DNA from: a bacterium
Lineage (GTDB): Bacteria > Patescibacteriota > Microgenomatia > Levybacterales > UBA12049
Reading direction: 5' to 3'
Length of the DNA stretch: 38,262 nt
Assembly (NCBI GenBank): GCA_021785915.1
Contig: JAJYEF010000003.1
Coordinates: 1-38,262 of the forward strand
Shown here: piece by piece, positions 1 to 38,262 of the stretch
Layout of the letters: each line of letters begins with the position of its first letter
Numbering within the stretch: the first letter of the stretch is position 1
Position numbers and translations under genes: made by a program
The notes under the pieces: model-generated
Database searches by the model: none
Told to the model about the DNA's origin: nothing
What the model saw: only the letters and a program-made list of their open reading frames with translations

Positions 1-51
1 CTTTATTAAGGGAAGCTAATAAAAAAGGCAATAAATCCCGTTAGATTATTT

Positions 52-441
52 TTAGCTTGACCGTTTTAGCTCTTTTAATTCTTCTATAGCCGCTTTTCTT
101 TCTTTATATGCGTGTTTTGAGCTGTTGTAAAAGTAATTAGCAAGAATCCCCAGGCCAATACCAGCGCCTACTTCGTTTGCATTGGTACTTGTTACGCCTG
201 CTACAAAAAGATCAACTGCGCCTATAATTCCGCCGATTGCTCCTCCGGCAAAAGCCAGCAACTCTGTGGTTCTGATGTATCTTTTTTCGCCGACCGTATC
301 TAAAGCGTCTTTTTCGGTTAAATATGCTCTTTTTCGAATTTCCTGTGGAAAAGCGGTGGTGACAACAAGGGTTCCGTTTTCGCTTGAACGTTTTACGTCG
401 ACTTGTATTTTTCTTTGAGGGTTTCTTTCAGCATTTGCCAT
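52..441 (-). CDS. hypothetical protein with glycine-rich hydrophobic segment
   Basis: ORF track; hydrophobic GGAIGGIIGAVDLFVAG segment; preceded by TTGACT-N17-TATAAT. Confidence 0.6.
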   Translation of the reverse strand: MANAERNPQRKIQVDVKRSSENGTLVVTTAFPQEIRKRAYLTEKDALDTVGEKRYIRTTELLAFAGGAIGGIIGAVDLFVAGVTSTNANEVGAGIGLGILANYFYNSSKHAYKERKAAIEELKELKRSS

Positions 442-449
442 AGTCAGAA

Positions 450-478
450 ATTATAAGACAGATTGTAGACAAAGTCAA
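450..478 (-). promoter_or_regulatory. sigma70-type promoter for ORF 52..441
   Basis: minus strand TTGACT-N17-TATAAT; only 8 nt between -10 and ATG. Confidence 0.6.
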
Positions 479-600
479 AACTAATTTTAGATTATCTGTA
501 GTTTTTTAGTTCCGATTTTTAATAATGTTGCCGGATAATTTTATAAATTTATTTAGATACGAAGCTGCAGGCTCGTAAATTTAAATGGTATAATTTTGCG

Positions 601-1047
601 ATGAAAGAAAAAATTATAGAGCCACCCATTGTTTTTGCCGCAAGCGTAATTTTGGAGGCGCTGTCGCATTATTATTTCCCGCTTTTTACGGTTATTCCTT
701 CAAACCTCAGATTTTTAGGATTGGTATTTATTTTTATAAGTCTTTTACTTTCTTTTTGGCAGCTTCATACTATGCTTGGCAAAACTCCTATCCCCTACGG
801 TTCAAGTCCGAAGACACTTTTAAAGGACGGCCCGTTTAAATATACGAGAAATGCGTTTTATTTAAGTTTAATTTTGATAAGCTTGGGAGTTGCCGTGTAT
901 TCTGCGGACTTGGTGCCTTTTTTAATCGTTATTCTTGAATTTTATATTTTCAATAAATTCTTGATCCCCCCGGAGGAGAAAGTATTGGAGGAAATATTCG
1001 GGCAGGAATACATGGATTATAAGAAAAAAGTGAGAAGATGGATTTAG
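601..1047 (+). CDS. isoprenylcysteine carboxyl methyltransferase (ICMT/PEMT)-like membrane protein
   Basis: PYGSSPKTLLKDGPFKYTRNAFYLSLILISLG and C-terminal PPEEKVLEEIFGQEYMDYKKKVRRWI resemble the family; extended -10 TGGTATAAT at 586-594. Confidence 0.75.
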   Translation: MKEKIIEPPIVFAASVILEALSHYYFPLFTVIPSNLRFLGLVFIFISLLLSFWQLHTMLGKTPIPYGSSPKTLLKDGPFKYTRNAFYLSLILISLGVAVYSADLVPFLIVILEFYIFNKFLIPPEEKVLEEIFGQEYMDYKKKVRRWI

Positions 1048-1064
1048 GATTTAATTTGGAGTAA

Positions 1065-1304
1065 CTAGTGCTTTTTAGGATTGTGGGGCATTTCTACGAT
1101 ACGTTCCATCTTGCCGCTAAGATAAAATTCAAGCAAATTGCCGACAGAAACTGCAAGTTCTTCTTGCGTAAATCCTGTTGAGTGATTTTGTTTTATGACT
1201 CCGTCGAGCGCAACCCGGAGAAAGTCCCTTCTCTGTTGCTGTTGTTCGGGTGTAAGCATTTGGAATTCGGGAGTCCCTTTTTCCAGTCTTTCTAAGCCAA
1301 TCAT
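1065..1304 (-). CDS. hypothetical protein
   Basis: ORF track, tandem with 1309..1560. Confidence 0.5.
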   Translation of the reverse strand: MIGLERLEKGTPEFQMLTPEQQQQRRDFLRVALDGVIKQNHSTGFTQEELAVSVGNLLEFYLSGKMERIVEMPHNPKKH

Positions 1305-1308
1305 AATA

Positions 1309-1560
1309 TTATCTTTGTTTTTTCTCTTTGCCGCTATTTATTAGATTCGTCGGAAAAGCTACCCATGGAAAGTAGATAACAGCATTTTTGGGCTGCTCCT
1401 TGTTTATTGCAGGCTGATCAGAATTAGGGGGATCAATTTCGGTATGAATGTTTTGTTCTCTATATACATAAAAAGGGGTAGCAAGGCCAAATGGCCCGGG
1501 CCCGATTCTGAATTTTTGTGGGTTCTCTGAAGAGCTATCCCGTTCGCCTCGTGATGTCAT
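1309..1560 (-). CDS. hypothetical protein
   Basis: ORF track; closely spaced downstream of holB-like ORF. Confidence 0.5.
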   Translation of the reverse strand: MTSRGERDSSSENPQKFRIGPGPFGLATPFYVYREQNIHTEIDPPNSDQPAINKEQPKNAVIYFPWVAFPTNLINSGKEKKQR

Positions 1561-1577
1561 AACTTAATTTTAGTATT

Positions 1578-2213
1578 CTACAGATTTAAAAACAAATGTT
1601 CAAGGGCAAATCTTGTGTTAGCATTTGTGTTTTTGATCGCAGCATGCGTTTCCTGTAATTTTCTTAGGGTCCCTGCAAAGTTTAAGTCATCTTTTAAATT
1701 TTTTTCAACGGCTAAGATAAGTTTTTCCAAAAGTATTAGTGCGGTTTCTTTATCTTTTGAGTAATCCTGGGCCAAAACCATTGGGTTTGCAGTGCCGTTT
1801 AGAACGGAATTAATAAGGTGCAGGTATTTTTCCTCTTCGTTTTTTTCAATGGTTTTTCTGTCTGAAAGATTGATAATGGCGCATCTTGATATGACCGTGG
1901 GTAAAAGAAAGTCAACGTTTTTTACAAGCATCATGATTATTGCGCTTTCCGGCGGTTCTTCGAGTATCTTTAGAAATGAATTCTGCGCCTCCGTTGTTAT
2001 GCCGGAAAACGCTTCCACTATTACGGCTTTTTTTTGTGAATAGACGGGTTTTAAAAATATTGTTTTTTGTATATTTCCTATATCGGCAATTCCTATTGCC
2101 TTTTCAAAAGAGTAGTTTTCAGCGTCAAACCCAGAAATTAAATTTTGTTTGATTAAATCCTGCGCTTGCTCTTTTGTTTTTTCGGGGGAACCAATTATTA
2201 TTACAGTTTGCAT
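1578..2213 (-). CDS. holB: DNA polymerase III delta'-like (clamp-loader) protein, short form
   Basis: EAFSGITTEAQNSFLKILEEPPESAIIMMLVKNVDFLLPTVISRCAIINL matches the delta'/gamma core; no clear Walker A. Confidence 0.75.
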   Translation of the reverse strand: MQTVIIIGSPEKTKEQAQDLIKQNLISGFDAENYSFEKAIGIADIGNIQKTIFLKPVYSQKKAVIVEAFSGITTEAQNSFLKILEEPPESAIIMMLVKNVDFLLPTVISRCAIINLSDRKTIEKNEEEKYLHLINSVLNGTANPMVLAQDYSKDKETALILLEKLILAVEKNLKDDLNFAGTLRKLQETHAAIKNTNANTRFALEHLFLNL

Positions 2214-2286
2214 AAAAATATGATTATATTAATTTTTAAATAAATGATGTTGACATTATAGCTTAATTTTCCTTACTATAATAGTA

Positions 2287-4047
2287 ATGCCCAATCAGGT
2301 AAGTTTATCATTGCCAACACCCCCGACAGTTGACGAGCTTTCAAACAGCAAGTCCGTCGCCGACATACTTTTTGCAGAAAAAGCACTCACAAAGGAGCAG
2401 TACGACGATATTAAGGTTAAAACTGCATCGACGGGACAAACGGAAGAAAGCCTGATCGAGAAATTAGGACTTGTCCCGGAGGAAAAGCTATCCCGTGCAA
2501 AGGCAAAAATACTTGATATTCCATTTGTGGCTCTCGGGGTCACATCTTTTTCTCCTCAGGCCTTAGGGTTTGTCCCCAGGGTTGTCGCCGAAAGGTTTTC
2601 ATTAATACCCTTTGCTTACGACGAAAAGACAAAGACGCTTTCAGTTGCGATGTCAAACCCCGTAGATTTGGAGGCAGTCACTTTTGTAAGGGAAAAAACA
2701 GGGCTTTCCTTAAAAACTTTCGCCGCAGATAAAACACAGGTGGAAAGAGCCATAGACCAGCAGTACAGGCAGGAGTTGGTAGGAGAAGTGGGAGAGGCAT
2801 TAAAAGAAAATCAACTTTCTCAGGGAAAAATAAAGACCGTAGACTCGACCCAGATATCGCAGATTATTAAAGAAGCGCCTATTGCAAAAATTGTTTCAAC
2901 GATGCTTGAATACGCCGTAACAAGCAGGGCGTCGGATATTCATATAGAGCCGATGGAAGACAGGGTCAGGGTCAGGTACAGGATTGACGGTATTTTATAT
3001 GACAGGCTTTCTCTGCCTAAGTCGGTACAGGAGGCACTTATATCAAGGATTAAAATTCTATCGGAAATGAAAATTGATGAACACAGGACGCCGCAGGACG
3101 GCAGGTTTAACTTTAAAGTAGAAGATAAAGAGGTCGACCTTAGGATTTCTGTTCTTCCGACGGTTTTTGGTGAAAAAATAGTAATGAGGCTTTTGAGAAA
3201 GTCGGGCGGTGTCCCGACTCTTGAAGAACTTGGTCTTTCCGGCTCAAGCATTAAGACACTTGAAACGGCAATGTTAAGACCGCACGGAATAATAATAGTG
3301 GTAGGCCCTACAGGATCGGGAAAAACAACCACACTTTATTCAGTCCTTAGTAAATTAAATACGACAAGAGTAAATATCTCAACTCTTGAGGACCCTGTTG
3401 AATATCAGATGCCCGGCGTTAACCAAGTGCAGATTAATCCGGCAGTCGGGCTTACTTTCGCAAACGGTTTGAGGGCTTTCTTAAGGCAGGATCCAAACAT
3501 TATTCTGGTCGGGGAAATAAGGGATAATGAAACAACAGAACTGGCCATCCAGGCAGCCCTTACCGGACATTTGGTCTTCTCTACCCTTCATACGTCAAGC
3601 GCGGCAGGAGCTTTGCCGAGGCTTATAGATTTGGGGGCGGAGACTTTTTTACTAGCTTCGACAATGAATGCGGTATTAGGGCAAAGGATCGTCAGGAAAA
3701 TATGCAACGCCTGTAAAACGGAATATAACCCTCCTTCGCAAATCGTTGAGGAAATGAAGAATGTTTTGGGTAAATATTTCCCGACGGACAATAGTGTGAT
3801 AAAGTTTTATAAGGGTAAAGGTTGTTCCGAGTGTGGGGGGTCGGGGTACGTCGGAAGAATCGGAATTTTTGAAGCTCTTCCGGTTACCGAAAGGATTGCT
3901 GCACTTGTTTTACAGCATTCCGATTCCGGAACCATTGAAAAGCAGGCGGTAGCGGACGGGATGATTACCATGAAGCAAGATGGATATTTAAAAGTGCTCG
4001 CCGGAATTACTACCGTTGAAGAGGTCTTAAGGGTTGCACAGGAATAA
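2287..4047 (+). CDS. pilB: type IV pilus assembly ATPase PilB (GspE/PulE family)
   Basis: Walker A GPTGSGKTTTLYS, RASDIHIEP, GEIRDNETTELAIQAALTGHLVFSTLHT, CNAC/CSECGG zinc site. Confidence 0.95.
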   Translation: MPNQVSLSLPTPPTVDELSNSKSVADILFAEKALTKEQYDDIKVKTASTGQTEESLIEKLGLVPEEKLSRAKAKILDIPFVALGVTSFSPQALGFVPRVVAERFSLIPFAYDEKTKTLSVAMSNPVDLEAVTFVREKTGLSLKTFAADKTQVERAIDQQYRQELVGEVGEALKENQLSQGKIKTVDSTQISQIIKEAPIAKIVSTMLEYAVTSRASDIHIEPMEDRVRVRYRIDGILYDRLSLPKSVQEALISRIKILSEMKIDEHRTPQDGRFNFKVEDKEVDLRISVLPTVFGEKIVMRLLRKSGGVPTLEELGLSGSSIKTLETAMLRPHGIIIVVGPTGSGKTTTLYSVLSKLNTTRVNISTLEDPVEYQMPGVNQVQINPAVGLTFANGLRAFLRQDPNIILVGEIRDNETTELAIQAALTGHLVFSTLHTSSAAGALPRLIDLGAETFLLASTMNAVLGQRIVRKICNACKTEYNPPSQIVEEMKNVLGKYFPTDNSVIKFYKGKGCSECGGSGYVGRIGIFEALPVTERIAALVLQHSDSGTIEKQAVADGMITMKQDGYLKVLAGITTVEEVLRVAQE

Positions 4048-4051
4048 ATTT

Positions 4052-5119
4052 ATGGGAATACAGGAACTTTTGGATTTGACAATTAAAAATAACGCTTCGG
4101 ATTTGCACCTTATGCCGGGGATTGTGCCCGCTATGCGTGTTGACGGCGTGTTGAGATACTTAACTAATTACAAACCTTTTACCCCCGCCGAAATGGAGAC
4201 GATGCTCTACTCTATCTTAAAACCCGAGCAAAAAGAGCTTTTGATAAACAATAAGGAAATTGATTTTTCTTTCGGATTTGGAGGGGGCGTTTATGGCAAT
4301 TTGGGCAGATTCAGGACAAATATCTATTACCAAAGGGGAGTTATGAGTGCAGCGTTTAGATATCTGCAGCCCAAAATCAGGACCGTAGAGGAATTAAAGC
4401 TTCCTAAAATCTGTCATCAGTTTGCAAACCTCAAGCAGGGATTCGTTCTCGTAACGGGTCCGACGGGCCACGGCAAATCAACGACTCTTGCCGCTATTAT
4501 CAACGAAATAAATTTGGACAAAGCTTTCCACATTCTTACCATAGAAGACCCTATTGAATATTTATACCCGCCGGGGAAAAGTATAATTTCGCAAAGAGAA
4601 ATGGATATAGACACCCACTCCTGGAATCTGGCTTTGCGTTCCGCTTTGCGGGAAGACCCCGATGTTGTTTTAATCGGCGAAATGCGCGACCCGGAAACTG
4701 TCTCTTCGGCATTAACGATTGCTGAAACCGGACATTTGGTCTTCTCCACACTGCATACAAATTCTGCGGCGCAAACGATAGACAGGATAATAGATTCCTT
4801 TCCGGCGAGCCAACAAGCCCAGGTAAAGACCCAACTAGCGGCTACACTAAAGGGTGTTATTTCTCAAAGGCTTATTCCAAAAATTGACGGCGGAAGGGTT
4901 CCCGGAGTCGAGATCTTAACGGGTACGCCGGCTATAGCAAGCAACATAAGGGACGGGAAAACCCATTTAATAGACTCGGTTATCCAGACTTCCCAAGACG
5001 CAGGCATGATCCCGCTTGAGTCTTCTTTGGCGTCTCTTGTTTTGTCCGGACAAATAAGTCTTGAAACCGCAAAATCCTACGCCCTAAGACCTGAAGAGCT
5101 TATGAGGATGGTCGGTTAA
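4052..5119 (+). CDS. pilT: twitching motility ATPase PilT
   Basis: NNASDLHLMPG, GPTGHGKSTTLA, GEMRDPETVSSALTIAETGHLVFSTLHTNSA; ATG at 4052 preferred over the TTG at 4034. Confidence 0.93.
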   Translation: MGIQELLDLTIKNNASDLHLMPGIVPAMRVDGVLRYLTNYKPFTPAEMETMLYSILKPEQKELLINNKEIDFSFGFGGGVYGNLGRFRTNIYYQRGVMSAAFRYLQPKIRTVEELKLPKICHQFANLKQGFVLVTGPTGHGKSTTLAAIINEINLDKAFHILTIEDPIEYLYPPGKSIISQREMDIDTHSWNLALRSALREDPDVVLIGEMRDPETVSSALTIAETGHLVFSTLHTNSAAQTIDRIIDSFPASQQAQVKTQLAATLKGVISQRLIPKIDGGRVPGVEILTGTPAIASNIRDGKTHLIDSVIQTSQDAGMIPLESSLASLVLSGQISLETAKSYALRPEELMRMVG

Positions 5120-5124
5120 TCTTT

Positions 5125-6330
5125 ATGAAAGTAAGATATAAAGCAGCCACGAACGAGGGTAAGCTATCGCGGGGATTATTAGATACAAAATCCATTGAAG
5201 AGGCGGCAGAGTACTTACGGCAAAAACAGCTTATTCCGGTTTCAATTGAAAGAATAGACAACAAACCCTGGCAGAACTTACCATTTATTTCCAAAAGGGT
5301 GGGCTCTTCGGATATCGTTCTTTTTACAAGACAGCTATCTTCGATGCTTGCTTCGGGCCTTACTCTTATGAGGTCTTTGGAAATACTTAAGGATCAAATA
5401 CAAAATCCCGCATTGTCTGAGGTAATCACTTCGGTTATTAATGATGTTGAGGAAGGAAAGACGCTTGCGGAGGGCATGGAAAAATATCCTGATGTTTTCA
5501 CTCCTATTTATGTCTCGATAATAAGGGCCGGAGAGCAGGGAGGACTTTTGGATAAAGTATTAGGAAGGCTTGCGGATAATCTCGAAAAACAGGCAAAACT
5601 TCGCAGTACTATAAGGGGTGCCCTAATGTACCCTGTAATAGTTGTGATCTTAATGGTGGTAGTTTTGGTTGTAATGATGGTATTCGTAATGCCGCAGCTT
5701 ACAACCATGTATAAAGGTATGGGGGTTTCTCTTCCCCTCCCGACGCAAATTGTCGTAAATATTTCCAACTTCGTAATATCCGCCTGGCCCTTGTTTTTGG
5801 GAATATTCGCAGTTATTTTTATAGGCTTTAGGAAATGGTCCAAGACACCGGACGGAAAAACCATAATCGACACGGTAGTTCTTAAGCTTCCCATTTTCGG
5901 AAATCTTGTAAGCAAAACTATTCTTGCAGAACTGGCCCGAACGCTCGGGCTTTTGATAGGTACGGGGACATTGGTTGTCCAGGCGCTTTTGGAGACAGCA
6001 GATACTACGGGCAATGTTTTATACAAGAATGCGATTATCGATATTTCAAAGCAGGTAGAAAAAGGAGTAGGCATTGCCGAGGTAATGTCATTCTATCCCC
6101 TTTTTCCTCCTCTTTTAATACAACTTGTTAAGGTCGGCGAGCAAACGGGAAAAATAGACGAAACGCTTATGAAGGCGTCCGAATATTTTGAAAGGGAAGT
6201 AGATCAGACGGTAAAGGGTTTAACGACGGCACTAGAGCCGTTTATTATGATAGTTTTGGGTCTTGGTGTCGCTTTTTTAATTTTCTCAATTATTATACCG
6301 ATTTATAGTCTTATTTCCTCGATCCAGTAA
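5125..6330 (+). CDS. pilC: type IV pilus inner-membrane platform protein PilC (GspF family)
   Basis: FTRQLSSMLASGLTLMRSLEIL, RAGEQGGLLDKVL, KVGEQTGKIDETLMKASEYFEREVD. Confidence 0.95.
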   Translation: MKVRYKAATNEGKLSRGLLDTKSIEEAAEYLRQKQLIPVSIERIDNKPWQNLPFISKRVGSSDIVLFTRQLSSMLASGLTLMRSLEILKDQIQNPALSEVITSVINDVEEGKTLAEGMEKYPDVFTPIYVSIIRAGEQGGLLDKVLGRLADNLEKQAKLRSTIRGALMYPVIVVILMVVVLVVMMVFVMPQLTTMYKGMGVSLPLPTQIVVNISNFVISAWPLFLGIFAVIFIGFRKWSKTPDGKTIIDTVVLKLPIFGNLVSKTILAELARTLGLLIGTGTLVVQALLETADTTGNVLYKNAIIDISKQVEKGVGIAEVMSFYPLFPPLLIQLVKVGEQTGKIDETLMKASEYFEREVDQTVKGLTTALEPFIMIVLGLGVAFLIFSIIIPIYSLISSIQ

Positions 6331-6351
6331 TTTTAGCCTCAATTTGCCCCC

Positions 6352-6381
6352 TTGACAACATATTCCGATTATGTTTATTAT
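6352..6381 (+). promoter_or_regulatory. promoter in front of the first pilin gene
   Basis: TTGACA (6352-6357)-N18-TATTAT (6376-6381), ATG at 6392. Confidence 0.5.
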
Positions 6382-6391
6382 TTATTCATAC

Positions 6392-6913
6392 ATGAAAAAA
6401 CTGTTTAGAGCACTAAGAAACAGAAAAGGTTTTACACTTATAGAACTTTTAGTCGTCATCGGAATCCTCGGAGTATTGGCAGCAGCACTTATCGCAACCA
6501 TAGACCCTTTTGAGCAGATTAAAAAAGCAGAAGATTCAAACGCCAAAAACGTTACGGTAGAATTCGTTGAAGCAGCGACCAGGTATTATGCAACGCATAA
6601 CGTTTTGCCTTGGGGAGTTACGACCGGGCCATACACCAGTTGCACAAATGCAATAGGGAGTAATGCAACGCCTATGAATTCGTCTGATCCTTGCCTTCAG
6701 ATATTAATTAGCGACGGAGAGTTAAAAGCTCAGTTTGTAAATTCACTGAACTTGACTTCGGTGGACTATATAGGCGGAGCGAGCGGAGTTACAGCTTGCT
6801 TTAAACCGATCTCAAAATCGCAAATCAATGATCCTCTGACACAATATAATTCTAACGGAGTAGCTACTTCGGGATGCCCGGGGAGCACATACTGCTACTG
6901 GTGTTCTAAATAA
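6392..6913 (+). CDS. type IV pilin-like protein
   Basis: MKKLFRALRNRKGFTLIELLVVIGILGVLAAALIATIDP class III signal; the 6371 start of the ORF track lies in the promoter. Confidence 0.9.
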   Translation: MKKLFRALRNRKGFTLIELLVVIGILGVLAAALIATIDPFEQIKKAEDSNAKNVTVEFVEAATRYYATHNVLPWGVTTGPYTSCTNAIGSNATPMNSSDPCLQILISDGELKAQFVNSLNLTSVDYIGGASGVTACFKPISKSQINDPLTQYNSNGVATSGCPGSTYCYWCSK

Positions 6914-6921
6914 GGTTTAAG

Positions 6922-8943
6922 ATGCCCTCAATTCTAAAGAGAAATTTACTGCCCTTTTTTTTGTTGTCGTTTGTTCTTTTAGTGTATTTAAATAACCTTT
7001 CCCCGAGCGTGTACGGAGGGGATGTAGGGGATTTTGTAACAGCGGCAACCGTAATGGGTGTGCCCCATGCCTCGGGATATCCGCTTTTTGTATTTTTAGG
7101 CTTTTTATTGACAAGGATTCATTATATGACCCCGGCCTATATGGTCGGTATTATATCTGTAGTTTCTTCTGCTCTGGCTATATTCATTTTTTATCTCCTG
7201 GCGCTTGAGATGACCAAAAATAAATTCATTTCTGCCGTCTCCTCTCTTATTTTGGCTTTTACATATTTTTTCTGGTTTTTTGCGGAAATCGCGGAAGTAT
7301 TCGCGCTCAATAATTTTTTTGTTTTAATCCTGACGTTCCTCGGGTACCTGTATTACAAATATAAGGATACAAAATATATATACGCGCTTGCATTTTTTAC
7401 CGGACTCTCGATGACAAATAATTATATTATTTCCTTCATTTTCCCGACGCTTTTAATAATGGTACTAAGCAATTTTAGAAAATTACTGGCTAACCCCAAA
7501 ATTATTGTTAAGTGTATTCTGTTGGGACTTTTGGGATTAAGCGTTTATATTTATCTCCCAATAGCCGCATCCCATAATCCCCCGGTTAATTGGGATAACC
7601 CCTCCAACTTACATAATTTTCTGAGAATGGTCTTAAGGAAAGATTACGGAACATTCGGTGTAGGATTTGTTCCAAATCTTGTGTTTATGCAAAGGGTTCT
7701 TATCCAAAAGGATTATTTCGTAAGCCTAATCGGACAATTGACATTTCCCGTAGTTTTTATTGTTTTAATAGGTGCATATAAATTGTTTAGAACCGATAAA
7801 AAATTATTTTTTAGTTTCGCCTTGTCCTTTGTGCTTTCCGGCCCGGTATTTATCGGTCTCGTCGGACTTCCTCTTTTAAGCACATTTTTGGTCGGTGTTT
7901 ATGAAAGATTTTTTTCCATGTCTTCTGTTGTGCTCATGTTTTTCTTTCCCATTGGCCTTTTGACGTTCGTAGAGTTTTTTAACAAAATTCTCAAGAAGAA
8001 AACATATCAGAATCTTTTTATAGCGGTATTTTTAATAGTCCCGCTTATACTTTTCAGATATAACTTTGAAAAAACTAATTTAAGCCACGTATGGATCGGA
8101 GATAACCTTGCACTCGATCTTATCTCATCGCTTCCTAAAGGTGCCACCTTTTTACCGGTCGGGGACACACCGCTATTTGACAGCTGGTATATGGTATACG
8201 CACGGGGCGAGAGGACCGATTTGAAACTAGTTAATCACATTATGAACGACAGTCTCGTAAAGCTTCAGGACGCTTACCTTAAAAAGCATCCTAAGGAAAA
8301 AGTCAGCCAGGATATAACAGCCCTTACGCTTAAAGATCTTGCCAACAGGACGAATGTTTTTTCAAATGCACAGATCCAGGTTAGTAAAGGCCAACCCTTG
8401 ATTTGGATGCCCTGGGGCTTGAATTTTAAACTTTTAACCAGCGCAAAGCAAATCCCGACCGAACAGCAATTTTTAGACCTTCAGGATAGAATATGGAGCA
8501 AATTTTTAAATACGCCCTCAGAGCTTAAAAGCAATGACCCCGGCTATAACGGCTCGACCATTTCAGATATAAGCTCGGTGTATTCCGGCGCAATGATGTC
8601 AGAAGGAGCGTTTGTCAACAACTATTACAAAGACACCAAACTGGCTCTTGCCCTTTTTAATAAAGCACAGGAGCTTTCTCCCCAAAACTCCAAAGCTTAT
8701 TTTTCAGCCGGATTTATCTATACCGAACAAAAACAATGTCAGTTAGCAATCGATAACGTAAATGAGGGGCTTAAATTTTCCCCGTTTGATAAAATGTCAT
8801 ATTATCTTCTTTATTACAACTATAAATTCTGCTTTAATGATATAACCAAGGCAAACGGAATAGTTGAAAAATACCATCAGCTTTTTAATAGCGATTTTTA
8901 CAAAGATATGCCCGGTGTTATTAAAAATTACGAAAGCCCATGA
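6922..8943 (+). CDS. DUF2723/TMEM260-like polytopic membrane protein with C-terminal TPR-like region
   Basis: N-terminal YLNNLSPSVYGGDVGDFVTAATVMGVPHASGYPLFVFLG is characteristic; C-terminal ALFNKAQELSPQNSKAYFSAGFIYTEQKQCQLAI. Confidence 0.8.
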   Translation: MPSILKRNLLPFFLLSFVLLVYLNNLSPSVYGGDVGDFVTAATVMGVPHASGYPLFVFLGFLLTRIHYMTPAYMVGIISVVSSALAIFIFYLLALEMTKNKFISAVSSLILAFTYFFWFFAEIAEVFALNNFFVLILTFLGYLYYKYKDTKYIYALAFFTGLSMTNNYIISFIFPTLLIMVLSNFRKLLANPKIIVKCILLGLLGLSVYIYLPIAASHNPPVNWDNPSNLHNFLRMVLRKDYGTFGVGFVPNLVFMQRVLIQKDYFVSLIGQLTFPVVFIVLIGAYKLFRTDKKLFFSFALSFVLSGPVFIGLVGLPLLSTFLVGVYERFFSMSSVVLMFFFPIGLLTFVEFFNKILKKKTYQNLFIAVFLIVPLILFRYNFEKTNLSHVWIGDNLALDLISSLPKGATFLPVGDTPLFDSWYMVYARGERTDLKLVNHIMNDSLVKLQDAYLKKHPKEKVSQDITALTLKDLANRTNVFSNAQIQVSKGQPLIWMPWGLNFKLLTSAKQIPTEQQFLDLQDRIWSKFLNTPSELKSNDPGYNGSTISDISSVYSGAMMSEGAFVNNYYKDTKLALALFNKAQELSPQNSKAYFSAGFIYTEQKQCQLAIDNVNEGLKFSPFDKMSYYLLYYNYKFCFNDITKANGIVEKYHQLFNSDFYKDMPGVIKNYESP

Positions 8944-9725
8944 TACTGCCTATTTTTCTATTTATAATTGGACTTTTTTTCGGTTCTTTTTTTGGGGTTT
9001 TAGTAGACAGGATTCCCAAAGGTAAAAGTTTTGTAAAAGGCAGATCATATTGTGATTTCTGCAAAAAAACACTCGGATGGAAAGACTTAATTCCGGTTAT
9101 TTCGTTTATAGCCACAAAGGGAAAGTGCAGATACTGCCATAAATCCTTACCCTATTTTTACCCCATCATAGAGCTTGTAACAGGATTATTGTTTGCATTT
9201 GTTTATTATTTTTCAAATTTTCAATTTTCAATTTTCAATTTTCAATTAATATATAACCTTATTGTCGTTTCAGGTTTTATTGTTATTTTTTTTACGGACC
9301 TTAAATACGGAATTATTCCCGACGGGATACTTTTAGTGCTTGCGTTAACTGAAATTATATTTTTACTTATAAGTGGAAGTTGGATGATTTCAGTTAACCA
9401 TGTGGTTTCTGCAGTTTTGAGTTTTGCTTTTTTTATTGCAATTAATTATACCTTTTACTTTGTGACAAAAAAAGAAGGTATGGGCGGAGGTGACATCAAA
9501 CTCTCTTTTGTTTTGGGATTATTGCTGGGGTTTCCCGGGATCTTCGTGGGTCTTTATTTGGCTTTCTTGACAGGGGCCCTTGTTTCAACCATACTGGTTT
9601 TATGGAGGAAAAGGCTCGTAAGGGACAGGCTGGCATTCGGTCCATTTTTAATATTTGGAGCTTTTGCAGGACTCTTTTGGGGGGCGGGCCTTTATTCTTT
9701 TTTCCTGAAGCTTCTAGGAGCATAA
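8940..9725 (+). CDS. pilD: prepilin peptidase PilD (A24 family)
   Basis: CDFC/CRYC motif, FFTDLKYGIIPD and GMGGGDIKL catalytic Asp motifs. Confidence 0.93.
   Translation: MILPIFLFIIGLFFGSFFGVLVDRIPKGKSFVKGRSYCDFCKKTLGWKDLIPVISFIATKGKCRYCHKSLPYFYPIIELVTGLLFAFVYYFSNFQFSIFNFQLIYNLIVVSGFIVIFFTDLKYGIIPDGILLVLALTEIIFLLISGSWMISVNHVVSAVLSFAFFIAINYTFYFVTKKEGMGGGDIKLSFVLGLLLGFPGIFVGLYLAFLTGALVSTILVLWRKRLVRDRLAFGPFLIFGAFAGLFWGAGLYSFFLKLLGA
9210..9245 (+). repeat. heptanucleotide tandem repeat TTTTCAA inside pilD
   Basis: four perfect TTTTCAA units at 9218-9245, a fifth at 9210-9216 offset by one A. Confidence 0.9.
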
Positions 9726-10225
9726 AGAGGTTTTCTAACCGCAGGGGGTTTACATTGATAGAGCTTCTTATCGCCATTGTGATTATGGGTGTAATGGCAA
9801 GCCTTATTTTTTTAATCTTAAATCCCGTTACCCAGCTTAACAAAGCAAAGGATGCACAAAGGGAACAGGATTTCAGGCAAATCGTAAACGCACTTGATAC
9901 TTATTATAACGACCACAACTATTTTCCCGCAACTTTATCTTTCGGTTCCTCATGGGTGCCGTATATGCAAAAAATTCCCCAGGACCCGGACTGCGTACAG
10001 TACGGGAAATGCTATGGATATCTTGCAAATTCGGCAAATTCGCAGTGGAATGTGTTGTTTGGAAAAATTTCCAATATTACCAACATAGCTATTCCCTGCC
10101 CGCTCACCCAGATGAGCAACTGTCTTCCTATAAATTACGGTTCAAGAGGCTACAATTTTTGCGTTGTATCGGGAAAAGTTGGAGCGTCAGAATGTTCTTA
10201 TATAAGTACAAATAGCGTTCCTTAG
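9722..10225 (+). CDS. type IV pilin-like protein (start uncertain: ATA at 9722, TTG at 9677 or ATG at 9602)
   Basis: KRFSNRRGFTLIELLIAIVIMGVMASLIFLILNP; no ATG/GTG/TTG after pilD stop and before the GFTLIELL motif. Confidence 0.8.
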   Translation: MKRFSNRRGFTLIELLIAIVIMGVMASLIFLILNPVTQLNKAKDAQREQDFRQIVNALDTYYNDHNYFPATLSFGSSWVPYMQKIPQDPDCVQYGKCYGYLANSANSQWNVLFGKISNITNIAIPCPLTQMSNCLPINYGSRGYNFCVVSGKVGASECSYISTNSVP

Positions 10226-10269
10226 GTAGCGGATTTGAAATTTGCGTGCAAATTGTGTTTAAATAAATT

Positions 10270-10779
10270 ATGGACTTAAAGAAAAGGTTTGGCTTTACCC
10301 TCATCGAAATAATAGTCGTCGTGGCGGTTATAGGAGTTTTAGCAAGCGCGATAATTGCAATTTTGGATCCTTTTACCCAGATTCAAAAGGCGCAGGATGC
10401 AAGAACAAAGTCGGATCTTGCACAAATCCAGAGAGCGCTTGAAGCGTATTACCAGGATAACGGTTTTTATCCGGCTGACTGCGGGGTAGGCAACTATCAG
10501 ATTATGTCCGGTGGCACTTGTATAGCCTGGGGACAGCCATGGTCTCCCTACATGGATACGCTTCCAAAGGACGGGAACCCCGCGCATACATACGTTTATT
10601 ATCAGGTGCCAGGTGGACAAGCGTACTATTTATATGCTAATCTGGGTAGAGGAACCAAGGATCCGCAGGCTTGCACCAGCGGCGTATGCACAAGTCCGGG
10701 CGGTTCGGGGATAAATATGAGTACGGCATGCGGAGCGCCTTGCAATTTCGGGCTCTCGAGCCCTAATGTTTCGCCATAA
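10270..10779 (+). CDS. type IV pilin-like protein
   Basis: MDLKKRFGFTLIEIIVVVAVIGVLASAIIAILDP. Confidence 0.9.
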   Translation: MDLKKRFGFTLIEIIVVVAVIGVLASAIIAILDPFTQIQKAQDARTKSDLAQIQRALEAYYQDNGFYPADCGVGNYQIMSGGTCIAWGQPWSPYMDTLPKDGNPAHTYVYYQVPGGQAYYLYANLGRGTKDPQACTSGVCTSPGGSGINMSTACGAPCNFGLSSPNVSP

Positions 10780-11225
10780 TGAAAATAAAGAATCTTAAAA
10801 AAGGTTTTACGCTAATAGAACTTTTGATAGTTATTGCCATAATAGGGGTATTAGCCACACTTCTTATGGCTAATTTTATAGGCGTAAGACAAAGAGCTAG
10901 GGACGCACAAAGGAAGTCAGACCTAAGGCAGATCCAGTCGGCTTTGGAAATGTACCGTTCGGATAACGGGTCATATCCGCTTACGGCAAATTTCCCTTCG
11001 TGTGGGAGCGCTTTTACATATAACGGGAATACTTATATGTCCAAAGTTCCATGTGATCCGATGTCATCCGGTACCAATCTGATAAACTATACCTACACGA
11101 GTGCCGCCGGATCAACATATTCAATAACTGCGTGTTTGGAAAATACAAATGACTCTCAGGCAACAGGCGGTTCGTGTACCATTAACGGCGCAACCGGTGT
11201 CCAGTTCACGGTCAATAATCCATAA
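10779..11225 (+). CDS. type IV pilin-like protein
   Basis: MKIKNLKKGFTLIELLIVIAIIGVLATLLMANFIGVRQRARDAQRKSDLRQIQSAL; TAATG overlap with previous stop. Confidence 0.93.
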   Translation: MKIKNLKKGFTLIELLIVIAIIGVLATLLMANFIGVRQRARDAQRKSDLRQIQSALEMYRSDNGSYPLTANFPSCGSAFTYNGNTYMSKVPCDPMSSGTNLINYTYTSAAGSTYSITACLENTNDSQATGGSCTINGATGVQFTVNNP

Positions 11226-11239
11226 AATGTCATTGTTAA

Positions 11240-11734
11240 ATGATGAAAAAATACCTTCCTAACTTTTCCTCAGGATTTACGATTATTGAACTTTTAATTG
11301 TATTTGCGATAATCGCGGCTCTTTCCTCAATTAGTTTGGCATCCTACGTTACATACAGTAGGCAGCAAACGGTAGACCAGGCAGCAAACGACCTGATAAA
11401 CACTCTAAATACGGCAAAATCTGATGCTTATACCCAGAAAAAACCGGACGTACCCGCTTGCAACAGCGGTCTTTTGCAGGGATTCCAAGTAAATATTAAT
11501 ATTTCTGCAGGAGAATATTATCTGCAGGCAGTCTGTACGGGAGGTGCTCCCTATACACTAAGCACCACTACTCTGCCCGCCGGACAGCTTAATTTTGACA
11601 ATTCTTCGGTAACGAATGTTTTTTTCCAGGTCCTTTCAGGCTCGGTTAACGGAACCGGAAATATTATAATCCACGGTTATAATAATGCTTATACAAGGAC
11701 AATAAGCGTTGATTCGGCCGGCGTTATTCAATAA
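11240..11734 (+). CDS. GspH/FimT-like pseudopilin
   Basis: SSGFTIIELLIVFAIIAALSSISLASY prepilin motif. Confidence 0.8.
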   Translation: MMKKYLPNFSSGFTIIELLIVFAIIAALSSISLASYVTYSRQQTVDQAANDLINTLNTAKSDAYTQKKPDVPACNSGLLQGFQVNINISAGEYYLQAVCTGGAPYTLSTTTLPAGQLNFDNSSVTNVFFQVLSGSVNGTGNIIIHGYNNAYTRTISVDSAGVIQ

Positions 11735-11736
11735 TT

Positions 11737-12222
11737 ATGATTGCTATTAAAAACAAAAAGGGACAAACTTTAATAGAGGCGGTGGTAGCCTTGGGAGCAG
11801 CAGTAGTCGTGATCACATCGATCGCCATAGCTGTTATAACTTCGGTCAATAATGCGGATTTTAGTAAAAACCAGAACCTGGCAACGCAGTATGCACAACA
11901 GGGAATGGATTCTATGAGGCATTTAAGTGAATCCGACTGGAATAGTTTTTCTACCTACGGCGGAAGCTATTGCACGACCGACGACCCTACAAATTTGACT
12001 CCAAAAGGAGGAACCTGTCAGACCATGGACTCTACAAGCGCTTTTAAAAGGGAAATAGATGTTACATCGGAGCCATTGGCTGCCTCTAACTGCGCCGGGA
12101 ATGTGCTTGTAAAAGTGATAGTTTCATGGAATGACGGAAAATGCACTACCAGTTCTTTTTGCCATTCCGTTGAACTTGACTCCTGCCTTGCCAACATAAA
12201 TAATTATTCCTCCGGAATATGA
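11737..12222 (+). CDS. PilV/GspI-like minor pseudopilin
   Basis: KKGQTLIEAVVALGAAVVVITSIAIAVITS. Confidence 0.75.
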   Translation: MIAIKNKKGQTLIEAVVALGAAVVVITSIAIAVITSVNNADFSKNQNLATQYAQQGMDSMRHLSESDWNSFSTYGGSYCTTDDPTNLTPKGGTCQTMDSTSAFKREIDVTSEPLAASNCAGNVLVKVIVSWNDGKCTTSSFCHSVELDSCLANINNYSSGI

Positions 12223-12824
12223 AAAAAAAATTACTTGCTAATAGAATAAGAGGTTATACGCTTATAGAGCTTCTCGCCGTAATGGTCGTAATGATTGCAA
12301 CGGGAACAATTATTACGTCAATACTTGTAACCACTTTAAGAGGGGGAAACAAGGGAAATACCACGAACAATGTAAGGCAAAACGGTAATTACGTCATAAC
12401 CCAGATGACAAAAATGATCGCTTACGCTAGAAGTTTCGACGGAGTAAGTACCGACGGAACCACTTATTCCCCGGATTGTACGGTAACTATCCCCCCTCCC
12501 CCAAATCCGACGCCGACCCCAATCCCCTATAAATACATAAAAATAACTTCGTTTGACGGTGGTACGACGATATTCAGCTGTAACGGGTCAACAGACATCC
12601 CTCCATATACCATAGCCTCCCAGTCTGCCCTTTCTTCAACTGGGCAATCCCTGATAGACAGCTCGTTGAGGATTACTTCATGCGTGTTCTATTGTTCCCA
12701 GGACAATATTTCCGCGAGCCCGAGAATTGATATAGATTTTACGATTACTTCGGGAGCAGCCTCACTATTTGCTGAATCAAAATCTTCGATATCCTTCCAG
12801 ACTTCGGTTACGCCAAGAAATTAA
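12219..12824 (+). CDS. PilW/GspJ-like minor pseudopilin
   Basis: RIRGYTLIELLAVMVVMIATGTIITSILVTTLRGG; ATGA overlap with previous ORF. Confidence 0.8.
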   Translation: MKKKLLANRIRGYTLIELLAVMVVMIATGTIITSILVTTLRGGNKGNTTNNVRQNGNYVITQMTKMIAYARSFDGVSTDGTTYSPDCTVTIPPPPNPTPTPIPYKYIKITSFDGGTTIFSCNGSTDIPPYTIASQSALSSTGQSLIDSSLRITSCVFYCSQDNISASPRIDIDFTITSGAASLFAESKSSISFQTSVTPRN

Positions 12825-12881
12825 TTTTAATAAAAATAGTTGACAAGCGTTTAGGATACTTGCTACTCTATAGCTAGCTTT

Positions 12882-13709
12882 ATGTTTTTGGCACTAAGGA
12901 GTCTTAAAAACCAAAGGGGACAGGCTCTGTTGATAATTGTTCTTGTTATGGTTGTAGCGCTTACTGTAGGGCTTTCAGTAGCCACAAGGACGATTATTAA
13001 TTTAAGGAACACCCAACAACAGGCAGACTCGCAGAAAGCTCTTTCTGCGGCAGAGGCGGGCATAGAGCAGGCAATTAAGAATCAGACTTCGGCAGAAGGT
13101 ACATTCGGAACAGGAGGTCAGGCAGTAAGTTATGCCACGACACTACAAGACATTTCCACTTCGGCACCGTTTCTTACCAACGGCGGAAATCAGGTTTCGA
13201 AAAATGACGCAATCTATGTATGGCTAAGCCCCTATACTTCTAATTTTACCCAAACGTGGCCCAATGGGGACCTTAAAATTTATTGGGGAGAGGACCCAAA
13301 TCCCTGTAATAATGCCGCGTTGGAAATAGCCGTCATATCGGGATCAAAAGCGACGCCGAGTATTGCAAGATACGTGTTTGATCCCTGTCCGTCAAGACAG
13401 GCAGCGAATAATTTTTACCCAATAACTTCTGCCGGGACTACAACAATTTCGGGTAAAACGCTTTATTATGAGGTCCAAGCAGGTATAACACCGAATTTTC
13501 CCACTATTTCTAACGGCATGCTTGTAAGAATTGATCCGATTTACAGCAACGCGTATATAGGAGCTTATGGAACCAATTTGCCTCCCCAGGGGACAATTTA
13601 TACCTCCATAGCTACAACAAGCGCTAATATCACAAGAAAAGTACAAGTGTTCCAAGGATACCCCGAAATACCTGCCGAATTTTTCCCTTATATCCTATTC
13701 CAGCCCTAA
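12882..13709 (+). CDS. PilX/GspK-like minor pilin
   Basis: NQRGQALLIIVLVMVVALTVGLSVATRTIINLRNTQQQADSQKALSAAEAGIEQA. Confidence 0.8.
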   Translation: MFLALRSLKNQRGQALLIIVLVMVVALTVGLSVATRTIINLRNTQQQADSQKALSAAEAGIEQAIKNQTSAEGTFGTGGQAVSYATTLQDISTSAPFLTNGGNQVSKNDAIYVWLSPYTSNFTQTWPNGDLKIYWGEDPNPCNNAALEIAVISGSKATPSIARYVFDPCPSRQAANNFYPITSAGTTTISGKTLYYEVQAGITPNFPTISNGMLVRIDPIYSNAYIGAYGTNLPPQGTIYTSIATTSANITRKVQVFQGYPEIPAEFFPYILFQP

Positions 13710-14744
13710 ATGAATAAAAAAGGTTTCGGTTTCGATATTGGTGCAACCTCCATAAAGCTTGTCTGGCTTGAGGGAGGGGGCAAAAAATTTATACTAAAGG
13801 CGGCTTCCATATCGCCTGCTCCTCCCAAGGGAATTATGTCAAATTCTCCCCTGGACGAGGAGGAGATGTCCCAGGCAATAGCAAAAGCAGTAAGAGACGC
13901 AGGGGTGGGCACAAAATTTGTAAACGTTGCTCTTCCCGAAAACCAGGTTTATACAAAAGTTTTGGATATGCCTGTTTTATCCGATAAGGAACTTGCTTCA
14001 GCAATTTACTGGGAGGCGGAACAATATATTCCAGTTCCTCTACAGAACATTACACTGGTATGGAATGTTTTAAAAAGGCCTAATCAACCTTCATCAACCG
14101 ACAAGATGCAAGTTTTAATGGTTGGTGCCCCAACGGTTTTAGTCAACAAATACCAAAAAGTAATACAACTTGCGGGCCTTCAAATAAACGGAATGGAGAC
14201 AGAAATACTTTCCACCCTTCGCTCGCTTGTGCTTGACAGTTCATTCCCAACAAGCCTTGTCGTAAATATTGGAGCAGTAAGTACATCATTTGCAATAGTA
14301 CGGGAAGGAATAATGGCTTTTACGTATTCAATGTCGATCGGAGGAGCCGCCATCAACAGAGCCATAGCAACCGATTTTGGTCTTACGCCGCAACAGGCGG
14401 AGGAATATAAAAGGGTATACGGCGTATCAGGAAAATCTTTGGGAGGGAAAATAGGAAGAGCGACAGAACCTATCCTTAATTCGATATTGGCGGAAATAAA
14501 AAAATCAATCGCTTTTTATTCCCAGAAATATAAAGATGACCAGCCGATAAGACAAATAATTCTTTCCGGAGGCACCGCAAAACTTCCGGGCATAGAACTT
14601 TTCTTCGTTAACAACGCGGGTATTGAAACTGCAATTGCTAATCCTTGGAAAATACTCGCATCCCAACAAATTCCAAAAGAAATACTTGACAATGCTTCAG
14701 ATTACACAATTGCGGCTGGGCTTGCAATGAGAGATTATGAATGA
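13710..14744 (+). CDS. pilM: type IV pilus assembly protein PilM (actin-like)
   Basis: KKGFGFDIGATSIKLVWLEG, YWEAEQYIPVPL, ILSGGTAKLPGIELFF. Confidence 0.92.
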   Translation: MNKKGFGFDIGATSIKLVWLEGGGKKFILKAASISPAPPKGIMSNSPLDEEEMSQAIAKAVRDAGVGTKFVNVALPENQVYTKVLDMPVLSDKELASAIYWEAEQYIPVPLQNITLVWNVLKRPNQPSSTDKMQVLMVGAPTVLVNKYQKVIQLAGLQINGMETEILSTLRSLVLDSSFPTSLVVNIGAVSTSFAIVREGIMAFTYSMSIGGAAINRAIATDFGLTPQQAEEYKRVYGVSGKSLGGKIGRATEPILNSILAEIKKSIAFYSQKYKDDQPIRQIILSGGTAKLPGIELFFVNNAGIETAIANPWKILASQQIPKEILDNASDYTIAAGLAMRDYE

Positions 14745-15270
14745 TATCAATCTTGTTTCGGGTAGATCGCTGGATATCGAAAAACAGGCTAAACGTTTAA
14801 AACTGCTAAGAATTTTTGCTATATTGTCCCTTTTGATAGTAGCTCTTGTTTCAATATTTTTTTTTATATTCACAGTAAGCCTTCCTATAAATTCGGTCAA
14901 GCAAAACGAACAACAGACTCTATCCAATATTTCCGGTTTGCATAAAAGGCTTGCATCGTACGTCCTTATCAAAGACAGATTGACCAGCATACAATCGCTT
15001 ATCCAAAAGCGCACAAACTACCCTCAGGTCGTAAACACAATTATTTCGATGGTTGATCCTCAGCTTACGGTACAGAGTTTTGATATAGAAGCAGGTTCGA
15101 TAACGATAACAATAACTGGAGGTTCGCTTACCCCCATTAACCAATTTATCAACGATATGTTAAATTTGGCAAATAATGGAAAATTAATTAAGAATTTGTC
15201 TATCCAGAGTCTGTCTTTCAGCGGCGCGGTGAATAAATATACATTGGTTATGCAGTCGGACCTGCTTTAA
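14737..15270 (+). CDS. pilN: PilN-like protein
   Basis: NDINLVSGR N-terminus, one TM helix, coiled coil, position after pilM. Confidence 0.75.
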   Translation: MNDINLVSGRSLDIEKQAKRLKLLRIFAILSLLIVALVSIFFFIFTVSLPINSVKQNEQQTLSNISGLHKRLASYVLIKDRLTSIQSLIQKRTNYPQVVNTIISMVDPQLTVQSFDIEAGSITITITGGSLTPINQFINDMLNLANNGKLIKNLSIQSLSFSGAVNKYTLVMQSDLL

Positions 15271-15276
15271 ACAAGT

Positions 15277-16083
15277 ATGGATATCAAGGATATAAAATTA
15301 GAAGACGTTAAAGATTTGAACATGGATAAAGGCTTGCTTCTCGTAAATTACAGGAAATACAAGGATTTTATTTTACCTTTAACCGTGATTTTTGTGAGCG
15401 TAGCGATTCTTGTATTTGTTTTAATTCCCCAAGCCAATCAATATCTTTCCCAACGCGGACAATTGGATACGGAAAACCAGAAACTTACTCTTTTGAAAAA
15501 CAATTACAATTTTTTAAGCAATTTGGATCAGCCTACTTTGGATTCCCAACTCGGCACTTTATCCAAAGTTCTTCCCCCCGATAAGGATTTCGTCGGAATC
15601 GTAACCGCGATTACGACGGTATCTTCAAAGACAGGCGTCTCGATAGGCGATTTTAGCTTCGTAGTAGGAAATCTTTCCAACAACTCAAATGGTTCGAATT
15701 CTTCGCCAAATATAGAGGTGCAGTTAACGCTAAAAGGTGATCCTAAGTCGATTTCAACGTTCTTGCTCGAACTTTATAAAACAGCGCCCGTAGTGGAAAT
15801 TAAAAAAGTGCAAGTGGGCGCGCAGGGCTCGACAATTTCAGTCCTCTTTTATTATAAGCCTTATCCGCCTCAGAACGTGGGCGATGCTTCTCCGGTAATT
15901 CCGCTTACCGCATCAGACAACAAACTTCTCGGTGATTTTTCTTCATGGAATAACATTACCCAGCAGGCTCAATCTCTATTTCCCAATTTAAACTTGAATC
16001 AGAGTACTCCGGGGAGTATTAATTCTTCGGGTTCCGCTTCTTCAACATCACCGCAACCCGGGGGTACTACTTCTCCGTTTTAA
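15277..16083 (+). CDS. pilO: PilO-like protein
   Basis: position after pilN, single TM, periplasmic-like domain, Ser/Thr/Pro-rich tail. Confidence 0.65.
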   Translation: MDIKDIKLEDVKDLNMDKGLLLVNYRKYKDFILPLTVIFVSVAILVFVLIPQANQYLSQRGQLDTENQKLTLLKNNYNFLSNLDQPTLDSQLGTLSKVLPPDKDFVGIVTAITTVSSKTGVSIGDFSFVVGNLSNNSNGSNSSPNIEVQLTLKGDPKSISTFLLELYKTAPVVEIKKVQVGAQGSTISVLFYYKPYPPQNVGDASPVIPLTASDNKLLGDFSSWNNITQQAQSLFPNLNLNQSTPGSINSSGSASSTSPQPGGTTSPF

Positions 16084-16750
16084 TAAGGTCCGGCCTTAGT
16101 TTTCTGGTAATTTCAAGACTTTTTTCCTCTCTCCATTTTTTTATGTTCGCATGGTTGCCCGTTAAGAGAATTTTCGGGACTTGATGTTTCCTGTACACTT
16201 CCGGTTTAGTATACTGAGGGTATTCAAGAAGAGGGGAAAAAGATTCGTTTTGTGAGGAATCTTCTTTGATCACGCCTTTTATAAGTCTTGCAGTACTGTC
16301 CGCAATAAGCATTGCGGGAATCTCTCCTCCGGTTAGTATGAAATCTCCTATAGAAATTTCCTCATCCACATAATATTTAATCCTTTCGTCAAATCCTTCA
16401 TAGTGTCCGCATACGAGGATCAGGTTATCAAGTTTTGAAAACTTTTTTGCAGTATCTTGGTTAAATTTCTTTCCATGGGCACTTAATAATATTACTTTCT
16501 GTTTATTTTGAGACACATTTTTTAATTTCGCATTTTCTATTGCTTTTTGAACTACGTCTACCCTTAGCACCATTCCATATCCTCCGCCGTAAGGCGTGTC
16601 GTCCACGACTCTATGTTTTCCGAGCCCAAAATCCCTCATGTTTATATAGTCAATTTCTATTAGTTTTTTTTCTATCGCACGTTTTATTATAGAATGGCTG
16701 AAAGGGCCGTCAAACATTTCGGGGAAAAGCGTTACTATAGAGATTTTCAT
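16067..16750 (-). CDS. trmD: tRNA (guanine-N1)-methyltransferase TrmD
   Basis: MKISIVTLFPEMFDGPFSHSIIKRA, VDDTPYGGGYGMVLR, EEISIGDFILTGGE. Confidence 0.97.
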   Translation of the reverse strand: MKISIVTLFPEMFDGPFSHSIIKRAIEKKLIEIDYINMRDFGLGKHRVVDDTPYGGGYGMVLRVDVVQKAIENAKLKNVSQNKQKVILLSAHGKKFNQDTAKKFSKLDNLILVCGHYEGFDERIKYYVDEEISIGDFILTGGEIPAMLIADSTARLIKGVIKEDSSQNESFSPLLEYPQYTKPEVYRKHQVPKILLTGNHANIKKWREEKSLEITRKLRPDLIKTEK

Positions 16751-16755
16751 ATCTC

Positions 16756-16992
16756 TTAGGAGTTTTCTGAAAGGTTAATGAATATTTTTTTATTTTCTTT
16801 TATTGCGGGGATTTTGATAACATTTCTTATCGCTTTTATAATTTTTCCGTTTTTTCCTATTACCTTTCCCATATCTTCTTTTGCGACATTCACGGTAAAA
16901 TTTATTACCCCCTCCGATTCATCTTGCGTTACCGAAACTTTATCCGGAGTATCTACAATAGAAGATAAAATATATATTAAAGTGTCTTTCAT
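16756..16992 (-). CDS. khpA: KH-domain RNA-binding protein KhpA
   Basis: GKVIGKNGKIIKAIRNVIKI; between rpsP and trmD. Confidence 0.88.
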   Translation of the reverse strand: MKDTLIYILSSIVDTPDKVSVTQDESEGVINFTVNVAKEDMGKVIGKNGKIIKAIRNVIKIPAIKENKKIFINLSENS

Positions 16993-17213
16993 TAAACTAT
17001 TTTTTCAATTGCGGGAGTAGGAATAGCTCCCTGCGCAATCCAGTAATCATATCTTTTTTTATCCAGTTGCTTTTTACCGTTTTTGCCTTTTTCATACCAA
17101 CCAAGAACTTCGATTGATTTCCCGTCCCGCCTGGATCTTTTTTCTTTAACAACGACCCTAAATTTTCTTTCTCCTTTTTTTCCTGTTGTTGATGATCTTA
17201 TTATAAGTGACAT
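16992..17213 (-). CDS. rpsP: 30S ribosomal protein S16
   Basis: FRVVVKEKRSRRDGKSIEVLGWYEKG; DYWIAQGAIPT. Confidence 0.93.
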   Translation of the reverse strand: MSLIIRSSTTGKKGERKFRVVVKEKRSRRDGKSIEVLGWYEKGKNGKKQLDKKRYDYWIAQGAIPTPAIEKIV

Positions 17214-17231
17214 AGTAGATATTTTACCATT

Positions 17232-17918
17232 TTAGGCTTTTTTACTCAAGGGTTTCTGGGATTTTAATTGTTCCAGTGCTTTTTCGGCGGCGGCTTCCTC
17301 GGCTTCTCGCTTTGATTTTCCGGTGCCCTCCCCAACAAATACATTATTTACATATGCGCCGATTCGAAATCTTCTCGCATGCGCCGGGCCTGTTTCCTCC
17401 AAAACTTTATAAATGGGAGATTCCTGTCTTCTCGACTGGACATGTTCCTGAAGAAGGCTTTTAGGGTCTTTAAATGATCTTTTTTTCTCAATTTCGTCTA
17501 CCTTTGGAATTAAAACGACATTTATGAATTTTTTAGTTTGTTCTATCCCTTGGTCTATAAAGAGTGCGCCAGTATAGGCCTCAAAGCAGTCGGCCAGTAA
17601 ACTCTGGTTTTGTCTTCCTTTTGATTCTTCCTCTCCCCTTGAAAGTTTCAGTAAATTTCCAAAACCAAGCTCACGCGCGATTTGGGCAAGACTTCTGGTG
17701 TTAACTACCAATGAACGCAAATTAGTCAAAATACCTTCATCATAGTAAGGATATTTTGCGAAAAGGTATTCGGACACGATAAAGGAAATTATGCTGTCGC
17801 CCAAAAATTCGAGCCGTTCATTTGAAGATAATTTTTCTTTTGTCTCGTTTAGGTAGCTTCGGTGGATAAAGGCCTGTTCAAAAAGTTTTTTGTTTTTAAA
17901 TTGAGGCAAGTTTATCAT
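17232..17918 (-). CDS. rnc: ribonuclease III
   Basis: [24 protein letters not shown]-terminal ds[26 protein letters not shown]. Confidence 0.97.
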
Positions 17919-18261
17919 CTTTTATCATTTTTCCCAAAGCTCCGTTTATAAACTTTGGGCTTTTCTCCCCTCCGTATTCTTTAGCAAGTTCTATTGCTTC
18001 ATCTATTATAACCTTTGGCGGCTGGCTTTTGTCAATTAATAGCTCATAAAATGAAAGTCTCAATATTGCAAGATCAATCCTATTTATTTTTTCTATCGGA
18101 AACTCGGGAGCTGCTTTGGTGATCTCTGTGTCTATAAAATCGACGTGACTTAAAATCTCTTTAGTATAGTCCGATACCGGTTGTTTGTGGAATTCTAGCT
18201 TGAATAGATCTTCGACGGCTTTTTGCCTTTTTTTGTGTCTGGGGTCGAGCGGATTTTTCAT
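17896..18261 (-). CDS. nusB: transcription antitermination factor NusB
   Basis: [52 protein letters not shown]. Confidence 0.93.
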
Positions 18262-18264
18262 TTT

Positions 18265-18498
18265 TTACTTACTTTCCTGCTCGCTTTTGGCGACTCTTTT
18301 TTTCTCTCTTTCTTCTTTTGTTTCTATGTGGACAACTTCGATCCCCTTATAAAAACCGCAATATTTGCAAACGGTATGTGGCACAACAGCCTTGCCGCAG
18401 TTAGGGCACTTTACAGACGCTGTAACCGACAGCCTTATAGCTGCCCGTCTTTTTCCCTGTCTTTGTCTTGAATGTCTTTTTTTAGGTTCTTGGGGCAT
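18265..18498 (-). CDS. rpmF: 50S ribosomal protein L32
   Basis: MPQEPKKRHSRQRQGKRRA..CPNCGKAVVPHTVCKYCGFYKG. Confidence 0.95.
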   Translation of the reverse strand: MPQEPKKRHSRQRQGKRRAAIRLSVTASVKCPNCGKAVVPHTVCKYCGFYKGIEVVHIETKEEREKKRVAKSEQESK

Positions 18499-18540
18499 AA
18501 AGAGTATTTTACTTTATTTTGGGCGTGTTTTCAATACTTT

Positions 18541-20550
18541 TTAATCGGGGGAAACATCTTTTGAGCTTAAGTTATTCACTTTTTCTAAAAGGGCGGGATA
18601 TTTGTTAATATTATCGAGTATTTTTTGGGCCTCGATTCTTGTTTTTTCAATCAGTTCGAAATCAGAAAAGCTTGCAACCTTAAGCCTCGGAATTCCGTGT
18701 TGGACTGTTCCGTAAATTTGTCCCGGTCCCCTAAGTTTTAAGTCAAGTTCTGCCAATTCAGCTCCGGAGTAAATTGTTTCAAGGGCTTTTAACCTCTTTA
18801 GGGTAACGTCATTTTTGCTTTGGGTAAATAATAAACAGTAGGATTGCTTGTCCGATCTTCCTACTCTACCGCGCAACTGGTGAAGTTGTGAAAGACCGAA
18901 CCTTTCCGCCTCCTCTATTAGCATTATCGTTGCATTTGGAATATCTATTCCTACTTCTACAACCGGGGTTGAGACCAAAATGTCGATTTGTCCGCGTTTA
19001 AACTTGTCTAAAATTTCATCTTTTTCCCCGGTTTTTAACTTTCCATGTAAAAGCCCGAGGCGCAATGTCGGAAAAATCTGGGTTTTAAGTCTTTCAAATT
19101 CTTTGGTTGCGGCTTTTACGGAAATCATATTTTCAGACTCTTCTATAAATGGGCATACAATAAATGCCTGCTCTTTATTTTTAATAACATTTTGTTTAAT
19201 CCAGTCATATGCCCCGTCACGTTTTACGGGTGGGACAAGCCAAGTCTTAACCTGTTTTCTTCCCGTAGGCATGTCCTTTAATATGGAAAGGTCCAAATCG
19301 CCGTACATTGTGAGGGCTACGGTCCTTGGTATGGGCGTTGCGGTCATTGTAAGTAGGTGAGGATTATCGCCTTTCCCTCTTATTTTTGCTCTCTGCTCTA
19401 CTCCAAAGCGCTGCTGTTCGTCAATTACAATGAGGCCAAGGTTGTCAAAAGTAACCTTATCATAAACAAGGGCGTGAGTTCCAACAATTACGTCAAACTT
19501 GCCAGTTTTACTTTTGCTAGTGCCCGTAGCAAGAGCCACTTGTAATCCGAAAGGAGAAAGAAAATCTTTTATTGTATTAAAGTGCTGGTTTGCAAGAATT
19601 TCCGTAGGCGCCATAAATGCAGATTGAAAGCCGTTTAGGAAAACCGCATAAATTGCGATACATGCAACGACAGTTTTTCCGCTCCCAACGTCTCCTTCCA
19701 AAAGTCTGTTCATGGGGTTTTCCGAAGACAAATTTTCTAGTATTTGTTTGTAAGCCTCTACCTGGGAATTTGTGAGAGCGAAAGGCAAGGACCTTATAAA
19801 TCCATCTATTTTTTGTGTATCTATTTTCATTGGGGTTTTTATAACTTTTTTTTGCCAAGATTTTTTTCTAATAAGAGATGCAAGTTGCATTTCAAAAAGC
19901 TCGTCGAATGAAAGCCTTTCTCGTGCATTCGTTGCCTGATCCAAATTATCGGGAAAATGCACTTTCTCGAACGCCTCACCAAGAGGCATGAGTTTATTCT
20001 CTTTTATTAAATCCTCTGGAAGATACTCCCTAATTTGGTCTTTTTCTTCCAGAAGCTTAAAAACTTGTCTTCTAAGCCATTTTGAGGAAATGCCCTTTGT
20101 TTCGGGATATACAGGCACCAGTCTTCCTGTGTGTATTGCTTTTCCGCCGTATACTACTTCGTAATCCGGGGATATCATCTGCGGTTTCCCTCTTTCTGAT
20201 TCTACAGTTCCCGAAAGTGAAACTGTGTCGCCTTGCTTTATTATTTTTGTTAGAAACGGTTGGTTAAACCATAAAATGTTTATGTTGCCCGTCTTGTCCG
20301 ACACTAATGCGCGTTCAAGCATCTTATGCCCTCTTGTATAGACGTTTTTTATGCTTTCGACCTTACCGCGTACGGTAACAGTTTCCCCGGCCTGTATTTT
20401 TCCTATGTCCGAAATAAGGGAATAATCCTCGTACCTAAAAGGGATATGGTACAAAAAATCCTCGAGTTTATAAATCCCGAGGTTTTCAAGCCTCCGTGCG
20501 TACATTTTATAAGCCCTGGAAGCTTTAATTACCGGTGTTTGTAAGTTCAT
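18541..20550 (-). CDS. recG: ATP-dependent DNA helicase RecG
   Basis: LLEGDVGSGKTVVACIA, DEQQRFGVEQR, TPIPRTVALTMYGDLDLS, QLRGRVGRS; ATG at 20550. Confidence 0.96.
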   Translation of the reverse strand: MNLQTPVIKASRAYKMYARRLENLGIYKLEDFLYHIPFRYEDYSLISDIGKIQAGETVTVRGKVESIKNVYTRGHKMLERALVSDKTGNINILWFNQPFLTKIIKQGDTVSLSGTVESERGKPQMISPDYEVVYGGKAIHTGRLVPVYPETKGISSKWLRRQVFKLLEEKDQIREYLPEDLIKENKLMPLGEAFEKVHFPDNLDQATNARERLSFDELFEMQLASLIRKKSWQKKVIKTPMKIDTQKIDGFIRSLPFALTNSQVEAYKQILENLSSENPMNRLLEGDVGSGKTVVACIAIYAVFLNGFQSAFMAPTEILANQHFNTIKDFLSPFGLQVALATGTSKSKTGKFDVIVGTHALVYDKVTFDNLGLIVIDEQQRFGVEQRAKIRGKGDNPHLLTMTATPIPRTVALTMYGDLDLSILKDMPTGRKQVKTWLVPPVKRDGAYDWIKQNVIKNKEQAFIVCPFIEESENMISVKAATKEFERLKTQIFPTLRLGLLHGKLKTGEKDEILDKFKRGQIDILVSTPVVEVGIDIPNATIMLIEEAERFGLSQLHQLRGRVGRSDKQSYCLLFTQSKNDVTLKRLKALETIYSGAELAELDLKLRGPGQIYGTVQHGIPRLKVASFSDFELIEKTRIEAQKILDNINKYPALLEKVNNLSSKDVSPD

Positions 20551-20554
20551 AAAA

Positions 20555-20662
20555 TTATTGCGGAGGCGGCAAGAAGGCAAGTACCGACGTTGCTATTAAG
20601 GCAAGTGATGCAACTATTACAATAATTTTCCAAATCCAAGACTTTTTCCTTAATTGTTCCAT
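20555..20662 (-). CDS. 35-aa single-TM small protein MEQLRKKSWIWKIIVIVASLALIATSVLAFLPPPQ
   Basis: read from sequence, below ORF-track length cut-off; stop lies 4 nt before the recG ATG. Confidence 0.6.
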   Translation of the reverse strand: MEQLRKKSWIWKIIVIVASLALIATSVLAFLPPPQ

Positions 20663-20674
20663 AGCGTTATTTTA

Positions 20675-21856
20675 TTACTTTGATACGATTTTGACAACTC
20701 TCCTTTTGCCTATTTTTAGAAGCTTTTCTTTGTTTAAGTTAATAATTTCGTTTGGGCTTTTTATTTTTTCTCCATCAATTGTGATTCCTCCCTGTTCTAT
20801 CAGTCGCTTTGATTCGGAAGCGCTGAGGTTTTCGGGCAGATGGATTAAAATATCAATAATTTTCATATCTTTAATATCAAAAGTGTAAAGCTTTACTTCT
20901 TTCGGGAGTTCACCCTTTTGCACATTCCTTTCAAAAGCATCTTTTGCCTTCAAAGCAGAGTTTTCACTATGAAGTTCTCTTACAATTTCAAAAGCTAGTT
21001 CTTTTTTAATGTCCATCGGGTTTTCATTTTTCAACTTTTCCTCATAATCTCTGATTTTTTGTGTTTCTATATTTGTCGCAAGAGTAAAATAGGTAATTAT
21101 CAGTTCGTCTTTTACAGCCATGACTTTTGCAAAAATATCCTCAGGATTATCGTCAAGCCAAATCGCGTTTCCCCAGGATTTGCTCATTTTGCGGCCGTCG
21201 GGTCCCTCAAGAATCGGCGCGGTTAAGACAAATGAATCCTTTTTCTTTATGTCTTTTATAAGGGTGCGTCCCGCTTGCATGTTAAACGTCTGGTCCGTCC
21301 CTCCTATCTGAAGATCGGTATCAAGCATAAGGCTGTCGTATCCCTGCATAACAGGATACAGGAGTTCATGAAGCCCTACCCTCTTATTTTCGCTTAAGCG
21401 CTTTTTTATCAGCTCTCTTCCTATGAAGTCACCTGCTGAAAAATGTTGCATCAGCTTTATAATTTCCTCGAAATTTAACGGTTTGAGCCATTCACTGTTA
21501 TACCTTATTTTTACAAGTGAAAAATCGAGTATTTTTTCGGCCTGGGTTTTATAGGTTTTAAAATTCTCTTCTATTTCTGCAGTTGTAAGAGCCGGCCTTT
21601 CTGCCTCTTTGTCCGAAGTATCTCCGATTAGGGCGGTAAAATCGCCAATTAAAAATGTTACGTTATGGCCTTTTTTTGCGAATTGCTGCAATTTTCTTAA
21701 GGGGACTGCATGTCCGAGGTGGATTTTTGTCGATGTAGGGTCAATTCCGAAATAGATGTTGAGTTTTAGTCCGTTATCAAGTTTTCCTTTGAGTGCGTTT
21801 TTTCCGGGGATAATGTTTGCAACACCCCGCGTAAGGATTTCTTCGAACTCATTCAT
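20675..21856 (-). CDS. tyrS: tyrosyl-tRNA synthetase
   Basis: GIDPTSTKIHLGHAVPLRKLQQF, GGTDQTFNMQAGR, GRKMSKSWGNAIWLDD, C-terminal S4 domain. Confidence 0.96.
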   Translation of the reverse strand: MNEFEEILTRGVANIIPGKNALKGKLDNGLKLNIYFGIDPTSTKIHLGHAVPLRKLQQFAKKGHNVTFLIGDFTALIGDTSDKEAERPALTTAEIEENFKTYKTQAEKILDFSLVKIRYNSEWLKPLNFEEIIKLMQHFSAGDFIGRELIKKRLSENKRVGLHELLYPVMQGYDSLMLDTDLQIGGTDQTFNMQAGRTLIKDIKKKDSFVLTAPILEGPDGRKMSKSWGNAIWLDDNPEDIFAKVMAVKDELIITYFTLATNIETQKIRDYEEKLKNENPMDIKKELAFEIVRELHSENSALKAKDAFERNVQKGELPKEVKLYTFDIKDMKIIDILIHLPENLSASESKRLIEQGGITIDGEKIKSPNEIINLNKEKLLKIGKRRVVKIVSK

Positions 21857-21928
21857 ATTTCCAAGTATAGCAGTTAAGCTCTTTATTTTAAATAAGTTTT
21901 GGAATTTGCTATACTGTATTGACTTACT

Positions 21929-24358
21929 ATGCTAGATTATGTAAGAAGTTCCCGAAGGAGAAGTAAATACTTCACAATAACACTTCCGGCCTTTTTTAAC
22001 CGTTTTAAGTTAATCAGAAGAATTCAGAATACTCCAAGGATAGTTTTATATGGGACACTTGCAAAACTTGCGTTTTTCGGACTTATTGTCTTTATTGCTT
22101 TAGGGGTTTTCCTTTTTATTTGGTATAGCAGAGATTTGCCAGCCCCCGGAAAGCTTATTGCGGCCCAGGCAAACCAGGCAAGTGGCATATATGACAGGAA
22201 TGGAGTACTTTTATATTCCGTATATCAAAATGAAAACAGAACATATGTAAATTTAAATAATATTCCCAAATACTTACAGGAAGGAACAATTGCAGTTGAG
22301 GATAAGAATTTTTACACTAACCCGGGTTTTTCGGTTACGGGGTATATTAGGGCCGCTATTAACATCGCGCTTTTGCGAGGCTTGCAAGGAGGTTCAACCC
22401 TAACTCAGCAGCTTGTTAAAAATGTCCTTCTAACTTCGGCGCCTACGATCCAAAGGAAAATAAAAGAATTGATACTGTCGATTCAGGTCGACAGAAAATA
22501 TACAAAAAACCAGATACTGGAAATGTATCTTAACGACGTGCCTTACGGAGGGACAGCGGTGGGCGTACAGGCGGCTGCACAACTTTATTTTAATAAGGAC
22601 GTAAAAGATTTGGACCTTGCGCAGTGCGCTTTTATTTCCGGGCTTCCCCAGAGCCCAACGACCTATTCGCCCTACAGTGGGAATAAGTATTATATAGCAA
22701 GGACCCAGGAGGTATTAAGCGCAATGGAAGCGCAGGGTTATATTACCCAGAAACAGGAGACAGATGCCTATAACGAAGTAAAAACCATGCAGTTTTCACC
22801 CGGCAATACGAGCATTAAGGCTCCGCATTTTGTTTTCTACGTAAAGCAGCAGCTTATTAATCAGTTTGGCGCCCAGGCTGTTGAGAACGGCGGCTTAAGG
22901 GTAAAAACAACCCTTGACTACAATATCGAACAGAAGGCCGAACAAATTGTAAAAGCAGAGGTTGCTAAAGACAAAAACGCCTTCCATCTTACTAACGCCG
23001 CCGCTATGGTTACCGATCCAAAAACGGGACAGATCATGGCAATGGTTGGAAGCGAGGACTATTTTGACACGAATAACGACGGTAATTTTAACGCCGCGCT
23101 TGCCTACAGGCAACCCGGCTCTTCTTTAAAGCCGATAACTTATGCGATGGGACTTACAAAAGGGTATACGGCTTCAACGCTTCTAATGGATACGCAAACA
23201 GACTTTAAACCCGATGCCGGTGCGCCTGACTACATACCGGTAAATTATGACCATAAGTACAGGGGACCTGTTCAGGTAAGGTTTGCGCTTGCAAATTCCA
23301 TAAATGTACCTGCGGTCAAGATGCTCGCGATGGTGGGCATAAAAAACGTGATGCAACAAGCTTATGACATGGGAATAGAAAATTGGCAGCCGACTCAGGC
23401 AAATCTTCAAAGCGTTGGATATTCTTTGGTTTTAGGCGGACGCGCCGTAAGGCTCATTGACGAGATGCAAGTGTATGGGGATTTTGCAAACGAGGGGCTT
23501 AAACAACCGCTTGTATCCATACTTGAAGTCGATGATTCTAAAGGAAACGTTTTATATAAATATAATCCTCCGCAGCCGCAAAGGGTCTTGCCTGCAGACG
23601 TAAGTTTTATTATTTCGCACATTCTTTTGGATAATAATGCAAGAGCAATGGAATTCGGAACAAATTCCCGGCTTGTTATTGCCGGACATCCGGACGTGTC
23701 AGTTAAAACAGGAACCACAAACGATATAAGAGACAACTGGACAATAGGATATACCCCGTCCTATGTCGTAGGAGTTTGGGTAGGAAATAATGACAACAGC
23801 CCTATGAGCAATGTTGCATCCGGAATAACGGGGGCTGCTCCTATTTGGAACCAGATCATGAGTTACATTTTAAAGGGAAAGCCCGACGAACCACCCAAAA
23901 AACCTAATGACGTTATCGCAATGCAGATTGACGCTTATGGCGGGGGGCTTCCTGTTCCGGGAGAACCTACGAGAAGCGAATATTTTATACAGGGGACGCA
24001 ACCGACTAGCCCGTCTCCGATTTATGCTAAGATAAAAATTTCCACACACCAGCCCGATAAACTTGCTAACCAGGCAGAAATTGACCATGGCGACTATACC
24101 GTTAAAGATTTTATAGTTTTTAAGGAAAACGATCCTATTTCAACAGACGGAGTTAACAGGTGGCAGGAAGGAATAGACGCGTGGGTAAAGCAGACCTATT
24201 CGGCGGCAGATCCGCAGTATTATCCGCCGACTCAAACATCCGATTACTCCTATGGAAATTCATCAAGCAGCACTCCGACCCTGACGCCTACGCCTTCAAC
24301 CGGTGTTACTCCTACGCCAACCCCGACCCCTTTGCCTACGCCAACACCGACCCCGTAG
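21929..24358 (+). CDS. penicillin-binding protein 1A-like transglycosylase/transpeptidase
   Basis: [78 protein letters not shown]-like region; Thr-Pro tail. Confidence 0.95.
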   Translation: [809 protein letters not shown]

Positions 24359-24360
24359 TC

Positions 24361-26307
24361 CTATTTAAAAGAAGCACTAAATTTGCGCTTTAATGAGGAA
24401 ACAATTTTTTCTCTTATTTTTGCTGTTTCTTCTTTTGTGAGGTTTTTCTCAAAATCCTGGTAAATGATGTGGAACGTTTTGGTATTTTCGTACGTGTCTT
24501 TAAGGCTTGCCTCAACAATAAGATGACTTTGAGCTTTTATTTCGTCTATCAGCTCTTCGGTGTTTGTTTCTTTTTCCACCACTACCGACAGGTCTTCGGT
24601 TATGGGAGGATATTTTGCGAACACTTTCATTTCCTTTTTAAGAGTTGCGCGCCTTAAAATTATTTCAAAGTTTAATTCGAAGTCTATAAGATTAGTATCT
24701 AAAACTTCTATTTCTCCCAGATAGTCATCTTCGATATAAACGGATGCCCCTATTCCTCCCTTTCTCGGGTTTTTAAATTTTGTTTCTTTAATTCCGAGGT
24801 CATGTAAAAGCTGTTCGATAACACCTTTTATTTCGAAAAAATTAATTTTTTCTTTTTTTACCACTCCGGATAATGTCAGTACTTCGTCCGGAAGACCCCG
24901 TTTGGTCTTAAAATAAACGTTTGCGATTTCAAAAATTTTTACCTTGTCGTATGTTTTGTTATCGCTTACTGCTTTAAGAAGGCTTGGAATAAGAGTATTG
25001 CGCATATAGATAAAATCCATGGTCAGAGGATTTTGTATGGTAATTGCTTCGTCTAGGGGGCCTTCATACATTTCTTCGGAAACGAAAGAATAAGTGTAGA
25101 CTTCGGTAAATCCCCAGTATTTAAGCGCTTGTTTTGTTCTTTCTTCCCAGTAAAATTCGTCGTCAAACCTGTGAGGGACTACCTCTTGCTGAGGCGGGAG
25201 CACATCCGGTAAATTATGATATCCGTATATTCGCGCAATCTCCTCTATTATGTCCTCTTCTATCTCTATATCTCCGGTTCTGAATGTCGGGACTTTTGCA
25301 ATTATTTGATTCCGTTCTATCCTTGCTTCAAAGCCAAGGTCCGTAAGACAATTTAACGCTTTATCCGGACTTATTTTTACGCCAATAACCTTGTTTATTT
25401 TTTCAAAGCTAACGTTAACTACTTTTTCCTCCACTTTATTGGGATAAATATCGATTATATCTGAAATTATCATGCCGTCTGCGATTTCTTCGTAAAGTTT
25501 TATGCCGTAAACCAACGCATCAAATGCCAAATTTGGATCAAGTGCCTTTTCATTTAGAACTGCCGCATCGGTTCTAATGCCCAAAGACATGGATGCTTTT
25601 CTGATTCTTAATTTATCGTTATTGTCGATAAAAAACAGAATTTTTTTGGTGTCCTTGGTCACAACACTATTTTGCAGACCCATTATTCCCAATAGATCTA
25701 CTATTTCTCCCCTGTCATTTACGGCCACAATTTCGCCGCCGTTTAAAATATGTTGTTTCTCATCCAGAGTTTTTATAATTTCCCCTTTTCTCCCCTCCCT
25801 AATAATGAGGGTTTTTGTATTGAGTCTATCTAAGTCAAACACGTGGGTTGGGTGTCCTAATACTTTCATGACATAATTTGTAACGTCTATAACGTTATTC
25901 AGGCCTCTTACGCCAGATGTTTCAAGCCTATCCTTTACCAAATTCGGAGATTGCTTTACCTTTACCTCCATTGCCACGGCACAAATTCTGTTTACAAGTT
26001 TAGGGTCGTTTTTTATTTCGACCAAGTTTTCCTTAGGAGTTTGGGGTGCTATAAATTTGGGTTTTGAGAATAACGCTTTAATGTTGTTATTTTTAAGGAC
26101 CGCTGCAGTTTCTCTTGCAAGTCCCAAAATACTCATTAAATCGGGCCTATTGGTTGTAACTTCTATGTCGTATACAAAATCATTTCCTTTTTTTTCTATA
26201 CCTTCTACCGAAACGCTTGAAAGCGATAAAAGTCTTCCTATCTCCTGCGCAGAAGCGTCTGTTTTTACGTATTCTTTGAGCCAACTGTCGAGCAATTTAA
26301 AATTCAT
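24361..26307 (-). CDS. pheT: phenylalanyl-tRNA synthetase beta subunit, short form
   Basis: DIEVTTNRPDLMSILGLARE, B5-like region, C-terminal anticodon-binding domain; N-terminal OB-fold insertion absent. Confidence 0.95.
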   Translation of the reverse strand: MNFKLLDSWLKEYVKTDASAQEIGRLLSLSSVSVEGIEKKGNDFVYDIEVTTNRPDLMSILGLARETAAVLKNNNIKALFSKPKFIAPQTPKENLVEIKNDPKLVNRICAVAMEVKVKQSPNLVKDRLETSGVRGLNNVIDVTNYVMKVLGHPTHVFDLDRLNTKTLIIREGRKGEIIKTLDEKQHILNGGEIVAVNDRGEIVDLLGIMGLQNSVVTKDTKKILFFIDNNDKLRIRKASMSLGIRTDAAVLNEKALDPNLAFDALVYGIKLYEEIADGMIISDIIDIYPNKVEEKVVNVSFEKINKVIGVKISPDKALNCLTDLGFEARIERNQIIAKVPTFRTGDIEIEEDIIEEIARIYGYHNLPDVLPPQQEVVPHRFDDEFYWEERTKQALKYWGFTEVYTYSFVSEEMYEGPLDEAITIQNPLTMDFIYMRNTLIPSLLKAVSDNKTYDKVKIFEIANVYFKTKRGLPDEVLTLSGVVKKEKINFFEIKGVIEQLLHDLGIKETKFKNPRKGGIGASVYIEDDYLGEIEVLDTNLIDFELNFEIILRRATLKKEMKVFAKYPPITEDLSVVVEKETNTEELIDEIKAQSHLIVEASLKDTYENTKTFHIIYQDFEKNLTKEETAKIREKIVSSLKRKFSASFK

Positions 26308-26308
26308 G

Positions 26309-27349
26309 TCAAAACTGTTCCAAAAAGTCCAAATTATTGGAATAAAGGATTCTTAAATCTTCTATTTTTAGTCCTTCCTTCATCATCATACAGCGCTCCG
26401 GACCGAAGCCGAATGCAAATCCCGAATATTCGTTCGGGTCAATTTTTCCGGCACGAAGTACGTTTGGATGAACCATTCCGGCGCCTCCTAATTCAAGCCA
26501 CCCTGCTTTGCAAACCTTGCAGCCTTTTCCGTTGCATACCCCGCATGAAACGTCGACTTCGAAAGATGGCTCGGTAAACTGGAAATGGTAAGGTCTTATT
26601 CGTGATTTTCTGTCCTTGCCGAAAAAAGATCTAACAAAATAATCCAAAGTTCCTTTCAGGTGGGTAATGGCGATATCTTTATCTACAACGAGTCCTTCGA
26701 ACTGGTGAAACATCGGAACGTGGGAAATATCCGACTGCCGTCTGTATGTTTTCGCGATATTTAACATCCTTATAGGTGGTTTTTTTCTCTCCATTTCGCG
26801 TATTTGCCCGGATGATGTGTGCGGAGTAAGAAGCATTGCGCCGTACTTCTCATGTGGGCTCTCCTTTATAAAAAATGTCTCCCACTCGTCTCTTGCGGGA
26901 TGATTTTGGGGAAAATTTAATGCTCCAAAAGAATACCAATCCCACTCAACTTCAGGATACCTTACTCTTTCAAAGCCGATTTTTGAAAAAATTGCCGAAA
27001 TTTCTTCAATTGCCTGGGTAACCAGATGAAGATGTCCCAAGGGCGGTTTTACCGAAGGATTTGTAACGTCTATCCTCTCAAAAATTATTTGTTTTCTTTT
27101 TTTTGATAAAATTTTCTCCTGTTCATTTAGGGCTTCTTCTATAGTCTGTTTTACTTCATTTGCGAGAATCCCTATCTCCTTTCTTTCTTCAACCGGAACT
27201 TTTGTAATTTCCTTTATTGCAAGAGTCAATTGTCCGCTTCTTCCCAAAAATTGGAGTTTTATCTCCTCCAACATTTTATCGTCCTTGGCATCCAAAATAA
27301 GCGATAATGCGGCATTTTTAATGCTCAATAAGTTTTCTTCCATATTCAA
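26309..27349 (-). CDS. pheS: phenylalanyl-tRNA synthetase alpha subunit
   Basis: LLTPHTSSGQIREM, FHQFEGLVVDKDI, ELGGAGMVHPNVL, GFAFGFGPERCMMM. Confidence 0.97.
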   Translation of the reverse strand: MNMEENLLSIKNAALSLILDAKDDKMLEEIKLQFLGRSGQLTLAIKEITKVPVEERKEIGILANEVKQTIEEALNEQEKILSKKRKQIIFERIDVTNPSVKPPLGHLHLVTQAIEEISAIFSKIGFERVRYPEVEWDWYSFGALNFPQNHPARDEWETFFIKESPHEKYGAMLLTPHTSSGQIREMERKKPPIRMLNIAKTYRRQSDISHVPMFHQFEGLVVDKDIAITHLKGTLDYFVRSFFGKDRKSRIRPYHFQFTEPSFEVDVSCGVCNGKGCKVCKAGWLELGGAGMVHPNVLRAGKIDPNEYSGFAFGFGPERCMMMKEGLKIEDLRILYSNNLDFLEQF

Positions 27350-27384
27350 AGGATACCAGATTTAAGGCTATTTTTCACTAGGGG

Positions 27385-27840
27385 TTATTTTGATATTCTA
27401 TCAATTGCGTAAGTTGTTTTCTTTCCCTGAGTAATGATTTCTACAAAACTGTTTAATTTTTTATTTAACAAATTTTTGCCCAACGGTGATTTATATGATA
27501 TTTTTCCATCGTTCGGGTTTGCTTCATACTCGCCTGTAATTGTGAATACTCTTTTTTTACCGTTTTGTTCAAGAGTTACTTTGCTTCCGATTTGGATGAT
27601 ACTATTGCCCGACGGATTATAGATTTTGGCGTATTTTAACAAATAATTTAAATGTCTAATTTGCCTGTCAATATCCGAAAGTTCGAATCTGGCAGCTTTA
27701 TAGAGTCCATTTTCGGATAAATCGCCCATTTCCCTAGCCCTTGTCAGCGTTTTAACCGCCTCCGGTCTTTTGGAATTAAGCAACAAAAGCTTTTTCTTAA
27801 GCGTTTCGTATCCTTTTTTAGTAAAGGGGATATCTTTCAT
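27385..27840 (-). CDS. greA: GreA/GreB-family transcript cleavage factor
   Basis: FTKKGYETLKKKL, AREMGDLSENGLYKAARFELSDIDRQIRHL, SPLGKNLLNKKLNSFVEI. Confidence 0.9.
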   Translation of the reverse strand: MKDIPFTKKGYETLKKKLLLLNSKRPEAVKTLTRAREMGDLSENGLYKAARFELSDIDRQIRHLNYLLKYAKIYNPSGNSIIQIGSKVTLEQNGKKRVFTITGEYEANPNDGKISYKSPLGKNLLNKKLNSFVEIITQGKKTTYAIDRISK

Positions 27841-27852
27841 GAGGTTTACAAA

Positions 27853-28203
27853 TTATTCCGCTTTAACCCGTTTTACAATTTCCGAAAAAGTTTCCGGGTC
27901 GTTTAATACAAGGTCTGCCAAAATCTTTCTGTCGAGTTCTATTTTTGATTTCTTCAAGGCCCCCATTAATTTGCTATACGATGTGCCCTCTTTTTTAGCC
28001 GCTTCCGAAATCCTGATATTCCAAAGGCTCCTAAAGTCCCTTTTCCTTAGTTTTCTTCCATGGTATGCATATGCACCTGCGTGAAGCGACGCTTCTTTCG
28101 CAGTTTTGATAAGCCTCCCCTTCGTTCCTCTGTAGCCTTTCGTAAGCTTTGCGAGCTTGTTATGTTTTCTTCTTGAAACTGTCCCTCTTTTTACTCTTGC
28201 CAT
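27853..28203 (-). CDS. rplT: 50S ribosomal protein L20
   Basis: MARVKRGTVSRRKHNKLAKLTKGYRGTKGRL. Confidence 0.97.
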   Translation of the reverse strand: MARVKRGTVSRRKHNKLAKLTKGYRGTKGRLIKTAKEASLHAGAYAYHGRKLRKRDFRSLWNIRISEAAKKEGTSYSKLMGALKKSKIELDRKILADLVLNDPETFSEIVKRVKAE

Positions 28204-28207
28204 AATA

Positions 28208-28405
28208 TTAACCTTCCCCCAACATTTTCTTTACTTTTTTTGCAAACTTACCCTTAAGAACGCCAGGTTCTTTCTGTCTTCTTATCCTTGACCTTCTTTT
28301 ATTAAGTTTTTTATGGCTACCATATTGGTGGCCAAACATTACTTTTCCCGTTTTGGTAACTTTGAATCTTTTAGCTACCGATTTTTTGATTTTCTTCTTT
28401 GCCAT
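28208..28405 (-). CDS. rpmI: 50S ribosomal protein L35
   Basis: KKSVAKRFKVTKTGKVMFGHQYGSHKKLNKRRSRIRR. Confidence 0.94.
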   Translation of the reverse strand: MAKKKIKKSVAKRFKVTKTGKVMFGHQYGSHKKLNKRRSRIRRQKEPGVLKGKFAKKVKKMLGEG

Positions 28406-28979
28406 CTTTTTTTCCTCTTTCGTCTATGTTTTCGGAATGTTTTTTGTCGGGAGAAATAATAGTAATCAATTTTCTCCCTTCCAAATGCCTTTCCCGTTCT
28501 ACCTTTGATATCTGAGACAGCTCATTTATTACTTTATCCAGAACTTGGTGCCCAAATTCGGGATGTGTAATCTGTCTTCCGCTAAAAAAAACGACGAGCT
28601 TTACTTTATCACCGCTTTGCAAAAATTCTTTTGCTCTTCGGGTCATAACCGTAAGGTCGTTATCGCCCATAAAAGGTCCCAGTCTTACCTCTTTGGTCTC
28701 AGAGACTTTTGCCTTTTTCTTCTCTTCCTTTTTCTTTTTTTCCTCCTGGTACAAAAATTTATTAAAGTCAATAATTTTTGCAACCGGAGGCTTGGCTTGA
28801 GGGGCTATTTCAACCAAGTCTAAACCCTGCTCCTGGGCAAGTTTTAAAGCTTCCGCTTTTGGTAAAACGCCTATTTGCTTTCCCTCGCTGTCCAGCACTC
28901 TTAACTGGAAAGCAAATATATGTGCGTTTGTTCTGTAAAACCTTCTATTGTCGGTTTGTTTCTTATGCCTTTTTATCAA
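28371..28979 (-). CDS. infC: translation initiation factor IF-3 (TTG start)
   Basis: RVLDSEGKQIGVLPKAEALKLAQEQGLDLVEIAPQAKPPVAKIIDFNKFLYQ; gene order thrS-infC-rpmI-rplT. Confidence 0.95.
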   Translation of the reverse strand: MIKRHKKQTDNRRFYRTNAHIFAFQLRVLDSEGKQIGVLPKAEALKLAQEQGLDLVEIAPQAKPPVAKIIDFNKFLYQEEKKKKEEKKKAKVSETKEVRLGPFMGDNDLTVMTRRAKEFLQSGDKVKLVVFFSGRQITHPEFGHQVLDKVINELSQISKVERERHLEGRKLITIISPDKKHSENIDERGKKDGKEENQKIGS

Positions 28980-30186
28980 TTTCTTGTCTTAATTTTTTAG
29001 TAAGATCCGGCAATTTAAACTTTCCTAAATCTTTTCCGCTTCTAAATCTTACCGAAATGGATTCATCTTCCATTTCTCTTTCGCCTATTATACCTAAATA
29101 TGGGACTTTTTGCAAAGTTGCATCCCTTATTTTTGCACCTAATTTCTCGTTTCTTATATCTACCTCGCTTCTAATGTTTAGCTCAAGCAAGTCCTGGTTA
29201 AGTTTCTCCGCATATGAATTCACAGTTTCAGTTATAGGCAAGAGTATTATTTGAATGGGCGAAAGCCATAAAGGAAATGCGCCTTGAAAATGTTCGGTAA
29301 GAATCCCAATGAATCTTTCGAAGCTTCCAAAAATTGCCCTGTGGATCATGACCGGCCTTTCGAATTTACCTTTTTCGTTTACATACTTAAGGTCGAATGC
29401 CTCCGGCATGTGGAAGTCAAGCTGGACTGTGGCAAGTTGCCATTCTCTGTCGAGGGCGTCTTTTATGTGCAAATCAATCTTTGGTCCGTAAAAAGCACCG
29501 TCGCCTTTTTTGTCTCCTGCTTTAATCCCTTTTTTCTTTAATACGTCTTCCATGTCTTTTTCCGCCTTATCCCACATTTTGTCCGTTCCGGCGCGCTGGT
29601 CGGGGCGTGTAGCAAACCTGAATTCATATTCAAAACCGAAGTTTTTGTAAAAAGCAATCATCATGTCCAAAATCGCCGACACCTCGTCAAAAATCTGATT
29701 TTCCCTTACGTAAAGGTGTGCGTCGTCCATCGTAAGCTGTCTTACCCTTAATAGGCCGTTCACCTCGCCTGATTTTTCGCGCCTGTGGAGTCTTCCAAGC
29801 TCCGCAAGTCTTAACGGCAGCTCCTTGTAGGTTCTTGGTCTAAATCTGTAAAGAATAGTTGATTCGGGACAATTCATGGGTTTAAGAGTGTAGCTTTCAG
29901 GGTGCTGGTCGTTCTCGTCATCTGCAAGTGTCAAATTATACATATTGTGTTCGCCGAACTTAACCCAGTGCCCCGATTCCTTGAATAGTTTAGATTTAAC
30001 CATTATCGGAGTTGAAGTTTCTACATATCCTGCTTTTTCGGTTAATTCCCTTATGTATCTTTCGAGTTCCTTAAAGATCACCATTCCCTTGGGAAGCCAG
30101 AATGGGGCACCCGGCGCGTAATCATGTGTAAAAAATAATTCCAGCTCCTGCCCTATTTGTTTATGGTCTTTCAATTTTTTGTCCAT
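28963..30186 (-). CDS. thrS: threonyl-tRNA synthetase lacking N-terminal TGS/editing domains
   Basis: KIGQELELFF-like start, APFWLPKGMVIFKELE, LKPMNCPESTILY, RVRQLTMDDAHLY, C-terminal anticodon-binding domain. Confidence 0.95.
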   Translation of the reverse strand: MDKKLKDHKQIGQELELFFTHDYAPGAPFWLPKGMVIFKELERYIRELTEKAGYVETSTPIMVKSKLFKESGHWVKFGEHNMYNLTLADDENDQHPESYTLKPMNCPESTILYRFRPRTYKELPLRLAELGRLHRREKSGEVNGLLRVRQLTMDDAHLYVRENQIFDEVSAILDMMIAFYKNFGFEYEFRFATRPDQRAGTDKMWDKAEKDMEDVLKKKGIKAGDKKGDGAFYGPKIDLHIKDALDREWQLATVQLDFHMPEAFDLKYVNEKGKFERPVMIHRAIFGSFERFIGILTEHFQGAFPLWLSPIQIILLPITETVNSYAEKLNQDLLELNIRSEVDIRNEKLGAKIRDATLQKVPYLGIIGEREMEDESISVRFRSGKDLGKFKLPDLTKKLRQEIDKKA

Positions 30187-30224
30187 GTGGAGATTTTACC
30201 AGATTTAAAGCCTAATTTGAACAT

Positions 30225-30485
30225 CTATTTGGTGAGTAAATTAGGATTTTTAGTAAGAATAAATTCTATTACCCCTGCAACAAAATTGCCTACGTAGGGA
30301 ATAAGATTTACGTTCTTTAATATGAATCCAAGTATGGCGACAATCAAAGCTAAGCCGACCGTTACTCCGAGTGCCCAGGCGATACCTCCTAAAAAGTTAT
30401 TAAATAAAATTTGTTTTTTTGATCTTAAAACCAGTTCTTCCCTTTCCACATTTTTAGCATATGGGTAATTGACCGTTTTTGTCAA
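30225..30485 (-). CDS. small membrane protein, DUF5665-like
   Basis: NNFLGGIAWALGVTVGLALIVAILGFILKNVNLIPYVGNFVAGVI. Confidence 0.6.
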   Translation of the reverse strand: MTKTVNYPYAKNVEREELVLRSKKQILFNNFLGGIAWALGVTVGLALIVAILGFILKNVNLIPYVGNFVAGVIEFILTKNPNLLTK

Positions 30486-31066
30486 GCAAGTCCTAGTTCC
30501 GGAGCTATGTTTTGCATAGACGATAGTACAATTTCTATAAAATCATCCAACTTTATGCCAAGGCTTTTTTCGCATAACTTAATTTGATTTCTGTCAGCTC
30601 CTTTTGCAAACGATTTTTCGTTGTACCTTTTTTTTACAAAGTCAACGTCGACCATTGAAAGTTTTTTTTCAGGATGAACAAGGGTCGCCGCAATTATAAG
30701 GCCCGTCAGCTCGTCGCATGTATAAATAGCCCAATCAAGATTTGATAAAGGATTTGCCTTGCTAAATTTATAATTATGAGCCTTAATAGCATACATTAAT
30801 TCCGGAGGAAGTTCTTTGCCGATTTTTTGCTCCAAGACAAGCGTATGTTTTTCGGGATGGCCTTTTGTAAGTTCGTAATCAGCATCATGAAGAAGACCCA
30901 CAATTCCCCAATCTTTTTCCTCTTGTTCGTCAATAAGTTTTTTATCTCTTCTTTGAATATATTCGTAAATTGCCTTCATTGCGGCTTCGCAAGCCAAGTG
31001 GTGTTTTATCAGGTTTTCGTTAGAAATTAACGTTGTTAAAGTTTGGTACGCCTGGTCTCTGGTCAT
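30482..31066 (-). CDS. HD-domain phosphohydrolase-like protein
   Basis: KHHLACEAAMKAI, GLLHDADYE, HPEKHTL, AIKAHNY. Confidence 0.85.
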   Translation of the reverse strand: MTRDQAYQTLTTLISNENLIKHHLACEAAMKAIYEYIQRRDKKLIDEQEEKDWGIVGLLHDADYELTKGHPEKHTLVLEQKIGKELPPELMYAIKAHNYKFSKANPLSNLDWAIYTCDELTGLIIAATLVHPEKKLSMVDVDFVKKRYNEKSFAKGADRNQIKLCEKSLGIKLDDFIEIVLSSMQNIAPELGLA

Positions 31067-31070
31067 AAAT

Positions 31071-31463
31071 TCACTCCTCCTTTATATAATTTACCACAAT
31101 TTCTCTTTCCCGTGGACCGCTAAATTCAAAGAGTACTATTTTCTGCCATGTTCCTAGTGTTAGCGCTCCGGATTTTACGGGAATACTAAGGTCCGTTCCT
31201 ATAATCGTTGAAAGAAGATGATCGTTAAAATGCGAAGGGTCATGAGGGTGTGCATAAGTCAAAGGAGGGGCTATTTTTTCAAATGCTTTCATATAATCTT
31301 CCTCTGCCCCAGGGTCAAGGTCGGCTGTTGCAATGGCGCAGGTCGTATGCCTGACAAATACCTGCAGTATTCCATTTTCATGTTCTTGCGCAACAGCCGA
31401 TAATAAATGAGTAATGTCAATAACCTGTTTATTCTTTTCGGTAGTGACTTTAATGGTAACCAT
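31071..31463 (-). CDS. yjbQ: YjbQ/UPF0047 family protein
   Basis: ENGILQVFVRHTTCAIATADLDPGAEEDY, HFNDHLLSTIIGTDLSIPVKSGALTLGTWQKIVLFEFSGPRERE. Confidence 0.88.
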   Translation of the reverse strand: MVTIKVTTEKNKQVIDITHLLSAVAQEHENGILQVFVRHTTCAIATADLDPGAEEDYMKAFEKIAPPLTYAHPHDPSHFNDHLLSTIIGTDLSIPVKSGALTLGTWQKIVLFEFSGPREREIVVNYIKEE

Positions 31464-31503
31464 ATAAGAATTTTACCAAAACAAACAGGTTTTATAAATG
31501 AGG

Positions 31504-31713
31504 TTATAGACCAAATCTCCAAGCTTCGTGAGCCGGCCCTTCTGTAAGATTTAGTCCTTCGTAACGAGGGTGTTCGGAGCCAAGATGGTTTTGCTGTTCT
31601 CCAGTGCTTTGTGACTCGTCTTCTTTTTTAGACGATGAAGTCATAGCGCTTAACGCGCGAAGAGCATGTTCAACCTTTGCTCCCTGGTTTACACCAGAAA
31701 GTTTTTCTCTCAT
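31504..31713 (-). CDS. small uncharacterised protein (unit A, behind attenuator)
   Basis: AAAAGGAGGTGATTAAATG start; ORF track. Confidence 0.65.
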   Translation of the reverse strand: MREKLSGVNQGAKVEHALRALSAMTSSSKKEDESQSTGEQQNHLGSEHPRYEGLNLTEGPAHEAWRFGL

Positions 31714-31740
31714 TTAATCACCTCCTTTTAAAAGAGCATT

Positions 31741-31764
31741 AAAAATCTCCCGCTAAAGGGGAGA
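31741..31764 (-). terminator. attenuator terminator A
   Basis: minus strand TCTCCC-CTTTAGC-GGGAGA-TTTTT, between leader peptide A and ORF 31504..31713. Confidence 0.75.
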
Positions 31765-31784
31765 ATTATATATGTCTCCCACAA

Positions 31785-31841
31785 TCAAATTCCCTTAATA
31801 AGGGTAATTTTGTTGATTTGGAAGACTTCTAAGTTATCCAT
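31785..31841 (-). CDS. putative leader peptide A: MDNLEVFQINKITLIKGI
   Basis: 18-codon ORF with AGGA upstream; stop codon sits in the 3' arm of the upstream hairpin. Confidence 0.5.
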   Translation of the reverse strand: MDNLEVFQINKITLIKGI

Positions 31842-31854
31842 AATGTATTTTCCT

Positions 31855-31931
31855 TGGTGGATCCGAGAGGATTCGAACCTCTGACCTTTGCAATGTCAAT
31901 GCAACGCTCTAACCAACTGAGCTACGAATCC
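31855..31931 (-). tRNA. tRNA-Val(GAC), CCA encoded
   Basis: GGATTCG acceptor paired with CGGATCC; anticodon arm TTGCA-TTGACAT-TGCAA; T arm AGAGG-TTCGAAT-CCTCT. Confidence 0.95.
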
Positions 31932-31933
31932 TA

Positions 31934-31960
31934 ATACCTGTCTGAATCTAAGACAGGTAT
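31934..31960. repeat. perfect 10-bp inverted repeat (loop 7) just 5' of tRNA-Val(GAC)
   Basis: ATACCTGTCT-GAATCTA-AGACAGGTAT. Confidence 0.85.
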
Positions 31961-31994
31961 AATTTTATCAGAATAAATTCCTCAATACAATTTT

Positions 31995-32222
31995 CTAAAG
32001 ACTGTATTGTCGTCTCTCAAAAATAATTGATACTTTCTCTGCCTCTTCAGGTGGAGGGACAAATAATGTATCTTTTCCCCCGTTGACTGTAATAGGGACA
32101 ACTTTTATCTCTATTCGCTGGCCGTTATAAGCTTTTGCGTCAATCTTCGTATCGGCGTGAACTCCACTTCTAAAGAGTCCGGCTTTTTCAAGCAAGGACC
32201 AGCCGCTACTTTTTTCTTTCAT
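31995..32222 (-). CDS. small uncharacterised protein (unit B, third gene)
   Basis: ORF track; tandem with 32228..32461. Confidence 0.6.
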   Translation of the reverse strand: MKEKSSGWSLLEKAGLFRSGVHADTKIDAKAYNGQRIEIKVVPITVNGGKDTLFVPPPEEAEKVSIIFERRQYSL

Positions 32223-32227
32223 AATGT

Positions 32228-32461
32228 TTATGAATTCTTTTGACCTTCATTAAATACTTCAATAGGTTGACTTTGTCCTGTAAATTTTTCAGCAGATGGA
32301 TTTAAATATCCTGATTGAAAAGCACGTAAAGCAGATTCGACTTGTGCTTGATCCGGTTCAACTCCTATTCTACTCGCTTGAAAGAAATCTTCTGAAGTCG
32401 GATACTCTCCTTTGTTTGGTACTTTTCCTCTTCTCCCTACTTCTACACTATAATAGGCCAT
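32228..32461 (-). CDS. small uncharacterised protein (unit B, second gene)
   Basis: AAAAGGAGGTGAAAAATATATG start. Confidence 0.65.
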   Translation of the reverse strand: MAYYSVEVGRRGKVPNKGEYPTSEDFFQASRIGVEPDQAQVESALRAFQSGYLNPSAEKFTGQSQPIEVFNEGQKNS

Positions 32462-32468
32462 ATATTTT

Positions 32469-32699
32469 TCACCTCCTTTTATTTAATTCTCCATACCATA
32501 ATTCTCGTGTTCTTTCGGCATCTTTTTGGCAATTGATACATCTGCAAATTTGAGCCCTTTTTTCTGCTGTAGCAATTTCCCGATTGGCTCTGGAGTTGTA
32601 GATTGTTAAAGCTTCTCTAATTGCAAGAGGAACCACTTCGTCTACAATTGGATCGGATAATTGCGAATCGGTCAGTTGTTTTTCTATTATTTCTTTCAT
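32469..32699 (-). CDS. small uncharacterised protein with CRCINC cysteine motif (unit B, first gene)
   Basis: GGAGTTATCTATG start at 32699; the TTG at 32711 in the ORF track is within the U-tract/SD. Confidence 0.65.
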   Translation of the reverse strand: MKEIIEKQLTDSQLSDPIVDEVVPLAIREALTIYNSRANREIATAEKRAQICRCINCQKDAERTRELWYGELNKRR

Positions 32700-32709
32700 A
32701 GATAACTCC

Positions 32710-32737
32710 AAAAAAAATCTCCCTTGTTTGGGAGATT
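32710..32737 (-). terminator. attenuator terminator B
   Basis: minus strand AATCTCCC-AAACAA-GGGAGATT followed by T-run, directly upstream of the SD. Confidence 0.8.
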
Positions 32738-32777
32738 GTTCTTTTGTTTAAAATTTTGTTTTATTACATCTTTTCTC

Positions 32778-32819
32778 CCAAACAATTACGCCTCCATAAG
32801 GAGGTTAATAATCGTTTGG
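32778..32819 (-). promoter_or_regulatory. leader hairpin 1:2 of unit B
   Basis: CCAAACGATTA..CCTCC-TTAT-GGAGG..TAATTGTTTGG, 11 bp outer stem (one G-U) plus 5 bp inner stem. Confidence 0.7.
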
Positions 32820-32839
32820 AAAAGAAAAGATCTTTTCAT
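32786..32839 (-). CDS. putative leader peptide B: MKRSFLFQTIINLLMEA
   Basis: 17-codon ORF starting about 5 nt from predicted TSS; stop at start of hairpin 3' arm. Confidence 0.5.
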   Translation of the reverse strand: MKRSFLFQTIINLLMEA

Positions 32840-32850
32840 ACTATAAAAAA

Positions 32851-32879
32851 ATTCTACAAAAGGTATCATTCCCTGTCAA
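32851..32879 (-). promoter_or_regulatory. sigma70-type promoter of unit B
   Basis: TTGACA-N17-TAGAAT. Confidence 0.75.
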
Positions 32880-32887
32880 GAGGCAAA

Positions 32888-33415
32888 TTACCTTCTTTTT
32901 CTCGAATTCCACGATTTTGGAGCCTCATATTGTCCCTCGACCCTGAATTGATTCTCGATTTTATCGGCATCTTTTTTTCTTCCGCGCGCATCCTGGATAA
33001 TCGCAGGAACTCCCTCAAAAATGCCCCTGTGGCAGTATAGCCTTAAGCTGTTGTCATCATAAGGGTTGCCTATTATAAATATATGTATATCGGGTTTTCC
33101 CTCTGTTCTTGAAGCTAAAACCGCGCTGCTTCCGGTTATTGCACCGTCTAAGGAAAACTGGGTAGTTAGTTGTTGCCATACGCTGTCTATTTTTTCACTT
33201 TCGTTTTTTGATAATCTACCTGCTATCTCCGTAAACGAAGACCTGCTGCCAAGAGTTGAGGCAACGAATAGCGGTCTACCATGATCGGGAAACGGAGCAA
33301 AGGTTACGGGATGTCTTTCTCCTTTTCTTATGCTTGCGCACGGAACGATAGTTGCATCCGCACTTATCGTAACGTTAGGATGCCTAAATCTTTCTTCTAA
33401 ATATTTTTCTGTCAT
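32888..33415 (-). CDS. uncharacterised protein (unit C)
   Basis: ATG at 33415 with GGAGGTGATAAAT upstream. Confidence 0.65.
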   Translation of the reverse strand: MTEKYLEERFRHPNVTISADATIVPCASIRKGERHPVTFAPFPDHGRPLFVASTLGSRSSFTEIAGRLSKNESEKIDSVWQQLTTQFSLDGAITGSSAVLASRTEGKPDIHIFIIGNPYDDNSLRLYCHRGIFEGVPAIIQDARGRKKDADKIENQFRVEGQYEAPKSWNSRKRR

Positions 33416-33435
33416 ATTTATCACCTCCAGTCCAT

Positions 33436-33458
33436 AAAAAAACCTCCCGCTTGGGAGG
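33436..33458 (-). terminator. attenuator terminator C
   Basis: minus strand CCTCCC-AAGC-GGGAGG-TTTTTTT. Confidence 0.8.
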
Positions 33459-33482
33459 CTTTAAGGCGCATTTAATTAAAAG

Positions 33483-33545
33483 CTACGCCAAGAAACCTCC
33501 CCTTAAGGAGATCTTGATAAGCTTCTTAATAAAAATTAATTTCAT
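33483..33545 (-). CDS. putative leader peptide C: MKLIFIKKLIKISLRGGFLA
   Basis: 20-codon ORF downstream of TTGACA (33575-33580); ends TAG next to segment 2. Confidence 0.5.
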   Translation of the reverse strand: MKLIFIKKLIKISLRGGFLA

Positions 33546-33588
33546 AAAATTATTTTTTCAAAACTTATAATTTATGTCAACAACCAAA

Positions 33589-34266
33589 TTATCCGACTTG
33601 GGTTGCAACATTTCGTTCGCCCGACAAAGTAAAGCTCGTCCCGTAAGCTTTCGCAGATGGCCAATAGCCCTTTTTATGAGTTTTTGCAGAAATTACCGTA
33701 AGCCAGCTCGTTGAATCTTCGATTTTTATTCGCGCACTTTGAAGCGTTACCAAAAGCCATTCGAAAAAGTTTAGGTGGTACTTGCCGGCGTTAGGGATGA
33801 TGTTTTCGATAGTTACGTCCTTTACGATCACCTCAAGCTCTGTCGAGCTCTTCGCAAGTTTTGCAATTTCCACTCTTACTTCTTCGATTTTTTGGCTTAG
33901 CTCCCTTTGTTCCTGCGAGGAAGCGCGTTCGGTGGCATTAATGATTTCGGAAAAATAGTCTATTGCGGGTTCTATTTCGGCCATTCTTTCCGATTTGCCG
34001 AGCACAATTTCCTCGCCTTCCTGCATCTCAATGAAATCATTTTGACCGACAGGACCTTCGTTGGAAGTGTGTTTTATGTCCTCTTTTTTAGCTTGCTTGC
34101 TTGCGCCCAAGAGTTGGTTCCAGAGGGCATTGACTTCAAGCTGGGCTTCGTCTTGCAATGCTTTCCTGGTCGCATCCAATGCAACAGATCCCGTATCCCT
34201 AAGTGCCTCCACAGGATTTCTGTCAAAATTTTTTATCCTATTTTTCTGGGTTTTTGTTTTATCCAT
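33589..34266 (-). CDS. uncharacterised protein, possibly DUF5660-like
   Basis: ORF directly downstream of tig with GGAGGC upstream of ATG; family guess from memory only. Confidence 0.5.
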   Translation of the reverse strand: MDKTKTQKNRIKNFDRNPVEALRDTGSVALDATRKALQDEAQLEVNALWNQLLGASKQAKKEDIKHTSNEGPVGQNDFIEMQEGEEIVLGKSERMAEIEPAIDYFSEIINATERASSQEQRELSQKIEEVRVEIAKLAKSSTELEVIVKDVTIENIIPNAGKYHLNFFEWLLVTLQSARIKIEDSTSWLTVISAKTHKKGYWPSAKAYGTSFTLSGERNVATQVG

Positions 34267-34281
34267 ATTGCCTCCTATATA

Positions 34282-35109
34282 TCACAGGTTCCTCAAGAAA
34301 TCAAGCGTTTTTTGCTGTCGTATAATACTTGCCAATAGGTATCTGTTTGCAGATAGATTTTGTCTCTCGGTTTCATTTTTTGCCTGGGCAATTGCTTCGT
34401 CTATTTCTTTTTCTTCTACCTTAATGCCTTCGCTTTCCGCGATTTTTTGCAAGATAAATTCAAGTCTTATGTCGGTTTCGGCTTTTACGGCGTATTCTTT
34501 TCTTAAACCGTCGGAAGTCCTGTTCGTTGAAGACAAATACTGGTCCAAAGTAAGCCCGAGTCTTTTTACTTCGTCCAGAGTCTGGGATAAGAGTCTGTCA
34601 ACCTCCTGATCTATTATAATTTGCGGAATACGCACTTTTGAGTTTGACAGAAGTTCCTTAGAAATAGCTTCGAAACTTACGGGTTGAGGCTCCTTTCCGG
34701 GAACGACAATTTTTGAAGCCGCAGTAACTTTTTTTACCGCGTCTTTGTAATTTCCAAGCTCAACATTTGGCGCTTCCGCCGTTAGTGCCTTGAATATCCA
34801 GTCTTTTCCGTCTTCAAGTTTCTCTACATGGATTTTGGGACTAAGTACAGGGTTTAAATTATGGGTTTTTACTGCTTCGACATACCCCTGGGGAAGTAAT
34901 TTTCTTAGTATATCCTCCCTCAAGTGGTCCTTGTCCAAAGAACTTTCAACGATATCTTTTGGGGCCATTCCTTTTCTGAATCCCGGCATCTGGGTATCTT
35001 TTCGGTGTTCTTCGATTACCTCATCTTTGGTTTTTTCAACGAGGTTCCACGGCAGAGTAACTGTTAATTCTATTGTCCCGTCTTCCTGTTTTTGTATTGC
35101 TGTAGTCAT
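34282..35109 (-). CDS. tig: trigger factor, form without PPIase domain
   Basis: VTLPWNLVEKTKDEVIEEHRKDTQMPGFRKGMAPKDIVE; ATG at 35109, the ORF-track extension runs into tRNA-Leu. Confidence 0.88.
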   Translation of the reverse strand: MTTAIQKQEDGTIELTVTLPWNLVEKTKDEVIEEHRKDTQMPGFRKGMAPKDIVESSLDKDHLREDILRKLLPQGYVEAVKTHNLNPVLSPKIHVEKLEDGKDWIFKALTAEAPNVELGNYKDAVKKVTAASKIVVPGKEPQPVSFEAISKELLSNSKVRIPQIIIDQEVDRLLSQTLDEVKRLGLTLDQYLSSTNRTSDGLRKEYAVKAETDIRLEFILQKIAESEGIKVEEKEIDEAIAQAKNETERQNLSANRYLLASIIRQQKTLDFLRNL

Positions 35110-35117
35110 GGTTTTTG

Positions 35118-35200
35118 TGCGGACGAAGGGATTTGAACCCCCACAGCCTTGCGGCCACAAGGTCCTAAACCTTGCGTGTCTACCGTTCCACCACGTCCGC
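35118..35200 (-). tRNA. tRNA-Leu(TAG)
   Basis: acceptor GCGGACG/CGTCCGC, anticodon arm CAAGG-TTTAGGA-CCTTG, long variable arm TGGCCGCAAGGCTG. Confidence 0.95.
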
Positions 35201-35258
35201 TCGTAGACACGTTTGATTATACAGGATTTATCCTGTTTAATCTAGCCGTTTAAAAAGC

Positions 35259-35816
35259 TTATAATGTGAGGGAAAGTGAATCCTTAGGGTCGTTTAAAGC
35301 GAATTTCTGGATGTCATTAAGGTAATAAAGTACGTGCGAAGCCCATACGGGAGAAGAAGCGTACATAGACCCTATTTGGTATATGTTTTGACCTCCCCAT
35401 TTGTCCATGTATCTTTGTCTTAATCCTGCCGAAACGGTTTGTATGCCCTCTTTCCAGGAACTAAATCTTATTACATTGTCGCCGTATACCCCCCATCCCC
35501 AACCATTATAAGAAGAGGGTGGAATTGACTTACCGAATGTGGATTCAACTCCGGCAATTGCGGCAACCAGTCTCCAGTCCAGATTGTACTCATCGGCATA
35601 ATAGATAAAATCCTGCGCATTTTTTGCCAACGGAGAATGCTGTTTCAACAGATATTTCTTTAGTATTTTTACACGGTAATCAGAACTTTCCGTAACCGAT
35701 TGGAAAGTTTTAATGTCCGCGGAGGACGCTGAAGCCTTTTCCTGTGAATACGCTTTTTGAGGAATAATCGTTAGTGCCGCAATAAAAAATATTGCAAGCA
35801 AAATTTTATTTCCCAT
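35259..35816 (-). CDS. secreted lysozyme/glucosaminidase-like protein
   Basis: signal peptide; DEYNLDWRLVAAIAGVESTFGKSIPPSSYNGWGWGVYG lysozyme-like motif. Confidence 0.75.
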   Translation of the reverse strand: MGNKILLAIFFIAALTIIPQKAYSQEKASASSADIKTFQSVTESSDYRVKILKKYLLKQHSPLAKNAQDFIYYADEYNLDWRLVAAIAGVESTFGKSIPPSSYNGWGWGVYGDNVIRFSSWKEGIQTVSAGLRQRYMDKWGGQNIYQIGSMYASSPVWASHVLYYLNDIQKFALNDPKDSLSLTL

Positions 35817-35855
35817 AAAAAAAGGTTTAATTCCGTATTTTTGCAGAATTAAACC
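35817..35855 (-). terminator. terminator-like hairpin 2 in the leader of ORF 35259..35816
   Basis: GGTTTAATTC-N12-GAATTAAACC then T-run directly before ATG. Confidence 0.75.
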
Positions 35856-35900
35856 AAAAAAAATCCTAACGTATGTATTTGGAAAGACATACCTTAGGAT
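35856..35900 (-). terminator. terminator-like hairpin 1 in the same leader
   Basis: ATCCTAAGGTATGT-N10-ACATACGTTAGGAT then T8. Confidence 0.75.
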
Positions 35901-35909
35901 CTGTCCGAC

Positions 35910-35938
35910 AATATATCACACAACTATAGGTTTGTCAA
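35910..35938 (-). promoter_or_regulatory. sigma70-type promoter upstream of the tandem terminators
   Basis: TTGACA-N17-TATATT. Confidence 0.7.
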
Positions 35939-35953
35939 GAGGCAAACTATAGG

Positions 35954-36571
35954 TTATATAGAAAGTTGATCCATGACTGTATTAACGCCTATAGCCCAGC
36001 TTCCGTTGCTGGAAGGGGTGTATTTGGTCATTATCTGCTGTGGAGTTTGGAGACCTTGGGCTTTATATTGTCTTGCCAAGGTTTTTGTAACAGTATCTAT
36101 GGCTTGGCTAAAATTATTGAATCTTGTAACTTTTTTCCCGTAAATTCCGAAACCCCAGCAGTTATATGAGTCTTTTGGGGCTTTTTTGCAGAGCGTTGAT
36201 TCCTGCATGGCGATTGCCGGTACAAGACGGTAATCTAGTCCGTATTTATCTGCAGTTGAAACTATGTCCGAAGCATAAGGGTAAAGAACAGAGTTATATT
36301 TTTGAAAAAAATCTTTTACAACGGTTACTCTTGCATCCTGGAAGGTTATTTGTGTTTTAAGTGTGCCCGACGCGGCAGGCAAAGCTGCATAAGCAACTTT
36401 TGGGAAAGGTTTTTGGGACAAAAAACTTGACCTGAAATTAAGAGACAATAAAAAAAGGCTTAAAGCCAGTAACGAAGGGGTAAATACAAAAAATGAGGCA
36501 AGCAGGAACACTTTTCTCACCACCTTAGATTGACATATTTTGCTGTTTTTGTCAAGCTTTTGAAGCTTCAC
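35954..36571 (-). CDS. secreted lysozyme/glucosaminidase-like protein (related to 35259..35816); GTG start uncertain
   Basis: ADKYGLDYRLVPAIAMQESTLCKKAPKDSYNCWGFGIYG parallels the neighbouring protein. Confidence 0.75.
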   Translation of the reverse strand: MKLQKLDKNSKICQSKVVRKVFLLASFFVFTPSLLALSLFLLSLNFRSSFLSQKPFPKVAYAALPAASGTLKTQITFQDARVTVVKDFFQKYNSVLYPYASDIVSTADKYGLDYRLVPAIAMQESTLCKKAPKDSYNCWGFGIYGKKVTRFNNFSQAIDTVTKTLARQYKAQGLQTPQQIMTKYTPSSNGSWAIGVNTVMDQLSI

Positions 36572-36607
36572 GCAGTTAAATCTGACGCATGTATTTATCA
36601 GGGTAAA

Positions 36608-37171
36608 TTATTGTCTTTTATAAAGTCCCGTAAGCTCGGCCTCTTCTATGACGTGTCCTCCAATGTCTGATAAAACTTGTGCCTTTGTAGCGCCTCTTTG
36701 AAGAAGCAGTATCGTGTTTATGGCATAAAGTTTAAAAACGTACCTGTGCGTGCCGGATTGCGGACAAGGTCCTCCGTACCCATCCTGGCCGAAGTCGTTT
36801 ACGCCCATAGCAACATTATCAGAAATAAAATTTTCGGGAATTTCGTTTGTGTAGGGGTTTATATTAAACATTACCCAGTGAGTAAAACCGGATGGATTTG
36901 AGTCACGGTCTTCGACAATAAGCACGAGACTTTTGCTGCCGTATGGAACTCCGTTGAAAGTAAGAGGAGGGCTTTGATTCTCAGCGTCACAAGTATATTT
37001 TGCCGGAATATTGCCGTTATTATTAAATGCCGGGCTTGCGAGAGTCATATCTTCTGCCTGTCCGAACATAGTTCGTTTTGTTCCTTTGAAGTATGGGCTA
37101 TTCACATAGTATATAGTTAATGCTGCTCCCGCAACTATTAAAAAAGCTATAAATAAAAAGAGGGATCTCAT
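36608..37171 (-). CDS. YbhB/YbcL (PEBP, Raf kinase inhibitor-like) protein with N-terminal TM/signal
   Basis: FNNNGNIPAKYTCDAENQSPPLTFNGVP, FTHWVMFNI, YGGPCPQSGTHRYVFKLYA; ATG at 37171. Confidence 0.93.
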   Translation of the reverse strand: MRSLFLFIAFLIVAGAALTIYYVNSPYFKGTKRTMFGQAEDMTLASPAFNNNGNIPAKYTCDAENQSPPLTFNGVPYGSKSLVLIVEDRDSNPSGFTHWVMFNINPYTNEIPENFISDNVAMGVNDFGQDGYGGPCPQSGTHRYVFKLYAINTILLLQRGATKAQVLSDIGGHVIEEAELTGLYKRQ

Positions 37172-37174
37172 ATG

Positions 37175-37246
37175 AGCGGGCGATGGGAATCGAACCCACT
37201 GCCTTCTCCTTGGCAAGGAGACGTTCTACCGATGAACTACGCCCGC
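37175..37246 (-). tRNA. tRNA-Gly(GCC)
   Basis: acceptor GCGGGCG/CGCCCGC, anticodon arm TCTCC-TTGCCAA-GGAGA. Confidence 0.95.
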
Positions 37247-37250
37247 TTTG

Positions 37251-37323
37251 TGCCGAGAGTGTGAGTCGAACACACATAGCCTGTTCTTCAGACAGGTGCC
37301 TTGACCACCTTGGCTATCTCGGC
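37251..37323 (-). tRNA. tRNA-Phe(GAA)
   Basis: acceptor GCCGAGA/TCTCGGC, anticodon arm CCTGT-CTGAAGA-ACAGG. Confidence 0.95.
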
Positions 37324-37381
37324 GCATTATGTATATGAAATTATACTAAATACCAACTACTTAATACTAGTTATTGGTGTG

Positions 37382-37456
37382 TGGACGATTAGGGATTCGA
37401 ACCCCAGACCTTCGCAGTGTAAATGCGACGCTCTAAACCAGCTGAGCTAATCGTCC
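37382..37456 (-). tRNA. tRNA-Val(TAC)
   Basis: acceptor GGACGAT/ATCGTCC, anticodon arm TCGCA-TTTACAC-TGCGA. Confidence 0.95.
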
Positions 37457-37595
37457 TTTGTGCACCACCGTTTCGTTCTTTCAAACCAAATTATAGACGA
37501 ATTTGTAGATTGTATCAAGGAATGGAAACTTATTTTTAGGGAGAGTCAATTTACCTATCTTTTTTCAAATTAAAAAGCTATAATAATCTAAATTT

Positions 37596-38262
37596 ATGCC
37601 CAATCATATACCGCTTAATAGTTCTGATTATAAAACCGCGTTTGGAATTTTATATAAGATTCAATACGATGGTCGTCTAGCAAGAACAGGAGACAATGAG
37701 GCTGTGGGTTATCACATAAAAAATGACGGGAGCGCATTTGCTTATATAAAAATTAAAGTTTCTGGAAGCCTTTTTGCCACATGGGAGATTGATAGAAATG
37801 ACGAGAGCTTGGTAGAAAATACTTTAATAAGTTTGGGAACACTAAAAGTTAGTGAGCTTTTGGAAGATGATGAAATTCATTCTGGCAATGACAATGAATT
37901 TATGTTTACCTCTTATAATTCCGCATCTCCTACTTTTCAAGAAGAACTAGCAAGACTTACAAATAATTTAGACACTGTAGTACAGGAACATAAAGGTTGG
38001 TTAACTATAATTGCAGAAGATTTTAATAAAAACCAGGAATTAATCTTAAATACGACTAAAGAGCATGTAAATTTTCAAGATCAAAATGCGCGGGAAATAA
38101 GAAATTCTTTACTTCAGCTGATATCTCTTTCCGCTATAATTATAGCCGCAATAGTAGCACTTGGAAAATCTTCTGTTGGAGGACACATATTAGTTCTCAT
38201 TGCCTTGGCATTATTGGGTATAGTTATTGTTTGGGGCGTAATATATATTTTTTCAGTATTGG
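37596..38262 (+). CDS. uncharacterised membrane protein, truncated by window end
   Basis: open frame from ATG at 37596 to the window end (MPNHIPLNSSDYKTAFGILYKIQYDG..LISLSAIIIAAIVALGKSSVGGHILVLIALALLGIVIVWGVIYIFSVL); absent from the ORF track because it has no stop. Confidence 0.65.
   Translation, partial: MPNHIPLNSSDYKTAFGILYKIQYDGRLARTGDNEAVGYHIKNDGSAFAYIKIKVSGSLFATWEIDRNDESLVENTLISLGTLKVSELLEDDEIHSGNDNEFMFTSYNSASPTFQEELARLTNNLDTVVQEHKGWLTIIAEDFNKNQELILNTTKEHVNFQDQNAREIRNSLLQLISLSAIIIAAIVALGKSSVGGHILVLIALALLGIVIVWGVIYIFSVL

Follow-up and report, generated by a model that had tools for sequence, protein, structure and literature searches.

The locus and its three leader units

The window analysed here, a single contig of 38,262 nucleotides, belongs to a genome of the Ca. 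Levybacteria family (Microgenomates, Patescibacteria; 984 kb in 97 contigs) and contains, in order, tRNA-Leu, tig, a DUF5660 gene (33589..34266, minus strand), a leader unit with its gene (U1), a second unit with three small genes (U2), tRNA-Val(GAC) (31855..31931, minus strand), a third unit with its gene (U3), a UPF0047 gene and an HD-like gene. Where relatives have a readable contig, they retain the tRNA-Leu/DUF5660 border and mostly also the tRNA-Val, while the genes between them vary; the DUF5660 gene forms the conserved left border of a slot, and the tRNA-Val, conserved in several relatives, the right border of a variable island. All three units lie on the minus strand where the original prediction had placed them with a common layout, and a script blind to the coordinates, which required a T-tract terminator whose 5' arm pairs with an upstream segment, together with a short ORF starting at ATG and a gene after it, re-detected only U1, U2 and U3 in the window. 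The TTGACA that the script assigned to U3 sits within the tRNA and was discounted. Module density in the source genome was gauged by a pattern search of the whole genome and by 387 kb of further stretches, none of which contained the strict module.

U1 starts with a TTGACA-17-AAAAAT promoter found by consensus scan (33552..33580, minus strand), followed by a 20-codon leader ORF (33483..33545, minus strand; MKLIFIKKLIKISLRGGFLA plus stop), whose ATG is a few bases from the expected transcription start. Segment 2 (33493..33502, minus strand; GGGGAGGTTT) has two alternative partners, a CTCC in the leader (1:2) and segment 3, and segments 3:4 form an intrinsic terminator (33440..33461, minus strand; AAGCCTCCCAAGCGGGAGGTTT plus T tract). 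A strong SD precedes the downstream gene (32888..33415, minus strand; 175 aa), which has homologs in three relatives (G041, at 48%, G038 and G001), so that the family occurs in 4/100 relatives searched, the source genome counted. It resides in the post-DUF5660 island in three genomes, and G041 has it at another site, following a leader rich in Lys. An AlphaFold2 model of the protein (pLDDT 65.5, pTM 0.63) found no PDB fold at E<=0.001.

The U2 promoter (TTGACA-17-TAGAAT; 32851..32879, minus strand) is conserved in one relative (G002), as is, near-identically, its 17-codon leader ORF (32786..32839, minus strand; MKRSFLFQTIINLLMEA plus stop); in U2, too, the promoter puts the transcription start only a few bases from the leader ATG. 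Segment 2 (TTGTTTGGGAGA; 32774..32785, minus strand) and the terminator of segments 3:4 (AATCTCCCAAACAAGGGAGATT plus T8; 32716..32737, minus strand) are followed by genes for proteins of 76 aa (32469..32699), 77 aa (32228..32461) and 75 aa (31995..32222), all on the minus strand; the first has a homolog in 0/100 relatives and the other two are without Pfam or NCBIfam match. U3 has an 18-codon leader ORF (31785..31841, minus strand; MDNLEVFQINKITLIKGI plus stop), segment 2 (GGGAGA; 31775..31780, minus strand), a terminator of segments 3:4 (TCTCCCCTTTAGCGGGAGA plus T5; 31746..31764, minus strand) and a gene for 69 aa (31504..31713, minus strand), again with a homolog in 0/100 relatives. The target genes of all three units lack matches in Pfam, NCBIfam, PHROGs and PADLOC, and a phage or defence origin was set aside, as both the PHROG and PADLOC searches were blank.

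Some details of the predicted layout need amendment. A strong SD is present in U1 and U3, with GGAG only in U2, and the expectation of one small ORF per unit holds for U1 and U3 but not for U2 with its three. The leader stop codon, thought to fall at or in segment 2, is just 5' of that segment in U2 and U3, and in U1 it lies inside the extended 2:3 pairing. The absence of any single-amino-acid run in the three leaders was confirmed on reading their sequences; each is Ile/Leu-rich, an enrichment that is weak in single AT-rich leaders.

U1-U3 are genuine leader-ORF/terminator modules, U1 and U2 being strong instances and U3 a weaker one. Their leaders fold with z-scores of -3.1, -7.5 and -2.6, respectively, and the computed 2:3 antiterminator duplexes reach -22.0, -13.3 and -11.4 kcal/mol. 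In each, the 2:3 and 3:4 helices are mutually exclusive, as in a ribosome-mediated amino-acid attenuator, and in U1 and U2 a translatable leader ORF lies between a TTGACA promoter and the terminator. U3 has its leader ORF but no promoter of its own and starts 14 nt past tRNA-Val(GAC), and is therefore probably read from the tRNA promoter and co-transcribed with that tRNA. It is the weakest unit: it is absent from five relatives with a readable region downstream of tRNA-Val, the likeness of its leader to other leaders is marginal (3/200 shuffles), and it may in part be a tRNA-Val terminator. The units are not recent duplicates of one another, their mutual local scores (15-19) falling under the shuffle mean (~23), and in a curated RNA family search for riboswitches or T-boxes only tRNAs reached the gathering score.

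Elsewhere in the window (35863-35900, minus strand), a long hairpin (ATCCTAAGGTATGT..ATACATACGTTAGGAT) and a T-run come after a promoter-like TTGACA, just ahead of a lytic-transglycosylase-like gene (35259-35816). This hairpin is nearly identical at three loci of other genomes (L023, L025, L026), and Rfam has no family matching it at gathering score.

A probable attenuator family across Levybacteria

U1-U3 belong to a large set of predicted Levybacteria attenuators. A double-pairing pattern (GGGAGN{10,40}CTCCCN{3,12}GGGAGNTTTT) has 57 matches in 34/73 family genomes against 0 for the reversed pattern used as control, and its matches in the source genome are exactly three, namely U1-U3. Across 379 other genomes of the phylum, a few of them of the same family, only 12 matched (control 2), which makes the arm sequence chiefly a feature of the family. 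In one genome of the same order, orphan genes follow an Ile/Leu/Val leader and also an aromatic one.

Where the downstream genes could be named through Pfam and NCBIfam, the leader codons tend to fit the amino acid concerned. Thus, leuA leaders contain Leu runs, ilvA and cimA leaders Ile, and ilvB and ilvE leaders Ile/Leu/Val; DAHP synthase (aroF) is preceded by MSSAQAWFYFYFTSLTGR or MNKFAAFYFYFTSLTGR, with a WFYFYF codon run, pheS by FFFF, metE by MMEMM, hisG by HH, serB-serA by SSSS, citramalate synthase by IIEII and gatC by NTQNQ. Over 29 leaders before known amino-acid genes, with the hisG leader hand-picked from two overlapping candidates, the cognate fraction is 0.363 versus 0.147 when permuted, a value reached in 0/100,000 permutations, showing that modules of this family read amino acids. 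The arms differ between genomes (CTCCC, CCGCC, CCCCG), and the predicted 2:3 pairing is retained through these changes: an upstream region with its own arm averages -9.7 kcal/mol as against -7.6 kcal/mol with a swapped one (0/20,000). The anatomy, this co-change of the arms and the cognate codons of homologous modules together uphold the proposed mechanism, in which ribosome position selects between antiterminator and terminator. Folding with a ribosome footprint reproduced the switch in most leaders tested; static folding is not decisive, because one leuA leader (G004) terminates at every position.

Several members of this set have configurations of their own. Orphan genes at four loci (L063, L110, L075, L208) are found behind aromatic leaders (VYFFFTS, FWFYF, FYFTYF), and two of them have a DHTGARHVFPVYDA motif in common; attenuation of orphans is thus not confined to Ile/Leu/Val. 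Orphan proteins with an NGVDFxDPKSA motif occur in both G002 and G016. In G023 (L119, 265-442) a SAM-I/IV riboswitch (41.4 bits against a gathering score of 41.1) is directly 5' of the MMEMM leader attenuator, placing two methionine sensors in series before a MetE-type methionine synthase. PIG-L deacetylases, one of them BshB-like, occur behind Cys-run leaders (VCCCAP, LCCGN; L073 and L121 in G107 and G006), which suggests cysteine-controlled thiol synthesis, and tandem attenuators with Thr runs (TTTT and TTTTT) precede a single SerB-like phosphatase in G027 (L122). An aromatic amino acid lyase and an M20 peptidase follow leaders with AHH motifs (L087 and L127 in G047 and G036), and histidine control of a lyase would be unusual. 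Depletion of Ile/Leu/Val in the proteins behind Ile/Leu/Val leaders was considered and rejected as not specific (0.194, versus 0.202 where orphans follow other leaders, p=0.18), with both orphan groups lying below the enzymes.

The slot after the DUF5660 gene is a preferred site of these modules, with one within 420 nt in 28/48 genomes versus 8/600 random windows (1.3%) of source-genome sequence, or 26/48 versus 0/600 under stricter criteria that in the random windows also demand an SD. Ile/Leu/Val make up 39% of the slot leaders, a share that is 24% for short ORFs taken at random and 12% for the leaders of other amino acids; the shares of U1, U2 and U3 themselves (42%, 31% and 41%) are reached by 8-29% of random short ORFs. 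The gene directly after the slot module is ilvB in two genomes (G003, G057), ilvA in three (G032, G042, G107) and cimA in one (G053), and elsewhere mostly a Pfam-less gene (19/20 of the attenuated orphan proteins tested).

What the units may sense

Used as a DNA query, the U2 leader recovers the same leader (MKRSFLFQIITNLLMEA plus stop) in G002 ahead of an unrelated gene, differing by a reciprocal pair of Ile/Thr exchanges and a single synonymous change, and, in other family genomes, leuA leaders (MNKRILLLNLVLLLKE and MKTNQNILLTIDLLLTEI), an ilvA leader (VKKFSSIQIISIISIMES) and ilvE leaders (MSLIQELVALQVALLIVVEK and MQNYLLSLFGIVLVEAC), each ending in a stop. Footprint folding shifts U2 toward antitermination at codons 6-12, reverting from codon 15, and the Ile/Leu codons of this zone are L6, I10 and I11. 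For U3 the shift occurs at codons 10-12, with I12 in the zone, and for U1 the antiterminator has a probability of at least 0.96 with the A site at codons 2-11, and the terminator one of at least 0.95 once the A site is at codon 12 or beyond, up to the stop; the U1 zone includes L3, I4, I6, L9 and I10, and also K7, K8 and K11.

Taking these comparative data from metagenome-assembled genomes together, we infer that U1-U3 are probably ribosome-mediated attenuators that sense branched-chain amino acids (BCAA), uncoupled from biosynthesis and set on orphan genes. They would operate by transcription attenuation of the trp/his/leu/ilv type. RNA polymerase would start a few bases ahead of the 17-20-codon leader ORF, or, for U3, at the tRNA-Val promoter. 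With ample Ile- and Leu-tRNA the ribosome would reach the stop codon and mask segment 2, leaving 3:4 to terminate; a stall at an Ile or Leu codon before the last third of the leader would instead mask segment 1, allow 2:3 to form and permit readthrough into the small genes.

Strong KARI/IlvC matches are present in 11/73 family genomes and lacking in the source genome, whose LeuA-like protein scores far under every isopropylmalate-synthase cut-off, leaving no recognisable LeuA. The attenuators thus apparently lack the usual role in BCAA synthesis, and the organism seems unable to make leucine or isoleucine, as judged by the searches for IlvC and LeuA. With no BCAA synthesis genes found in these searches, the attenuators may have been kept or re-used to turn on orphan proteins during BCAA shortage. 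That the target genes have no known BCAA link speaks against this reading, whereas relatives' attenuated genes do fit the cognate amino acid (ilvA, ilvB, ilvE, leuA, cimA, aroF, pheS).

The original prediction instead suggested translation inhibition or general amino-acid shortage as a possible signal. In such a rival reading the leaders would answer to any ribosome stalling, as antibiotic-responsive attenuators do. The lack of single-residue runs in U1-U3, the mix of Ile, Leu and Lys in U1, the opening of U1 in the folding model by any stall in codons 2-11 and the unassigned roles of the gene products all agree with this. However, homologous leaders of the family carry run-like cognate codons fitting their genes, and the slot is biased to Ile/Leu/Val across genera; with U2 homologous to leuA, ilvA and ilvE leaders and U1 in an Ile/Leu/Val slot, BCAA shortage is the likelier signal, and we regard unspecific stalling as unlikely. 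It is also partly contained in the BCAA reading, since amino-acid attenuators respond to inhibitors too. A narrower proposal makes lysine the amino acid sensed by U1 and by the related leaders of that gene family, with Ile/Leu read by U2 and U3 only. The leaders before the U1-gene homologs in G041 (KKSKK) and G001 (NNKKN) are indeed Lys-rich rather than Ile/Leu-rich, and have an AAG-AAG in common with U1, where it falls in the antitermination zone. By inspection, however, the AAGA pairs with UCUU of segment 2 and may be structural, and the DNA-closest leader to U1 is that of G105 (MKLNLFRLIKLITSQGGGFSV) in the same slot. This proposal as a whole appears improbable, though U1 may read Lys as well.

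That the hairpins are plain terminators of the upstream genes, with fortuitous short ORFs, is best matched by U3, promoterless behind tRNA-Val and not conserved. Against this, in U1 and U2 a promoter of their own separates the upstream gene from the hairpin and a third pairing segment is present, the U2 leader is kept in G002 despite the different downstream gene, and slot occupancy is far over chance; this explanation is very unlikely. Returning to the predicted BCAA-sensing attenuators, they suggest that attenuators can outlast, or uncouple from, the biosynthetic pathway that they once served. More tentatively, and with rather less than even confidence, Levybacteria might sense starvation through exchangeable, amino-acid-specific attenuators placed before lineage-specific orphan proteins, by which auxotrophic, probably host-dependent cells would turn on dedicated genes, for host interaction or scavenging, when one of the partner's amino acids runs out. 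How genes are regulated in Patescibacteria, which for the most part cannot be grown in culture, is little known; for dozens of attenuated genes, about half without a recognised domain, the leaders predict which residue is the signal, and so offer a condition under which an orphan's function can be sought.

Comparison with known systems

We found no paper describing this regulon, which the original prediction had held to be possibly new, but the kind of attenuation is classical. Open-access full text likewise yielded nothing on attenuation by leader peptides in Patescibacteria, which is weak evidence of absence, subscription journals being mostly uncovered. Leader-peptide attenuators of E. coli and Salmonella control leu, ilvGMEDA, ilvBN, thr, his, trp and pheA (PMC1183508). 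Like them, the present units have a short leader ORF with putative control codons, three alternative pairings (1:2, 2:3 and 3:4) and a terminator before the gene, and in Levybacteria relatives the control codons fit the gene's amino acid; in contrast to them, U1-U3 have very short leaders (17-20 codons) that begin only a few bases from the predicted transcription start, occur in Patescibacteria and have orphan targets. Against Rfam, U1 (35.4 bits) and U2 (28.3) align in full length and on the right strand with Phe_leader (RF01859), below its gathering score of 55, and U3 (25.5 bits) does so with His_leader (RF00514), below its gathering score of 49, a resemblance of architecture and not of homology.

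The ilv attenuator of S. aureus is Leu-rich (PMC5794164), and in the BCAA attenuation of Listeria isoleucine shortage is treated as a host signal (PMC5864092). These share a BCAA-sensing leader with the predicted function of our units, but govern BCAA synthesis genes in place of unassigned small proteins. TopAI-YjhQ, with its antibiotic-sensing leader attenuator under uORF control (PMC12121999), is comparable in its uORF dependence and its small non-biosynthetic genes; that type, however, senses ribosomes stalled by several causes, whereas the Levybacteria family has leaders matched to amino acids.

Follow-up and report, generated by a model that had tools for sequence, protein, structure and literature searches.

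Genomic organization of the locus

The window analyzed here is the whole 38,262-nt stretch of contig JAJYEF010000003.1 (GenBank assembly GCA_021785915.1), from an ultrasmall bacterium of the Patescibacteria. A tRNA-Val(GAC) gene on its minus strand (31855-31931, called by ARAGORN and Rfam) lies directly 5' of a compact element, designated unit A, which had been proposed in an earlier note to comprise a leader peptide and an attenuator. The unit A leader ORF (MDNLEVFQINKITLIKGI, 18 codons, 31785-31841) has start and stop codons ahead of the terminator, and its ATG at 31841 is separated from the tRNA CCA by 13 nt. An SD-like AAGGA (31851-31855) is situated 9 nt ahead of this ATG and shares the last base of CCA. 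Segment 1 (GTCTTCCAAATC, 31815-31826) lies within the leader ORF and is followed by an inner hairpin, CCCTT-ATT-AAGGG (31792-31804), and by segment 2 (GATTGTGGGAGAC, 31774-31786), which can pair with segment 1 or can use its GGGAGA to pair with segment 3 (TCTCCC, 31759-31764). Segment 3 and segment 4 (GGGAGA plus T5, 31741-31751) together form the intrinsic terminator TCTCCC-CTTTAGC-GGGAGA-TTTTT (31764-31741), with a 6-bp stem. Checked against the sequence, all of the element positions in the earlier note hold, including the leader start 13 nt past the CCA, the AAGGA overlapping its final A, the inner hairpin, and the terminator. Its 1:2 stem is also present, but the predicted helix spans 13 to 14 bp with a bulge instead of the seven positions described.

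Downstream of the terminator is a gene for a 69-amino-acid orphan protein (31504-31713, minus strand) with an intact ORF and a very strong Shine-Dalgarno sequence (AAAAGGAGGTGA). Only 27 nt separate the terminator from the ORF, too few for an independent promoter, whose presence would have refuted the attenuator proposal; the proposal passes this check. No relatives of the protein were found in 100 genomes, Pfam, PHROGs, or PDB sequences, and its single-sequence structural model was poor (pLDDT 66, pTM 0.26). The next gene, encoding YjbQ (UPF0047), is preceded by a promoter-like TTTATA-17-TAAAAT (31498-31470, minus strand; 31498-31463 including the 6 nt between the end of the -10 element and the ATG), from which its mRNA is predicted to be leaderless, like the leader ORFs described below. 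Since YjbQ has this promoter-like site of its own, the unit A switch probably governs the 69-amino-acid gene alone.

Two sibling units lie upstream on the same strand. Unit B (32711-32879) consists of a TTGACA-17-TAGAAT promoter, a leader (MKRSFLFQTIINLLMEA, 32839-32786), and a terminator (32737-32716), and its segment 2 (TTGTTTGGGAGA) is complementary, without mismatch over 12 nt, to segment 3 and the loop. Unit C (33436-33580) has a TTGACA promoter, a leader (MKLIFIKKLIKISLRGGFLA, 33545-33483), and a terminator (33462-33439), and precedes a 175-amino-acid gene (33415-32888, minus strand). Homologues of this gene occur in genomes G064, G061, and G001 (47%, 32%, and 22% identical); a leader and attenuator stand directly in front of it in G064 and G001 (MKINDFSKKSKKNLSPRGFVLA, MNKNLQINNKKNTS) and precede the next gene upstream instead in G061. 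A structural model of the unit C gene product (pLDDT 62) gave no meaningful PDB match. The gene upstream of unit C encodes a DUF5660 protein and is present in 58 of 73 family genomes, in many of which attenuator units are located directly 3' of it. Many of the switch-controlled small genes between 31504 and 33415 and in relatives carry a near-complete complement of the anti-Shine-Dalgarno sequence (AAAGGAGGTGA), which suggests very strong predicted translation once these genes are transcribed. Elsewhere in the window, a TTGACA-17-TATATT promoter, two tandem terminator-like hairpins, and a possible small ORF (MSFQIHTLGFFLV) at 35938-35817 (minus strand) precede a glucosaminidase-like gene (35259-35816). 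This element, which is possibly another attenuator or a riboswitch, lacks the CTCCC/GGGAG motif.

Alternative structures and the terminator

The terminator pattern CTCCCN{3,12}GGGAGNNTTTT has only three matches in the whole 984-kb genome, all on the minus strand within 1.7 kb (unit A, 31741-31763; unit B, 32713-32734; unit C, 33438-33457), and its reversed form has none. With all genome-wide copies at one locus, chance does not account for the pattern. The predicted folding energy of the unit A leader is -29.5 kcal/mol (z = -3.6), a value reached by 0 of 200 shuffles.

The 1:2, 2:3, and 3:4 helices of unit A are mutually exclusive. Folding with a ribosome placed at each leader codon in turn predicted how they would compete. 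RNA free of ribosomes forms 1:2 and 3:4, corresponding to termination. When the A site is placed on codons 3 to 9 or 13 to 17, 2:3 pairs before segment 4 is made (P of 0.95 to 0.98), and at codons 10 to 12 a competing alternative fold appears. A ribosome on the stop codon covers segment 2, and the 3:4 helix results. These are the three states expected of such a switch. The 2:3 helix is 6 bp long and weaker than in most related units collected in the scan below, with E(2:3)-E(3:4) at +0.9 kcal/mol (rank 138 of 155 units, median -6.0); unit A may have to rely on kinetics or may be decaying. Unit C behaves differently, as its free RNA already favors 2:3 and the terminator is restored only by a ribosome near the end of the leader. 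Across all of these units, 1:2 complementarity was only modestly above that of shuffles (p<=0.05 in 16% of units). RNAalifold applied to an alignment of the leuA-type leaders recovered only the 2:3 helix, in which two of seven pairs had changes on both sides, and the 1:2 stems of this type could not be aligned column by column.

A class-wide family of predicted attenuators

The full scaffold GGGAGN{18,48}CTCCCN{3,12}GGGAGNNTTTT, comprising segment 2, segment 3, segment 4, and the T tract, was found in 158 of 373 genomes of the same Patescibacteria class, and the reversed pattern in none of the 373. By our own count of a phylum-wide sample, it occurred in 8 of 20 class members versus 11 of 219 others. 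These counts are lower bounds because the scan catches only the CTCCC/GGGAG form and GGCGGG forms exist (L047, L059, and L084). We extracted 156 distinct units, for which leaders and genes were called automatically; some of the units are wrong. Many come from related genomes, making the permutation p-values below optimistic. A sigma-70 promoter only 5 to 8 nt before the leader start codon was present in 53 of 153 units, versus 0.6 in dinucleotide shuffles. RNA from such promoters should start on the AUG or beside it, which predicts leaderless transcripts.

Leader composition followed the downstream pathway. Cys-rich leaders precede cystathionine beta-synthase/cysteine synthase genes at nine loci, FYFYF leaders precede DAHP synthase genes at ten, and LLLLNLSLLL-like leaders precede 2-isopropylmalate synthase (LeuA) genes at three. 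Likewise, a WFFFSS leader is found before prephenate dehydratase, SIIEIIAS before citramalate synthase, branched-chain leaders before IlvB, IlvD, and IlvE, SPSSSS before SerB-SerA fusions, and KKTTKT before aspartokinase. In 35 units, the fraction of the cognate residue in the leader was 0.349, versus 0.134 after permutation (0 of 10,000 permutations; p<1e-4). The downstream gene belonged to the matching amino acid metabolism in 34 of the 35 annotated units, the exception being a miscalled second leader at L087. Because the leaders match the downstream pathway, the family members are, as judged from sequence, classic ribosome-mediated amino acid attenuators, many of them on predicted leaderless transcripts.

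The controlled proteins themselves are poor in the residue that the leader is rich in. Its relative frequency was 0.77 versus 1.00 +- 0.05 in the proteins of all 145 units and 0.68 versus 1.00 +- 0.14 (p=0.002) in 27 small-protein units. The classing rule for the latter was set after the leaders had been seen, and automatic choice of the residue gave p=0.05.

Several other arrangements were observed in the family. At L087 (3650-3974), two serial Thr-rich attenuators (MANQFISTTTTIS and MKKYIFIIETTTTTQFFWEC) precede one SerB-like HAD phosphatase gene. A long, conserved Leu/Val-rich leader, MSK.IAIDLKRVE.LVVLLIVLLLGAFLGGLFR, stands before differing small orphan genes (L162, L164-L167, L180, and L182), and its conserved N-terminal half is not accounted for by attenuation alone. 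Leaders of the MQKNFFISLFVFQLIVGG type, with the same attenuator, precede proteins of approximately 500 amino acids (L099, L104, L134, and L137), of which that at L099 shows a weak glycosyltransferase likeness.

The probable signal and transcript of unit A

Unit A can be aligned with unit B, with leuA-type leaders, and with L068 from another genus (MYRNLFIQTIIMSLIKGVTG...), which has the same 13-nt inner hairpin (CCCTTATTAAGGG). On this sequence evidence unit A is probably a divergent member of the leuA-type subclass by descent. Its leader has 4 Ile among 18 codons (ATC and three ATT), more than Leu (TTA and CTT), with no single-residue run. The 69-amino-acid product contains no Ile at all, whereas ten neighboring proteins average 8.3% Ile (chance, 0.003). 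This absence, together with the family-wide depletion of cognate residues, is indirect evidence from which we infer isoleucine as the most likely signal, a choice that we hold at roughly even confidence; leucine, or branched-chain amino acids in general, is the second choice. The GTC TTC CAA codons listed in the earlier note are probably not the signal, since FQ recurs in leaders because segment 1 is UUCCAA.

A tRNA is found close upstream in only two of the 156 units, unit A and L168. The latter is also behind tRNA-Val(GAC), but with a TTGACA in between. No good promoter was seen for unit A itself, which carries the SD-like AAGGA in place of a leaderless start; it is probably on the tRNA-Val transcript, a co-transcription inferred without RNA data. 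The simplest reading is transcription with the tRNA and subsequent tRNA processing, the transcript starting either at the tRNA's promoter or at promoter B, in the latter case crossing the small genes. A DNA search with the tRNA included matched tRNA genes only.

The same position raises the possibility that unit A merely serves the tRNA-Val gene as an intrinsic terminator, with the small ORF and 1:2 pairing being a coincidence or the remains of a decayed attenuator and the 69-amino-acid gene being expressed by constant readthrough. Its place right behind a tRNA, its lack of a promoter, an antiterminator weaker than in all but a few units, and a leader that is not conserved at the same place outside this genome all speak for this explanation. 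However, unit A has lost none of its leader ORF, 1:2 stem, or segment 2, and these can be aligned with leuA-type units that look functional; the controlled gene retains its very strong Shine-Dalgarno sequence and intact ORF, and two sibling units adjoin. Furthermore, the relatives examined have no such element directly behind tRNA-Val(GAC) except L168, with its intervening promoter. We consider a plain terminator unlikely, while not dismissing it.

Discussion

We think it likely that unit A is a ribosome-mediated transcription attenuator of the classic amino acid type, of leuA-type descent and carried on the tRNA-Val transcript. Three lines of evidence support the proposal of a leader peptide and an attenuator, namely folding, the sibling units B and C, and a family across the class in which leaders match the amino acid made by the downstream enzymes. 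Counting against it are the lack of a single-residue run in the unit A leader, its weak 2:3 helix, the only modest 1:2 complementarity in the family, and an orphan gene without relatives, which offers neither a pathway to compare with the leader nor evidence of conservation. For unit A, the observations comprise its sequence, its alternative structures, its family, and leader-gene concordance in relatives; stalling, readthrough, the sensed residue, and co-transcription are inferred, and no evidence on either unit A or the family goes beyond sequence.

In the proposed mechanism, processing of tRNA-Val would give the leader its 5' end, and a ribosome would then translate the 18 codons. A ribosome reaching the stop codon would cover segment 2, allowing 3:4 to form and stopping RNA polymerase at approximately 31741; without leader translation, 1:2 would form and 3:4 would again terminate. 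A ribosome stalled in the leader for want of charged tRNA would instead break 1:2 and free segment 2, which would capture segment 3 before segment 4 is made, so that the 69-amino-acid gene is transcribed. The switch would thus probably turn on this small gene upon amino acid shortage.

This design resembles the Escherichia coli trp, leu, thr, his, and pheA attenuators (Rfam Leu_leader, Thr_leader, His_leader, and Phe_leader) in its short leader ORF, segments 1 to 4 with exclusive 1:2, 2:3, and 3:4 pairing, and terminator before the gene, and unit A's relatives share with them leaders rich in the product amino acid. Unlike the E. coli-type leaders, one CTCCC/GGGAG scaffold serves many amino acids, no Rfam leader family is matched at threshold, many leaders are predicted to be leaderless, and unit A follows a tRNA and has an orphan gene under its control. 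In Corynebacterium glutamicum, the ilvBNC attenuator has a branched-chain leader peptide, and leaderless mRNA initiation has been discussed for it (PMC11857589). It is a relative in design, but from another phylum and with other genes, and unit A, with its SD-like AAGGA, is itself not leaderless.

Stalling could alternatively be caused by a drug. In a translation inhibitor-responsive attenuator of the erm/ABC-F style, an antibiotic-stalled ribosome, not a hungry codon, would antiterminate by the same RNA logic, and the VFQ of the unit A leader resembles the ErmBL leader. We rejected this likeness, as VFQ is a consequence of segment 1. Family leaders vary with the amino acid that the downstream pathway serves, and no resistance gene follows unit A, leaving antibiotic sensing very improbable. 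Least credible is a T-box or other ligand-binding riboswitch that dispenses with leader translation: T-boxes likewise read amino acid shortage as antitermination and the layout lies beside a tRNA, but they bind uncharged tRNA directly, and leader codon content that tracks the pathway would be needless for such a switch. A T-box or known Rfam leader was rejected for unit A, since neither the window nor 20 related loci gave a match to any Rfam family at its threshold; the best subthreshold matches included His_leader (25.5 bits versus 49 needed) and Phe_leader, and the T-box model was absent even among the weak ones.

Returning to the amino acid attenuator, we tentatively propose, with slightly less than even confidence, a class-wide starvation regulon built on one attenuator scaffold whose leaders have been retargeted to at least eight amino acids. 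Besides the few remaining biosynthetic genes, it would turn on small, rapidly evolving proteins that can still be made because they themselves contain little of the missing amino acid; in the unit A version, maturation of a valine tRNA would set the leader free. A literature search with little coverage of subscription journals and preprints found no paper on attenuation in Patescibacteria, and this large set of switches is apparently undescribed. Many Patescibacteria are thought to obtain amino acids from host cells, and to our knowledge little is known of how they sense nutrients. Collectively, one RNA scaffold appears to be reused for many amino acids, and each leader peptide spells out in its sequence the amino acid to which its gene answers. 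The family would therefore suggest, in one step, what dozens of orphan genes respond to and would make starvation sensing in these epibionts testable.

Follow-up and report, generated by a model that had tools for sequence, protein, structure and literature searches.

The minus-strand leader of two small orphan genes (leader B), located in the analyzed window, i.e., a 38,262-nt stretch of DNA corresponding to contig C14 of the 0.98-Mb genome G000, is very probably a switch by which the speed of a ribosome on a 17-codon ORF decides on downstream transcription. The closest named relatives of this genome are Candidatus Levybacteria/Levyibacteriota. Leader B is likely to represent the leu/ilv type of ribosome-mediated (leader-peptide) transcription attenuator, in which a ribosome stalled at Ile or Leu codons would turn the orphan operon on. 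The attenuator reading, already put forward in an earlier note made from the sequence, is supported by results computed in this work, i.e., the anatomy of the leader, its alternative folds and their switching, its conservation, the matched change of segments 2 and 3, and the match between codons and pathways in relatives; from these we infer the switch function in the cell, the Ile/Leu signal, translation of the ORF and termination. The mechanism itself is classical, and the novelty lies in its setting, where an attenuator of the amino-acid type precedes orphan genes in an organism predicted to be auxotrophic.

Architecture of leader B

Every element of leader B named in the earlier note is present, base for base, on the minus strand (Table 1). 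This applies to the promoter (TTGACA-N17-TAGAAT), to the leader ORF placed about 5 nt past the predicted transcription start (approximately 32844), to the terminator with the AAACAA loop, whose T-run is followed by GGAG and the ATG of the first gene, and to the 12-bp antiterminator, in which segment 2 is the exact reverse complement of segment 3 and which reaches into the terminator loop. Segment 1 pairs, as had been proposed, with TAATTGTTTGG (32788-32778), with one G-U pair. One detail had to be adjusted: the TAA stop codon (32788-32786), described previously as the first codon of segment 2, is indeed the first codon of the arm engaged in the 1:2 structure, but it abuts the 12-nt arm of the 2:3 helix and lies outside it. 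The ORF is near-leaderless and lacks a Shine-Dalgarno sequence. The computed 1:2 hairpin extends outward to about 32833, and contains an additional AUCUUUUCU/AGAAAAGAU arm and a CCUCC-UUAU-GGAGG apex (-32.9 kcal/mol).

Table 1. Coordinates of leader B, the neighboring leaders and associated genes within the window
Feature	Position	Strand	Basis or remark
-35 element TTGACA	32874..32879	-	sequence; same promoter in almost all related leaders, spacing 16-18
-10 element TAGAAT, 17-nt spacer	32851..32856	-	sequence
Leader B ORF MKRSFLFQTIINLLMEA + TAA	32786..32839	-	sequence; homologues in relatives
Segment 1 CCAAACGATTA, core of the protector (1:2) hairpin	32809..32819	-	folds
Apical hairpin CCTCC-TTAT-GGAGG of the 1:2 structure	32791..32804	-	fold
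Segment 2 TTGTTTGGGAGA, antiterminator 5' arm	32774..32785	-	sequence and folds; its 1:2 arm begins at TAA, 32788
Segment 3 TCTCCCAAACAA, antiterminator 3' arm, also terminator 5' arm and loop	32724..32735	-	sequence and folds
3:4 intrinsic terminator AATCTCCC-AAACAA-GGGAGATT	32716..32737	-	sequence and folds; T-run to 32710
GGAG, ribosome-binding site of the regulated gene	32706..32709	-	sequence; gene ATG at 32699
Putative regulated gene, 76-aa orphan with CxxC motif	32469..32699	-	no family match; single-sequence model mostly helical
Second gene of the leader B unit, 77-aa orphan, own GGAGG site	32227..32461	-	sequence
Leader C ORF MKLIFIKKLIKISLRGGFLA, TTGACA promoter	33483..33545	-	same type as the Ile-type cimA leader in L137
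Leader C segment 2 GGGAGGTTT	33501-33493	-	sequence
Leader C terminator AAGCCTCCC-AAGC-GGGAGGTTT	33440..33461	-	sequence
Leader A ORF MDNLEVFQINKITLIKGI, 14 nt behind tRNA-Val, no clear promoter	31785..31841	-	terminator ~31764-31746
DUF5660 (PF18904)	33589..34266	-	profile match; adjoins trigger factor in the window and in G001

Leader B thus combines a short translatable ORF, placed before a terminator and a gene, with mutually exclusive 1:2, 2:3 and 3:4 pairings. According to the proposed mechanism, a near-leaderless short transcript would begin with this ORF. If the ORF were not translated, segments 1 and 2 would pair, the 3:4 terminator would form and transcription would stop; the terminator would form again if translation reached the TAA, with the ribosome covering segment 2. 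Under scarcity of charged Ile- or Leu-tRNA, the ribosome would stall within the ORF and cover segment 1, and segment 2 would pair with segment 3 once the latter is made, leaving no terminator, and the orphan operon would be transcribed.

Computed switching and controls for chance

Computed folding revealed the mutually exclusive 1:2, 2:3 and 3:4 states. In the applied stall model, the transcript was folded with the ribosome footprint masked, the footprint reaching 12 nt ahead of the A site, a value borrowed from E. coli. Before segment 4 is made, the probability of the 2:3 helix equals 0.03 without a ribosome, 0.67 for a stall at codon 3, 0.98 for stalls at codons 4-17, and 0.00 for a ribosome at the stop codon. 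The computed states are therefore the terminator (no ribosome), the antiterminator (stall at codons 4-17), and again the terminator (ribosome at the stop). The 2:3 helix has a computed energy of -17.6 vs -11.1 for 3:4; at full-length equilibrium both structures are near balance (2:3 probability mostly 0.4-0.7 for stalls at codons 6-15, and lower elsewhere), so the switch model requires the 2:3 helix to form before 3:4. For a set of 31 leaders, a corresponding antiterminator measure averaged 0.42 for the free transcript, 0.16 with the ribosome at the stop, and 0.86 for the most favorable sense codon. Four leaders with longer tails (L015, L022, L056, and leader C) show a drop of this measure just after the run of I/L/V codons, which indicates that these are the control codons there.

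The 139-nt leader B folds with -49.5 kcal/mol vs -22.0 +/- 3.6 for shuffled sequences (z -7.69; 0/200 shuffles as good), and shuffling the upstream region 300 times never produced a 2:3 helix equal in quality to that of leader B. Since requiring the 2:3 pairing biases pairing statistics, related leaders were collected with a finder blind to it, demanding only a promoter, an ORF and a terminator. Within 597 kb of fetched loci it yielded 64 matches on the strand of the genes, representing 46 different leaders, compared with 2 on the other strand and none in shuffled sequence; proximity to such genes was the reason for fetching many of these loci, and the counts therefore show specificity and not genome-wide frequency. 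For the 46 leaders, the score of each leader's own segments 2 and 3 was 12.5 vs 9.74 +/- 0.36 with partners permuted (maximum 10.96 in 2000 permutations). Moreover, the loop and segment 2 covary, as AAACAA occurs with TTGTTT and AAACCGA with TTGGTTT. Leader B could alternatively be an ordinary intergenic terminator accompanied by an ORF and complementarity that arose by chance, terminators being common and short ORFs easy to obtain in AT-rich DNA; this explanation is hardly credible, as it is contradicted by the shuffle, strand and conservation controls, i.e., the fold z-score, 2:3 pairing exceeding that of all shuffles, the 64 vs 2 vs 0 matches, and the retention of the arrangement in other genera.

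A search of genome G000 for the near-leaderless promoter pattern (TTGACA, -10, ATG within 4-14 nt) gave 70 matches vs 4 in the reversed control, which suggests frequent leaderless transcription in this lineage. Thirty of the 70 were fetched, and none of them except leader B scored as an attenuator of its kind.

Leader codons and downstream pathways in relatives

Dozens of such leaders, with codons fitting the gene behind them, were identified in Levybacteria. Leaders of the same layout precede ilvB, ilvE (L048 and L052), ilvA (L122), cimA (L137), and leuA (L104, L138, L139, and L142, as well as L141, assigned by position). The leuA leaders contain 40% Leu, and those of ilvB have Ile, Leu and Val in about even shares (Leu vs Ile+Val, Fisher P 7.6e-5). 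The leaders of ilvA (MLIKKAQIIINIITP) and cimA (MNKQNRSIIEIIASQEGGVLA) are Ile-rich, and a Thr-type attenuator (MKSANIVLTTTTTPF) precedes an aspartate kinase gene in a Microgenomates genome (L133, 3361-3540). It is this agreement between codons and pathways that argues most strongly for an architecture reading the supply of amino acids. The orphan-gene leaders, taken as a set, contain 41% I/L/V vs 25% in proteins (P 4e-13), with Ile and Leu enriched, and Val or Phe hardly so.

Additionally, a Phe-type attenuator (MNRFFAFFFFFTYP) was found in G001 (L012, ~8687-8870), behind a greA-like gene. The window has pheS in that place; in G001 no pheS follows, only short ORFs, making this the second leader that lacks the gene expected behind it. 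In L032 and L056, about 120-135 nt containing AATCCkCCG...GGGAGGAT-like repeats separate the terminator from the gene, and L113 has a gap of similar length; the repeats might constitute a second structured element.

Subtype and conservation of leader B

The anatomy of leader B is that of leuA and ilvE leaders. Of 374 genomes belonging to the class, 7 contained leaders with its type of pairing (TTGGGAGA with TCTCCC and GGGAGATTT), and the reversed control gave no match; one of these leaders stands before leuA in G004. The pairing occurs before leuA in L139 and L142 (the latter in G008) and before ilvE in L052. The same pairing (TTGGGAGA, TCTCCC, GGGAGATTT) was also observed in L100 (G102, another family; reverse complement, ~1444-1560), in which the leader MKKNLFNPPISLQIFGG, poor in I/L/V, precedes a long protein with an NAD-synthetase-like SGxxDSS motif.

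The counterpart of leader B in the sister genome G002 shows 91% DNA identity (153/168 positions) and a near-identical leader peptide (MKRSFLFQIITNLLMEA), in which 15 of 17 positions are the same and T-I-I is replaced by I-I-T. The protein behind it has no detectable similarity to that behind leader B. Further homologues of the peptide are present in G086 (LFIQTIIMSLIKG), G012, and G042. No second copy of leader B was found by DNA search in its own genome.

A short, hydrophobic peptide conserved to this degree between G000 and G002 could suggest an arrest peptide of the erm or tna leader kind, whose nascent chain senses a drug or a metabolite. We regard this as very improbable, because what the leaders of the family have in common is a codon class that tracks the pathway of the gene, and not a peptide sequence, and because searches with the downstream genes revealed no resistance, efflux, phage or defense family. 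A drug-sensing arrest peptide was rejected as the first choice.

Probable signal sensed by leader B

Leader-peptide attenuation being the preferred reading, the signal for leader B is most likely branched-chain amino acids (BCAA), chiefly Ile/Leu. Its own codon content singles out no amino acid: 5 of 16 residues are I/L/V, which is not significant when taken alone (P 0.38), and any computed stall at codons 4-17, including those at Phe, Gln or Asn, would switch the structure. As the putatively regulated genes are orphans, they offer no pathway with which the codons of leader B itself could be compared. An attenuator sensing translation in general, or a non-Ile/Leu amino acid such as Phe or Gln, is thus an alternative of some weight, consistent with this lack of positional preference, with two Phe codons in the ORF, and with Phe_leader being the best-scoring Rfam leader model (28.3 bits, below the cut-off of 55 bits). 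We nevertheless judge it unlikely, given that the subtype of leader B precedes leuA and ilvE in relatives, that the enrichment in the orphan-gene set concerns Ile and Leu, and that the Phe leader of the genus (MNRFFAFFFFFTYP) differs in look.

Putatively regulated genes and their neighborhood

The order on the minus strand is: trigger factor, DUF5660, leader C with a 175-aa orphan, leader B with the 76- and 77-aa orphans, tRNA-Val, leader A with a 69-aa orphan, and UPF0047. Leaders C (33600-33440) and A (31841-31741) flank leader B, so that three consecutive orphan units carry attenuator-like leaders; leader A (VFQINKITLIKG) seems to be a copy of leader B that has diverged. Elsewhere in the window, two strong tandem terminator hairpins (35890-35810, minus strand) are placed just before a 185-aa gene (35259-35816), behind a TTGACA-N17-TATATT promoter.

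The 76-aa orphan has no relatives in 60 genomes and no Pfam, PHROG or PADLOC match, and it shows no link to BCAA synthesis, charging or transport. Its single-sequence structure model is mostly one long helix (pLDDT 77); that of the 175-aa protein was useless (pLDDT 34).

The DUF5660 gene is present in 37 of 45 relatives and in none of 14 control genomes, and the content of the slot following it differs greatly from one genome to another. Of the 31 loci obtained by the DUF5660 scan, 19 have a leader at a distance of up to about 100 nt from the stop codon of this gene; one of these 19 leaders (G001) is without a clear promoter and I/L/V codons. Five of the 19 slot leaders are followed by ilvB, ilvA or cimA, and the genes following the other 14 have a different or unknown function. 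The slot orphans are mostly dissimilar, the related pairs being the 175-aa protein of the window with a 172-aa protein of G001, and a 72-aa protein of G002 with a 77-aa protein of G016.

Neither ilvB, ilvE nor a recognizable LeuA was found in G000, a draft genome rated 100% complete, and its sole HMGL-like gene is distant and has no leader. Hence, BCAA synthesis is probably absent and the organism is a predicted auxotroph. This absence, together with the presence of ilvB, ilvA or cimA in the same slot of five other Levybacteria, would also fit a relic, i.e., an attenuator of a lost leuA/ilv operon that now controls an unrelated gene without being selected for doing so. Such a relic seems rather improbable, since leader B and its G002 counterpart retain the promoter, ORF, segments and pairing across 9% divergence in front of dissimilar genes, and since the slot contains 14 orphan-gene leaders as opposed to 5 biosynthetic ones.

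Comparison with known attenuators

The enterobacterial leuABCD, ilvGMEDA, and ilvBN attenuators consist of a leader ORF with control codons, 1:2, 2:3 and 3:4 pairings, and a stop codon beside segment 2. Leader B resembles them in its ORF with putative control codons, in its protector (1:2), antiterminator (2:3) and terminator (3:4) pairings, and in the stop by segment 2, but differs in its lineage, very short 5' end, antiterminator reaching into the terminator loop, orphan target, and lack of a long control-codon run.

The ilvBNC operon of Corynebacterium glutamicum has a 15-codon leader peptide with I/V/L codons and a start codon 1 nt from the transcription start (PMC11857589), followed by terminator, antiterminator and anti-antiterminator hairpins (PMC11857589; ilvB-II motif, PMC10272879). 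That system controls BCAA synthesis, whereas leader B would control orphans; no sequence relation is claimed. Leader peptides with I/L/V codons and terminators were predicted before ilvB of Actinobacteria in 2005 (PMC1262725).

The ilvB, ilvE, leuA, ilvA, and cimA attenuators of Levybacteria share with leader B the promoter layout, leader length, terminator, and pairing, leader B belonging to the leuA/ilvE subtype. They precede cognate genes and mostly have clearer codon runs, and leader B does neither: its structural attenuator features are present, and the usual cognate target gene is missing.

Rfam searches at gathering and permissive thresholds returned only tRNAs and sub-threshold matches, e.g., Phe_leader (RF01859) and, with 20.3 bits, Trp_leader (RF00513), both far below their gathering thresholds (55 and 41 bits, respectively). 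A T-box riboswitch (RF00230) was rejected, as no covariance model match was obtained in this search; T-boxes also read amino-acid shortage at termination, but the signal of leader B would pass through translation of an ORF instead.

Significance

No description of leader-peptide attenuation in candidate-phyla bacteria was found in the open-access literature searched, and regulation in these bacteria is almost unknown. The match between codons and pathways makes regulatory logic readable from sequence alone, and an attenuator attaches a condition, i.e., amino-acid shortage, to orphan genes that offer no other handle.

We tentatively propose, as a possibility falling somewhat short of an even chance, that BCAA attenuators of Levybacteria sense starvation and thereby govern a rapidly changing slot of small genes of unknown function behind trigger factor/DUF5660. 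In predicted auxotrophs, the switch would be kept and the gene exchanged, so that Ile/Leu shortage would turn on lineage-specific proteins and not biosynthesis. If this is true, such a shortage would plausibly mean poor supply from a partner cell. Leader B may also serve as a test case for a switch outliving the genes under its control.
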